In this document: piece by piece, positions 1 through 48,117 of the stretch
Position numbering within the stretch: the stretch's first letter is position 1
How the letters are laid out: every line of letters begins with the position of its first letter
Source: a virus
IMG/VR virus record: IMGVR_UViG_3300020202_000019
Coordinates: 1-48,117 of that record
DNA length: 48,117 nucleotides
Direction: 5' to 3' (one strand)
Position numbers and translations under genes: made by a program
The notes under the pieces: model-generated
The model's database searches: none
What the model was told of the DNA's origin: nothing
Seen by the model: the letters and a program-made list of their open reading frames with translations, nothing else

Positions 1-127
1 AGGACGTGGAACAATAATTGAATAAGGAAGGCGGCGATGTGCTCTGTTTCTATTTTCTGCATGGACAATTGTATGTCCATTAAGAATTCCAAGTCTCCAA
101 ATTTCCATATTTTCAGATTGAGAAAGC
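1..127. repeat. Direct terminal repeat (assembly overlap), left copy
   Basis: Bases 1-127 are identical to 47991-48117. A length of exactly 127 equals a common maximum assembly k-mer, and both copies lie within the continuous reading frame of the portal gene. This is best explained as the overlap of a circular assembly rather than a biological terminal repeat. Confidence 0.93.
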
Positions 128-1146
128 CCAAAATCACTTGGAACAACTCTAAAATGTCCTACAACCAATTCATTTCCATTCATTGTCATAGAGCCACGAT
201 TATTGCTCCATGCGTGCCAATCAGTTACCTCATTATTATTTGTACTAGATCCAAAATCATATCTTACTGTTGGTTGTGCTTGATACCAAACTTGTTCACC
301 TTTTCCTCTTGAAACAGCAGCTTGCATATTTGTTAAAAATCCTTCATTTGCAAGTTTCAAAATTCCCCAAGAAGAATACATTTTAACTTCGCCAGCAAAC
401 TCACCATGTTCTGCAACGTCAACGGGATGAACAGATGGATCAAAGAAAAAATTATACTGATCCATATTATACAAATTATTTCCTTCAAAAATTGTTCCAT
501 CTTCAAATTCGACACCTTGTGCGGCATCAACTTTAAGTTTTGCTCCTTTCGTTTCTTCCCAATCTGCATAAATTGCTGCAATGTTATATTTCATTCCAGT
601 ATAAAACCACTGTTCAACTTTCATATAATGTCGATAATGTTCTCCATGTTTGTTCATTAAAAGCGCAAATGAATTTGCAATTGCTTGATCTTTATAATTT
701 GCATATGCATTATGCATACCATCATTTGGCCAAAATACTTGCATTAAAAATGTAACAAGTTCATCAATCTTTGCATCAGCAACAGGAATAATCATATCCG
801 TAGGTTTACGTGCTTTTCCGCGGGCATTATCACGTTTACGTTTGCGGTCAGCGCTGTCATAATTTATATAACCATTAACATCTTGATCAATAATACGAAA
901 TCTTTCACGAAGAGAATTTCGCAATTCTGTGCCAACAAAAAGTCTATGCTTTACATGTTCAAGCAATCTCCTATGATTTTCTTCATTCTTGAACGGATGA
1001 TTTCTTGGAAGTCCTACAAGTGCTTCATCTGCTCTTTTGAGAATTCTATTTGTAGAATCTAAACCTTCAAGTGCTGAATCAAAAGGAATATTTATCTTTT
1101 TAGATTTTTTAGAACCGAACATAACAAATGATCCAAAAAGCGCCAC
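1..1146 (-). CDS. Portal protein, N-terminal part (continues at 47990)
   Basis: This is the 5' part of the portal (head-tail connector) gene. The frame stays open from here through base 1 and, because base 1 equals 47991, continues to a stop at 47040, giving about 698 residues in total. It follows the large terminase and precedes scaffold and capsid genes, the usual portal position. The N-terminus is basic (repeated Lys near residues 10-20) and the region shows no signal peptide. I prefer a GTG start at 1146-1144 because GAAGGA lies 6 bases upstream of it, over an ATG at 1122 whose upstream sequence has only a weak GGA. The length fits the longer portals of podoviruses rather than the roughly 540 residues of T7. 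Identity rests on position, length and general character, not on a diagnostic motif. Confidence 0.75.
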   Translation of the reverse strand, partial: MALFGSFVMFGSKKSKKINIPFDSALEGLDSTNRILKRADEALVGLPRNHPFKNEENHRRLLEHVKHRLFVGTELRNSLRERFRIIDQDVNGYINYDSADRKRKRDNARGKARKPTDMIIPVADAKIDELVTFLMQVFWPNDGMHNAYANYKDQAIANSFALLMNKHGEHYRHYMKVEQWFYTGMKYNIAAIYADWEETKGAKLKVDAAQGVEFEDGTIFEGNNLYNMDQYNFFFDPSVHPVDVAEHGEFAGEVKMYSSWGILKLANEGFLTNMQAAVSRGKGEQVWYQAQPTVRYDFGSSTNNNEVTDWHAWSNNRGSMTMNGNELVVGHFRVVPSDFGLSQSENMEIWRLGILNGHTIVHAENRNRAHRRLPYSIIVPRP

Positions 1147-1156
1147 TTCTATTCCT

Positions 1157-2653
1157 TCATATTGCACATACTACAGTAGAGTCTTGATACCCCCGGCCGG
1201 AAGTGTCAAGTGAAAGTGACATCATTCCTAAATATTTTGAAATCATTTGCAATCCATAAGATGCACTATCAATGTTATCATCTTCATTCTCTTTTTTTGA
1301 TGTATCGTAGAGAAGAAGCTGAGTTGTTTGTGCTGTATCATTTTCTGATAGAACATATGTTTTATCTTTCAACCAAGATGCCCATGCAAGAATTCTTTCA
1401 GTTTTTCTTCCACTTGCTTCAAGAGGAACAATTTGAATTCCAAGTTGCCTATATTGTCCAAGAAGAAGAGGATAGAAGAATTGCAAAGATGCTTGAAATG
1501 CAGTGTTTTCAATTCCTACAAGACTAATTTTCCAATATGTGCAAAGTCGCACCATTTCCCAGAATGTTTGAATTGGATCAAGCTTACCACAAGATGTTTC
1601 TACAATTTGCCATCTATTTTCTACAAATCCATGAACTGTAATTGCTGTATTGTTTGCATGAGTTTTTTGTGAGATTGCAGGATCAATAACAATAAAGCCA
1701 AGTTCAAGATCACCAGGTACACGTGCAGGGCGAAATTCTATTTCATCAATTCTGATAATTGCCAAGCCTTCTGGCATTGGCATATTCATCATTTCTGCAA
1801 ACCAACGAGAAAGAAGCCCCATTCGTTTGAATTCTTGAAATTCTTTTGCAAGTTCTACTATTGGGAATTTCTCTGGCCAAAGTGGAGTTCCGTCAGATTT
1901 GATTGCACCATATCTGACAGCAAACCAATTTTGATCTTCAAGAAGTTTCTTTAGAACACAATCATTGCTGATGAGATTTCCAATATAGATTTTTGTATGG
2001 TCCCTGGCACATGCTTTGAAGACTGTGCCATAGAGCCATTTGATGAATTTTTTTCTTTGTTCTTCTGTATTAACAATTTCATCATCTTCAACGTCATCAC
2101 ATGTAAGATCATCAGGTCGATTATTATCAATATTTAATCCACGAACCTGTTGACCAGCACCAAGTGCGCGGATGATAACTGTTTTTGTATATGGTTTATT
2201 AAGATTTGCCCAGCATGTCAATTTAACAATAAAAAGTCCTTCTGTTTCATTTTCTTTGAGCCATTCTTGTTCTCCATATACTGCTTTGAAATTATCTTGT
2301 TTGATAATATTAACAATATCCCTAACTGCACCTTTTGCAACAGGTCCAGTATCTGTCAGATAGACAAAGAATTTCCTTTTTGTATGAAAAATCTTTTTTG
2401 AAATTGCAACTTTAACCATTGTGGTCTTTGCGTGACCACGAGGCATTGCAATTGCTTGTTGTTGAGCTTTAGGATCTGTATTTAAATCGACTAGTTCAAC
2501 ATGGAAATTTGGTACATCAAGTTCAAGTTGCTCCGGTATTGCAAACTGTATAAAAAATTCATTATCAACGGCAAGACGAGCGCGCAAATCGCTCGCATTA
2601 AATTGCGCTTGTCCAAGATTACGCTCTAATAAATCAGTCTGTGCTTCCGTCAA
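1157..2653 (-). CDS. terL: Large terminase subunit (packaging ATPase-nuclease)
   Basis: This is the motor of DNA packaging, which docks on the portal, translocates DNA with ATP and cuts it. The 498-residue product has a Walker A variant around residues 71-78 (PRGHAKTT) and a Walker B-like acidic stretch at 181-190 (DDLTCDDVED). The C-terminal RNase H-like nuclease carries Asp324 (IVIDPA), Glu382 (VGIENT) and Asp462 (NIDSAS). The start is a TTG at 2653 that overlaps the small terminase end by 20 bases; AAGGA lies only 2 bases upstream of it, so the exact start is uncertain and translational coupling is likely. The stop at 1157-1159 is 10 bases from the preferred portal start. Confidence 0.93.
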   Translation of the reverse strand: MTEAQTDLLERNLGQAQFNASDLRARLAVDNEFFIQFAIPEQLELDVPNFHVELVDLNTDPKAQQQAIAMPRGHAKTTMVKVAISKKIFHTKRKFFVYLTDTGPVAKGAVRDIVNIIKQDNFKAVYGEQEWLKENETEGLFIVKLTCWANLNKPYTKTVIIRALGAGQQVRGLNIDNNRPDDLTCDDVEDDEIVNTEEQRKKFIKWLYGTVFKACARDHTKIYIGNLISNDCVLKKLLEDQNWFAVRYGAIKSDGTPLWPEKFPIVELAKEFQEFKRMGLLSRWFAEMMNMPMPEGLAIIRIDEIEFRPARVPGDLELGFIVIDPAISQKTHANNTAITVHGFVENRWQIVETSCGKLDPIQTFWEMVRLCTYWKISLVGIENTAFQASLQFFYPLLLGQYRQLGIQIVPLEASGRKTERILAWASWLKDKTYVLSENDTAQTTQLLLYDTSKKENEDDNIDSASYGLQMISKYLGMMSLSLDTSGRGYQDSTVVCAI

Positions 2654-3278
2654 GTTCCTTTATATCCCCCAGCCCAAAAGCATTATCTATTTTTGGTTTC
2701 TGCGGATCAAGAAGTTTCTCGATTTCCGCAGGATTTGCAATATCAATTGTCTTTCTGTTGTCTTGCGTAGGAAGAAGTTTAACACTTTTGGAAGTTGCTG
2801 CTTGAATTTCAGTTGCAGCTTCTTTTCCAATTTGAGTAAGTTTGGTAATAAATGTCTGATTAAGTGTAATAATTGCTCTTCCGCCCTGGTCAGCAGACAG
2901 GGCAGCATTCCCAAGCATTCCACCTTTTCTATTTGCTTTATTCGCAACCATTGCTGCTCTAAGAGCATAATCAGCATCTGCACCAAAATTCAAATGCTTA
3001 TGCACTTTCTCCCATGCAAGTTTCTCAACACCATCAATAAGATTATTTGTCTCTTCATATTGCAGTCCAAGTTCTTTCTTTTTTGCTTCAATGATTTTAA
3101 TAAATGTCGGCATTTGCAGAAGTTGAGAAATCCGCTCCTGCGAAACTCCAAAAATCTTCGCAATTTCTTCCTGCGAGACCTGGCTAACAACAAGTCCTGC
3201 AATTCGTTCAATGATTTCATCATCATTGAAGTCAGCAGATTGTTGCGGTTTTTCGTAAGAAGACATTTTCCTATGCAC
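2634..3278 (-). CDS. terS: Small terminase subunit (DNA recognition)
   Basis: This 214-residue protein precedes the large terminase and overlaps it by 20 bases. Around residues 35-55 it has a helix-turn-helix-like stretch (EEIAKIFGVSQERISQLL), as expected of a DNA-recognition subunit that binds the packaging site. The middle is helical and the C-terminus acidic, typical of an oligomerising subunit with a terminase-binding tail. A GTG start at 3278 has AAGGA 8 bases upstream; an ATG at 3266 is the alternative. It is the first gene of the leftward late operon, with a sigma70-like promoter candidate immediately upstream. Confidence 0.82.
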   Translation of the reverse strand: MHRKMSSYEKPQQSADFNDDEIIERIAGLVVSQVSQEEIAKIFGVSQERISQLLQMPTFIKIIEAKKKELGLQYEETNNLIDGVEKLAWEKVHKHLNFGADADYALRAAMVANKANRKGGMLGNAALSADQGGRAIITLNQTFITKLTQIGKEAATEIQAATSKSVKLLPTQDNRKTIDIANPAEIEKLLDPQKPKIDNAFGLGDIKELDGSTD

Positions 3279-3289
3279 TTTCTAGGTCC

Positions 3290-3318
3290 TTTCTAGCGGC
3301 AATGCTCAAGAAAGTCAA
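3290..3318 (-). promoter_or_regulatory. Candidate late promoter for terS operon
   Basis: Read on the minus strand, TTGACT (3318-3313), a 17-base spacer and TAGAAA (3295-3290) match 5/6 and 4/6 of the sigma70 consensus. The predicted transcript would start near 3283, only a few bases before the GTG at 3278. If so, the 5' leader is very short and the ATG at 3266, preceded by AGGAAA, might be the start that is used. Confidence 0.45.
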
Positions 3319-3470
3319 CAAAGAAAGGTGCAACAGGTTCCCAGAGGGTGCAACTTTGTCCGTAATTCTCACGGTTATCTTGATTAGATTTAGAATATTT
3401 GAATTTAGCATTAATAGAATGATGGGGAATAAGGGAGATGGTTTTTTATAAGAAAAAATTTAGGAGTCCC

Positions 3471-3495
3471 ATATTTACGCTACGCGCGTAAATAT
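3471..3495. repeat. Perfect inverted repeat, 10-bp arms
   Basis: ATATTTACGC (3471-3480) and GCGTAAATAT (3486-3495) are exact reverse complements separated by TACGC. The hairpin abuts the leftward terminator at 3500-3521. Neither side carries a long T-run suited to termination, so it may be a protein-binding site or an extra stem of the terminator region. Confidence 0.75.
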
Positions 3496-3521
3496 TAAAA
3501 AGGGGGAATACCCTCCCCCTT
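3495..3521 (-). terminator. Intrinsic terminator (leftward)
   Basis: TCCCCCTT (3514-3521) pairs with AAGGGGGA (3500-3507) around a 6-base loop. Read leftward, the stem is followed by a T-run ending in AATATT. It would stop transcripts from the two genes at 3.6-4.7 kb before they enter the late operon. Confidence 0.75.
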
Positions 3522-3560
3522 GAAAGCGCGCACAGAATATTGAGATAGTGGAGAAGGAAG

Positions 3561-3608
3561 AAGAGGCGAGAAAGATAAACAGGTTTCCCGCCTCTTTCTT
3601 GTTTATCT
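3561..3608 (-). terminator. Nested or alternative hairpins after the 78-residue gene
   Basis: Two mutually exclusive stems are visible: AAGAGGCG (3561-3568) with CGCCTCTT (3589-3596), and AGATAAAC (3573-3580) with GTTTATCT (3601-3608). The second overlaps the TAG stop of the leftward gene at 3607. Read leftward, the second stem is followed by a short pyrimidine run. It could be a weak terminator or a switchable structure. Confidence 0.5.
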
Positions 3609-3843
3609 AACGAGTAACCTTGCGAGCCTGCTGATTGCAATAGATATGAGCGAAACCGTTTTCCGCTTCCTGTAAAACATGAAAGCGGAAATCCCGTAAA
3701 TCGTTTTGCTTCCTCTCATGTTCCAGGATTAGGCCAGCAAGGCGAGAGATTTCACGATAGTCTGTATCAATCTGCTCATGCACCATTTTAAGCACGAGGC
3801 GGGTCGCATCTTTGATTGTGTAGATTTCACGGGTCATTTGCAT
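3607..3843 (-). CDS. Hypothetical protein (78 aa)
   Basis: I do not recognise this family. The product is small, soluble and helical, rich in charged residues, with a Cys near the C-terminus (IYCNQQ) and no membrane segment. AGGAAGGAA lies just upstream of an ATG at 3843; a second ATG at 3837 is also possible. It lies downstream of the 256-residue leftward gene, from which it is separated by a terminator hairpin, and ends at its own hairpin. Base composition is more GC-rich than the rightward genes. It is probably an early-expressed accessory protein, but no function can be assigned. Confidence 0.65.
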   Translation of the reverse strand: MQMTREIYTIKDATRLVLKMVHEQIDTDYREISRLAGLILEHERKQNDLRDFRFHVLQEAENGFAHIYCNQQARKVTR

Positions 3844-3902
3844 TTCCTTCCTGTTAAAGTCCAGTGTTTCAGTCTCTCACAAATCAGCAAACAAATCAAT
3901 TC

Positions 3903-3938
3903 TAGAAAAGAATGTGGGGCAGATTTCTCCGCCCCACA
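3903..3938 (-). terminator. Intrinsic terminator with 10-nt loop
   Basis: TGTGGGGC (3913-3920) pairs with GCCCCACA (3931-3938). Read leftward the loop is GGAGAAATCT and the stem is followed by the T-rich tail TTCTTTTCTA. It sits about 20 bases after the stop of the 256-residue gene. The same loop sequence occurs in the terminator at 27243-27270. Confidence 0.8.
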
Positions 3939-3959
3939 ATTGAAGCCAGATTTTCGAGG

Positions 3960-4730
3960 TTAGAAGTTGATATCCTCGATTTCCACATCCGAGCTGGCCG
4001 TGTCACGGGTCTTAAGCCAATGCTCGAAAACTTCCGTGCTATCACCGTTCTGGCGAGCCTGAGCTACTGCACCATTCAGTAACTTGACCCACACTTCATT
4101 CTTCACCTTGGGGAAGTTTGCTTCCGCAACGCTTTTGCTCATCAAGCAATCCTTGAGCGCATTGACGGAAATCTGCAAGCCACGTTCATCAAGAACCGCC
4201 TGCATCTTCTTCGCATACTTCTTGTAAACAGCGTTGTCCCCGCCATCTCCACGGCCAGAAGCCATAAATTCTTCAGGAGAATACGGGAGGCGGGTATTCC
4301 GTAGCTCGGCCAGATCAATTCCATCAATCTTACCGAATGTGCTACGGACCTTCTTCTCATAACCATCAAGCAGAGACTTCTGAATGAAATCTCGACCCTT
4401 TTCCGCTGCGGCGATTGTCTCGATTGACGGAACCGCCAAACCAACAATCACGTGAGGAACGCGCTTCTTATTGCCGCTTTCCTTGTCAGTGATCTGCTTA
4501 CCGATTGTGAAGATATACAGATCATGGGAAGGCTCGAACTGCACCTTTCCATCATCCGTCCGCTTGAAATTGTCAACAAGCGGAAACTTCTTCTCGTCTG
4601 CGACGAAATGCTGCAAAAGGCTGAAACCTTCCTGCAACTTCTCGCCCGTGAAATGTGAGTTTTCAACATCTTCCAGAGACTTTGGAAGATCGTTTTCCGT
4701 GGTCTGTGGCTGATTTGGCTGTGCAGTCAT
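3960..4730 (-). CDS. Hypothetical protein (256 aa), individually regulated
   Basis: This soluble protein has no recognised domain; it is rich in Lys and Asp/Glu, with a mixed alpha/beta character and an acidic C-terminus (DVEIEDINF). The ATG at 4730 is preceded by AGAAAGGA at a good distance, so the in-frame extension upstream is not needed. Codon choice is noticeably more GC-rich than in the rightward genes and resembles that of the genes at 19339 and 23151, which may mean high expression. It has its own operator-like palindrome and promoter candidate upstream and a strong terminator downstream. Its monocistronic, boxed-in arrangement suggests an abundant early protein such as a DNA-binding or host-takeover factor; that is inference only. 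Confidence 0.75.
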   Translation of the reverse strand: MTAQPNQPQTTENDLPKSLEDVENSHFTGEKLQEGFSLLQHFVADEKKFPLVDNFKRTDDGKVQFEPSHDLYIFTIGKQITDKESGNKKRVPHVIVGLAVPSIETIAAAEKGRDFIQKSLLDGYEKKVRSTFGKIDGIDLAELRNTRLPYSPEEFMASGRGDGGDNAVYKKYAKKMQAVLDERGLQISVNALKDCLMSKSVAEANFPKVKNEVWVKLLNGAVAQARQNGDSTEVFEHWLKTRDTASSDVEIEDINF

Positions 4731-4769
4731 CTTTCTAATTCCTTTCTGTTGCTGGCCGAAATGGCCGAC

Positions 4770-4784
4770 TTGCGAGTGTCGCAA
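4770..4784. promoter_or_regulatory. Operator-like palindrome
   Basis: TTGCGA and TCGCAA form a perfect palindrome around GTG. It overlaps the -10 of the leftward promoter candidate, the geometry of a repressor site, and sits about 40 bases upstream of the ATG at 4730. A small hairpin (GGCC-GAAAT-GGCC, 4754-4766) follows in the predicted leader. Confidence 0.5.
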
Positions 4785-4803
4785 ATCTCTAACGTGTTGG
4801 CAA
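4775..4803 (-). promoter_or_regulatory. Candidate leftward promoter for the 256-aa gene
   Basis: Read leftward, TTGCCA (4803-4798), a 17-base spacer and GACACT (4780-4775). The -10 match is only 3/6, but the overlap with the perfect palindrome and the distance to a well-formed ribosome binding site are coherent. Confidence 0.35.
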
Positions 4804-4911
4804 GAAAAAGGTTTCGAGTGCAGGGGAAGAAAGGGGGAAAATATTTTCACTTACAGATGAAAAAGGACTTGACAAAAGCCAGGCTTTCTGATCCCAGGAC
4901 GTTAAGAATTG

Positions 4912-4932
4912 GATTTTAGATAGATTTTAGAT
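4912..4932. repeat. Tandem direct repeat, 2 x 11 bases
   Basis: GATTTTAGATA at 4912-4922 is followed directly by GATTTTAGAT at 4923-4932. It is AT-rich and lies in the control region; it could be an unwinding or binding element. Confidence 0.65.
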
Positions 4933-5092
4933 CCACATTTTTATTTGTGTTTATCTGACGGAAGAGCATTTAAGAGTTTGAACCACAAAATAGAATGCAG
5001 CAGCGCAAAAATTTGTGAAAGGATGAGAATTTCCCAAGAATACAAAATGGTGACATTTCCTCTCACTTGTGACCGGGGAGGGGGGCTGGTGG

Positions 5093-5117
5093 TTTCACAC
5101 ATTCTCAGTATGTGAAA
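5093..5117. promoter_or_regulatory. Interrupted palindrome of TTTCACA / TGTGAAA
   Basis: TTTCACACA (5093-5101) and TATGTGAAA (5109-5117) form an imperfect inverted repeat. TGTGAAAGGA here (5111-5120) also occurs as a direct repeat at 5014-5023. It is probably a protein-binding site. Confidence 0.5.
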
Positions 5118-5123
5118 GGAGAG

Positions 5124-5219
5124 ATGAAAGTCATCCCACAAAGAAAAATATTGATGAAAGCAAAGAATAGAAAAATGAAACATAATTTTGAAAATGCCAA
5201 AATTTTTGGGTGGGGTTAA
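5124..5219 (+). CDS. Possible very small basic peptide (31 aa)
   Basis: An ATG directly after AAAGGAGAG opens a 31-codon frame encoding a strongly basic peptide (many Lys and Arg) that ends at TAA 5217-5219. The ribosome binding site is too close to be ideal and the frame is short, so this may be chance. It is recorded because it lies just after the palindrome at 5093-5117. Confidence 0.22.
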   Translation: MKVIPQRKILMKAKNRKMKHNFENAKIFGWG

Positions 5220-5416
5220 AAGTTTTGCCCGCTAGTCCTAGACTATTCTATCAGCATCAAGGAATTTCACTCATAGTTACACAGACACAGAATGTCCCAT
5301 ACCTACCGACCCCCTCCCTCCCCCCATCTGGGAGTGAAATGTTAGTGGCGTGTTATTGAGAGGAAATTCTCGTGACTTTCCTGCTAGAACTATTTTAGTA
5401 GAAAGAGAAATAATTC

Positions 5417-5445
5417 TTGACAGGATTGTGGTTTTGTGCTCTACT
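5417..5445 (+). promoter_or_regulatory. Rightward early promoter
   Basis: TTGACA (5417-5422), a 17-base spacer and TCTACT (5440-5445): a perfect -35 and a 4/6 -10. The predicted start near 5452 is about 50 bases before the first rightward gene and overlaps the inverted repeat at 5456-5470. This is the best sigma70-like promoter in the window. Confidence 0.65.
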
Positions 5446-5455
5446 GGCATGATGG

Positions 5456-5479
5456 CTGGAAACCTTCCAGTCGCTGGAA
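5456..5479. promoter_or_regulatory. Operator candidate at the early promoter
   Basis: CTGGAA (5456-5461) and TTCCAG (5465-5470) form a perfect inverted repeat with a 3-base spacer; a third CTGGAA follows at 5474-5479. The sites lie at and just after the predicted transcription start, suited to repression or to a leader hairpin. Confidence 0.5.
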
Positions 5480-5501
5480 CGTTTACAAGGGAGATAGAAA
5501 G

Positions 5502-5801
5502 ATGGCACGTACAAGAAAACAGATTGTTGATTTCCCTGCATTTGGAACAATGGTTCTGACAAGCAGGGATGCAAACAAGGATCAACCTATTCTGTTGAAA
5601 GATGCAAGAAGATTGTATGATGAAGGAAAAATTGCTCAATTGATAGGTGGAGGATTACACAGGGAACCTGCATTTCAAATGCAATATACTAGAGAAGACA
5701 TTATAAAAAACAGGGAAATCCCTTTCTCCAATGAAGTCAAAGAATGTATCAACAGAGCAAAGGAAGTAATGGCTGTACGTAAAATGCGTGACTGGCGTTA
5801 G
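5502..5801 (+). CDS. Hypothetical protein (99 aa), first early gene
   Basis: This basic, soluble protein starts with MARTRKQ and contains a Gly-rich turn (LIGGGLH) near its middle. AAGGGAGA lies 7 bases before the ATG at 5502, which decides the start against a longer in-frame option. It is the first gene downstream of the strong rightward promoter, a position often held by host-takeover proteins in lytic phages. I do not recognise a family; the high Arg/Lys content could mean nucleic-acid binding, which is inference. Confidence 0.75.
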   Translation: MARTRKQIVDFPAFGTMVLTSRDANKDQPILLKDARRLYDEGKIAQLIGGGLHREPAFQMQYTREDIIKNREIPFSNEVKECINRAKEVMAVRKMRDWR

Positions 5802-5831
5802 ACTGATTTCAACTGAAAGCCAGAAGGAACC

Positions 5832-6059
5832 ATGACAATGCAAGTGAAATGGATCATGCCAACAGGTCGTGAAACTACTATCGAAGTAGATATAAAAGAT
5901 ATGTTTGAACGTTATACAATAGAAGTTAAAAAAGAACTTTTAAAACAAAATCAAAAAATGGATCACCCAGGTGACAGACTTTGGCTTATGGAAGGTTTTG
6001 TTTTTGACCTTCCACCCGAAGTTGTTGCTGAACAGATTATTTCTTATGTGAGGAACTAA
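5832..6059 (+). CDS. Hypothetical protein (75 aa)
   Basis: A small acidic protein with no membrane segment. AGAAGGA precedes the ATG at 5832 at a good distance. It ends 2 bases before the next ATG, so it is probably co-translated with the 461-residue protein that follows. No family is recognised. Confidence 0.7.
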   Translation: MTMQVKWIMPTGRETTIEVDIKDMFERYTIEVKKELLKQNQKMDHPGDRLWLMEGFVFDLPPEVVAEQIISYVRN

Positions 6060-6061
6060 TC

Positions 6062-7447
6062 ATGATCAATATCCTCTCCAATGCAACAGATCTAAATCTT
6101 GCAGTCTTTGCTTCTCGTCTTGCTGAAGACTTTCAGCTTGACATAACCAAAATTCATTGTCGAAAAACTGGAAAGATTATCGGATACCGTACACAGGAGG
6201 AAATCAGCCTCCTGTCTTCTCTTTATGAAGAAGAGAAGTTAAAGGGACTTTCTAAGCATCTCAATCTTTGTGACAGCATTAGTCCAGCATATGCACATAT
6301 TCAGCCGGAAACATTGAACAAACTTGAAGACATTGATCCGGTTGGATTATTTGTCTACTATGTTAATCTTCTCACACGGCAATTCAATGAATGTGTGACC
6401 ATGAAAGGAAACAGAGTTTTCATCTCTGTTGAAAGAGAAAATCAATTCAAGAACAGTCTAGTTCTTGGTCACGCTTCTCTTCTCAATGTTACCAATCTTG
6501 AGAAGATCAAGGAATGCAATAACAAACTTCGTTGGCTTCTCACACTCAATCTTCCCAAACATAAATTCTACATGGTAGACATAACAGGTGCACTTGATTT
6601 TGTCTCACTAACTGAGAAAAACACAGTCACGAAACAAATCAATTATCTCCGTCGCAATAAAGGAATTGTCGAACAACGTACATTGAAACATGCAATTCAG
6701 TCTGCAAATGAAACTGGTAAGATTGTGGAATTTACAGTCTTCATCAGAGAAATTATTGCCCACTATCCAGATTTATATAAAGAAGATTTTGTAGCTCATT
6801 CAGATGGAAAGATTGCAAATGTCACCAATCAAATCAACCATCCTGAATTAGGTAATATTAGGAGCGGGACAAATGCTTTTTATGATCCAAAAACAAAACT
6901 AATATACAATTCAGCTGAAACAATTCCAGCAATTCTAGGTGTCACTCTCAGAGATTTCGACACTAATCCTATCATGCCACATGAACTATGCAATGAACGT
7001 GGATTAGATTGGATCATTTCCTATTTCCCCAAAGCTTTCAAGCGTTGTAAGGATCATATTGCACGGAATAAGATGCTTGGCTTCCATGAAAATGAAGGCA
7101 TTAATCGTGTCTTCACACGTGGAAATAAGACTGATGCAATCAGCAATGAATTCGCACAGTATCTGAAAGATGTTGCACAGATTGTTGCATCAAAGAAAAC
7201 CGCACGTGAATTTAATGCGACAAAGAAAGCAGTTCTTGCAGCAGAAAGAAAAGTCAAACCGCTTGATCTTTCTGGTCTTGAAGCTGCCGCAGATGCATTT
7301 CTCGCATCAAGCCTGGCTTCACAGAAATCAGATAATTCCACAGTAAAGGAAATAAAGCCCTTGACATTTGCTCTTGGGGCGAAGAAAATCGAAGATCAGA
7401 CAGAAGAGAAGAAAACTTTTATTCTCGACTTTGGAAAGAAGAACTAA
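6062..7447 (+). CDS. Hypothetical early protein (461 aa)
   Basis: A large soluble protein without a motif I can name. The central part has an ordinary globular composition. The last 70 residues are Ala/Lys-rich and apparently disordered, carrying two similar short motifs, PLTFALGAKK and TFILDFGKKN, the latter being the C-terminus. A related motif (LNLSFVLEKK) occurs in the protein at 14915. The gene lies directly upstream of the helicase, so a role in replication initiation or loading is possible but unproven. Confidence 0.75.
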   Translation: MINILSNATDLNLAVFASRLAEDFQLDITKIHCRKTGKIIGYRTQEEISLLSSLYEEEKLKGLSKHLNLCDSISPAYAHIQPETLNKLEDIDPVGLFVYYVNLLTRQFNECVTMKGNRVFISVERENQFKNSLVLGHASLLNVTNLEKIKECNNKLRWLLTLNLPKHKFYMVDITGALDFVSLTEKNTVTKQINYLRRNKGIVEQRTLKHAIQSANETGKIVEFTVFIREIIAHYPDLYKEDFVAHSDGKIANVTNQINHPELGNIRSGTNAFYDPKTKLIYNSAETIPAILGVTLRDFDTNPIMPHELCNERGLDWIISYFPKAFKRCKDHIARNKMLGFHENEGINRVFTRGNKTDAISNEFAQYLKDVAQIVASKKTAREFNATKKAVLAAERKVKPLDLSGLEAAADAFLASSLASQKSDNSTVKEIKPLTFALGAKKIEDQTEEKKTFILDFGKKN

Positions 7448-7452
7448 AGCAA

Positions 7453-7791
7453 ATGTCACAACGTCGTAATTTCACACAAGCTGGTTTTCCACTCTACAAG
7501 AAACCGCCGCGTCATAATGGAAAGATGCGGCGCTTGCAACGTCCTAGAATTACCCCTGATTTGCTTGAGGCACTTGGTAGGGAATTTCCTACTATCAAAA
7601 GAATACGACATGAATTTGTTGTTTCACACAATGCAGGTGAAACTGAAATTTCAGTTCAAGAAATCAGAGATTGGAATATTATTTTGTACTATCTTGAAAG
7701 AACCTTAGAGTTTGGTAATGCACGCGAAAAGAAAAAGACACAAGAGAAGACTGAAGCAATACCTCAACAATTCATGAAGAAAAGGAACTGA
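7453..7791 (+). CDS. Hypothetical basic protein (112 aa)
   Basis: The N-terminal 35 residues are very rich in Arg, Lys and Pro, followed by a helical domain and a basic tail ending in KKRN. This fits a nucleic-acid-binding accessory protein. It begins 5 bases after the preceding gene and ends 3 bases before the helicase start, so the three are probably one operon. No family is recognised. Confidence 0.7.
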   Translation: MSQRRNFTQAGFPLYKKPPRHNGKMRRLQRPRITPDLLEALGREFPTIKRIRHEFVVSHNAGETEISVQEIRDWNIILYYLERTLEFGNAREKKKTQEKTEAIPQQFMKKRN

Positions 7792-7794
7792 GTC

Positions 7795-10092
7795 ATGCAA
7801 TTCATCATCAAGAAAATCGAGAAGCCAACAAGTCAATCAGATAGTTCCGAGGTAATCCCTTCTTCTCCTATTCCTTCTTCTATTCTCCCCAAATCAATCT
7901 CCAAAATGACTGATTTTGCTGATGCAATGAGACAACTTCAAAAAAACAAAGAACAATCAACTATGCCTGAAGCAGAAACAAAATCTACTAATCTTCTCAT
8001 TCCCCCGTCAACCACAGATTTTGTAATTCCCAAATTAGCACCACTTTATAAGTTTAAATCTCCCACAGTTGAAAATCTCAATGGCCCGTCGCCAAGTGGT
8101 AAGGCAGCGGATTTTGGTTCCGTTATCGTAGGTTCGAGTCCTACCGGGCCAGCCACTTCTGAAAAGAAAAAATCTTTTGCAGAACTTCTTGCCGAAGCGA
8201 AGGAAAAGAAATCAAAAGAACGAACCGCAGAGCAAATCTATGGCGATGCCAAAGGAATGCTCAAGGTTCTTGGAAAGAAGGATGCAGAATTTGCGAAACA
8301 GAACACAACCCCATTTGAGCTTCCTAGGAAGCAACTCTCAGAGCTTGAAAATCGAGTTGAGGCGGAGAATAAGAAAGAGAAAATCAGCGAAGAAGAAACA
8401 CCTCAGTTCATATCTCTTCCGGATACTTTACCTTCCAGGAAGGATGATGCTGCACCGGATGACAGTCAAGCAAAAGCAATTCTGGAATTGTCGTCTGAAT
8501 ACTATGGTTGTCTTATTGGAGCGGCAGGAACTGGCAAGACTTTTACGCTTAAGAAACTTCTCAAGAAAATCGAAGAAGACATCCCCTCCTATTATATCGA
8601 AGACCCACAGACCAACACCAAATATCTCGCCCTATCTATAAGATTTCTTGCATTTACTGGGCGTGCTGTTCAACAAATGAAGCGCCAACTTCCTAGAGAA
8701 CTTCACAAATATTGTGGCACAATTCATGGTGAACTTGGTCTTCGTTATATGCCTGTGTATGAAGAATATTTCGATGAAAAAGAAAATCGTGTAAAAACAA
8801 AAATGCGTTTCGAGCCCACATATCATCGTGGCAACAAAATGCCAGCAATGTATTATTTCTTCGATGAAACTGGTATGCTTGCCTGTGATTTATGGAATAA
8901 ATTGATGGATGCAATGCCATCAGGTGCGCGAGTGTTCTTTGTTGGTGATATTAATCAGCTTCCTCCTGTCTATGGTCGAAGCGTGCTTGGTTTTGGAATG
9001 CAAAAGTGGCCAACATTTGAACTTACTACTGTCCACAGACAAGCACTTGATAATCCTATCATTGCAAATGCACACAAAATTCTTCAAGGTGTTGCTCCTC
9101 AAAATTATCCTGGCCAATTCCGTCTTGTTTCAACACTTGAACTTGCTAAATCTTTGAAGATCAAAGATCATCCTGATGGCAGCACAGCTGCACAGCAAGG
9201 TTTTCTTGCGATGATCAAGAAGATGTATGTGGAAAAATTGTTTGATCCATTCCGTGATGCAATCATCACAGCATACAATGATGGAAATTGTGGACAAAAT
9301 ACACTAAATACAATTCTCGCTCCTTACTTCAATCCTCCTGATAAATCAACAGGACAAGGAGTGCGGATTGCAATTCAAACAGGAATTGCCAGAGTTAACT
9401 ATGCTCTCGGCGATAAAGTGATGCTTCATGCAAATGACAAGCAGACAGGATTAACCAACGGTCAAACAGGAAAAATCGTTGGGATCAATGTGAATGGAAT
9501 GTATAAGAACACTGGTGAAACAGTGACACTTGCACAGCTTGAGAAACACAAAAACGTCGAAATTGATGATATCGACTTCGGAGCAAATCATGGAAAAGAT
9601 CAGGAAGCTGAAGAAGCCGAGCAAAGTAAAGAAGAAAGTGAGGCGTCTGCTAGTCAGAGACAATCGTCTCACATTGTCACTGTTGACTTTGATGGAAAAG
9701 AAGTCTCTTTCTCAACTGCTGGTCAATTTAGAAAGCTCAGTCTTGCATACGTTATCACGTGTCATAAAAGTCAAGGTGGAGAATATCCGACTGTTATCAT
9801 TCTCGCTCACTCATCGCAGCATAAACTCCTTTCGCGTGAGTGGCTCTATACTGCTGTTACTCGGGCGCAAGAACGTGTCTGCATCATTTACAATTCCCGT
9901 GGACTTATGCAGGCATTGAACACACAAAGAATTAAAGGACGCACACTTGCAGAAAAGATTCAATCCTTCCAAGAGAGCACGAAAGTGTTGCCGGGAATGG
10001 AAGACAATCAGATCCGTCCGAATCTTCCTGATAGAAAAAAATTCTCTCCGGAGTATTATCCTGCAATTGATGTAGGTGATCAGAGGAGGTAG
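7795..10092 (+). CDS. SF1B DNA helicase (Dda/RecD-like) with disordered N-terminal extension
   Basis: An ATP-driven 5'-to-3' DNA helicase of the Dda/RecD2 group, 765 residues. Visible motifs: Walker A GAAGTGKT at about 242-249; DET of motif II at about 355; GDINQLPPV of motif III at about 383; VHRQ of motif IV near 409; and CHKSQGG and TAVTRAQERV of motifs V-VI at about 655-690, the latter in a UvrD_C_2-like domain. The first 240 residues are low-complexity (Ser, Pro, Lys, Glu) and look disordered. Codons 96-121 coincide with a complete tRNA-Gln gene on the same strand. Two short similar motifs, FADAMRQLQKNK and FAELLAEAKEKK, flank that segment. Family helicases usually start near the Walker A domain, so the extension is unusual. 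An internal start after the tRNA cannot be excluded. Confidence 0.9.
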   Translation: MQFIIKKIEKPTSQSDSSEVIPSSPIPSSILPKSISKMTDFADAMRQLQKNKEQSTMPEAETKSTNLLIPPSTTDFVIPKLAPLYKFKSPTVENLNGPSPSGKAADFGSVIVGSSPTGPATSEKKKSFAELLAEAKEKKSKERTAEQIYGDAKGMLKVLGKKDAEFAKQNTTPFELPRKQLSELENRVEAENKKEKISEEETPQFISLPDTLPSRKDDAAPDDSQAKAILELSSEYYGCLIGAAGTGKTFTLKKLLKKIEEDIPSYYIEDPQTNTKYLALSIRFLAFTGRAVQQMKRQLPRELHKYCGTIHGELGLRYMPVYEEYFDEKENRVKTKMRFEPTYHRGNKMPAMYYFFDETGMLACDLWNKLMDAMPSGARVFFVGDINQLPPVYGRSVLGFGMQKWPTFELTTVHRQALDNPIIANAHKILQGVAPQNYPGQFRLVSTLELAKSLKIKDHPDGSTAAQQGFLAMIKKMYVEKLFDPFRDAIITAYNDGNCGQNTLNTILAPYFNPPDKSTGQGVRIAIQTGIARVNYALGDKVMLHANDKQTGLTNGQTGKIVGINVNGMYKNTGETVTLAQLEKHKNVEIDDIDFGANHGKDQEAEEAEQSKEESEASASQRQSSHIVTVDFDGKEVSFSTAGQFRKLSLAYVITCHKSQGGEYPTVIILAHSSQHKLLSREWLYTAVTRAQERVCIIYNSRGLMQALNTQRIKGRTLAEKIQSFQESTKVLPGMEDNQIRPNLPDRKKFSPEYYPAIDVGDQRR
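8082..8155 (+). tRNA. tRNA-Gln(UUG) with encoded CCA, inside the helicase frame
   Basis: All cloverleaf parts are present. The 7-bp acceptor stem TGGCCCG (8082-8088) and CGGGCCA (8145-8151) pair perfectly. The D stem is GCC/GGC (8091-8093, 8103-8105). The anticodon stem GCGGA/TCCGT (8107-8111, 8119-8123) has one G-U. Its loop TTTTGGT has anticodon TTG at 8114-8116. The T stem GTAGG/CCTAC (8128-8132, 8140-8144) has loop TTCGAGT, and discriminator G is followed by CCA (8152-8155). It decodes CAA and, by wobble, CAG. A weak -10-like TATAAG lies at 8047-8052 without a good -35, so the RNA would mostly have to be cut from the helicase mRNA. Confidence 0.9.
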
Positions 10093-10097
10093 CGCAA

Positions 10098-10289
10098 ATG
10101 GAAATGGATATGGAGAAACTCTATAAAGATTTGTTGCCAGGTCAGAAGAAAAATTTTCTTGATGGTATCATAAATGGACTTAATAAACTTGAACGAGATT
10201 ATGGAGTAAATAAAGAATTTATTGATCTGTTGAGGCAAAAATATCCAACTGTGATGGCAGATGTAGACAAACAGAGAGAGAAAATGTAA
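10098..10289 (+). CDS. Hypothetical protein (63 aa)
   Basis: A small helical protein rich in Lys, Leu and Asp, starting MEMDMEK. AGGAGG lies 8 bases upstream of the ATG at 10098, an excellent ribosome binding site that overlaps the end of the helicase gene. No family is recognised. Confidence 0.7.
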   Translation: MEMDMEKLYKDLLPGQKKNFLDGIINGLNKLERDYGVNKEFIDLLRQKYPTVMADVDKQREKM

Positions 10290-10290
10290 T

Positions 10291-10500
10291 ATGTGGCAGA
10301 ATTGGGCAATCTTCTATCTTTGGTTTCTTGGTATCATATCAACATATAGTTTTTATAATGTTTTAAAAGAGAAAAATAAATCTCCATATGGAGTAGAAAT
10401 AATTTTATTTTTATCTATTTTGTGGCCGATAGTTATGTTCCTTGTCGTATGTCAAACATGTATTAACACTCTGAAAAAGGAATATCGCAATGTCCCGTAA
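10291..10500 (+). CDS. Small membrane protein (69 aa), two predicted helices
   Basis: Two hydrophobic segments are visible, roughly residues 5-22 (AIFYLWFLGII) and 36-56 (IILFLSILWPIVMFLVV), joined by a short basic loop. This predicts an inner-membrane hairpin protein. It starts 1 base after the previous stop and overlaps the next gene by 11 bases. It might be a superinfection-exclusion or host-membrane factor; that is a guess from topology alone. Confidence 0.65.
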   Translation: MWQNWAIFYLWFLGIISTYSFYNVLKEKNKSPYGVEIILFLSILWPIVMFLVVCQTCINTLKKEYRNVP

Positions 10501-10708
10501 ACAATCAACTGAATGGGACTATACAGAAGATTTCAAAGGTCGTGATTGCAAAGAACAAGCAAGAAAGATTGCACGCAGATATATCTTGGCAACAGGATGT
10601 CAAGTAAAGATAGAACTTACTGAGTTTGGATGTCGCCTATTGGTGAAGCATAAAACAAATACTTTATTAACAACTGATATTCCCCTTATCAAATCAAAAC
10701 AATCGTGA
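10490..10708 (+). CDS. Hypothetical basic protein (72 aa)
   Basis: A small, basic, soluble protein. AAAAAGGA precedes the ATG at 10490 inside the end of the membrane-protein gene, indicating coupling. No motif is recognised. Confidence 0.65.
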   Translation: MSRKQSTEWDYTEDFKGRDCKEQARKIARRYILATGCQVKIELTEFGCRLLVKHKTNTLLTTDIPLIKSKQS

Positions 10709-10726
10709 AATTCTTGCAGATTTCCC

Positions 10727-10755
10727 TTGACATTTCGATTTCGATAACCCATATT
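10727..10755 (+). promoter_or_regulatory. Candidate promoter before glycosyltransferase-like gene
   Basis: TTGACA (10727-10732), a 17-base spacer containing TTTCGATTTCGA, and CATATT (10750-10755). The predicted start falls on or next to the ATG at 10761, and no ribosome binding site precedes that ATG, so the message could be leaderless. Confidence 0.5.
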
Positions 10756-10760
10756 GGCCT

Positions 10761-11756
10761 ATGACCACAGCAAAAAAATATAAATTTCTAATCGCTTATG
10801 CAGCTTGGGGACAGGAAGCAATTGATAATTCTTATCGTTATCTTCTTTGGTCGCTTAAATTTCCTGGAAATCTTGATGCTTTGAAAGAACATGATGTTAT
10901 CATCAAACATTATGCTGATCCTCCTCCATATTCAGGAAGTTATGATGTCAATATTCAACATATGATTTCTTTCCAGCAACGTGCTGCATCATGGGCATTT
11001 GCTGAAGATAGATATTTGATTTGGCTTTATCCTGATACGATGCTTCTGCCAAATTCTCTTTCTGAAATTCTAGAAGCGATTGACTTTGGTTATGAATTTG
11101 GAATGTATCAAGGTGTGACATTGTGGCCTGGTGCTGCAAATGCATTGATTGATTATGTTGCATTACATGAAAAATATCAATTAGGTGAATTTTCTAATTC
11201 TTATCTTATGTATCAACTTATTCAAACATACATTCACCCAGTTTCAGAAACAAAAAAATTACTTTTTCCGCAAAAAGGAGATATGTTTACAATTAGAAAT
11301 AATTGGCCTCTTGGAATTTATTCAGACATAAATGGCATCTTCAGCATCAATGCATTCCATTCAAATCCAATTTTCATCAAGCAACGTAAAGATGCAAGTA
11401 TTTGCAAGACCCCTCTTGATGGCGATTTTGTATATCATGCTGGACTTGCAGATACTATACCATATTGGCCTTCAAGATTTACTTGGTTTGAAATTGCAAA
11501 AGCAGATAAAACACAAGGATGTCTTGCAGAAGGGCAAACATTTGGATATGAAGATTTGCTTAAATGGGCATTTACGCATGCAACGGATTGGAATTTAAAA
11601 ACATTCGCTAGAAATCAAATTATTGGAGTAACCCCACGATTGAAGAGAGAAACTCTGATAAAATTCGAAAAATATGATTTTATTAATTATTTTGATTTTG
11701 GTGATATTGTTAAATTTAACAGAAAAGAGGCAGGATATAAATGCGTTACAAGTTAA
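10761..11756 (+). CDS. Putative GT-A glycosyltransferase-like protein (331 aa)
   Basis: The N-terminus has the beta-strand/loop pattern of nucleotide-sugar enzymes (KFLIAYAAWG), followed near residues 86-95 by LIWLYPDTML, where Asp92 may act as the metal-binding acidic motif. A C-terminal signature with AFHSNPIF and DGDFVYHAG resembles sugar-transferase proteins that carry a conserved His-rich and D-G-D segment. It shares a loose layout with the protein at 25514. No membrane segment is seen. It may modify a host surface glycan, a phage structural protein or DNA; which one cannot be told. A promoter candidate lies directly upstream and the ATG lacks a normal ribosome binding site. Confidence 0.55.
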   Translation: MTTAKKYKFLIAYAAWGQEAIDNSYRYLLWSLKFPGNLDALKEHDVIIKHYADPPPYSGSYDVNIQHMISFQQRAASWAFAEDRYLIWLYPDTMLLPNSLSEILEAIDFGYEFGMYQGVTLWPGAANALIDYVALHEKYQLGEFSNSYLMYQLIQTYIHPVSETKKLLFPQKGDMFTIRNNWPLGIYSDINGIFSINAFHSNPIFIKQRKDASICKTPLDGDFVYHAGLADTIPYWPSRFTWFEIAKADKTQGCLAEGQTFGYEDLLKWAFTHATDWNLKTFARNQIIGVTPRLKRETLIKFEKYDFINYFDFGDIVKFNRKEAGYKCVTS

Positions 11757-11911
11757 AACCTGCAACACAAGAAATTCGACATTTCTTTGAAACTGCTGAA
11801 GAAGCAGATAAATTCTATAATACATGTGAAGAACCATGCCTTTCTCCAAAAAAAGAAAGACATGGAAATGAATTTCGTTGGGTTGTTATTGAATTATATG
11901 AAGATGCCTGA
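11741..11911 (+). CDS. Hypothetical small acidic protein (56 aa)
   Basis: A short frame starts at the ATG at 11741, 16 bases before the end of the preceding gene, with AGGAT just upstream. The product begins MRYKLKP and ends IELYEDA. It is followed by an overlapping ATG of the next gene. The arrangement of overlapping starts and stops supports it being real. Confidence 0.6.
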   Translation: MRYKLKPATQEIRHFFETAEEADKFYNTCEEPCLSPKKERHGNEFRWVVIELYEDA

Positions 11912-12272
11912 AGAAACAGAAAAACTTGTCTGGCGACGTTTCTATGAGAAGCATTCAAATCTTCAAGGTATTGCACCTTGGAAAAGAGTAGAAGTTAGAA
12001 TTAATGGAGGCGTTACTTATATTTGTTTCTATGAAATTACTGATAAAGAATTTGAAGACTACACATTCATTTTTACATGCAATCCTTCTCATTATGAAAT
12101 TCTATCTCAATGGCTTGGAAAACATTTTCCTAATGAAGATCTTGCAGAGACAGCACAACTTGAATCAGTAAATGGTAAAGATGCATCTGATGGTTTCGTA
12201 TTAGTTTTGCCAATTAAAGCCCATCCAGGACTATTGTTGGCAGCAATTCCAGAAAAAGGAAAGGGACATTAA
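11904..12272 (+). CDS. Hypothetical protein (122 aa)
   Basis: A soluble mixed alpha/beta protein starting MPEETEKLVW, with a Gly-Lys-rich end. The ATG at 11904 overlaps the end of the 56-residue gene; an ATG two codons earlier is equally possible, and the longer in-frame extension has no start signal. No family is recognised. Confidence 0.65.
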   Translation: MPEETEKLVWRRFYEKHSNLQGIAPWKRVEVRINGGVTYICFYEITDKEFEDYTFIFTCNPSHYEILSQWLGKHFPNEDLAETAQLESVNGKDASDGFVLVLPIKAHPGLLLAAIPEKGKGH

Positions 12273-12273
12273 G

Positions 12274-12402
12274 ATGAAACTTAGTACAGTAGATAATATC
12301 ATGTTTTTCTGTGGAGCATTTATCATGTTCAGTTTTGCAATATTACTTTTAGCTATTGCCCGCCATATTTATATGTGCGGCTTCATATCTGTTTGTTCTT
12401 AA
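12274..12402 (+). CDS. Small membrane peptide (42 aa)
   Basis: The ATG at 12274 follows AAAGGGAC at a suitable distance and opens a 42-codon frame. One hydrophobic helix (about residues 10-28, GAFIMFSFAILLLAIA) is followed by a Cys-containing tail. It starts 1 base after the previous stop and fills the gap before the NYN-domain gene. Confidence 0.55.
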   Translation: MKLSTVDNIMFFCGAFIMFSFAILLLAIARHIYMCGFISVCS

Positions 12403-12424
12403 AGAAGAGAAAGGATCAAGTATC

Positions 12425-12985
12425 ATGCTTTACAACGACGAGCGAACTGTTGTTCTCATTGATGGCAGCAACATCTTCCATCAATTGAAGCAAGTTGGGT
12501 TGAAAATTGATTGGAAAGGCTTCAGGAATTATATGTATGAATATGCGAAAGTTATTCGTATAGTCTATTATACTGCTGTCCATGAAGATAAAGATACTGG
12601 ACATCAGTCTCTCAGAAAGTTGCTTGATTGGCTTACTTTCAACGGATTTGATATCCGTGAAAAGGAAGCTCGTAGCTTCACCGATCTACAAGGACGTACT
12701 TTCCGTAAAGGAAATGTAGATGTTGAGATTGCTGTTGATATCATGCGCTATGCAACAAATGCTCGCGCAGACAACATCATTCTTATGAGTGGTGATGGTG
12801 ATTTCAGTTATGCGCTTGAGCACGCAAAAGTCAATGGTGCAAGAATTGGAATTATTGGTATCAGAAAGAGTGGTGGAGTTGCAGAACAGTTGAGGAAAAC
12901 TGCGGATTATATGCTTGATTTGCAAGAGATGGATGTTTCGTGGATTATGCCAGTCACGGAAACAACTTCTGCACCAGGTCAGTGA
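12425..12985 (+). CDS. NYN-domain (LabA/DUF88-like) putative ribonuclease
   Basis: A 186-residue PIN-like NYN domain protein. The conserved acidic residues are visible: Asp13 with the SN that follows (VLIDGSNIF), an acidic cluster in VDVEIAVDIM near residue 100, and SGDGDF near residue 120. Together they form the metal site of this nuclease family. It would cleave RNA, for example in host mRNA turnover or defence; the target is unknown. The ATG at 12425 is chosen because AAAGGA precedes it; a longer upstream extension would run through the small membrane peptide. The endolysin follows closely. Confidence 0.85.
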   Translation: MLYNDERTVVLIDGSNIFHQLKQVGLKIDWKGFRNYMYEYAKVIRIVYYTAVHEDKDTGHQSLRKLLDWLTFNGFDIREKEARSFTDLQGRTFRKGNVDVEIAVDIMRYATNARADNIILMSGDGDFSYALEHAKVNGARIGIIGIRKSGGVAEQLRKTADYMLDLQEMDVSWIMPVTETTSAPGQ

Positions 12986-13002
12986 AGGAAGGATATTTCA
13001 AA

Positions 13003-13653
13003 ATGACAAATACATCAATGCAAATTTCTCCTCGTTGGCAGAAAGTGATTGAGAACATTATTTGGAGAGAAGATCCAAAGAAAGGATTTGACTCTCTAAT
13101 TAATGTTCCTGGAGATAGAGGAGGTTGGACAAGAGCGGGAATTTCAACTCCTGAAGCAATCAGATTTTTTAAATTTGGCAGTTATGACTATTTGAAACAA
13201 CTCACAAAAGAAGAAATTATTGAATATTATTGGTCTGAACATATTGTTCGTCCTAAATTTGACATTCTTCTTGAACCTCTTGATGAACTCATTGTTGACT
13301 TCAGTGTCACATCAGGAAGTGATGATGCCACGAAAGCATTGCAGAATGCACTCAATTCTATTTCTTTTGGAAAAGGATTTACAAAATTGAAAGTTGATGG
13401 TGTTTTTGGTCCTGTGACAAGAAAAGAACTTGCAGATTTTCTATATATTTCTGCACTTGGTCAAACAAGAAACACAACTCGTATGTATCAATTCATACGA
13501 GAATTCACTCGTTTTCGTGTGAAGCATTATATCAACATTCTTGAAGATCAACGTGCAAAGAAGCCTGATCTTCCTATTGGATCTGAGCAATGTCAGATCA
13601 AATTCATGGAAGGTTGGTTTGAGAGAGCATATAGCTTTTTGCCGAAGGATTGA
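13003..13653 (+). CDS. Endolysin, GH108-type muramidase
   Basis: Peptidoglycan-degrading lysis enzyme, 216 residues. The N-terminal glycoside hydrolase 108 region has Glu23 as the probable catalytic acid (IIWREDP) and the family Gly-Gly turn GDRGGWTRAGIS at about 37-48. The second half fits the peptidoglycan-binding segment that usually follows (KVDGVFGPVTRKEL near 128-141). There is no signal peptide, so export needs the holin. AAGGAAGGA precedes the ATG at 13003, deciding the start. It lies among early rightward genes, about 13 kb away from the holin and spanins, which are transcribed in the other direction. Confidence 0.88.
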   Translation: MTNTSMQISPRWQKVIENIIWREDPKKGFDSLINVPGDRGGWTRAGISTPEAIRFFKFGSYDYLKQLTKEEIIEYYWSEHIVRPKFDILLEPLDELIVDFSVTSGSDDATKALQNALNSISFGKGFTKLKVDGVFGPVTRKELADFLYISALGQTRNTTRMYQFIREFTRFRVKHYINILEDQRAKKPDLPIGSEQCQIKFMEGWFERAYSFLPKD

Positions 13654-13658
13654 AGAAA

Positions 13659-13934
13659 ATGAAATCTCCAATGGTCACGATTGCTGATTATATTCCAAAA
13701 GAAGAGAAATCTGGCTATTCAGATTTGCAAGTCATGCAATCAGCTGCTGGATATTATATTGGAACAGTATATAAAAATATAGAAAAAGATGGTTCAGTTT
13801 GGTATGAACCTGGTTCAAGAGATAGTGATTATTTTAAAACAAGAGAAGATGCAGAGAAATATCTTAAATATCTTCAAAGTGAAAATGAAGAAGAAGCTCA
13901 AGATGCATTTGATAAGTTGAGGCTTACTCCATGA
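13659..13934 (+). CDS. Hypothetical protein (91 aa)
   Basis: A soluble acidic protein with an aromatic central part (GYYIGTVY, WYEPGS) and an acidic helical C-terminus. The ATG at 13659 has GAAGGA upstream within the end of the endolysin gene. It ends in an ATGA overlap with the next gene. No family is recognised. Confidence 0.65.
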   Translation: MKSPMVTIADYIPKEEKSGYSDLQVMQSAAGYYIGTVYKNIEKDGSVWYEPGSRDSDYFKTREDAEKYLKYLQSENEEEAQDAFDKLRLTP

Positions 13935-14296
13935 CAAAGAAATCTCTTCTTCCATACAAAAAACTTGTTGAACTTATCAATGATGAACGAGATTGCATGA
14001 AGAACATATATTATACAATATGGAGTAATTCTGAAAAAGGAAAAACAATTGTAGAAATCTATTTTTCTGCACGTAGTCATTTAAAAGAAGAAAGAATTGC
14101 AGAAGCTACTTGGACAGATCATATTCGAGCATGGTTAAATGGAAATTTATATTGGGCTTGTAGTCATGTTAATTTTATAGATTTACGTCATGGTTTTTGG
14201 ATAGCTTGTAATGAAGCAAAAGTAGCAAATTTCTGCTCTTCTGAAATAGAAAAATATTACATTCAAGAGCAAGAAGAAAATGTATTAAGGGGATAA
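13931..14296 (+). CDS. Hypothetical protein (121 aa)
   Basis: Its start overlaps the previous stop (ATGA), so translation is probably coupled. The product is mixed, with several Trp and Cys residues (YWACSH, GFWIACN). No recognised motif or membrane helix. Confidence 0.6.
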   Translation: MTKKSLLPYKKLVELINDERDCMKNIYYTIWSNSEKGKTIVEIYFSARSHLKEERIAEATWTDHIRAWLNGNLYWACSHVNFIDLRHGFWIACNEAKVANFCSSEIEKYYIQEQEENVLRG

Positions 14297-14301
14297 ATAT
14301 A

Positions 14302-14502
14302 ATGACAATTCTATCTGATATGGAACTTATTCAAGCAGAAGAAATTCCACCTAAAACATATCTTGATGGATTGTATTATCTTGATATGGCTTTTATGTAT
14401 GAACATGATTTAGCTAAATCATCAGATGCTCTTGATATTTATGCTTGTTGGAAACGTATTAATAAATTAATAGAACGCGAAGAAAAAAATTGTAAAGTAT
14501 GA
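14302..14502 (+). CDS. Hypothetical protein (66 aa)
   Basis: A small acidic protein rich in Tyr, Leu and Asp. AAGGGG lies at a suitable distance before the ATG at 14302. Last gene of the block before the promoter candidate at 14515. Confidence 0.6.
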   Translation: MTILSDMELIQAEEIPPKTYLDGLYYLDMAFMYEHDLAKSSDALDIYACWKRINKLIEREEKNCKV

Positions 14503-14514
14503 TAAATTTTATGC

Positions 14515-14543
14515 TTGACTTCTGCCTTGCAATCGCTTAGGGT
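14515..14543 (+). promoter_or_regulatory. Candidate promoter before the 120-aa gene
   Basis: TTGACT (14515-14520), a 17-base spacer and TAGGGT (14538-14543), 7 bases before the ATG at 14551. The -10 is weak (3/6), and AGGG inside it could instead be the ribosome binding site. The resemblance to the layout at 10727-10761 makes it worth recording. Confidence 0.35.
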
Positions 14544-14550
14544 CGGTGAT

Positions 14551-14913
14551 ATGAAAGTGAAAATCCTCAAAGATAACAGAGCACGCAAAGCTCTGATTGA
14601 TTTTGGAAATCTTGAACTTGGAAAGACTATGGAGATATTCGTTGATAAAGGAGATGGTGAGAATTTTGTTCAGCGTATGCGTGTGAGAATGAGTCGTGTG
14701 AGAGATAAAATTAAACAAGCAAAGAAAGTTCCTGCGCAATTCACCATGAAACTTGAGAAGATTGAAGCTGTGATGCATAATGGAGTTGAAATGGATAAAG
14801 TTATTTTGAAGAAAACAAAAAATGGTTTGACAGATTTTGAAGATTTGCTTGCTGATATTGAACCATTTGAAGGGCTTATCAGCAATCCTCCAAAGAAAGC
14901 AAAGGTAATTTAA
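14551..14913 (+). CDS. Hypothetical basic protein (120 aa)
   Basis: A strongly basic, soluble protein (many Lys and Arg) that may bind nucleic acid. The ATG at 14551 has AGGG 8 bases upstream; a longer TTG-initiated form would start within the -35 candidate and is less likely. It opens a run of genes that includes a nuclease, a Sak4-like ATPase and the DNA polymerase. Confidence 0.65.
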   Translation: MKVKILKDNRARKALIDFGNLELGKTMEIFVDKGDGENFVQRMRVRMSRVRDKIKQAKKVPAQFTMKLEKIEAVMHNGVEMDKVILKKTKNGLTDFEDLLADIEPFEGLISNPPKKAKVI

Positions 14914-14914
14914 C

Positions 14915-15553
14915 ATGCCAACACTTTCTGAATTGATTGCTCAGCATAAAGCAAAACAAGCATTGCAAGAACAACAAGTTTCAGTGACACAAAAAGAGGA
15001 GAAGAAAGATGAAGTAATCAAAAATCCAACTAGCAGTCCTCCGGTAAAGTTAAATTTGTCGTTTGTTCTTGAGAAAAAATCTGAACAGACTAAGGAAAAC
15101 CTTCCTGGGCCTGAACAGTCTGTTACAGGTTCTGCGGTTTCTTCCCCACCTACCCCCGAGGGAACCGCAGTTTATCCATCTGATCTAAAAGAAGATGTAA
15201 CAAGTATTTTAATGACGGGAAAAGAAGTTATTGATAAAGGAGATTTAGAAGGATTTAAACAAACACTTGATATGATCAAAGAAGCATATACAAATCCAAA
15301 TATCGGCAAATTGTCAGATCCAAATCTTATCATCAATGCAATGAAAAGTCTATTACTTGAACTTAAAGCTCATCCTGAATTTGTTAAACTTCTTCTTCCT
15401 GAGCATGTTGGAATGCTTGTGAGGACACTTAGAGAAAGTTATGGAATTGCAATTAATATGAAAACAGAGAGAAGTAAGAAAAGAAAAGAAAATAAAAAAG
15501 ATCTTGATGATTTCAAAGCTCTTATTGGTGACATTGGACCGCTTTCTGTCTGA
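14915..15553 (+). CDS. Hypothetical protein with disordered N-terminal half (212 aa)
   Basis: Residues 1-90 are Gln/Lys/Pro/Ser-rich and probably disordered, beginning with a short helix (TLSELIAQHKAK) that resembles two segments of the helicase extension, followed by SFVLEKK. Residues 90-200 look helical and end in a Lys-rich stretch and an acidic patch. The stop overlaps the start of the nuclease gene (TGATG). It is probably a partner protein of the replication machinery; no family is recognised. Confidence 0.7.
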   Translation: MPTLSELIAQHKAKQALQEQQVSVTQKEEKKDEVIKNPTSSPPVKLNLSFVLEKKSEQTKENLPGPEQSVTGSAVSSPPTPEGTAVYPSDLKEDVTSILMTGKEVIDKGDLEGFKQTLDMIKEAYTNPNIGKLSDPNLIINAMKSLLLELKAHPEFVKLLLPEHVGMLVRTLRESYGIAINMKTERSKKRKENKKDLDDFKALIGDIGPLSV

Positions 15554-16584
15554 TGTCTGCGCCTTTCACTAACTTTAATCTTCCTGGAAATCATCTTCGT
15601 ATTTCCCATTCATCTCGTTCTGTACTTAATAATTGTAAACGTAAATTCTATTTTCGTAAATTCTTTCCAGAACCAATTCAAGATATAGAAGGTTCTCTGA
15701 AAGCAGAACTTGGCAAAGCATTGCATACAGGTTATCAACATTTTCTTTCTACATCTTCTGATCTTCCTATGGATGAAAGAATTGAAGCATCCGTATGGGA
15801 GTATATGAAGAAATATCCTATTCATATGTGTCAATCTCCTAATGATGCAGCAAGTCTTGAAACAGGATATGCTGTATTAATGGAAATGATTTCAAGCAAC
15901 AGCATGATCGGATATGAACTTGCAAAGATCAAATGCCTTGATGGGGAAGAAAGATATGCGATTGAAGTTCCATTTGAGATTATACTCGAAGGATATCAAC
16001 TTCCCGGAGGCATTACTGTTTCGATCACTGGTTTCATTGATGCAATATTTTATAACGCAAAAGAAGATCTCTATCATGTTCTTGACATTAAAACGTCTGG
16101 GCGTAACGCAAGAGATGGAGATTTCAGCCCCCTTTATCAATTTAACGAGCAATGTGTCTCATACGGATTTGTGCTTGAATATCTACGTGGAAGAGCGATC
16201 GAAAACTTCAAAGTGATGTATTTGCATTGCAAGGTTGATATGAAAGAACCAAAAGCACTTCTGTATGAATTTGATAAAGGTCCACAAGATGTGCAGAATT
16301 GGTATAATTCACTTCTTGTAGATTTGATGAATATTAGAACATTCCTTGAAATGAATTGGTTCCCAAGAGATGCAACAGGAAACACTTGTTTTGCATATGG
16401 AAGCAGATGTCCATATTATGAAGTTTGTGAATATGATGATCTTGATGTGATTGCGAAAATATTTGAAGCTGATACTGGAGTAAATCTTTTGAAAGATGAA
16501 GCAACTGAAAGCAAAACAGAAGGACTGATTAAAGAATTCAAACCGTGGATTAAATTTGCAATCGAAATGCCTGGAGTGAAGTGA
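15553..16584 (+). CDS. PD-(D/E)XK nuclease, Cas4/AddB-like with Fe-S Cys set
   Basis: A 343-residue RecB/Cas4-type exonuclease-like protein. His58 lies in GKALHTGYQH, Asp163 in GFIDA, and Asp178/Lys180 in LDIKTSG form the catalytic D...DXK. The QxxxY motif is at 200-204 (QCVSY). Cys28 plus Cys279, Cys286 and Cys292 have the spacing expected of a 4Fe-4S cluster linking the N- and C-termini, as in Cas4 and AddB. It would trim DNA ends, in recombination or in degradation of host DNA. It lies just before genes leading to a Sak4-like ATPase, a common recombination pairing in phages. Confidence 0.86.
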   Translation: MSAPFTNFNLPGNHLRISHSSRSVLNNCKRKFYFRKFFPEPIQDIEGSLKAELGKALHTGYQHFLSTSSDLPMDERIEASVWEYMKKYPIHMCQSPNDAASLETGYAVLMEMISSNSMIGYELAKIKCLDGEERYAIEVPFEIILEGYQLPGGITVSITGFIDAIFYNAKEDLYHVLDIKTSGRNARDGDFSPLYQFNEQCVSYGFVLEYLRGRAIENFKVMYLHCKVDMKEPKALLYEFDKGPQDVQNWYNSLLVDLMNIRTFLEMNWFPRDATGNTCFAYGSRCPYYEVCEYDDLDVIAKIFEADTGVNLLKDEATESKTEGLIKEFKPWIKFAIEMPGVK

Positions 16585-16739
16585 TGAGTAAAAAATGTGA
16601 AATTATAGTTAGACTTATCAGAGCATTTGCTGATGGATACAGTAGAGTTGAAGGAGATTTAAAATTACCAAATGCTTTACATGCATTAGCTGATGAATTC
16701 GAGAAAATAGATAATGAAGGAAAATTTAAAGATGCCTAA
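16584..16739 (+). CDS. Hypothetical protein (51 aa)
   Basis: A short helical protein (MSKKCEIIV...) whose ATG at 16584 overlaps the nuclease stop. It ends overlapping the next gene by 8 bases. Charged, soluble, no motif. Confidence 0.55.
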   Translation: MSKKCEIIVRLIRAFADGYSRVEGDLKLPNALHALADEFEKIDNEGKFKDA

Positions 16740-17010
16740 AAACACTGATCCTCTTGCTGACACTTCTCCTCGTTGCTTCAAATGCAAATTCTTTGAACGA
16801 GATAAAACAAATTTCCAAGGTCCAGGATATTGCAAAGAAAATAGTCCTCAATGGGGGATGAATATTGCAACTGTAAAGAAAATTGATGGAACTCAAGAAA
16901 TTCAAAATTTCCCTTATTTCGGTTGGCCTATGGTACCACCATCTGAATGGTGTGGAAGATTTCAACATAAATTCAATGTAGTTGAAGAACAGAACGATGC
17001 CAATACCTGA
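16732..17010 (+). CDS. Small four-Cys metal-binding protein (92 aa)
   Basis: The pattern CFKCKFF, GYC and EWCGRF gives four cysteines spaced as in a widespread family of small phage and alphaproteobacterial proteins that probably bind zinc or an iron-sulphur cluster. The Pro/Trp-rich middle (FPYFGWPMVPPSEW) also fits. The ATG at 16732 is preceded by GAAGGA. Its biochemical role is unknown. It overlaps both neighbours. Confidence 0.7.
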   Translation: MPKNTDPLADTSPRCFKCKFFERDKTNFQGPGYCKENSPQWGMNIATVKKIDGTQEIQNFPYFGWPMVPPSEWCGRFQHKFNVVEEQNDANT

Positions 17011-17374
17011 TCAAAAAACTCTTCGTACGATGAAAGTGGTTTTCGAGCCACAACTTTTTCCTGATTTCACAATGCCAAATGGATATCTTAACAAACATCA
17101 TGCTTGTCAAGCACTCTGGAAATATGCGACACTTGTTATTTATATTGAATATCAACAATCTGATGCAGTTTTGAAATATGAAGGTGATTGGCCTATGGAT
17201 ATTAAGGATTATAAACAATTATTTACAAGCATCGCTACTATGTATGGCGTGCAGCCAGAAGAAATGATAAAATTCTGGGTAAACGTTGATATGCAATTGA
17301 AGATTATGGGAAGTAAATTAAGAGTGCCGGAAGAGCATAGATATAATAAAGCTGTGGAAATTAAATCACAATGA
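16997..17374 (+). CDS. Hypothetical protein (125 aa)
   Basis: A soluble protein starting MPIPDQKT that overlaps the previous gene end by 14 bases and the next ATG by 4. It has aromatic helical segments and no recognised motif. The start is uncertain because no strong ribosome binding site is present. Confidence 0.6.
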   Translation: MPIPDQKTLRTMKVVFEPQLFPDFTMPNGYLNKHHACQALWKYATLVIYIEYQQSDAVLKYEGDWPMDIKDYKQLFTSIATMYGVQPEEMIKFWVNVDMQLKIMGSKLRVPEEHRYNKAVEIKSQ

Positions 17375-17544
17375 TTAGTAAATTTACTGATATAGAAAAA
17401 ATGAATATGCGTTCTTTATTAAAGATTTTATCACAAACAGAAGAAGATAAAAATAAAATTATTAAAATATTAACAAATTCATCGGGGGATGAAAATGCCA
17501 GTGGATCAAAGTTACAGTCTACAAAGCGCCCTTACTCCAAATGA
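17371..17544 (+). CDS. Hypothetical protein (57 aa)
   Basis: The ATG at 17371 overlaps the preceding TGA (ATGA). The product is a helical, Lys-rich small protein. Its last 50 bases overlap the start of the next gene in another frame. Confidence 0.5.
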   Translation: MISKFTDIEKMNMRSLLKILSQTEEDKNKIIKILTNSSGDENASGSKLQSTKRPYSK

Positions 17545-17749
17545 CACAAAGAAACCAATTATTATTAATATCGCTATTATGGATAGTTGGAAATATACTA
17601 TTCAATTTGACTCAACTGCCGAACTCAGTGAATTTGTTAAATGGCTAAATGAAAGACCTATTACACAACAATTTAGAAGCTGGAAACAACCAGATGGAAA
17701 GAAAGTTATCTTCAACAAGATGGCAATCGGAGCAATAGAGAGAATTTAA
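17495..17749 (+). CDS. Hypothetical protein (84 aa)
   Basis: The ATG at 17495 has GGGGGA 5 bases upstream, a strong ribosome binding site, in spite of its position within the end of the 57-residue gene. The product ends two bases before the ATPase start. No family recognised; a single compact domain is likely. Confidence 0.65.
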   Translation: MPVDQSYSLQSALTPNDTKKPIIINIAIMDSWKYTIQFDSTAELSEFVKWLNERPITQQFRSWKQPDGKKVIFNKMAIGAIERI

Positions 17750-17750
17750 A

Positions 17751-18782
17751 ATGCCAATTCTATCTGAAGTTCCTGAAATTCGTAAAGATCCTGCAAAAGT
17801 CCTTATCTATGGGCCTTCAGGAACAAAGAAAACTCTTTGGGCACATAGACCATCTGAGCATGGATACGATGTAATTTCAATCAATGGAGAACGAAATTAT
17901 GGTATCTTACGTATTCTCTCTCCTGAAGCGCAGAAGCGTGTTTTTCTTCTCAATGCTTTTGACGAGCCTGATACTTCTATCTTTGCACCTGTTGTGGGAG
18001 AACTTGTTAAAAGTTCTCATATAGTTTGGGATGATACAGCAGGAAAGAAAGCAGGAATTCCTCCAAGTCCTAAACATGATCATCTTGTTTTGAGATTGAA
18101 TGAATTAACAACAAACACTGTTCTTGTTTTTGAAACAATAACCGCACTTGTTGCATCTGTAACACTCAATCTTCAAAAAAAGCTTGGTATTGATCCAACT
18201 GAAGGTGAGAAAGCATCAGATACAAGAGGTTATTACGGTGGGCAAAACATCATACTTGATAGGGTATTACAGTTTCTTACTAATCTTCCTTGTCATGTTA
18301 TTGTGGTTGCTCATTCAGTTCTAGTTGAACAGAAAAGAAAAGATCTTTCTGATCCAAAAAAGGACATTATCACAGGATACAGAACTCAACCCATTTCTTC
18401 AAGTGTGCCACATGCTCAGAAGATTGCAAAATTATTTCAGGAAGTTTATTATTTCAACATGCTTGGAACTGCTTATAATATTGATACCACTACAACATCA
18501 GAAAGAGATGGTTGTAGTAGAATTTTTCCACCAAATAATTATCCCTTTGAAAAACTCCAATTTATTGATCTTATCAAAACAAGTAAGAATCTTGCTCTTC
18601 CTAATCCTAGTATTGTAGACCGTGGAATTCAATTTATCAAAGCAGGAGAAGATATGACAGGAGCATTTAGAGCAAATTCAACTCCTGCTCCTGTGCTTGA
18701 TGCAACAAAGAATGATGCTCCGAAACCTGCTGTGCAAGCAAGTGGAGGAGCAATGGCAATGTTGATGGGAGGAAAGAAATGA
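17751..18782 (+). CDS. Sak4-like RecA-fold ATPase (putative recombinase)
   Basis: 343 residues with a P-loop at 21-28, GPSGTKKT, a strand ending in Glu128 (VLVFETIT), and a RecA-type switch region VVAHS with His188. These features and the size fit phage single-strand annealing/recombination ATPases (Sak4, AAA_24). The usual Gly before the catalytic Lys is replaced by Lys; the protein at 24026 has the same KK feature. The C-terminal 60 residues are Ala/Pro-rich and end MLMGGKK. Position between a Cas4-like nuclease and the DNA polymerase supports a recombination-dependent replication role. Confidence 0.75.
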   Translation: MPILSEVPEIRKDPAKVLIYGPSGTKKTLWAHRPSEHGYDVISINGERNYGILRILSPEAQKRVFLLNAFDEPDTSIFAPVVGELVKSSHIVWDDTAGKKAGIPPSPKHDHLVLRLNELTTNTVLVFETITALVASVTLNLQKKLGIDPTEGEKASDTRGYYGGQNIILDRVLQFLTNLPCHVIVVAHSVLVEQKRKDLSDPKKDIITGYRTQPISSSVPHAQKIAKLFQEVYYFNMLGTAYNIDTTTTSERDGCSRIFPPNNYPFEKLQFIDLIKTSKNLALPNPSIVDRGIQFIKAGEDMTGAFRANSTPAPVLDATKNDAPKPAVQASGGAMAMLMGGKK

Positions 18783-19006
18783 AAATTATTTACGCGAACA
18801 GTTATTGTGGACAGAAAACATTTTATGACAAAGATTATAAAAACCGATATGGAAGAAAAATTTCACCAGGTTTTGATAGAATTGAAACATTAACTATAGA
18901 AGATGCAATTAAATATATTAATACAGAAATTGAATATAGAGAAAAGAAAATACAAGAACTTAAAGAAGATTTATATTGGATAAAAATTAATTGTTTTGCC
19001 AGTTGA
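18779..19006 (+). CDS. Hypothetical protein (75 aa)
   Basis: ATGA overlap with the ATPase stop. Basic N-terminal half and a helical, Glu/Lys-rich second half that could form a coiled coil (YREKKIQELKEDLY). No family recognised. Confidence 0.6.
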   Translation: MKIIYANSYCGQKTFYDKDYKNRYGRKISPGFDRIETLTIEDAIKYINTEIEYREKKIQELKEDLYWIKINCFAS

Positions 19007-19064
19007 AAGTAAGGCTGGCTTCCCGGACACAGCAAAACAAGTAATGGAGGTAAAACGAAACCAA

Positions 19065-19232
19065 ATGACAGTTAAGGAACTTAAGGAACTTCTTGATGCT
19101 TTCGGCGATAGCTGCGAGATCAAGATCGGAACTAATCTTGATGATGTCCTTGATGACGACATCACAATTGATGATGTGGTAGCCTCAGAAGATGGCTGCC
19201 GCATCAATCTCACCGTTCCAACTGTTGGCTAA
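19065..19232 (+). CDS. Small acidic protein (55 aa)
   Basis: Starts MTVKELKELLDAFGD, a pattern common in small phage proteins where a helix is followed by an acidic beta region (here DDVLDDDITIDD). The ATG at 19065 is preceded by GGAGG at a rather long distance; an in-frame ATG at 19044 is the alternative. Composition is more GC-rich than its neighbours. Function unknown. Confidence 0.6.
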   Translation: MTVKELKELLDAFGDSCEIKIGTNLDDVLDDDITIDDVVASEDGCRINLTVPTVG

Positions 19233-19250
19233 AAAAGTCAACAATCGAAA

Positions 19251-19273
19251 GCTATTCCTTCCACAAGAATAGC
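19251..19273. repeat. Inverted repeat between two GC-richer genes
   Basis: GCTATTC (19251-19257) and GAATAGC (19267-19273) pair perfectly with a 9-base loop. No T-run follows on the rightward strand, so it is more likely a regulatory or mRNA-stabilising hairpin than a terminator. Confidence 0.5.
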
Positions 19274-19338
19274 AAGATAAAAAGTCTAAAAGCAAATCAA
19301 ATGACCACAACCTCACATCACACAGAAAGGTAACAGAA

Positions 19339-19839
19339 ATGTCAGACGACGACAAGTTCAAACCAGGTGAAGTCGATCTCGTCACTCTGATGGGAGTTGA
19401 TCTCTCTCAGATTGAAGAGATGCGCTTTGGCGAAGTGATGCCGCGAATCTTCGCTGATTTTGAATGCGGCGAACCGACTATGGAAGAACTCAAGAACGAT
19501 CAGGGCCAGGTTATTGGTGCTCTTGTCAAGTTTCCATGGAAGGTTATTGGAATTCACGACGCCAGTAAGGCAAAAGCTGATGGTGTCGAAGATCCAGCTA
19601 CACTTCTCGGCAAAATCCACAATGATGTTGCCGTGGTCAAAGGCGCTACGAATGTGAAGTATCTGAAAGGATACATCGCAGACGTTGGCGGAAATAAGAA
19701 TCAAGCGTTGGGCGAAGCAATCAAGTCTGTTGGCGGAAAGCGTGTTCGCGCTATCATTGCTCACAGGCGCGATAAGAATGATCCTGATAGGATCTATGCT
19801 GGCCTAACACGCTACAAGCCGATCCAGGCTACTGCGTAA
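19339..19839 (+). CDS. Hypothetical protein (166 aa), probably highly expressed
   Basis: A soluble, mixed alpha/beta protein with an acidic N-terminus (MSDDDKFKPGEVD). AGAAAGG lies at a good distance from the ATG at 19339. Codons are more GC-rich than those around it, as in the genes at 3960 and 23151, which may reflect high expression. It sits between recombination genes and the DNA polymerase; an abundant DNA-binding protein is possible, and I see no separate single-strand-binding protein in this genome. No family motif is recognised. Confidence 0.7.
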   Translation: MSDDDKFKPGEVDLVTLMGVDLSQIEEMRFGEVMPRIFADFECGEPTMEELKNDQGQVIGALVKFPWKVIGIHDASKAKADGVEDPATLLGKIHNDVAVVKGATNVKYLKGYIADVGGNKNQALGEAIKSVGGKRVRAIIAHRRDKNDPDRIYAGLTRYKPIQATA

Positions 19840-19842
19840 ATT

Positions 19843-20082
19843 GTGAGTATTAGGAAGGCAAGGTATCCGATTGCAGATGTTGAGGCTAGAAAACATCTTG
19901 CTCGGGCACCTTGCCTTTCTGATGAAGAAATTAAAAAAAGAAAATTGCCAGAAAAACGTGGATTTTGTAAAGCACAATATAAATATTATAGAGGAAAGAT
20001 TTATCTTGTCACACCAATGTTTCATAAACATAAGAAATCTATGCAAAATATTATAAGATATGGAGAAGTAGCAACACTATGA
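19843..20082 (+). CDS. Hypothetical basic protein (79 aa)
   Basis: A GTG at 19843 opens a frame encoding a very basic protein (SIRKAR, EEIKKRKLPEKR). Two Cys residues are present. There is no good ribosome binding site, so the start is uncertain; coupling to the preceding gene 3 bases away is likely. Confidence 0.5.
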   Translation: MSIRKARYPIADVEARKHLARAPCLSDEEIKKRKLPEKRGFCKAQYKYYRGKIYLVTPMFHKHKKSMQNIIRYGEVATL

Positions 20083-20330
20083 AAAATGATTTCTGGAAAA
20101 TTTTCAAAGAACAACTTGAGCAGCGTAGCATTAAACAAAAAGCTGATGCACAAAATGTTACTATTAAACTTTATCGAGTTGAAGCTCCTCATTTCACGGC
20201 AGGATTTCTTGTCAGTTATGGCAAAGTGATAACTGCTGCACCTATTATTGCTTATCTTATCAATAAACCATTTTCCAATGCTGAGAAAATTGCATTACAA
20301 AAGAATTGGAAGCTTGAAGTAATTTCATGA
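20079..20330 (+). CDS. Hypothetical phage protein (83 aa)
   Basis: ATGA overlaps on both sides, with the previous gene and with the DNA polymerase. The core (YRVEAPHFTAGFLV followed by APIIAYLI) matches a pattern I have seen in small uncharacterised phage proteins next to replication genes. Function unknown. Confidence 0.65.
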   Translation: MKNDFWKIFKEQLEQRSIKQKADAQNVTIKLYRVEAPHFTAGFLVSYGKVITAAPIIAYLINKPFSNAEKIALQKNWKLEVIS

Positions 20331-22810
20331 GTCGCATTCTCTGGTTTGAGCCGGCATCTGGTGTTTCTGAAAATGTTAAATTTGTTTTAACTCCTTTACT
20401 TAAAACTGTTGGTCTAGGTCTTGGAAATATCATTTTTGCAAAAGTTGGAAGTAGAATTCAAGATATTCAAAAATATATTCACATCACAAAACCTAAGATG
20501 ATTGTTATAAATTGTGAAGATACTCTCAGACTCTTTCATCACTTTGGTACACTCGATCAATGTCGTGGGGGGATTTATAATGTATTTGGAATCACTGCAA
20601 TCTGTATCAATGATCTTAGGCACATACATACTGTCAAGCACGGTCGTTGGCTTTTGGTGCATGACTTTTCTAAGATGGCGAGATGGCTTACAGGAAAACA
20701 ACGAACGCTTCCTCAATTTAATATACGTGTCTGTCGCACTCTTCATGATATCATTGATGCTTGTGAATATCTTTCTAATTGCTTACTTTTTAGTACAGAT
20801 ATTGAAACTGCTGGTGGCATTATTCGTTGCATCGGATATTATGGATTAAATAAAAATGGAACTTCAAAAGGATTTGTCATTCCATTTCACAATGCTTTCA
20901 AATCTGGCAAATGTCATTGGTCTGAAGAAGACGAGATTTTTGTATGGGATAAAGTGCGAAAATTGCATGAAAGTCCACCTGTTAAAATTCTTCAAAACGG
21001 AGCTTATGATCAAGCATGGATGCTCAAATACAGATGTCCTATTACGAACAACATATTGGACCCAATGCATTTGTGGCACACCATATATTGTGAACTCCCA
21101 AAGAAAATTAACTTCATCGCAAGTGTGGTACTTGACCATTATAGATTTTGGAAGGATGAAGGTAAAGGAACTGCTGAAGAAAAAAAGAAATCCGAACCTC
21201 GTTTTAAAACGGAGGAGAGTCAGGAAAGATATTGGAGATATTGCGGCCTGGATAATTATTATACTTTATGGAGTGGGTTTTATCTTTCTCAACTAATAGT
21301 AAAAGAGCAAATGTCATGGGCATTATATAATTTTATTGACGAAATGCTTTTACAATTTGGTCCTGCCCAAGAAGGGAGTATGAAAGGATTTAAATTAGAT
21401 GTCAGAAGAGTCGAAATACTTCATGAAGAACTCTACCAGAAAGCATCTAAAAGATTGGCAGAGATTAGAATTATTGCAGACCATGCTGATTTCAATCCTT
21501 CTTCCGCAAAACAATACGCAAGTCTCCTATACGATGTCCTCAAAGCAAAACCAATGCAAGTTAAAGGAAAAACAAAAGAAACGGCAAAAGCAAATGATGG
21601 AAAAAGTACAGATGAAAAAATCTTGAAGCACATTGCAAGACAACATCCTATTCTTAAATATGTAATTGAGAAGGTTTTCGATTATAAGAAACCACTTAAT
21701 AATATTTCAAAATATTGCATCACTAAAGATGGTAAGAAACTTGGGGCAAAAGAAAATGAAAGCCGGTTCTTATATCAACTTAACGCAGGAGGGACAGAAA
21801 CAACTAGATTTAGCGGCAATAATCACCAATTTTGGTGTGGCACAAATCCGCAAAATGTGCCAATGCGAATTAGGCATATGCTCTCATGTGCTGACACAGG
21901 CTATATTATTTTCGAACCTGATTATAAACAATCAGACGCCAAATTTGTCGCATATGAATCGGAAGATCCCAATTATATTGAAGTTATGGAGCGAAAAGAT
22001 TTTGATACTCACGCCTACCATTGTGCTCATTTCTTCAAGCAACACACCTATGCAGAAATTATCGCAGGGATTATGGCAGGGAATGAATATTTCTCTGGAG
22101 AACCAACTGGAATACGTTATATCACAAAACGTATTGTCCACGGTGGGAATTATGACATGGCAGGATGGACGCTCTACATAACAATGGGTCATGCTGCTGC
22201 TGTTGCTTGTGCAAATGCACTTGGGCATAAAGATGCATTTTTCTGGACAGATAAGCAATTTGCTCAATTCTTACAGGGAATTCTTAATAGTCTTTGGAAA
22301 CTATATCCACGTGTTCCTGAATGGAAGAAAGAAGAAATTGAGCGTGCATTGAAGAATAATAACAAGGTTACTAATTGTTTCGGCAGAACTCGTTTGATGA
22401 TTGGAGATTTAAAAAATGATAAAGCTCTCCAAAGAGAACTTATTGCGTTTCTCGGTCAATCTGCTACGGGAGGTAATATTAATCGTGCTTTGCGTCGTAT
22501 TCACTATGGTCCTGAACGTCATGATCTTGGAATTCACTTTGCGACACAAACTCACGACAGTATGAAGTTCTTTCTACCAGTAAAGAATTTTCATGAATGT
22601 GCAAAATTCATCTTGACTATTATGGAAGAACCTGTTACGGTCAAAGGCAGGTCTATGTTTGTTCAAGCAGACGCGAAAATAGGATTTTCATGGGGTCGCG
22701 GACTTGTGAAATATAAAAATAGTCTTACTCTTGAAGAATTGATGGATCATGAATTAAATTTACAGAGTGAATGGCGTGTGAAGAAAAGGAGAGCGCTTGA
22801 AAATGTCTGA
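20327..22810 (+). CDS. Family A DNA polymerase with 3'-5' exonuclease
   Basis: Replicative polymerase, 827 residues. Exonuclease motifs: Exo I D158/E160 (TDIETAGG), Exo II N224...D228 (NGAYD), Exo III Y305...D309 (YCGLD). Polymerase motif A is DYKQSDAK with catalytic Asp532. Motif B runs from Arg597 through Lys601 to YD at 609 (RYITKRIVHGGNYD). Motif C is THDS with Asp744. Three positions differ from the Pol I consensus: motif A Glu to Asp (steric gate), motif B Phe to His (the ribose-selectivity position), and motif C HDE to HDS. The first 130 residues are not typical of Pol A and loosely resemble a uracil-DNA-glycosylase-like fold (KPKMIVINCED, then LLVHDFSKMARWL). That resemblance is weak. 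No 5'-3' exonuclease domain is present. Confidence 0.92.
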   Translation: MSRILWFEPASGVSENVKFVLTPLLKTVGLGLGNIIFAKVGSRIQDIQKYIHITKPKMIVINCEDTLRLFHHFGTLDQCRGGIYNVFGITAICINDLRHIHTVKHGRWLLVHDFSKMARWLTGKQRTLPQFNIRVCRTLHDIIDACEYLSNCLLFSTDIETAGGIIRCIGYYGLNKNGTSKGFVIPFHNAFKSGKCHWSEEDEIFVWDKVRKLHESPPVKILQNGAYDQAWMLKYRCPITNNILDPMHLWHTIYCELPKKINFIASVVLDHYRFWKDEGKGTAEEKKKSEPRFKTEESQERYWRYCGLDNYYTLWSGFYLSQLIVKEQMSWALYNFIDEMLLQFGPAQEGSMKGFKLDVRRVEILHEELYQKASKRLAEIRIIADHADFNPSSAKQYASLLYDVLKAKPMQVKGKTKETAKANDGKSTDEKILKHIARQHPILKYVIEKVFDYKKPLNNISKYCITKDGKKLGAKENESRFLYQLNAGGTETTRFSGNNHQFWCGTNPQNVPMRIRHMLSCADTGYIIFEPDYKQSDAKFVAYESEDPNYIEVMERKDFDTHAYHCAHFFKQHTYAEIIAGIMAGNEYFSGEPTGIRYITKRIVHGGNYDMAGWTLYITMGHAAAVACANALGHKDAFFWTDKQFAQFLQGILNSLWKLYPRVPEWKKEEIERALKNNNKVTNCFGRTRLMIGDLKNDKALQRELIAFLGQSATGGNINRALRRIHYGPERHDLGIHFATQTHDSMKFFLPVKNFHECAKFILTIMEEPVTVKGRSMFVQADAKIGFSWGRGLVKYKNSLTLEELMDHELNLQSEWRVKKRRALENV

Positions 22811-22961
22811 TGCAAATGGATTGAAATTTGATAAAGATGAAAAAGAAGAAATGCTCAAAGCACTTGCAGAGAATTTTAAAAAATACACAGCAGGAAGTCC
22901 TGAATTTTATAAAGGAATTAAATTGATTTTAAAGATCAAAGAATATAATCCGCCTGTATAG
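22803..22961 (+). CDS. Hypothetical protein (52 aa)
   Basis: The ATG at 22803 overlaps the polymerase end by 8 bases. The product is a helical, Lys/Glu-rich small protein ending in NPPV. No family recognised. Confidence 0.55.
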   Translation: MSDANGLKFDKDEKEEMLKALAENFKKYTAGSPEFYKGIKLILKIKEYNPPV

Positions 22962-22963
22962 AA

Positions 22964-23149
22964 ATGCCTCTTGTTGATATTACTAAGGAAGATTATGAAA
23001 TCTTCCAACGATGGTGGCGAGAGATATATCAAATGGATTGTCATGAATGGGAAGATATAGCATTGGTTAAAAAATTAAATATAGCTTTCCAGCCACAGCA
23101 CCTAGGGTCAGCAACGTCTGACAAACCAGCTGGAAAGGACGTAAAGTAA
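22964..23149 (+). CDS. Hypothetical protein (61 aa)
   Basis: Starts 2 bases after the previous stop, without a clear ribosome binding site. Contains an acidic, Trp-rich N-terminal half (FQRWWREIY). No family recognised. Confidence 0.55.
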   Translation: MPLVDITKEDYEIFQRWWREIYQMDCHEWEDIALVKKLNIAFQPQHLGSATSDKPAGKDVK

Positions 23150-23150
23150 A

Positions 23151-23387
23151 ATGGCTCTTCCTTATTTTGGCACCTACACGCTTTCAGCAACTGGCTATGC
23201 CGCTGCTGGTGGTGCAATCAAGACGGATGTCAAAGCGATGCTTGACGTTCTGCTTGGTCTCATTCCTGAAGAGGGAGTTGCAGGAACTCCTGATTCACCA
23301 GATTTCAATCGTCTTGACGCGCATACTTCTGGTCTCATTCGCGGTGAAATTGCCAGGATGAAGACACAGATCGACGCAGCTTCGTAA
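23151..23387 (+). CDS. Hypothetical protein (78 aa), GC-richer
   Basis: An Ala/Gly-rich N-terminus (SATGYAAAGGAIK) is followed by helical segments. GC-richer codons than its neighbours hint at high expression. AAGGAC precedes the ATG by about 10 bases. No family recognised. Confidence 0.6.
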   Translation: MALPYFGTYTLSATGYAAAGGAIKTDVKAMLDVLLGLIPEEGVAGTPDSPDFNRLDAHTSGLIRGEIARMKTQIDAAS

Positions 23388-23420
23388 AGTCGTCGGCCGG
23401 GGCAAAAAGGAGAAGGTGTT

Positions 23421-24011
23421 ATGACAACAAATGAATCTCAAAGTACCACAGCTGTTGTAACACCAACTCCCGAAATTCAAGAAGAAAAGAAGAAAAAGAA
23501 GTATACTTTCCTATGTCATACATTAGGTCATCCAACTAGATCAATTGATGCTGATAGTGTAGTTGAAGCTCAAGAACAATATAGATCTGATCTTGGACTT
23601 CCTATGGATACTCATGTTTTGTGGACAAGACAAGATCATCTTGAGAAATCATCTCCAACAAAAACAATAACACATCAAGAAGTAAAAGATCTATCTACAG
23701 GGATTAAATTTGATGGAGATAAACTTCCTTGGCATCTTCTTGATCCATATAGTATGGAATGCATTGTTAAAGTTTTGCAGTCTGGAGCAAAGAAATATTC
23801 TGATCGTAATTGGGAAAAAGGAGTGAAATGGAGTAAAGTATTTCGAGCTTGCATTGGTCATCTTTTTGATTGGTGGATGCATCGTGGGAATGATCCTGAA
23901 ACGGGGTATTCTCATCTTTGGCACGCAGGATGTTGTATTATGTTCCTCATTCACTATGAACGATATCAGAAATCATTTGATGATCGACCGAAATATAAAG
24001 ATGGTGAGTAA
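23421..24011 (+). CDS. dATP/dGTP diphosphohydrolase-like protein (dGTP_diPhyd_N/DUF5664)
   Basis: 196 residues with two parts. Residues 25-75 form a small Lys-rich domain. Residues about 94-180 match the all-alpha nucleotide hydrolase domain: KFDGDKLPWHLLDP, SGAKKY, the helix with HLFDWW (147-152), GNDPETG, and HLWHAGCCIMFLIHYE. This family is related to MazG-type enzymes and is found in phages, where it hydrolyses dATP or dGTP to shift the nucleotide pool. It lies between the DNA polymerase and a replication ATPase. No PurZ-like adenylosuccinate synthetase is visible, so diaminopurine DNA is not supported. Confidence 0.75.
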   Translation: MTTNESQSTTAVVTPTPEIQEEKKKKKYTFLCHTLGHPTRSIDADSVVEAQEQYRSDLGLPMDTHVLWTRQDHLEKSSPTKTITHQEVKDLSTGIKFDGDKLPWHLLDPYSMECIVKVLQSGAKKYSDRNWEKGVKWSKVFRACIGHLFDWWMHRGNDPETGYSHLWHAGCCIMFLIHYERYQKSFDDRPKYKDGE

Positions 24012-24025
24012 CACGTTTATTTTCT

Positions 24026-25363
24026 ATGAAACTTCAGAATGAATTCCTCAACATTTATCTTGAATATGTTGAGGAAACTGAGAGTCCTAGACTATTTCAT
24101 ATTTGGTCTGCTCTTTCTGGTGTTGCTAGTTGCTTGGGTAGAAGGATACATCTACCTTTCGGTGATGACGTTATATTTCCCAATCTTTATACTTTACTTG
24201 TTGGGCCACCTGCGGTTAAAAAATCTTCAGCAATGGGGAGAGTTAAATCACTTCTCAAAAGTTCTACTAGCATTCGTTTTTCCCCTGATGATACTGCTGG
24301 CAAGCATCAAGGTCTTTTAGTTGCTATGATCGGAAATAGAGATAAAGAGGCAGAAGAACTTTTTGAAGAAATTGAAAGAATAAATGCTACCACTGGAGCA
24401 TCATTAAATGGATCAGATGTGCTCAATAAAATCACATCATTCGATCTTTCTCCAAAAGATGCAGAAGTTATGTGTGTTATGGCTGATGAATTTACTTCTT
24501 TCATTGGTACTAATAATACTGAAATGCTTACATTCCTTACAAGAATGTGGCAAGGTGGAGATTATAAATATTCACTTACAAGCAAAGAACTTATCCTTAA
24601 AGAACCTTTACTTAATATTATTGGATGCACAACGCCTACTGCGTTGGCAAAGGCATTACCTGTGGAAGCTGTAGGTCAAGGATTTATGAGTCGTGTAATT
24701 ATGGTATATTCATATACGAAATATAAAAGAATTCCACGTCCTGCTGTTACAAATACAGAACTTAAGAAAACAATTGGAGATCTTTATCGCATTCTTTATG
24801 AAACTTGGGAAGGTGAATTTGCTTTAACTGATGATGCTTGGGAATTATATGATGAACATCTTTACGATAAACAGCTTAAATTTAATGACCCTAGATTTCT
24901 ACATTATAAAGATCGTAGACACATACATCTTCTTAAACTTTCCTGTCTTCTCGCCGCGTCGAAATTGTCTAAAAAAGTTGAAGTCCAGGATCTTAAAGAA
25001 GCGGATTTCATTCTGGAGATTACTGAAAGCGGTATGCCCGAGGCTTTAGGTGAATATGGCCTAAGTCCTCTTGCACATGCGAAACAAAGACTTCTTGATC
25101 TTATTAAATCTTCCAAAATGCCAATTTCAAAAGATGCTCTTTATGCCTTTATGCATCGTGACATGACAGCATCAAATTTTCAAATTTCTCTTGCTGAATT
25201 GACCAACTCTGGAGCAATTCGTGAGGTACACACAAACCAGGGGCCAGCGTATATGGAGAATATGGCGAAGAAAATTAAAGAAGATGATTTACTCCGTGCA
25301 TTTTTGAGTGTTGGGAGTAGAGATAAAGTAGAAGAAGGAGGAAATGATAACGATGTCCATTAA
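24026..25363 (+). CDS. DUF3987-like replication ATPase/helicase
   Basis: 445 residues. P-loop at 60-67, GPPAVKKSS, preceded by FPNLYTLLV. An acidic Walker B-type stretch, VMADEF, lies at 151-156. The family signature follows as GCTTPTAL and GQGFMSRVIMVY at 200-228. The C-terminal part (from about 340) is winged-helix-like (SKDALYAFMHRDM, TNSGAIREV). DUF3987 proteins occur in phage replication modules, often as helicases or primase partners. The KK in the P-loop matches that in the Sak4-like protein. Confidence 0.75.
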   Translation: MKLQNEFLNIYLEYVEETESPRLFHIWSALSGVASCLGRRIHLPFGDDVIFPNLYTLLVGPPAVKKSSAMGRVKSLLKSSTSIRFSPDDTAGKHQGLLVAMIGNRDKEAEELFEEIERINATTGASLNGSDVLNKITSFDLSPKDAEVMCVMADEFTSFIGTNNTEMLTFLTRMWQGGDYKYSLTSKELILKEPLLNIIGCTTPTALAKALPVEAVGQGFMSRVIMVYSYTKYKRIPRPAVTNTELKKTIGDLYRILYETWEGEFALTDDAWELYDEHLYDKQLKFNDPRFLHYKDRRHIHLLKLSCLLAASKLSKKVEVQDLKEADFILEITESGMPEALGEYGLSPLAHAKQRLLDLIKSSKMPISKDALYAFMHRDMTASNFQISLAELTNSGAIREVHTNQGPAYMENMAKKIKEDDLLRAFLSVGSRDKVEEGGNDNDVH

Positions 25364-25517
25364 TTTGTTTGAAATGAAAAATAAAGAACTTATAGAATAT
25401 GCACGTCGAATTCGTAAAGGAGAAGAATTTTCAAAATTAAATACACTTGTTACTGTACTTTGTATCAGACTTGAAGAAGCAGATTTGAGATATGAAAAAT
25501 TAAGAGAACAAGGATGA
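25353..25517 (+). CDS. Hypothetical protein (54 aa)
   Basis: The ATG at 25353 has AGGAGG about 10 bases upstream, inside the preceding gene. A charged, helical small protein. Its TGA overlaps the next ATG (ATGA). Confidence 0.6.
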   Translation: MSINLFEMKNKELIEYARRIRKGEEFSKLNTLVTVLCIRLEEADLRYEKLREQG

Positions 25518-26455
25518 AAATTCTTTTCTTTCTTTATTTGAAGGATATGAATGAAGCAAAATTTTTCATTCAACATACTCTTCCATCATTATTTTTTGAG
25601 GGAAATCGCCCTTGGGCAGCACATGATGTGAAGGAAAGTAAATTTCTTATTTTCACTACAAAATTTATCAATGATTATCTTGCAACAGAAAGAGATGTTA
25701 TTGAACTTTCAAAACAAACTCGTGTTATTCTTGAAAATACACAAAATTATGTTGAAGAAAACAAACCTGATTGGTTCTTCGAAACTGCATATTTCAAACT
25801 TGCAACTGTTGCATATGCTGAATGGATTGCAGATGAATGGTGTTGTCCACTGAAAAGGAATGTTATCTATAGAGAAAATAGTTGGAATTTTGTTCTTGAT
25901 TATATGAGAGGAAATGCAATTAATGCACTTATCAGTCAACCAATACGAATGCGCACACATTCAGGACTTTTTAATGTAAATGAAAATGCCCATGCATTTG
26001 CGGATAGTGCATATTTTAATATTAAACATGCTAAAGGAACAATCTATCATCGTATTATTGGATGTGGGGTTTTGCAAACTTCATTCTATAAATGGCCTGT
26101 TGCATTCAAAATGAAACTTCCAATCATTCCTGTTCTTCATAGAATTGATAAAGATTTTATGCAACTTTATTTTAAGAAAGATGATTGGCTTAAACATCTT
26201 GAATATGAAGAATTTGGATGGATTGAAATTGATGAAAATATGAAAAATTATGGATATTCATATGATGATCCTGTATGGCAAATTCAAGAGTGGGCCGCAA
26301 ACGGATTTAATTGTTTACCGATCAATAGACTAATTGCGAAAACCAGTATTCCTATTCTCTGGAATCCAATTAAATCAGATGCACAGAAAGCAGCTTTTAA
26401 TTCTGCACAATTGAAAGCTGCTAAACTTATCTATGATGCACTTGATGTTGAATAA
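25514..26455 (+). CDS. Putative glycosyltransferase-like protein (313 aa)
   Basis: The N-terminus has alternating strands and helices (KILFFLYLKD), and there is a C-terminal half with AFADSAYFNIK and IIGCGVLQTSF. Length, order of segments and the aromatic-rich context resemble the protein at 10761, suggesting a diverged pair, although a clear metal-binding DXD is not seen here. The assignment is tentative. It starts in an ATGA overlap and precedes the last rightward gene. Confidence 0.35.
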   Translation: MKILFFLYLKDMNEAKFFIQHTLPSLFFEGNRPWAAHDVKESKFLIFTTKFINDYLATERDVIELSKQTRVILENTQNYVEENKPDWFFETAYFKLATVAYAEWIADEWCCPLKRNVIYRENSWNFVLDYMRGNAINALISQPIRMRTHSGLFNVNENAHAFADSAYFNIKHAKGTIYHRIIGCGVLQTSFYKWPVAFKMKLPIIPVLHRIDKDFMQLYFKKDDWLKHLEYEEFGWIEIDENMKNYGYSYDDPVWQIQEWAANGFNCLPINRLIAKTSIPILWNPIKSDAQKAAFNSAQLKAAKLIYDALDVE

Positions 26456-26798
26456 TTCACCGCAATATCAAGTTATTTGTCTTGTATGTGATGATGAAGT
26501 TGGCTGGTTTGAGTTTGCAGAAAATCATGGGCATGGAGTTATTGATAATTTTTATTGTCATAAATGTCTTTTTATGATGTATGAATTACATACTTATCTT
26601 GGACTTTCTATAGAAGATGCGCAGAAATGGTATCCTTATTTTACTTGCAGAGAATATTTAGGAAGTAATAATAGAAAATATGATAAAGCTATCATTCAAG
26701 AATTTATCGACAAAACTCCTGAACTTTCAAATTATGCGAAACAATCTGGCGAGCCAAATCTTGAGAGAGCTTTGGATCATTTTCTCTCTCAACAGTAA
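26445..26798 (+). CDS. Zinc-ribbon-like protein (about 117 aa), last rightward gene
   Basis: Two CXXC pairs, ICLVCDD and YCHKCLF about 30 residues apart, suggest a zinc ribbon. The remainder is helical. In-frame ATGs at 26433, 26436 and 26445 all lie within the end of the preceding gene, so the start is uncertain. The last 95 bases overlap the o-spanin gene on the opposite strand, and no terminator separates the convergent units. Confidence 0.6.
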   Translation: MLNNSPQYQVICLVCDDEVGWFEFAENHGHGVIDNFYCHKCLFMMYELHTYLGLSIEDAQKWYPYFTCREYLGSNNRKYDKAIIQEFIDKTPELSNYAKQSGEPNLERALDHFLSQQ

Positions 26799-26895
26799 TT
26801 TTCTTAACCCAACTACACCCATCACTTCTTATCGTTGTACAATTGCTGATCAAGCTCAGCATTAGACATGCGAGCGACACTTTCATCAATTTCAT
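26704..26895 (-). CDS. o-spanin (Rz1-like outer-membrane lipoprotein)
   Basis: A 63-residue product with a basic start, a hydrophobic signal (LACLMLSLIS) and Cys19 in LISNC, a slightly unusual lipobox because Asn precedes the Cys. The mature part carries the pattern C-S-W-V...ARQIVSHN...FC, well known from small phage lysis proteins next to holins. It would be lipidated and cross the periplasm with the i-spanin to fuse membranes. The ATG at 26895 is chosen because GGAGAG lies just upstream; a longer in-frame form exists. It starts inside the i-spanin gene in another frame, as in Rz/Rz1. Its 3' end is antisense to the last rightward gene. Confidence 0.72.
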   Translation of the reverse strand: MKLMKVSLACLMLSLISNCTTIRSDGCSWVKKITVERENDPKLSQDLARQIVSHNLKVQEFCR

Positions 26896-27028
26896 TTGCT
26901 CTCTCCGCAATATCAATTGCGTGATCAAGTGATTTAATTTCTGCTTGTTGTTTTCCGCTCTTACGGGCTAGCCAATAGACCAGCCCGATAAGAGCAAGAA
27001 TTACAACAAGTGAAATAAACCAAATCAC
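26822..27028 (-). CDS. i-spanin (Rz-like inner-membrane protein)
   Basis: 68 residues: an N-terminal membrane helix (LVVILALIGLVYWLA) followed by a charged helix likely to form a coiled coil. A GTG start at 27028 overlaps the holin stop (GTGA). Position between holin and an embedded lipoprotein gene gives the assignment, since Rz proteins share little sequence. The length is short for Rz, so the partner interaction is inferred. Confidence 0.65.
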   Translation of the reverse strand: MIWFISLVVILALIGLVYWLARKSGKQQAEIKSLDHAIDIAERANEIDESVARMSNAELDQQLYNDKK

Positions 27029-27219
27029 GGATTTTTCGGTGCATTCTTATGGCGGAAATACGACCACACAAGTCCGCCAAGCATCAGAATTGCACCAATT
27101 GCTGGTTCAAGTTGCGAACTTTCAATAACTCCTTTTGTTACCAATACACCACCAACAGATTGCAAAATTGCACGAGCAACAGTTCCAACAAGAGCAGCAT
27201 AGTTAGTTTCTGGGGTCAT
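27025..27219 (-). CDS. Holin (small membrane protein)
   Basis: 64 residues with two hydrophobic stretches, AALVGTVARAILQSVGGVLV and IGAILMLGGLVWSYF, and a basic C-terminus (RHKNAPKNP), the usual layout of a small class II-type holin. GAGAGG precedes the ATG at 27219. First gene of the lysis cassette, separated from the upstream large virion gene by a hairpin at 27243-27270. Confidence 0.72.
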   Translation of the reverse strand: MTPETNYAALVGTVARAILQSVGGVLVTKGVIESSQLEPAIGAILMLGGLVWSYFRHKNAPKNP

Positions 27220-27228
27220 GAGTTTTCC

Positions 27229-27270
27229 TCTCTAATGAAAAGGACGGGAGAAGATTTCTCCTCTCCCGTC
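27229..27270 (-). terminator. Intrinsic terminator or attenuator before lysis cassette
   Basis: GACGGGAGA (27243-27251) pairs with TCTCCCGTC (27262-27270). Read leftward the loop is GGAGAAATCT, identical to the loop of the terminator at 3913-3938, and the stem is followed by CTTTTCATTAG. Lysis genes lie just downstream, so partial read-through could delay their expression. Confidence 0.65.
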
Positions 27271-27321
27271 AAGTCAGCCGAAACCACAAGGGTTCCCAGC
27301 CACAGCAAAGAGAAATACTTC

Positions 27322-30300
27322 TTAATCTTCATCATATTGTGTCATTGAATTGATAAGTCTAATCATATCATTTGTTCTTCCAGGTGAATGAAGCACACTC
27401 AATAATTTCCTATCTTGCTTTGAAATGTAAGCGGAAATGATTGCATCTTTGATAAATGTTGAGGCGTTTCTTGGATTTCCACCTGCTTTAATGTAATCAG
27501 AGATTGCTTGTCCAAGTGCATGATTGACAGTTTCAGCTGAAGGATTTCCACGAAAGATGCTTCGCACACTGTTCTGTATGCGTTCATAAAGATCTCTTTG
27601 ATAAACTTCAGCAGTTGCAACTCTGTGAAGTGCTTCAATAGATGCACTTTCTGACATTGGACGAAGACCCATGATACGAGAAATTACAGAGGTAGTTGTT
27701 CTTACATCGTTTGAAATAACAGCACCACGTCTATCAACAGAAGTTCCTGCAAGCAATTCCATCACGCGTCCAAATGGTCGATTTATGTTATATGTTCCAA
27801 GAGCTTCAAGTGTTTGTTGAGCATTAATTTGTCCGCCAGTCTTAAATTGATTAACAAGTTCTCCAAAGAAACCAACTGCATTTTGTGCAATGTTGAAAAT
27901 TGGCGCATTTGCAGGAGAAATGAATGCAGGAACTTTAGAAACATTCACATCACCACGACTATAGATGTTAATTCCATCTTTTGAAAAGAGTTTTGGAATA
28001 TTTGAAAATGTTCCATGAAGAAGAAGTGAACTCATAGCAGGACCATATTTTGCATCAAGGCTGTCTACAATATCATGTCTTCCATCGTATGCAGTCATAT
28101 ATAGATTATTAAATTGTTCCCATCCAGGAACAGATTGAGCACCAAATACTGCACCTTGCATTGCATAATTGATTGCAAGAGCACGATAATTTTTATTTTC
28201 AATATAAGAAAACATTCTTGCATAATAATTCCACATATATGTTTGAAACATTCCAAGAACAGAACCAAGAGCACCTTGGAAAACTTGTGGTTTGTTGGTT
28301 CCTCTATAGTCTGCAATCATATGATTTGCGAAAACATTGGCAATCATATGTCTGTCAGCTGCATTTGCAACTTTGTAACCATCTTTAGCAATTAGATATC
28401 CTGTTAAATATGCCCAACCACGTGCAACTTCTTCACCTTTGTCAGAAACATAAGAAAGCTTATTAATTACTTTATTAAGAACAATCTTATTTTGATCTGC
28501 CAGCGGATCATGAATTGCATCAAAAGCATCACTCATTCTCTTCTGCAAATTACCATAAACATTGTATGCTTCATCAATTACTTCTTTTCCTTCCTTAGAC
28601 ATTGCAAATGCAATTGTCTTTGCACCCATGCGAGCAGTTGAAGGAATTGAATAATCTTTATCTACTTGAATTCCAAAAATTCCAGTTCTTGCAGCAAAGG
28701 ATGCTTCATCATCCCAAGACTGACGCTTGAACATATTCATAACAAGTGGCATACTGACAATATTACCAAGCAAACTCACATAAGCATTTCCTGCATCAAG
28801 AATACGGAGAGTAAGATTTGCAGTTACAGTATTGAGCGTGCCTGCGATTTCTCTTGCAGTTTTTGGGGCACTTAATTTAAATGTATTCTGTACAAAATCA
28901 GCAGTATCACTGAATGGAAGATATCCACCAAGTTGTTCTCTTAATGCATCAAAATCTTTACTTGCAACAGTATTTATTTTTGTAACAGCATCTTGATTAT
29001 AAATACTTGATTTCTCTGGCATAAATGATTTGATAGTAGCATTCAATTTATTTAAGGCTCTGTCAAATAAGATTCCTGTATCACCACCGAATATTCCAAT
29101 AGTAGGATCTGATAAAATTCTCTGATCTGAGAGCAACCTTCCGGCGTATTGACGCCAAATCGAAATTCTCGTATTAGGATCTTTAACTTTTTCTCCTGTT
29201 CGCGTAAGAGCATCTGCCATTCTCGCATATGACAGTTCATTTTCAAAAAGAGCAGAAATTGTTCTACGAGATAGCGAGAGTGTTTGATTTTCTACCGCTG
29301 CAATCGCATCGGAAAGAACTTGGTTCCCATACATAAGAATAGGACTCGCAGTAGAACCTTTAGTAATTCCGGTTTGAGCCAAAGAATCAGAACGATCAAC
29401 CATATTAAAAAATGTTTCATCATAAAGATTAAAAAATTGACGCATTTGGTTTTGATCAATGATATCATATTGTTTGCCCTCTTCTTTAAGAGCACCAATA
29501 ACTTTATCAAGTTTTGTATTCAATTCAGCTGGTGTTCTACCAGTTACCATCTGTTTAAATGGTTGACCACCGCCTTCCGCAGGATAGACAATGTATTTGA
29601 TATATTGATTTGTTAAATTTTGCGGAGGAATATAGAATTTTTGTGCATTAATTTCACCATATCCATAGAGTTTTCTAAAAAAATTTGTACTTTGTAAGAG
29701 TTGTTGTGCAACACCATCAATCGCATCAATTGCTTGAAATGCAAGATCATCAACTTCCATCACAGCATGATTTGCTGCTTTAAGTTTTTCAACTGGTTGA
29801 AATTTAGGGAGAAAGAACATATTATCATCACGTGGATCAATATCTTCTTTATACATTCTCTTAAATGCTTGAACATTTCTTTCTGAAAGTCTTTCACCTT
29901 CACCATCTTCAGTTTTCAATTTAAATCTGACTTTTCCATCTTCCATGCGTTCAATGTCATCAATCTCAAATCCAAATCTTCTTGCCCATGAAAATTCAGC
30001 AAAATTATACATCGAACCTGCATTTTCTTTCTTTCTAAGTGCAATCCAAGTATCTTGATGTTGTTCAAAAAGATCTTTTGCAACTTTAAATGCTTGTCTT
30101 TCACCAAGAGTAGCAATTTGATCAACTGCTGTGAATGTATCAACACGAGAAGTAGATCTTTGTTGACTTGTTAGAATTCCACTTCCAGTTTGCTGACCTT
30201 CTGCAATTGATTTTACTGTTTTTGCTGCATCAAAAATAGGACTGGAGATAAATTTATCAGTGAAATTTTTGATAAGTTCTGGAGTAGTTTCTGGATTTGC

Positions 30301-32541
30301 AAATTCAGAAATGAATTGCATATATCTTGCAGTAGCTACTGTAGTAAGAGTTTCTTGTGTAAGATTATATGGAATTGGTTTCAATGCAACCAAACTTGCA
30401 GGATAATATTCTCCTCCTTGCATTTTAGGACGATTAAAAAGTCCACCATCAGTTGTAAGTTTTCCTTTAAACCAATCTTTGATGCGATCTTCAGTCAAAA
30501 TTACACGAGAATCAAACATTCTTTGTGCATCGAGTGCAGAAGTTTTCATCATAGTATAGAAATCTTTAATATCTTTCACACCATCAACAAGAGTTTTTTC
30601 TCCTTGTTTGTAGAGAGCTTCAAATACTTGAATTGCAGGATGTTCTGCACCAAATTTACCAGCAGGAAGATTTGTAAGAATTTTTAGATCATTATATACA
30701 GGTTCAACCCATGTAGGAAATTTGAAATCAGGACTATTGTTGTAACGTTCAATCTTATCACGATAATTTTTGAAGATATCATATTTTCTTTTCAAAAGTT
30801 CCCATTCAATCCATTCTTTTTCACTTCCTGCAACAGTATCAGGAAATTGAAATGCAAGTTTTGCTTTATTGAAATCAACATCTTTGCGATTGAAGAATGC
30901 ATTTGCAAATTCAAGAGTAAAGTAGTCATTATTAAGTTTCTTTGGATCTTCAAATGCTTTTAGTGGAACTCTCTTCATTGCAGCAGTATGTGCTTCCCAA
31001 TCAAAATTCTGTGCAAGTTTCTGAATAAGTCCTTGTGCAGCAGTCATATGATATGGAGAAAAATTATGTACAGTGGTATCTTTAGGAAGATAAATAATTC
31101 CAAAATGATCCATTCCCATTTTAATATTAATTTTTGTTTCTGGATCAACCATATTAAGTTCATAAGTTACATTTTCAAATGAATGTTCTGGTTTTTTTGT
31201 TACAATTTCAGTAGGATTATCATGCCATTGAGGCTTGCGTTTTGCAATTGGAGTAAATGTTCCATCTTCTTCAAGAATGAAGAAACGAATACCTTCAAGT
31301 GTACGAAGTTCATTTTCAATTTTTCCTGCTTCTTCAAGATCATCAACTTTAGTAAGTTTTTCTGTAAGTTTATCAATTTTCTTTTGCTGTGCAGTCAAAA
31401 TTCCATCCACATCACTCCAAGCTAATGGAACATTAGTTGCAGTTTGCATTCCTGGATAAATTGTAGGATCATTCTTTCCAGCGCGAAGAATAGTTTGTGT
31501 AATTTTCTCTGTATTATATGGTTTGGGAAGAATTTCAGGAAGTCCATCTTTGATGGTATTTTCAATAATATTTTTCACAATACCATCAAATGCAAGTTCG
31601 TAAGCATTTGCATTTTCACGAAGTTTTTCTGCAAGATCACCACTTGCAGTTAGTTTTGTAGCTCTTTGTTCTGCGGAATTGAGTGCATAAACAGTAAGTG
31701 CAAGATCACGATCATTTTTAATTGCACGAATTTCATCAGGAAGTCCAGCAGCAAAAATACTTTTCTGTACAGCTTCACGAAATTCAGGACGAAGAAGACT
31801 GCTTCGGATTTGATTTCTTAATGCCGCAAATTCAATTGCCCCTGTAACTCCAAGTCCTGCACCATGAAGAAGAAGATTTCCAACAAGCCCCATATCAGAT
31901 GGGTAAATATTCTCACTTTGGTTCATAAAAAGAGCAATTGCAGTTTCACCAACCATATATCTTTTTAAATTATCTATTTGATTTATCACCTGTGCTCGCG
32001 AGACAGCTGCTGCACGATCAACATTGCCCGTAACAACATCAATTGCACGTGTTTTGTTGACAAGATTTAAGTCCTGTCTCATAATGTTTGAAACAATTTC
32101 TCCAACACGGGCTTCCTGTGTAAATGCTTTTGCAAGCCAGGGATGTTCTGCTGCATTTACAAGTTTATAAAGCCAACTTCCACTTCTAACTGCTGCTGCA
32201 CCACCAAGTCCAAGAGGAATTGCTAGTGCAATATCTGTTGCAAGACTTACAGCATTTTTATTATTTTGATAATATTCACCAAAATTAGGATTCATACTTG
32301 TTGCAAGTTTATCAACATCGCCAGGTTTTAAAAGTCCAACACTTCTGCCAACTGTGTCAAAAATTGACAATGGTGCAGACATTGCACCCATATAAAGATG
32401 CTCACCTACACTTCTTACTCTATCTGCTTGAGATGGTTCAAGAATTGCAGATCCAGAAGTGTCAAAATCTGATGGATGCACATAGCCTTGTGCAACTTGC
32501 TCTTGCTCAGTTTGAAGTTGAAATCCTGAAGTAATAGACAT
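27322..32541 (-). CDS. Giant internal virion/ejection protein (1739 aa)
   Basis: The largest gene. Soluble and helical overall, with hydrophobic segments (VSLATDIALAIPLGLGG near 100; NLLLHGAGLGVTGAIEF near 225; a region near 1260) and a C-terminal aromatic part (GMFQTYMWNYYARMFSY). Length, position after other Gln-rich virion genes, and hydrophobic segments fit a podovirus ejection protein that enters the host envelope with the DNA. I see no transglycosylase or polymerase active-site motif. Its ATG overlaps the preceding stop by one base. Confidence 0.75.
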   Translation of the reverse strand: MSITSGFQLQTEQEQVAQGYVHPSDFDTSGSAILEPSQADRVRSVGEHLYMGAMSAPLSIFDTVGRSVGLLKPGDVDKLATSMNPNFGEYYQNNKNAVSLATDIALAIPLGLGGAAAVRSGSWLYKLVNAAEHPWLAKAFTQEARVGEIVSNIMRQDLNLVNKTRAIDVVTGNVDRAAAVSRAQVINQIDNLKRYMVGETAIALFMNQSENIYPSDMGLVGNLLLHGAGLGVTGAIEFAALRNQIRSSLLRPEFREAVQKSIFAAGLPDEIRAIKNDRDLALTVYALNSAEQRATKLTASGDLAEKLRENANAYELAFDGIVKNIIENTIKDGLPEILPKPYNTEKITQTILRAGKNDPTIYPGMQTATNVPLAWSDVDGILTAQQKKIDKLTEKLTKVDDLEEAGKIENELRTLEGIRFFILEEDGTFTPIAKRKPQWHDNPTEIVTKKPEHSFENVTYELNMVDPETKINIKMGMDHFGIIYLPKDTTVHNFSPYHMTAAQGLIQKLAQNFDWEAHTAAMKRVPLKAFEDPKKLNNDYFTLEFANAFFNRKDVDFNKAKLAFQFPDTVAGSEKEWIEWELLKRKYDIFKNYRDKIERYNNSPDFKFPTWVEPVYNDLKILTNLPAGKFGAEHPAIQVFEALYKQGEKTLVDGVKDIKDFYTMMKTSALDAQRMFDSRVILTEDRIKDWFKGKLTTDGGLFNRPKMQGGEYYPASLVALKPIPYNLTQETLTTVATARYMQFISEFANPETTPELIKNFTDKFISSPIFDAAKTVKSIAEGQQTGSGILTSQQRSTSRVDTFTAVDQIATLGERQAFKVAKDLFEQHQDTWIALRKKENAGSMYNFAEFSWARRFGFEIDDIERMEDGKVRFKLKTEDGEGERLSERNVQAFKRMYKEDIDPRDDNMFFLPKFQPVEKLKAANHAVMEVDDLAFQAIDAIDGVAQQLLQSTNFFRKLYGYGEINAQKFYIPPQNLTNQYIKYIVYPAEGGGQPFKQMVTGRTPAELNTKLDKVIGALKEEGKQYDIIDQNQMRQFFNLYDETFFNMVDRSDSLAQTGITKGSTASPILMYGNQVLSDAIAAVENQTLSLSRRTISALFENELSYARMADALTRTGEKVKDPNTRISIWRQYAGRLLSDQRILSDPTIGIFGGDTGILFDRALNKLNATIKSFMPEKSSIYNQDAVTKINTVASKDFDALREQLGGYLPFSDTADFVQNTFKLSAPKTAREIAGTLNTVTANLTLRILDAGNAYVSLLGNIVSMPLVMNMFKRQSWDDEASFAARTGIFGIQVDKDYSIPSTARMGAKTIAFAMSKEGKEVIDEAYNVYGNLQKRMSDAFDAIHDPLADQNKIVLNKVINKLSYVSDKGEEVARGWAYLTGYLIAKDGYKVANAADRHMIANVFANHMIADYRGTNKPQVFQGALGSVLGMFQTYMWNYYARMFSYIENKNYRALAINYAMQGAVFGAQSVPGWEQFNNLYMTAYDGRHDIVDSLDAKYGPAMSSLLLHGTFSNIPKLFSKDGINIYSRGDVNVSKVPAFISPANAPIFNIAQNAVGFFGELVNQFKTGGQINAQQTLEALGTYNINRPFGRVMELLAGTSVDRRGAVISNDVRTTTSVISRIMGLRPMSESASIEALHRVATAEVYQRDLYERIQNSVRSIFRGNPSAETVNHALGQAISDYIKAGGNPRNASTFIKDAIISAYISKQDRKLLSVLHSPGRTNDMIRLINSMTQYDED

Positions 32542-35147
32542 TATTGAGGTCCAATCTGATTATTAAGAATTTTCTGCATCAATTCATCTGCTTTAATCAT
32601 TGGATTTTGATCAGATCCTTGTGCGATTGGATTAGTGGTAGCAGCATTTCTAAATTGTTCAACACCATAAGCAGGAGCGGGCATTCCAAGTCCAAGAATT
32701 GGTGCTGTTCCAGAATGAATTCCATTCTTTACAGCATTTTGTTCTTGTTTTGCAAGATCTTTCGCACCAAGAACATCAGTCATAATTGCACGAATAAGTT
32801 GAAATGGATCATTATTCATAAATCTCTTTGAAATCGCAGCTGCTTCGATTGTATTAAGATTTCTAAAATAATCTTGTGCAACTCTCTTCTGAAACTCAGG
32901 ATCTCTCAATTTTCCAACTAAAGTTTCAACTGCTTTTCCACCATTCACAATATCAGCGGCAGCAAGATCCCGCATGAAATTCTTTGGATTTGCAATATAT
33001 TGAGGAAGAAGTTTTCCATCAACAACTACTTTTGAAAATTCAGGAATTGCACCACCATCAGGGCGAACTTGTGCAAGATCCATGATAGCAGCATTCAAAA
33101 TTTGCATACGAACTTTAGCTTTAATTGTTCCTTGAATTTTCTGTTCATTCGTAAGATCCCTACCCTCAAATTGTTGACCTGATGGTTTCTGTAACCATTC
33201 TTCAAACATTTCAAGTTCTTTTGGAGGCTTTCTAGTCAATTCTGCTAAACTTGCAAATGCAGAAGCTTCTTTTCCTTTATCTGCAATACCACTTGGGAGA
33301 AGTTTATTTTGACTTGCTACAAATTTTGAATAATCATTCATTGCTTCACCAGCTTGATAGAAAATACTATCAGGGGCTAGTGCATTCATTTTTACTTTAA
33401 ATCTATCACTCATGAAAGCAGATGCCGCAGTAGCATCATCTACCATCCCGCTGTAGAGAAATGATTTTGCTGCAAATTGTTGAAGTGGCATTTCTTTCTT
33501 AACACGATCAGTCAATTTTGCAATTTCTGCTTCAACATCTTTAGCTGCTTTTTGAGCAGCAAGAATAGAAGAAGGATTATTATTTTGATAATGATCAGAT
33601 GTCACAGTTGCAATTGCGCCAACTTTAGAAGAAATACTTTTCAATTCTGAAGGAGACGCAATATCTGTAAATTGTGGAAGCCTTTCAACAAGATCTTTTG
33701 CACCCTGTAAGAATGCAGTAACTTCAATTTGAGCTTCAGTAACTTTTGAACTTTTTGTAGCTTCATCAACCATTTGAGCGGTACGTTTTGAAATTGCTTG
33801 CTGTATCATACTATCAGAAACATTGACGGTTTGTCCGCCACCAAGATCAAGCTTGGCAATTCCTTTATTTTCTGGTTGTTGCGCTTCTTTCAATAATGCT
33901 CTTCTCTGAACTTCAGGAAGATTTTCAATGATCGTAGTAACTTGCTTAAGCATAATTTCACGAATTTGTGCTGGAACTTGAGCTTTCTTAAGTTGATGTT
34001 CAAGATCAAATTGTTCAAGCTGCTTATCTGTTGTATGCTGTGCAATTCTTTTCTGATTTTCAGCTTGCCAAGTCTGCAAAACTGTTTGCTTCAATTGTTC
34101 TGGACGAAGTTGTTGATTTTGTTTTTGCTGGTCAACAAGTTCTTCAAGACGAATAAGTGCTTCTTTATGTTGAATTGGGTTCATCAATTTAAGTTGATCT
34201 CTATTCATTTCAGCAACTTCATATGCAATAGGATTCATTTTCTTGGTATGTGCAAGTTGAACTTTTGCAACTTCTTCAGTAATTGGACGCATAACTCGGT
34301 TATGTTCAAGACTCTCTCTTTGATCTTGTGTACGAAGTTTTGTCTGTTCCACAAGATCAGGATATGTATCTTTCATATGCTGCAAAGTCATATTTGCTGT
34401 AGCAATACTTGTATTAAGTTGTGCTCTCTGCTTCATATTCTTTTCAATCAATCCTTTATCTACGCCAGGAACAATTTTTGCTGCATATGCAGGATCAGAC
34501 ATTGCTTTTTTAATTTGCGCATCAGTCAATTTTTCAAGTGCAAACAAATCTTGTTGATCTTTTGCATTTTGAAGTGCAATAAGTGTGCGCGCAGAACTTT
34601 CTGTTGCTCCTGCGCTTGTAGCAGCAGCATCAAGTTCAAGTTTCTTTCCTGTTAGCGCTTGTTGTGCTTGTTGCTCCTTGATTGTTGCAATCTGACCAAT
34701 TGCATTAACTCTTGTTGAAGACAAATTAAGTTGCTTAAGAGCTTCTTCAACTCGCATATTCTGATATTTTGGATCAAAATCATTGATACCAAAAATAGAA
34801 GCAATCATAGAAATTGCTTCAGGTACATATCTAGCTTGTCTTGCTTTCTGAGAAGCATCAGTGATAATTGCACTTGTATCATCAACTTGCTTTAGAATTG
34901 CATCAATTGCAGTTTGAAAATTTGCTTTTGCAGCAGTTGCTTGTTCAAATAGAGGAACCGCATCCTTACCAACAATACTTCCAAGTGTAGAAAGATCAGC
35001 AGCAGATTTTGTAATTCTTGAAGTATTTTGCTGAACAATATTTGCAAGCCCTGTTGGATCAAAAAGTTTCTTTCCAGGATTATCAACTGCTTCATCAGCA
35101 GCTACATTAATGCTATCTTCAAGTCCTGGAAAATTCATGCCTGTCAT
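32541..35147 (-). CDS. Putative internal virion protein, coiled-coil (868 aa)
   Basis: Almost entirely helical, rich in Gln, Lys, Ala and Glu, with long coiled-coil-like stretches (around residues 230-420, repeated MNPI and RPEQLK segments). Position between a Gln-rich protein and the giant protein fits one of the set of ejection proteins seen in podoviruses. Its stop overlaps the start of the giant gene by one base, so the two are coupled. No enzyme motif is visible. Confidence 0.7.
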   Translation of the reverse strand: MTGMNFPGLEDSINVAADEAVDNPGKKLFDPTGLANIVQQNTSRITKSAADLSTLGSIVGKDAVPLFEQATAAKANFQTAIDAILKQVDDTSAIITDASQKARQARYVPEAISMIASIFGINDFDPKYQNMRVEEALKQLNLSSTRVNAIGQIATIKEQQAQQALTGKKLELDAAATSAGATESSARTLIALQNAKDQQDLFALEKLTDAQIKKAMSDPAYAAKIVPGVDKGLIEKNMKQRAQLNTSIATANMTLQHMKDTYPDLVEQTKLRTQDQRESLEHNRVMRPITEEVAKVQLAHTKKMNPIAYEVAEMNRDQLKLMNPIQHKEALIRLEELVDQQKQNQQLRPEQLKQTVLQTWQAENQKRIAQHTTDKQLEQFDLEHQLKKAQVPAQIREIMLKQVTTIIENLPEVQRRALLKEAQQPENKGIAKLDLGGGQTVNVSDSMIQQAISKRTAQMVDEATKSSKVTEAQIEVTAFLQGAKDLVERLPQFTDIASPSELKSISSKVGAIATVTSDHYQNNNPSSILAAQKAAKDVEAEIAKLTDRVKKEMPLQQFAAKSFLYSGMVDDATAASAFMSDRFKVKMNALAPDSIFYQAGEAMNDYSKFVASQNKLLPSGIADKGKEASAFASLAELTRKPPKELEMFEEWLQKPSGQQFEGRDLTNEQKIQGTIKAKVRMQILNAAIMDLAQVRPDGGAIPEFSKVVVDGKLLPQYIANPKNFMRDLAAADIVNGGKAVETLVGKLRDPEFQKRVAQDYFRNLNTIEAAAISKRFMNNDPFQLIRAIMTDVLGAKDLAKQEQNAVKNGIHSGTAPILGLGMPAPAYGVEQFRNAATTNPIAQGSDQNPMIKADELMQKILNNQIGPQ

Positions 35148-35150
35148 AAT

Positions 35151-36308
35151 TTAACTTCTCGGCCTAAGTGAATTAAGCCAATCCCAAAGAGTACCACTTT
35201 GTTCTTCAGTTGAAGTTCCTTCTCTAGTAGCTTCAGTAGCATCAACATTCGTACTAAAGATAGAAGATAAAAATTGTGTAAGTTGTTGCGTCATGGTTTG
35301 CTGTTCTTGTATTGCTTCCATTGCTTCTGAAATGCGAGCAGTAAGTTCTTGTTGACTCTCTTGTGCGCTCTGCGTGTTGCTTACAGCAGATGTGCTTTGT
35401 GAAGATGTTCCAACTTGCTGTTGTTGAGTTTGTTGCTGTTGAGAAGTTTGCTGTGAAGTTTGTTGAGATTGTTGAGTTGACTGCGATCCTGTTGCTGTAG
35501 TCTGTGCGCCTTTCAGAATTTGAGCAATTGTTCCAACTCCGCCAACATCACCAGCAGCTGCACCTTGTGTTACACCAGCAGAAATTGCTGCTGTCATAGC
35601 AGCTAAATCTTTATCAGCAGCAGCTAAACGAATATTACCTTCAACAGCAGCAACTTTTGCTCCAAGATCACCAGCTGCTTTATTTCTGAGCATAGCAACA
35701 AGTGTGTTATCTTCACTTCCTGTTGCATTTGCTTTCTGTTGAAGAATAGGGGCTTCATTTTCACTAAATGCTAAAATTGCAGCAGCGCGAGCGTCTTCTG
35801 CAATTTGATCAACATCAGTAAATCCTTCTGCGCCACGCATTTGCAATGCTTCAAGAACAGGGGTATTACCAAGAATTGCATTAAGTGAATTTTGATCAAG
35901 GACTCCAGTTTTCTCTGTTAACTGCCCCATGATAGATTGAAGAGCAGCAGTAGTTGCTTCATCAAGATTTGAAATGGTTTGTGCAGATTGAGTGGAACTA
36001 ACTCCAGTAGTTGAAGTATTTGTAATTCCAGTTGTTGAACTTGTACCAGAAGTATTTACATTAGATCTTTGATCAGTATTTGATTGTTGTTGAGTTGATT
36101 GACTTCCAGTTGTTCTTGAATTTTGTCTCTGCGTTTGATCACTTGTACGATTTTGTCTTGTTTGATTAAGAGAAGAAGATCTTTCTTGAACATCTTTTGT
36201 CTGTTGTTCTTCTTTTGATCCTTCAGAAACTTTTAATTGATTAAGTTTTTCTGTAAATTTTCCAGATTTCTCTCTATTTCCGATCAAAAAATCAAGAAAA
36301 CTAGCCAT
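35151..36308 (-). CDS. Gln/Ser/Thr-rich virion protein (385 aa)
   Basis: Residues 35-115 and 270-330 are extreme low complexity (Gln, Ser, Thr), separated by an Ala-rich helical core (about 115-260). The N-terminus MASFLDFLIG is hydrophobic. Codons are mostly CAA with CAG for Gln, so the product places heavy demand on tRNA-Gln. It is the first of the three adjacent putative ejection proteins. No homology can be named. Confidence 0.6.
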   Translation of the reverse strand: MASFLDFLIGNREKSGKFTEKLNQLKVSEGSKEEQQTKDVQERSSSLNQTRQNRTSDQTQRQNSRTTGSQSTQQQSNTDQRSNVNTSGTSSTTGITNTSTTGVSSTQSAQTISNLDEATTAALQSIMGQLTEKTGVLDQNSLNAILGNTPVLEALQMRGAEGFTDVDQIAEDARAAAILAFSENEAPILQQKANATGSEDNTLVAMLRNKAAGDLGAKVAAVEGNIRLAAADKDLAAMTAAISAGVTQGAAAGDVGGVGTIAQILKGAQTTATGSQSTQQSQQTSQQTSQQQQTQQQQVGTSSQSTSAVSNTQSAQESQQELTARISEAMEAIQEQQTMTQQLTQFLSSIFSTNVDATEATREGTSTEEQSGTLWDWLNSLRPRS

Positions 36309-36314
36309 ATTTTT

Positions 36315-37154
<840 letters not shown>

Positions 37155-37155
37155 T

Positions 37156-38064
37156 TCAAATCATTCCTTTCCCAATCGTTAAATCTAATGCTTTTTCCAC
37201 ACACATTTTCATAGGCATAGTTCTTTTATAAAGTTCAAGTACTTCATCAGCTTTTTCTTGCCAATTTGAATTTATAAGATCTTCACAATAATCAATGAAA
37301 TCCTCATTTTCCTTTTGCATCTTCAAAAAGCATGATGGCCTTGGTTGTTGTGGAGTATATTCAAGCGCAATTCCTCTAGCAGCGTGAATAATTCTACCAA
37401 CTCTTGCAGTTGATGGCATTGGAATACGATTTGGACCTTTTGCATCAATGTTGATACTAGTATGAGTAATCAAAGCGTTGATTGCTTCACGAGGAACAAT
37501 TTCACCAGGGCAATAAATCTTATATCCACGACTTTGCAGTCTATCAAGAATAGACAAACGGTGCGCATTCTGTGAACCAAAGAAACTAAAATCAAACAAT
37601 GTTTGTGGAGCTTTATGAATAAAAAGTTTATCTGAATAACCAAGTTCAAGAAGTGCAACAGGTTTATTAAATCTTTTTCCAAGTGTGATGACATCACTTT
37701 CAAAATAAGTCAAAAGTCCTTCAGCATGTTGTGCCATTTTTGCAAAATTATTCCATCTCTGCTTCCATCCTTCACTTCGATGAAAATTAAATCCTTCACC
37801 ATCAAAATATTCAGTTACAATAATAACAAATGGAAATTTCTTTCCTGCTGCATTTTGTAGATTTATAAATGCTTCAGGAAATGCTTCAATGAAATGTTCC
37901 CACATAATATTGATACTTGTATTTCTCAAATCATGTCCATCATTAATCATTTCAACAGTATGCCCAAGTTCTTCAAGTCCTGCACGCATCCAAAGAAGAT
38001 GATCAGAAAGACTTTCACGGGCCTGTGGAAAATGATTTCCAGTGTAAAGATTGAAAGTTGTCAT
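37156..38064 (-). CDS. Putative GT-B glycosyltransferase (302 aa)
   Basis: The Rossmann-like N-terminus (RAGLEELGHTVEMINDG) and a second half with DFSFFGSQNAHR, LLELGYS and a conserved C-terminal segment RVGRIIHAARGIALEY follow the pattern of GT-B glycosyltransferases, in which a late Glu contacts the nucleotide sugar. Embedded in the late operon among fibre and virion genes, it might decorate virion proteins or alter the host surface. No membrane segment. Confidence 0.55.
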   Translation of the reverse strand: MTTFNLYTGNHFPQARESLSDHLLWMRAGLEELGHTVEMINDGHDLRNTSINIMWEHFIEAFPEAFINLQNAAGKKFPFVIIVTEYFDGEGFNFHRSEGWKQRWNNFAKMAQHAEGLLTYFESDVITLGKRFNKPVALLELGYSDKLFIHKAPQTLFDFSFFGSQNAHRLSILDRLQSRGYKIYCPGEIVPREAINALITHTSINIDAKGPNRIPMPSTARVGRIIHAARGIALEYTPQQPRPSCFLKMQKENEDFIDYCEDLINSNWQEKADEVLELYKRTMPMKMCVEKALDLTIGKGMI

Positions 38065-38073
38065 TTTAAAATC

Positions 38074-38838
38074 CTATAGCAGATAATATTCAATAACAAT
38101 AACTAGTCCACCACTTCCTGAACCACCATTTGCATTAGTATTTCCTGTACCTCCACCACCACCACCATTACCATAACCAGTAGCAGGATTACCAACTGCA
38201 CCGGGAACACCAGCGCCAGGTGCATTTGCTCCTGCACCACCTACACCACCAAGAATATTACTAAGAATTCCTCCAAGAATTGATGCATCACCATACGGAA
38301 ATCCACCACCACCGCCGCCACCACCTTGATAACCACCATTAGCTGTTCCAGCAGCGCCAGCAGTATTTCCTCCTGTTGGAGTTACACCAGCATTATTTGG
38401 TGTACCGCCATTACCACCTGTACTATTTGTATCACCACCAGTTGCTGTACCACCAGTTCCAGGACTATTATCTACTGCATTTGTTCCTGCATTTGCAGTT
38501 AATGTGCCAACAGTAGTAGCTGTTTCAGAATCAGCAGCACCAATACTGTATGGATAAGAAGCAGCAGGTGAAGCAATATGTTTTTTTGCTCTACCTCCAC
38601 CACCACCACCTGCACCACCAACAGCATCTGCTGTTGCTCTACCGCCTTTTCCTCCAGGACCTAGAGCAAATAAATCAACAGCAACAGTTCCAGCAGTAAC
38701 ATTATGTGTACCAGAACCAGATAAATAAACAAAAAATCTTGCTCCGTATGCTTGACCTGCTTTTGGTGCAATCAATGATCCAGTATTCATAGGACCAAAT
38801 GCGCTTCCACGCATAACTGCAATATTTCTTTTAGGCAT
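38074..38838 (-). CDS. Glycine-rich tail adhesin-like protein (254 aa)
   Basis: After about 45 ordinary residues the protein is dominated by Gly runs (GGAGGGGGG, GGYQGGGGGGGG, YGNGGGGGGTG) interspersed with Asn/Thr/Ala, and it ends GSGGLVIVIEYYLL. This layout resembles the polyglycine-sandwich adhesins at phage fibre tips (T4 gp38-type) and Gly-rich fibre domains whose last strand is V-I-V-I-E. It probably contacts the host receptor and could vary between strains. Confidence 0.65.
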   Translation of the reverse strand: MPKRNIAVMRGSAFGPMNTGSLIAPKAGQAYGARFFVYLSGSGTHNVTAGTVAVDLFALGPGGKGGRATADAVGGAGGGGGGRAKKHIASPAASYPYSIGAADSETATTVGTLTANAGTNAVDNSPGTGGTATGGDTNSTGGNGGTPNNAGVTPTGGNTAGAAGTANGGYQGGGGGGGGFPYGDASILGGILSNILGGVGGAGANAPGAGVPGAVGNPATGYGNGGGGGGTGNTNANGGSGSGGLVIVIEYYLL

Positions 38839-38840
38839 TT

Positions 38841-39197
38841 TTACGTACCGGCGCGATTAACATTACCAAATACATTAACTGCATTTGGACTTGAAGCAAA
38901 ACCACGAATACTGAGAGTATTTCTAAAAAGAAGCGCAGGAACAACAAGATTGAGACCTGAATTTGCAGAAAGACTAACCTTCACTTGGTCTTTTGTAGCA
39001 ACACCACCAAGAAGAAGAGTCAAAGTAACATCAGAAGTATGATTATTCACTGCATAGATTGCAACTTCATCCATTTTTGTTGCATCTGAAAATGCTGCAT
39101 GAATAAGATCACCAGGACTTGTACTTGTAGTAATTGCAACTCCTGCACCATCAGATGATGCAGAAAGCATTTGTTTGAAGAAATCAGTATTTGGCAT
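38841..39197 (-). CDS. Small structural protein, tail/fibre region (118 aa)
   Basis: Beta-rich composition (VTLTLLLGGVAT, LNLVVPALLF) with Ser/Thr/Asn content typical of phage decoration or fibre modules. Position between fibre genes supports a minor structural role. No family recognised. Confidence 0.6.
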   Translation of the reverse strand: MPNTDFFKQMLSASSDGAGVAITTSTSPGDLIHAAFSDATKMDEVAIYAVNNHTSDVTLTLLLGGVATKDQVKVSLSANSGLNLVVPALLFRNTLSIRGFASSPNAVNVFGNVNRAGT

Positions 39198-39202
39198 TGT
39201 CT

Positions 39203-39619
39203 CTACCTTCCGAAGACTTGAGCATTGACTGTATTACGTTTATATGTGCCATCATTGGAAAGAAAGAGGCTTCCATTATTGCTTCCAGAAATTTCTGCTC
39301 CAATCAAAACTGTTACTGCTGAAGATGTTTGATTTGAAAATGCATCTCCAGCAGAATTTGCTTTAAGAAATGCAAGCGCGACAGGATTTGGATATTTATT
39401 TAATTTTGTTTTATCAGAAGATGACATTTTACCTGCTGCTGAAACAGTAGCTTCAGCAACATTGCTTAAATCTTCTCTTGCAAGTGCATTACCGCCAGCA
39501 GTGACACCATCACCAACAACAACAGTATCTTTTGTAGTATCTACAAATAATTCACCAACCAATGGTGTCATTGCTGCAAGATTTGCAGTAGTATCTCTAA
39601 TTAATTGAACACGCTTCAT
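39203..39619 (-). CDS. Fibre-related protein with Mtd-like N-terminal domain (138 aa)
   Basis: The first 50 residues match the N-terminal module of tropism-determinant and fibre proteins: MKRVQLIRDTTAN, then GELFVDTTKDTVVVGDG and TAGGNALA. The remainder is a low-complexity beta-rich segment. AGGGAG precedes the ATG at 39619 and decides the start against a longer form. It probably attaches a fibre or is a short fibre. Confidence 0.65.
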   Translation of the reverse strand: MKRVQLIRDTTANLAAMTPLVGELFVDTTKDTVVVGDGVTAGGNALAREDLSNVAEATVSAAGKMSSSDKTKLNKYPNPVALAFLKANSAGDAFSNQTSSAVTVLIGAEISGSNNGSLFLSNDGTYKRNTVNAQVFGR

Positions 39620-39620
39620 A

Positions 39621-41570
39621 TTATAATCTCCCTGCTTTACTGCCACTCAACTCAAGAAATTTCAAATGAAATGCTTCATTCGTATTTTCTGCGCTTAATC
39701 TTACTTTATGGAAAATTCCAGTTAGAAATGGTTTGTAAAATTGCATTGCGCCTGCATCAGTTGACATAGTTGGTACTTGCGCACTAAATGTATTTATTCC
39801 ATCATTTGTTGCAATAAGTTGCACACTGTATGAAACTAGTGTTGGAATTCCATATCCCCAATCTTCACTGCCGCTTTCTGCATTCCAATCAACTGTCTCA
39901 TCTGGCAAAGCAAGCCAATCTTCAACACCACCAAATTCTCTATTATTAAACATTCCAATCTGCATATCAGTAATCATAGACATTTCATCAGCATTTTCAG
40001 CAACTGGAAGTCTGAAAAGCCCAACTTCAATCCATGCACCAATTGGACCGATTGAAAGTGGAGCAACTTGTGCAGTTAAATATGTAAATCCATCTGCTAT
40101 TCCGATGAGACAAGGGAATGTAGCACCTAAATCTCCAATGTTCCAATCTTCATCTGGATCTGTACTAGAATTCCAATCTTCATTAGGATTTGTACTTGTA
40201 AGCCAATCTTCATGACTCCAATTTCCAAGTGATGCAGAATATCCACTTTCATCAGGAGGAAGAGTTGGTTCAGGTTCAATTTGTGTATAACCTAAAATAT
40301 AAATTCCTGAACTTGCAGTTCTGAGAAGTCCTTCATTCTGTGAAGTTACTCTCATCAATGTTCTTGGGTTCCAAATACTTCCACTGAATGGAGCAGGAAA
40401 ATTACTATATGTTTGATAATAATAATAACTTGTCACATAATCAGGAGTTTCACTATATGGAAGAAGAACAAATTTATGAGCATATCCATCTCCATCAATA
40501 TAACCAAGATTGAATTTTGCAGATGGATCATCAGGATTAAGATTAAATTTTCCAAATCCATAATGAAGTTTATCAAATCTACCCCAACCACCTTCACCAC
40601 GTTTAATATTTAGAACATATGCCATACCATAAAGTGATGGATTATCTCTTGAACCAATTGAAAGAATGAGCCAATCATTATCTTCAGCATAATAAAGTTT
40701 CAAAGAAGGTTGTTCAAGATTTTCAAGTGTTGGGAATATATCTCTGATAAGATGTTGTGAAAACAATGCTTGAAATGCTTCTGGTTTTTCACCATTTGTG
40801 ATAAAAAATCCTTGCTTAGTAAGAAAAATATGAGCATGTTCATCTGCTTTGACAATTGCAAACGGATTTACAAGTTTATGATATCTAGAAACACTGAAAT
40901 GTCTAAAAGTTGTTTCAAGTTCAATCAATTGTCCTTTTGCAATTGCTTTATTTGTATAATAAAGAAATCCATCATGAACTTCTTTTACAACATATGTAGT
41001 TCCTGGAGCATATGCACTTGTTCCTTGAGAACCAACACCTGTTGCAAGAGATGTTGTAAAATCATCTCCATTATCAAGTGCTGACCATCCTACGCGTGAG
41101 TCACCAAGAACAATAAGACGACCGTAGGATTTACAAATACTTTTCGGGCCACTAGGCATTCCTGATGGAGAATGTAAACTAAATGTAATTGTTGAAGGAT
41201 CATATCTGATAAGAATATGATAATTACAAAAATACCAAATATTTCCAACTTCTTCAACTGACCAAGGCCATTGTGTTGAAATTTCTGTAAATGTAAAAAG
41301 AGGTTGCCATGTCATACTTGTAAGATCATATTTATAAATTGCATCTCTTGTAAAGATAAATTCATCATCTTCAACATCAAAAGTTTCTACACAATCTGGA
41401 TTTGCTAGCTTCGAATATGAAGCAAGAAGAGAACTAAATCCTGTATATGGTCCTTTGAAATCAACAACAAAATGTCTTCCATCAACGACAAAAGGTTTAT
41501 TTACATTCTTTGCTTCAAGAGCAGGAATTAAGCCTTGAAATTCTCTTGGAAGGAGAGGAACGTCTGGCAT
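39621..41570 (-). CDS. Tail hub/nozzle-like structural protein (649 aa)
   Basis: A large beta-rich protein with repeated short strands, consistent with a beta-propeller as in podovirus tail nozzle or stabilisation proteins. NGDDFTTSLATGVGSQ resembles a recurring motif of such proteins. Around residues 440-475 Glu-Asp-Trp is repeated three times (HEDWLTS, NEDWNSS, DEDWNIG), and more D-W pairs follow near 550-575. No catalytic motif is seen. Confidence 0.65.
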   Translation of the reverse strand: MPDVPLLPREFQGLIPALEAKNVNKPFVVDGRHFVVDFKGPYTGFSSLLASYSKLANPDCVETFDVEDDEFIFTRDAIYKYDLTSMTWQPLFTFTEISTQWPWSVEEVGNIWYFCNYHILIRYDPSTITFSLHSPSGMPSGPKSICKSYGRLIVLGDSRVGWSALDNGDDFTTSLATGVGSQGTSAYAPGTTYVVKEVHDGFLYYTNKAIAKGQLIELETTFRHFSVSRYHKLVNPFAIVKADEHAHIFLTKQGFFITNGEKPEAFQALFSQHLIRDIFPTLENLEQPSLKLYYAEDNDWLILSIGSRDNPSLYGMAYVLNIKRGEGGWGRFDKLHYGFGKFNLNPDDPSAKFNLGYIDGDGYAHKFVLLPYSETPDYVTSYYYYQTYSNFPAPFSGSIWNPRTLMRVTSQNEGLLRTASSGIYILGYTQIEPEPTLPPDESGYSASLGNWSHEDWLTSTNPNEDWNSSTDPDEDWNIGDLGATFPCLIGIADGFTYLTAQVAPLSIGPIGAWIEVGLFRLPVAENADEMSMITDMQIGMFNNREFGGVEDWLALPDETVDWNAESGSEDWGYGIPTLVSYSVQLIATNDGINTFSAQVPTMSTDAGAMQFYKPFLTGIFHKVRLSAENTNEAFHLKFLELSGSKAGRL

Positions 41571-41573
41571 TTT

Positions 41574-42071
41574 TTACTCAAGATAGAAGTCATATTGAAG
41601 ACTAAAAGTCTGTCCATCAGTAACAAGTTGAGCAGTTGAAAGAGAAGCACTTACAGCAAAAAGAATTCCAGAAGTTCCACTTGCAACATTACAAATGAAT
41701 GCTCGCCAAATTGATGTACTAAAATTTCCTCCTGATGCGCTAAAATTAACAACTGCACTGCGAATTCTTGCAGTATTATTCACCGTATCTTGTGTTGGCC
41801 AACCAGCAGCACTTCTGACAATTGATTGCCTAGCATATCCATTTGTTGCAGTTGGTTCACCACTCAATGTTGCAAGAGTAGATGCTTCAGTGAATGTTTG
41901 TCCACAAAGACCAAGATAAAAATTTCCTCCTCCTGCAACAATAGTTTGATCATCACGCATAAGCATTTTAAGAAATGCAGCTTCACCTTCATTTGTAACA
42001 GTATTTGGCAAAATAATAGGAAGTCGCCCTGGAATGTGAAATGTAAATTTGCCAAACATAGTTGTTGTCAT
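41574..42071 (-). CDS. Structural protein (165 aa)
   Basis: Beta-rich with many Ser/Thr/Asn residues (ASGGNFSTSIW, LYAVSAS-like end) and an N-terminus MTTTMFGKFT. It overlaps the preceding gene by 4 bases (ATGA). Its place between connector and fibre genes suggests a minor tail or capsid protein. No family named. Confidence 0.6.
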   Translation of the reverse strand: MTTTMFGKFTFHIPGRLPIILPNTVTNEGEAAFLKMLMRDDQTIVAGGGNFYLGLCGQTFTEASTLATLSGEPTATNGYARQSIVRSAAGWPTQDTVNNTARIRSAVVNFSASGGNFSTSIWRAFICNVASGTSGILFAVSASLSTAQLVTDGQTFSLQYDFYLE

Positions 42072-42670
42072 GATGGCATTACTCCCTGAGATACAACTTT
42101 TCCACTATATGTCAGACTAAGCTGTTTAAGTATAATTTCTGAAGGAGAAGAGGAAATTGAAATTGCACCAAGAATTGAAAATGTAACATCTTTTGTGAAA
42201 TCAATTGATGTATCAAAAATACTCACAACTGGAGCAAGTCCTGATACAATAGCAACTCCAAAAGCTGTCTGCCCATTAGAATTGATACAAACAAGCTCAA
42301 TAGACAAATTAAAGCTATTGTTGGTAGAACCCAAACCAGTAACTTCTCCAATTTTTGTTCCATTGGCACGGACGGTAATTGTTTTTGTTGCAGCTGTACT
42401 TGTGGTTGATCCGAATAAAGATAATGCAAGAATTGTGCTCGCTGTGATAAAATTGTTGGCGGAGATTGTGAATGTATCAAGAACATGGGAGATTGTTGAA
42501 ATTGTTGTAGTAGAGAATGATCCACTGATGAGTCTGAGATATCTTTTTCTTCCATAGAATTCATTTTTCAGTCTCGCAAATTGATTAGCAAGCCAAAGAC
42601 GCAAGTCTGCATCATTTTTGACTGTAAGTTGACTATCAACTTTTGGTTCAAAATTATCAAGAACAGACAT
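42068..42670 (-). CDS. Structural protein (200 aa)
   Basis: The first 30 residues are polar and helical, the rest beta-rich with Thr/Ser repeats. AGGTAAAGG precedes the ATG at 42670. Probably a tail or capsid decoration protein; no family recognised. Confidence 0.6.
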   Translation of the reverse strand: MSVLDNFEPKVDSQLTVKNDADLRLWLANQFARLKNEFYGRKRYLRLISGSFSTTTISTISHVLDTFTISANNFITASTILALSLFGSTTSTAATKTITVRANGTKIGEVTGLGSTNNSFNLSIELVCINSNGQTAFGVAIVSGLAPVVSIFDTSIDFTKDVTFSILGAISISSSPSEIILKQLSLTYSGKVVSQGVMPS

Positions 42671-42681
42671 CCTTTACCTGC

Positions 42682-43035
42682 TTACGCTCCATCACTTCCT
42701 TTGAAATATCCAAAAGTTATAATTGCAGCTGCACCAACTGCAACACCAATAACTTCTGCTGGAGTAACAGCAAACCAATATTCTGTATTCGCAGCATAAA
42801 GTTGACTACCACTGCCATCAGAAACATCTGCTGCTGGTACAGCAGCAGTTCCACCACGCTTCAAATAAAAGATAACTGTACTGCAAATTCGTACAAATTG
42901 AGCGCCTGCTGGTACTGTTTGATCTGGTGTAGCTGCACCAGCAGTAACTTCAACATTTACACAATCAGGAAGTGGGAGAGCTTCTGCATAGAAGCCTCGC
43001 TTTGCATTGAAACCAATAGTTGGTGTGGAGGCCAT
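42682..43035 (-). CDS. Structural/decoration-like protein (117 aa)
   Basis: Ala/Val/Thr-rich beta protein ending in a Gly-rich tail (TFGYFKGSDGA). Compact size fits a decoration or head-completion protein. No family recognised. Confidence 0.55.
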   Translation of the reverse strand: MASTPTIGFNAKRGFYAEALPLPDCVNVEVTAGAATPDQTVPAGAQFVRICSTVIFYLKRGGTAAVPAADVSDGSGSQLYAANTEYWFAVTPAEVIGVAVGAAAIITFGYFKGSDGA

Positions 43036-43037
43036 TT

Positions 43038-43304
43038 TTATCCCCTAGTAGAGGAAGAAGACAAGAGGAATGTGATAAATCCAATAATTGCAGAAACTAC
43101 AACGCTACCACCAATTGCACGTTGCTTAAGTTTTTTAAATTCTTCAACATCAATACTGATTTGGTCAACTTTCTTTTCAATTCTATGCATACATTTATGA
43201 AGATGATTAACTTCAGAAAGAAGTGTGCCTAAAAGTCTTTCAGTAGGCGTAGCATTCTCATCATGAGATGGAGTAATTGCAGAATGTTCAATCTTCTTAG
43301 GCAC
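43038..43304 (-). CDS. XhlA-like coiled-coil protein with C-terminal membrane helix (88 aa)
   Basis: A charged helical central part (LLSEVNHLHKCMHRIEKKVD) precedes one hydrophobic helix (GGSVVVSAIIGFITFLL) and a short tail. This is the layout of haemolysin XhlA and related proteins that sit in the inner membrane, sometimes as holin partners. GAGG lies 5 bases before the GTG at 43304, which is preferred to a TTG at 43319 that would overlap the preceding stop. It is unusual in the connector region, far from the holin. Confidence 0.5.
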   Translation of the reverse strand: MPKKIEHSAITPSHDENATPTERLLGTLLSEVNHLHKCMHRIEKKVDQISIDVEEFKKLKQRAIGGSVVVSAIIGFITFLLSSSSTRG

Positions 43305-43305
43305 T

Positions 43306-43995
43306 TTAACCTCTATCAAGAGACTCGTGCGCTTCCATGTTAAGGAGATTTACTTTCAATGATGAAAAAAGACTAAATGCCATGCTACTTCTTTGAAGAT
43401 CATTAATATTCTTGAAAATCTTTGCTAAAGCACCTTCTTTGATAAGATCAAAATGTCTAAAAAGAAGCCAATTTGTCACAAGATTTCTGGCAGTTTCTTG
43501 ATTTGCAGAAAGAGTATAATTCAACAATCCAATTCCTGTCAAATCATAATATTCCCAAGCAAGTAAATCAATATTCCAAATTGCAGGTCTTTGTCCTGGA
43601 TTTCTGTATCTCAATCTCTGTAAATATTGGTAATATGCAAGTGAGATTGTATCAGTAGAACTGCTTCCACAACCGAAATAGGCAATAGAATTTCCTGTTC
43701 CATAATAATAGTAATCTTTATCAATCAAGCCTTTACCTGGTTGAATAAAATCTGGATATTCTCCATTTGCATATTTTACAGTTTTCAACTTGTAAAAAAG
43801 ATTAGGTTTATCCCAAATATGAGGATCAGCAGTAGGTGTTACACTCTCTTCTTCAAGATCACTTGAAAAGAATGCAAGTCCTTGGCATTCACGAATTGAA
43901 GTATTTACATAATCAGCGATCAAACTTCTTTTATCTGGGCGGCCGCTTTCTGCGACCACCTCATCAACACAGGCATTGAATGTTAAACTTTCCAT
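43306..43995 (-). CDS. Head-tail adaptor-like protein (229 aa)
   Basis: Helical, with many aromatic residues (YYYYGTG, LAYYQYLQRLRYRN) and a beta-rich middle. Size and position after capsid genes match the adaptor or tail-tube-A type proteins that join the portal to the tail in podoviruses. The ATG at 43995 overlaps the previous stop (ATGA). Assignment rests on context and general form. Confidence 0.55.
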   Translation of the reverse strand: MESLTFNACVDEVVAESGRPDKRSLIADYVNTSIRECQGLAFFSSDLEEESVTPTADPHIWDKPNLFYKLKTVKYANGEYPDFIQPGKGLIDKDYYYYGTGNSIAYFGCGSSSTDTISLAYYQYLQRLRYRNPGQRPAIWNIDLLAWEYYDLTGIGLLNYTLSANQETARNLVTNWLLFRHFDLIKEGALAKIFKNINDLQRSSMAFSLFSSLKVNLLNMEAHESLDRG

Positions 43996-44495
43996 CAAGC
44001 GTCAGGAATAACAGGTTTTGGAAAACCGGGAGGAGGATTATCAATATCAATATCTCTTCCTTCTTTCACTTCAACTGCTGGAGGCTTTTGTGCTTGAAGT
44101 TGAATATTCATATGTGCAGCTTCTTGTTCTTGACGAAGCTGCGTAATTGGTGAAGTGACTTCTGCCATAAGTCCAGCAGTTACAGTTTGACCAATTCTAT
44201 TTCTTTGTTGATTTGCCATATGTCTCTTTGCAATTTCCTCTGCTTTTGCAAAATCAACTCGTTGAATATTTGCGCGATGGGATGGAATAATATTGAGAAG
44301 ATTTTCCATTTCTTTATATTCTTGTTCCGTCCTGGCAGTCCAAGCACCATGATCAAATTTGATTTCACCAGAAGCAAGATGAACTTTCAAAAATGGGTAA
44401 TTTGGAGCAGCATAAACAACAGGAACAAATTCTTCCTTTTCAGGAGAAATCTGATCAGGACCAGAAACAGCTTTCTTCATTTCAAACTGTGTCAT
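43995..44495 (-). CDS. Hypothetical virion-associated protein (166 aa)
   Basis: Helical, charged, with a proline-rich C-terminus (NPPPGFPKPVIPDA). GAGAG precedes the ATG at 44495 at a suitable distance, favouring it over a longer in-frame start at 44525. It overlaps the preceding 77-residue gene. Function unknown; a head-completion role is possible. Confidence 0.55.
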   Translation of the reverse strand: MTQFEMKKAVSGPDQISPEKEEFVPVVYAAPNYPFLKVHLASGEIKFDHGAWTARTEQEYKEMENLLNIIPSHRANIQRVDFAKAEEIAKRHMANQQRNRIGQTVTAGLMAEVTSPITQLRQEQEAAHMNIQLQAQKPPAVEVKEGRDIDIDNPPPGFPKPVIPDA

Positions 44496-44715
44496 GACTT
44501 CTACTCTCTTTCTTGGCTGTGGCAATCTTGTTAATATAATACATTGCTTTATTCAATCTTTCTTGATATAAGTCTACATACATTGTAAGCCCTAATCTCG
44601 ATTTCTCATCAATTTTTCTTTCTGCTTCTTTCTTTCTAATATACCAATAATTTTCAGCAGCATTTAAAGAAAAAGATGCAGGAAGTCCAGTCGTTTCAGA
44701 CTTAACTTCCTGCAT
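44482..44715 (-). CDS. Hypothetical protein (77 aa) after capsid gene
   Basis: A helical, Lys/Glu-rich small protein. Start codon is uncertain between ATG 44715 and GTG 44724; the upstream sequence folds into a hairpin (44724-44759) that could hide or couple the start. No family recognised. Confidence 0.5.
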   Translation of the reverse strand: MQEVKSETTGLPASFSLNAAENYWYIRKKEAERKIDEKSRLGLTMYVDLYQERLNKAMYYINKIATAKKESRSHDTV

Positions 44716-44723
44716 CAGTTTCA

Positions 44724-44759
44724 CCGCAGCACCGAAGGTCAGGGAGGCTTAAGCTGCGG
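44724..44759. repeat. Inverted repeat at capsid gene end
   Basis: CCGCAGC (44724-44730) and GCTGCGG (44753-44759) pair across the capsid stop codon. Inside, ACC and GGT form a small extra stem. No T-run follows, so it may stabilise the capsid mRNA or control the next start. Confidence 0.45.
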
Positions 44760-45918
44760 CGGTTAGACCCGTAAACTGAGCACCAGTTCTTTCAACTCCG
44801 TATTCAACAGAACACTCGGTTGTCAGAACTCCGAAATCACCGTCAACACCAGCACGAGTACCATCACGATCGTAAGCATCCGTGCTTGTACGAGAAAGAT
44901 ATCTCATCCTCATCGCGCCAGGATGCAAGATGTAGATGTTTTTCGTCCAGGTAGGATTTTCATTGAACAATGGATGGGTCATCAAAGTGATATCACCAAA
45001 TGGAGTCATCCACTTGTTGATTTTGATGCCAAATTCTGTCTGACCAGGAGTGATGTAAGTAGTGCTGTTTCCTGTCAGACGAGCAATATTGTTCAGAACA
45101 GTAAGCGCTCCGTTTCCACAGAACGCAATCCGTTCATTTGGTGCGCCTTTAATATTCTTTTCAAAAACAGTCTGCAAGACTGTGTTGACCTGCGCGTAGG
45201 TGGTAGTTGCACCAGCAGCAGTCACATTGGTTGTGATGATAGACGTAAGTCCATTCATCATTCTCCAAGGACGACCATTCAGTGTTCCATACCAACGCTT
45301 ACCAAACCACAGCGAGCGCTCAATATCTTCACTGTGAAACTGCATACAGTCGCGCTTATTCTTTGCAACAACATCTCCAGTATGATACTGAGTCACCCGT
45401 GCTGTGCGGGTAACATCCCACACATTACGGAAGATCTGCATCATATTGTAGACCATATATCCGAGATTAGCAACACCAGCAGGTCTGCTGCTACCTTCCT
45501 CGAATGCAGATCCAATACGCTGAAGATGGAAACTCGTTCCATTGCTGATTGACGTTGCAGTTGTACCAGCAAAAGCACGAGTGACAGTCAAATTGTTTCC
45601 ACTGATGGAAGAGATGAAGACATATTCTCCAGTCTCTTCCACCATTGCAATGATATTTGCAGTAATAGCAGATGCATCATCAACAGTGATTGCAGTATGC
45701 ACGCCAGCAGATGCAGTGATCAACATACGTCCTGAAATGTGACTTTCCTCAAACCACGTGATCACTGGATCAACAGCATCAGCAGATGCCATTCCACTAG
45801 TTAATGCATAGAGAGTTGCACTTCCCGTAGGAAACATCTGAAGAATAGCGGACGCAAAATCTCCCCTGCGAGAGCCGGGAATATTCTGGTCCGAAGTAAA
45901 GATGCCTTTTACGGCCAT
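44749..45918 (-). CDS. Major capsid protein (SU10/DUF5309-type)
   Basis: 389 residues. The N-terminus with SRRGDFASAILQMFP, the arginine-rich middle (TRTARVTQYHTGDVV, WRMMNGL), ERIAFCGNGALTVLN, and the end DFGVLTTECSVEYGVERTGAQFTGLT follow the pattern of DUF5309/SU10-type HK97-fold capsid proteins. GC-richer, regular codon use fits the most abundant virion protein. GGAG lies 7 bases before the ATG at 45918. It follows the scaffold gene. Confidence 0.82.
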   Translation of the reverse strand: MAVKGIFTSDQNIPGSRRGDFASAILQMFPTGSATLYALTSGMASADAVDPVITWFEESHISGRMLITASAGVHTAITVDDASAITANIIAMVEETGEYVFISSISGNNLTVTRAFAGTTATSISNGTSFHLQRIGSAFEEGSSRPAGVANLGYMVYNMMQIFRNVWDVTRTARVTQYHTGDVVAKNKRDCMQFHSEDIERSLWFGKRWYGTLNGRPWRMMNGLTSIITTNVTAAGATTTYAQVNTVLQTVFEKNIKGAPNERIAFCGNGALTVLNNIARLTGNSTTYITPGQTEFGIKINKWMTPFGDITLMTHPLFNENPTWTKNIYILHPGAMRMRYLSRTSTDAYDRDGTRAGVDGDFGVLTTECSVEYGVERTGAQFTGLTAAA

Positions 45919-45972
45919 CGGACTACTCCATTTCTACAAACTGGTTGGCTCTGGCAGGATTTTGATGCCATT

Positions 45973-46722
45973 TTACGTTTGGGCAAACTTCACCCAATCA
46001 TCAATTTGCATCGGCCCGCCGCGTCGCTGTGACTGCTGGCCAATTCTTCCATTGTTATCGCCGTCATCAACAAATCCTTCTTGATTCATTGCATTTCCAA
46101 GTTTCTTCATATATTTCTTTGTCATATCAATTGCTTCTTGTGCAGTAAGTCCTGCTTGCATATAACGAGAGACAGAACTTTCAATAATTGGAGCAACACC
46201 TGGATTAGTCTTATAAAGAGGAATATGCTCAGAAATAAGCTGTTTAGTTTGAACATTTGTGATAGACTGATTTGCTGTCTTCTTTGCTTCAGAGACAGCA
46301 GCTTCTTTCACACCAGCCATCATTTTCTGTGCATCAAGAATTGCTGTTTTATAAACATTGCGAAGTGCAGAATTGATTGCACCAACAAACCCTTCAGTAT
46401 TTCCTTCATTAATCATTGCAGTCATCGTTTCAGCATCAACCTTGAAGCCAAAATCGAGACTGTTGATATGATCATTGAACATTTTTGCAACATCTTGCGG
46501 CTGCTGCGTTTGTTGGTGCTGCTGCGAAGTCTGTTGCTGTTGTTGCTGCGAAGCATCAGGTTTCTTTAATTTAGTTCTCAGATCAGGGTCAAATGGTTCT
46601 ACAAAACTATCGTCGTTATCTCCATTGTTATTCGTCTGCTGAGTTGTCTGTTGCTGCTGTCCGTTCGGCAGTTGATTCTGCTGCGGAGGCATCTGCCCAT
46701 TAGCAGGAATGAAAGATGACAT
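45973..46722 (-). CDS. Scaffolding protein
   Basis: 249 residues. The N-terminus is extreme low complexity in Gln (repeated QQ around 12-30 and 55-75), followed by a charged helical region and a helical C-terminus with basic residues at the end, a layout typical of capsid scaffolds. Position between portal/small gene and major capsid gene gives the assignment. Confidence 0.72.
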   Translation of the reverse strand: MSSFIPANGQMPPQQNQLPNGQQQQTTQQTNNNGDNDDSFVEPFDPDLRTKLKKPDASQQQQQQTSQQHQQTQQPQDVAKMFNDHINSLDFGFKVDAETMTAMINEGNTEGFVGAINSALRNVYKTAILDAQKMMAGVKEAAVSEAKKTANQSITNVQTKQLISEHIPLYKTNPGVAPIIESSVSRYMQAGLTAQEAIDMTKKYMKKLGNAMNQEGFVDDGDNNGRIGQQSQRRGGPMQIDDWVKFAQT

Positions 46723-46749
46723 TTGAGGGTTCCCCGGCCGCTGTGGCTC

Positions 46750-47043
46750 TTAGCCGTCTCTTGATTGAGACAATGCTATTAACTCATCTTTTTTGAGTTT
46801 GATCCATGTTGGAAAATTATTCCAGAATGCGAACATGAATTGAAGTTGGGCATAACGTTGTTTAAAATCAGCATCTGGCATGTCTACGTGAAGATCAACA
46901 AGTTGTTCTTTGAATTGAAGAGAAGCAGCTTTGCAAAATTCTATAAAAAGTGTATCATCAAGTTTTTCAATCAATTGCTTCTTCAATGGAATTGGGATTC
47001 TCTCCCACATCTGTTCATCAATCATTGGATTTTCAAGTGTCAT
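46750..47043 (-). CDS. Hypothetical protein (97 aa) between portal and scaffold
   Basis: A helical, charged protein (IPLKKQLIEKLDD). Its ATG overlaps the portal stop by 4 bases. Small proteins often fill this spot in podovirus head operons. No family recognised. Confidence 0.6.
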   Translation of the reverse strand: MTLENPMIDEQMWERIPIPLKKQLIEKLDDTLFIEFCKAASLQFKEQLVDLHVDMPDADFKQRYAQLQFMFAFWNNFPTWIKLKKDELIALSQSRDG

Positions 47044-48117
47044 TGAATTAATGTTCCATTAGGAGGCATCTGAACTCCGCCAGGAGGGGCTGCACCATTT
47101 CCTTTATTTGCTGCAACTACTTGTTGATTATTTCCACCATACATTCCTTGCAATCCTTGAGCAAATGTTTGTGCTTTAACACTCTTTGCATCTTCAATAA
47201 GCCCAGCAGTTTGTGCAAGTTGCATAACTTGATCAAGAGTTGGCTTAGATCTGCGGAATTGATTAAGATCAGTTTTATCACCAATTAGAGTTGTCCAATA
47301 ATTTAGAAGATTAACAATATCAAGTTCTTGAGATGCTTGTTGAGATTGAAGAATTGCATTGATTACGTCATGAAGAAGATGAATAATCATAAGTTTATCA
47401 ATACTTTGCAGTCCTTCACCAATCATTGCATTTAAATCAACTCCACGCAATTTAGCAGGAACAATTTCAACCTCTTGCCCATTACGAGGATCAATAATTT
47501 TGATTTCAGGTTGAAGTTCAATGATGTTGTACATCATAATTCTGCGAAGTGTTGTCATTCCTTGATCATTGATGACTTTTGCCATTTTCAAGGAGCGACG
47601 ATTTGTGCCTTGAACAGTAGCAGCAGCTTGATAAGTTGTTGCTCTGTCAAGATCAGTAACTTGTTTGAGGATATTTGTAGGAAGAATGACTTCAAGAATA
47701 TCCATAACTTTACCAATTTGTTCAATCAATGGACCTGTATCAGGACTGTCATTAAATTGTTTAATAAAATCTTCAATTTTACCATTTTGTCCAACACTTC
47801 GTTTTGTAGGAATATGAGCAGAAACTTCACCTTCAGATTGTTTCAGATCTGCAAAATTTGGATCATAAACAGTGATACCAAAGAGATTTTTTCTTGAACT
47901 TTGTGTATGCAAATTCATCAAGAAACTTGCAAATCCCTGCAAATCAAGCAAATCTTCAGCAGGAGATTTCTTCTGCATGAATAGATTATCAGGACGTGGA
48001 ACAATAATTGAATAAGGAAGGCGGCGATGTGCTCTGTTTCTATTTTCTGCATGGACAATTGTATGTCCATTAAGAATTCCAAGTCTCCAAATTTCCATAT
48101 TTTCAGATTGAGAAAGC
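47040..48117 (-). CDS. Portal protein, C-terminal part (joins 1-1146)
   Basis: This is the rest of the portal gene that begins at 1146; 47991-48117 repeats 1-127, so translation passes from base 1 to 47990. The C-terminal half is helical, with repeated Gln/Asn residues and a Gly/Pro-rich tail (GAAPPGGVQMPPNGT). A stretch near residues 460-540 (TYQAAATVQGTNRRSL) is consistent with the helical stem/crown region of a portal ring. The stop at 47040-47042 overlaps the next gene. Confidence 0.75.
   Translation of the reverse strand, partial: LSQSENMEIWRLGILNGHTIVHAENRNRAHRRLPYSIIVPRPDNLFMQKKSPAEDLLDLQGFASFLMNLHTQSSRKNLFGITVYDPNFADLKQSEGEVSAHIPTKRSVGQNGKIEDFIKQFNDSPDTGPLIEQIGKVMDILEVILPTNILKQVTDLDRATTYQAAATVQGTNRRSLKMAKVINDQGMTTLRRIMMYNIIELQPEIKIIDPRNGQEVEIVPAKLRGVDLNAMIGEGLQSIDKLMIIHLLHDVINAILQSQQASQELDIVNLLNYWTTLIGDKTDLNQFRRSKPTLDQVMQLAQTAGLIEDAKSVKAQTFAQGLQGMYGGNNQQVVAANKGNGAAPPGGVQMPPNGTLIQ
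47991..48117. repeat. Direct terminal repeat (assembly overlap), right copy
   Basis: Identical to bases 1-127. It should be counted once: the genome circle is 47,990 bp. Confidence 0.93.

Follow-up and report, generated by a model that had tools for sequence, protein, structure and literature searches.

A complete tRNA-Gln(UUG) gene lies in frame, and on the same strand, inside the coding sequence of a phage helicase, and, judged by codon usage and motif content, the helicase frame is truly coding on both flanks of the tRNA, with no restart of translation between them. The stretch of DNA that was analysed (the window) comprises 48,117 nucleotides, i.e., positions 1 to 48,117 of the IMG/VR virus record IMGVR_UViG_3300020202_000019. 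The tRNA gene occupies 8082-8155 (+ strand, 74 nt, CCA encoded) and constitutes codons 96-121 of an open reading frame at 7795-10092 (+ strand, 765 aa). As reading of this arrangement, we consider it fairly probable that an intact captured tRNA-Gln is tolerated in a disordered linker of the helicase and is released from a fraction of the transcripts.

The earlier note had described 8082-8155 as a complete tRNA-Gln(UUG) with a perfect 7-bp acceptor stem, intact arms and CCA, and the tRNA tools agree with it. ARAGORN reports this gene (tRNA-Gln, anticodon TTG, + strand) as the only tRNA of the window, and the Rfam model RF00005 aligns with all arms at 62.7 bits (cutoff 29, E 2.5e-11). The acceptor stem TGGCCCG/CGGGCCA consists of Watson-Crick pairs at all seven positions, the D, anticodon and T arms are paired, including one G-U pair in the anticodon arm, and the 3' end is formed by a discriminator G followed by the encoded CCA. 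Glutamine identity depends on the acceptor-stem elements U1-A72, G2-C71 and G3-C70 and on G73, all of which are present together with the CCA. When aligned with eight tRNA-Gln genes of phages and bacteria, each of the 20 stem pairs is kept (180 of 180 cells paired), and double changes are seen at eight of them, a level reached in none of 500 shuffles. The helicase mRNA segment containing the tRNA is predicted to fold no more stably than its shuffles (z -0.44), hence the case for the tRNA rests on tRNA models and not on folding energy. Between the helicase tail (7975-7985, GAAACAAAATC) and the anticodon arm of the tRNA (8110-8120, GATTTTGGTTC), there is an 11-nt inverted match of 91%, which may compete with tRNA folding in the mRNA or may have arisen by chance.

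No identical copy of this tRNA was found in the collections searched, including an exact scan of viral contigs. The base 3' of the anticodon is a G (G37), as it is in several alphaproteobacterial tRNA-Gln genes, and the nearest bacterial tRNA-Gln genes by sequence include those of Alphaproteobacteria (Hyphomicrobiaceae and Acetobacteraceae MAGs); Ignavibacteria, Caldithrix and Dependentiae fit the pattern too. Direct repeats that could represent an insertion footprint were not found around 8082-8155. Neither was an integrase among the larger ORFs of the window that were scanned, so that an origin of the tRNA from an attachment site (attP) is without support; the tRNA is complete and not merely a 3' end. 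A search confined to sigma-70-type sites, from which the promoters of the host may differ, detected no sigma-70-like promoter from 7389 to 8828 on the + strand. The tRNA would, thus, derive from the transcript of the helicase operon.

The surrounding ORF encodes an SF1 helicase of the RecD2/Dda-like family, as evident from its match to PHROG 325 (Dda-like helicase, E 1.6e-60), the Pfam domains AAA_30 and UvrD_C_2, and a Walker A region, GAAGTGKT (8518-8541, + strand, aa 242-249), with which the conserved helicase core begins. Its ATG at 7795 is preceded by the Shine-Dalgarno-like sequence AAGGAA, and the stop of the preceding gene is located at 7791, three bases before the ATG. No open frame exceeded 194 aa when the window was Markov-randomised 20 times; the helicase frame is much longer and, as had been noted from the sequence, spans the tRNA without a stop on the same strand. 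Within it, the tRNA reads NGPSPSGKAADFGSVIVGSSPTGPAT, a peptide of 26 residues. Further downstream, at 12356-12985, the window encodes an NYN-domain nuclease (Pfam PF01936, E 1.6e-29); in one related contig (L010), a homologue of this nuclease directly follows the helicase, and no tRNA is present at that place.

An open frame through a tRNA gene is by itself weak evidence, since such frames are common: stop-free sense frames, one or more per gene, occur in 585 of the 804 distinct tRNA genes collected from viruses and in 87 of the 96 that encode tRNA-Gln. It is the coding character of the flanks that decides. A codon score trained on the remaining genes of the window yields +0.155 for the helicase frame at 7795-8080 and +0.244 at 8158-8256, compared to a 99th percentile of -0.18 for the other frames of known genes, which served as the off-frame reference; across the tRNA itself, the helicase frame is also coding-like. 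A second line of evidence is provided by a tail motif, [ST][FL]xELLAxxKxKK, learned from 97 related helicase tails. The window helicase carries this conserved motif, as SFAELLAEAKEKKSKE, at 8173-8220 (+ strand, aa 127-142), starting six residues past the tRNA, with a score of 14.95 that is matched by none of 2000 shuffles. In the N-terminal tail before the tRNA (7795-8081, + strand, aa 1-95), a weaker copy is found at aa 40-55 (score 6.77, shuffle P 0.006). Between the 3' end of the tRNA and the strong motif, the frame contains no ATG, GTG or TTG; the first in-frame start past the tRNA is the ATG at 8257-8259 (+ strand, aa 155), which lies beyond the motif and is directly abutted by AAGGA, a spacing that is unusable. 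To make the motif, a ribosome must, consequently, traverse the tRNA. The proposal of the earlier note that one RNA is both coding and structural is, therefore, borne out for its coding part, as the motif needs read-through, and the fold is intact; the structural role is a potential one.

In an AlphaFold model of the helicase, residues 52-135 are predicted to be disordered (pLDDT < 50), which would locate the tRNA peptide in a floppy linker. The peptide has no predicted secondary structure and lies between helices at both motif copies (H36-53 and H124-169).

Among roughly 100 related phage helicases examined, none contains a tRNA within its gene. These RecD2/Dda-like helicases of PHROG 325, including those of PaP2/119X, EBPR podovirus 3, Polaromonas phage Tiera and many IMG/VR contigs, are alike in their core and share with the window helicase a variable N-terminal tail with at least one copy of SFxELLAxxKxKK; the tRNA sets the window helicase apart from them. 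No close relatives were revealed when viral and genome collections were scanned with the single protein. The best identity in profile scans was about 42%, and no close relative with an empty site was among the matches. The tails of the relatives vary in length, with the onset of the motif at a median position of 8, and in the contig series L010-L089 and L212-L241, [ST][FL]xELLAxxKxKK recurs, at times in several copies; it may serve as a docking peptide. A similar sequence, MSFLEKLAKKRQ, opens gp44 of EBPR podovirus 3, the product of a neighbouring gene. Two relatives (L013:1814-4810 and L017:2122-4764) possess a long extra N-terminal part, with about 330-450 aa ahead of Walker A, which apparently stems from the fusion of the helicase with an upstream gene. 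One candidate that seemed alignable through the N-terminal tail (L213) was rejected, because its score of 45 is within the range of the shuffles (mean 41). As to whether the extension was built around the tRNA, as the earlier note had considered, the evidence is divided: the weak motif copy at aa 40-55 suggests that the tail was coding 5' of the tRNA before the tRNA arrived; against this stands that most relatives start near the motif.

Among the surveyed viral contigs that carry a tRNA-Gln gene, one convincing parallel emerged, located on contig IMGVR_UViG_3300037784_000034 (L132; the same contig as L209). There, a gene for a HerA-like ATPase (316-2028, - strand) contains an in-frame tRNA-Gln in the stretch that connects the ATPase core to a C-terminal domain. 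As in the window helicase, the tRNA is 74 nt long, on the same strand as the gene, in the same codon phase and in an interdomain linker, with coding sequence on both sides. The two cases differ in that the genes are unrelated and the L132 tRNA has a discriminator A and another acceptor stem; on sequence grounds, the L132 case is independent of that in the window. Coding on the 3' side is supported by a tRNA-free HerA-like homologue (L211), whose C-terminal domain is collinear: when only the two sequences were searched against each other, the segment 3' of the tRNA matched the C-terminal part of this homologue with a phmmer domain E of 5.8e-5, and no start codon occurs behind the tRNA until within this related segment. 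In an AlphaFold model of the ATPase, which is of low confidence, the tRNA peptide is unstructured.

The other long ORFs over tRNAs in phages and alphaproteobacteria appeared to be spurious or wrongly extended; hence, the arrangement is rare. In the Xanthomonas phages Langgrundblatt1 and Pfeifenkraut and in contig L174, the gene appears to start 3' of the tRNA, and the upstream part of the ORF is a wrong extension, which overlaps a gene on the opposite strand in both annotated Xanthomonas phage genomes. Their annotated CDSs (L002:1343-2560 and L003:1343-1984) reach back over an unannotated tRNA-Gln, and the true start is probably the ATG of MNDAAAI or MNDATPV right behind it. Contigs L133 and L160 contain small chance ORFs over tRNA clusters, and in L096, the frame over the tRNA is either a wrong extension or due to chance. 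Annotated overlaps in FLC9, S-PM2 and a Roseovarius phage concern small ORFs at or over tRNAs, those of S-PM2 and the Roseovarius phage being chance ORFs over clusters. In 385 alphaproteobacterial genomes, 174 of which contain a match to the tRNA peptide, twelve regions with long frames were examined; where a long frame covers the tRNA-Gln, either the DNA is GC-rich and the frame looks spurious, or the real start follows the tRNA.

According to the explanation we favour, a tRNA-Gln(UUG) would have been acquired from a bacterial host, possibly an alphaproteobacterium in view of the resemblance of the anticodon arm with its G37, and the encoded peptide of 26 residues would be tolerated in the disordered N-terminal linker. 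Having no promoter of its own, the tRNA would be excised from a fraction of the helicase-operon transcripts, with the 5' end presumably cut by host RNase P and the 3' end generated by an endonuclease or by exonuclease trimming. On one and the same RNA, RNase P would be in competition with the ribosomes. Excision would destroy the respective message, while translation of unprocessed transcripts would supply the helicase; as excision severs the message, each transcript would yield either a tRNA or a helicase, not both. The likely benefit would be extra Gln-tRNA for phage translation or the replacement of a host tRNA lost in infection, and the cost of lost messages would be low because the helicase is needed in modest amounts. 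A more far-reaching version, in which an authentic tRNA is excised from a dual-use RNA in opposition to translation, the supply of tRNA is coupled to helicase synthesis and different phage lineages have converged on tRNA-Gln in linkers, is in our view doubtful.

Of the competing readings, the one that survives best, although we regard it as unlikely, takes the tRNA to be now nothing but coding sequence, i.e., a peptide insert from a capture recent enough to have kept its fold, with translating ribosomes and missing processing signals blocking its release. The fully open frame, the coding flanks and the lack of a dedicated promoter-like site fit such a relic, and none of the relatives is close enough to reveal selection on the tRNA since its insertion. 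However, the arms, the anticodon loop, the discriminator G and the CCA are intact, and the acceptor stem is fully paired even though the tRNA differs in sequence from all relatives found; further, the same type of tRNA is embedded in another phage gene (L132).

A regulatory switch, in which tRNA folding and RNase P cleavage oppose the ribosomes so that helicase output and tRNA-Gln supply are mutually controlled, appears rather improbable. Its attraction is geometric: since the only good start lies 5' of the tRNA, release of the tRNA breaks the message behind this start, which forces a conflict, and the internal ATG 8257 could give rise to a shorter helicase with the whole core. Beyond geometry, support is lacking. 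AAGGA abuts this ATG without spacing, the embedded tRNA is absent in all other relatives examined, and glutamine accounts for 5 of the 95 residues ahead of the tRNA, versus 5.5% in the whole protein; this lack of Gln-codon enrichment leaves a Gln-sensing leader unsupported.

It is very unlikely that the gene model is wrong, with the helicase starting 3' of an intergenic tRNA and the first 95 codons being fortuitous or belonging to a separate frame. This situation seemingly applies to Langgrundblatt1, Pfeifenkraut and L174, and the relatives mostly start near the motif, which in the window lies just 3' of the tRNA. A helicase start downstream of 8155, which the earlier note had named as the alternative, is nevertheless disfavoured: no start codon is available from 8155 to the motif, the next one at 8257 deletes it, 7795-8080 shows clear in-frame codon bias and a second motif copy, and the ATG with its Shine-Dalgarno-like site follows the stop of the preceding gene after three bases. 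Finally, the window is a metagenome contig from IMG/VR, but an assembly artefact joining a phage contig across the tRNA of another genome is hardly credible, given that the flanks are parts of a single helicase gene and share its frame and a similar codon usage, the tRNA is identical to none found in the collections searched, and an independent phage (L132) has the same arrangement.

In annotation practice, a coding sequence is normally held to exclude a tRNA on its strand, and vice versa, whereas here two unrelated phage genes provide evidence of coding on each side of an intact tRNA. If release of the helicase tRNA takes place, every tRNA made would cost the phage one message for a core replication protein; if it does not, the gene would show a whole tRNA turning into protein sequence. 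Under either reading, automatic rules that drop the tRNA or the CDS would hide such cases.

Phage-borne tRNAs are known, and like them, the tRNA of the window is intact, with anticodon, CCA and a host-like sequence. Septimatrevirus phages, for example Guyu, and Xanthomonas phages likewise possess single tRNA-Gln(UUG) genes. The known phage tRNAs are, however, intergenic or precede the true start of the next gene, while that of the window is traversed by the reading frame of a core replication protein. In the open-access titles and abstracts searched, no phage gene was described as running in frame across an intact tRNA, which constitutes weak negative evidence that such a placement has not been described. 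The Rickettsia palindromic elements, which are repeated, degenerate, structured-RNA-like sequences, are inserted in frame into protein genes and translated. The tRNA of the window resembles them in being in frame and read as protein sequence, but differs from them as a single intact tRNA gene for which no repeat family was seen.
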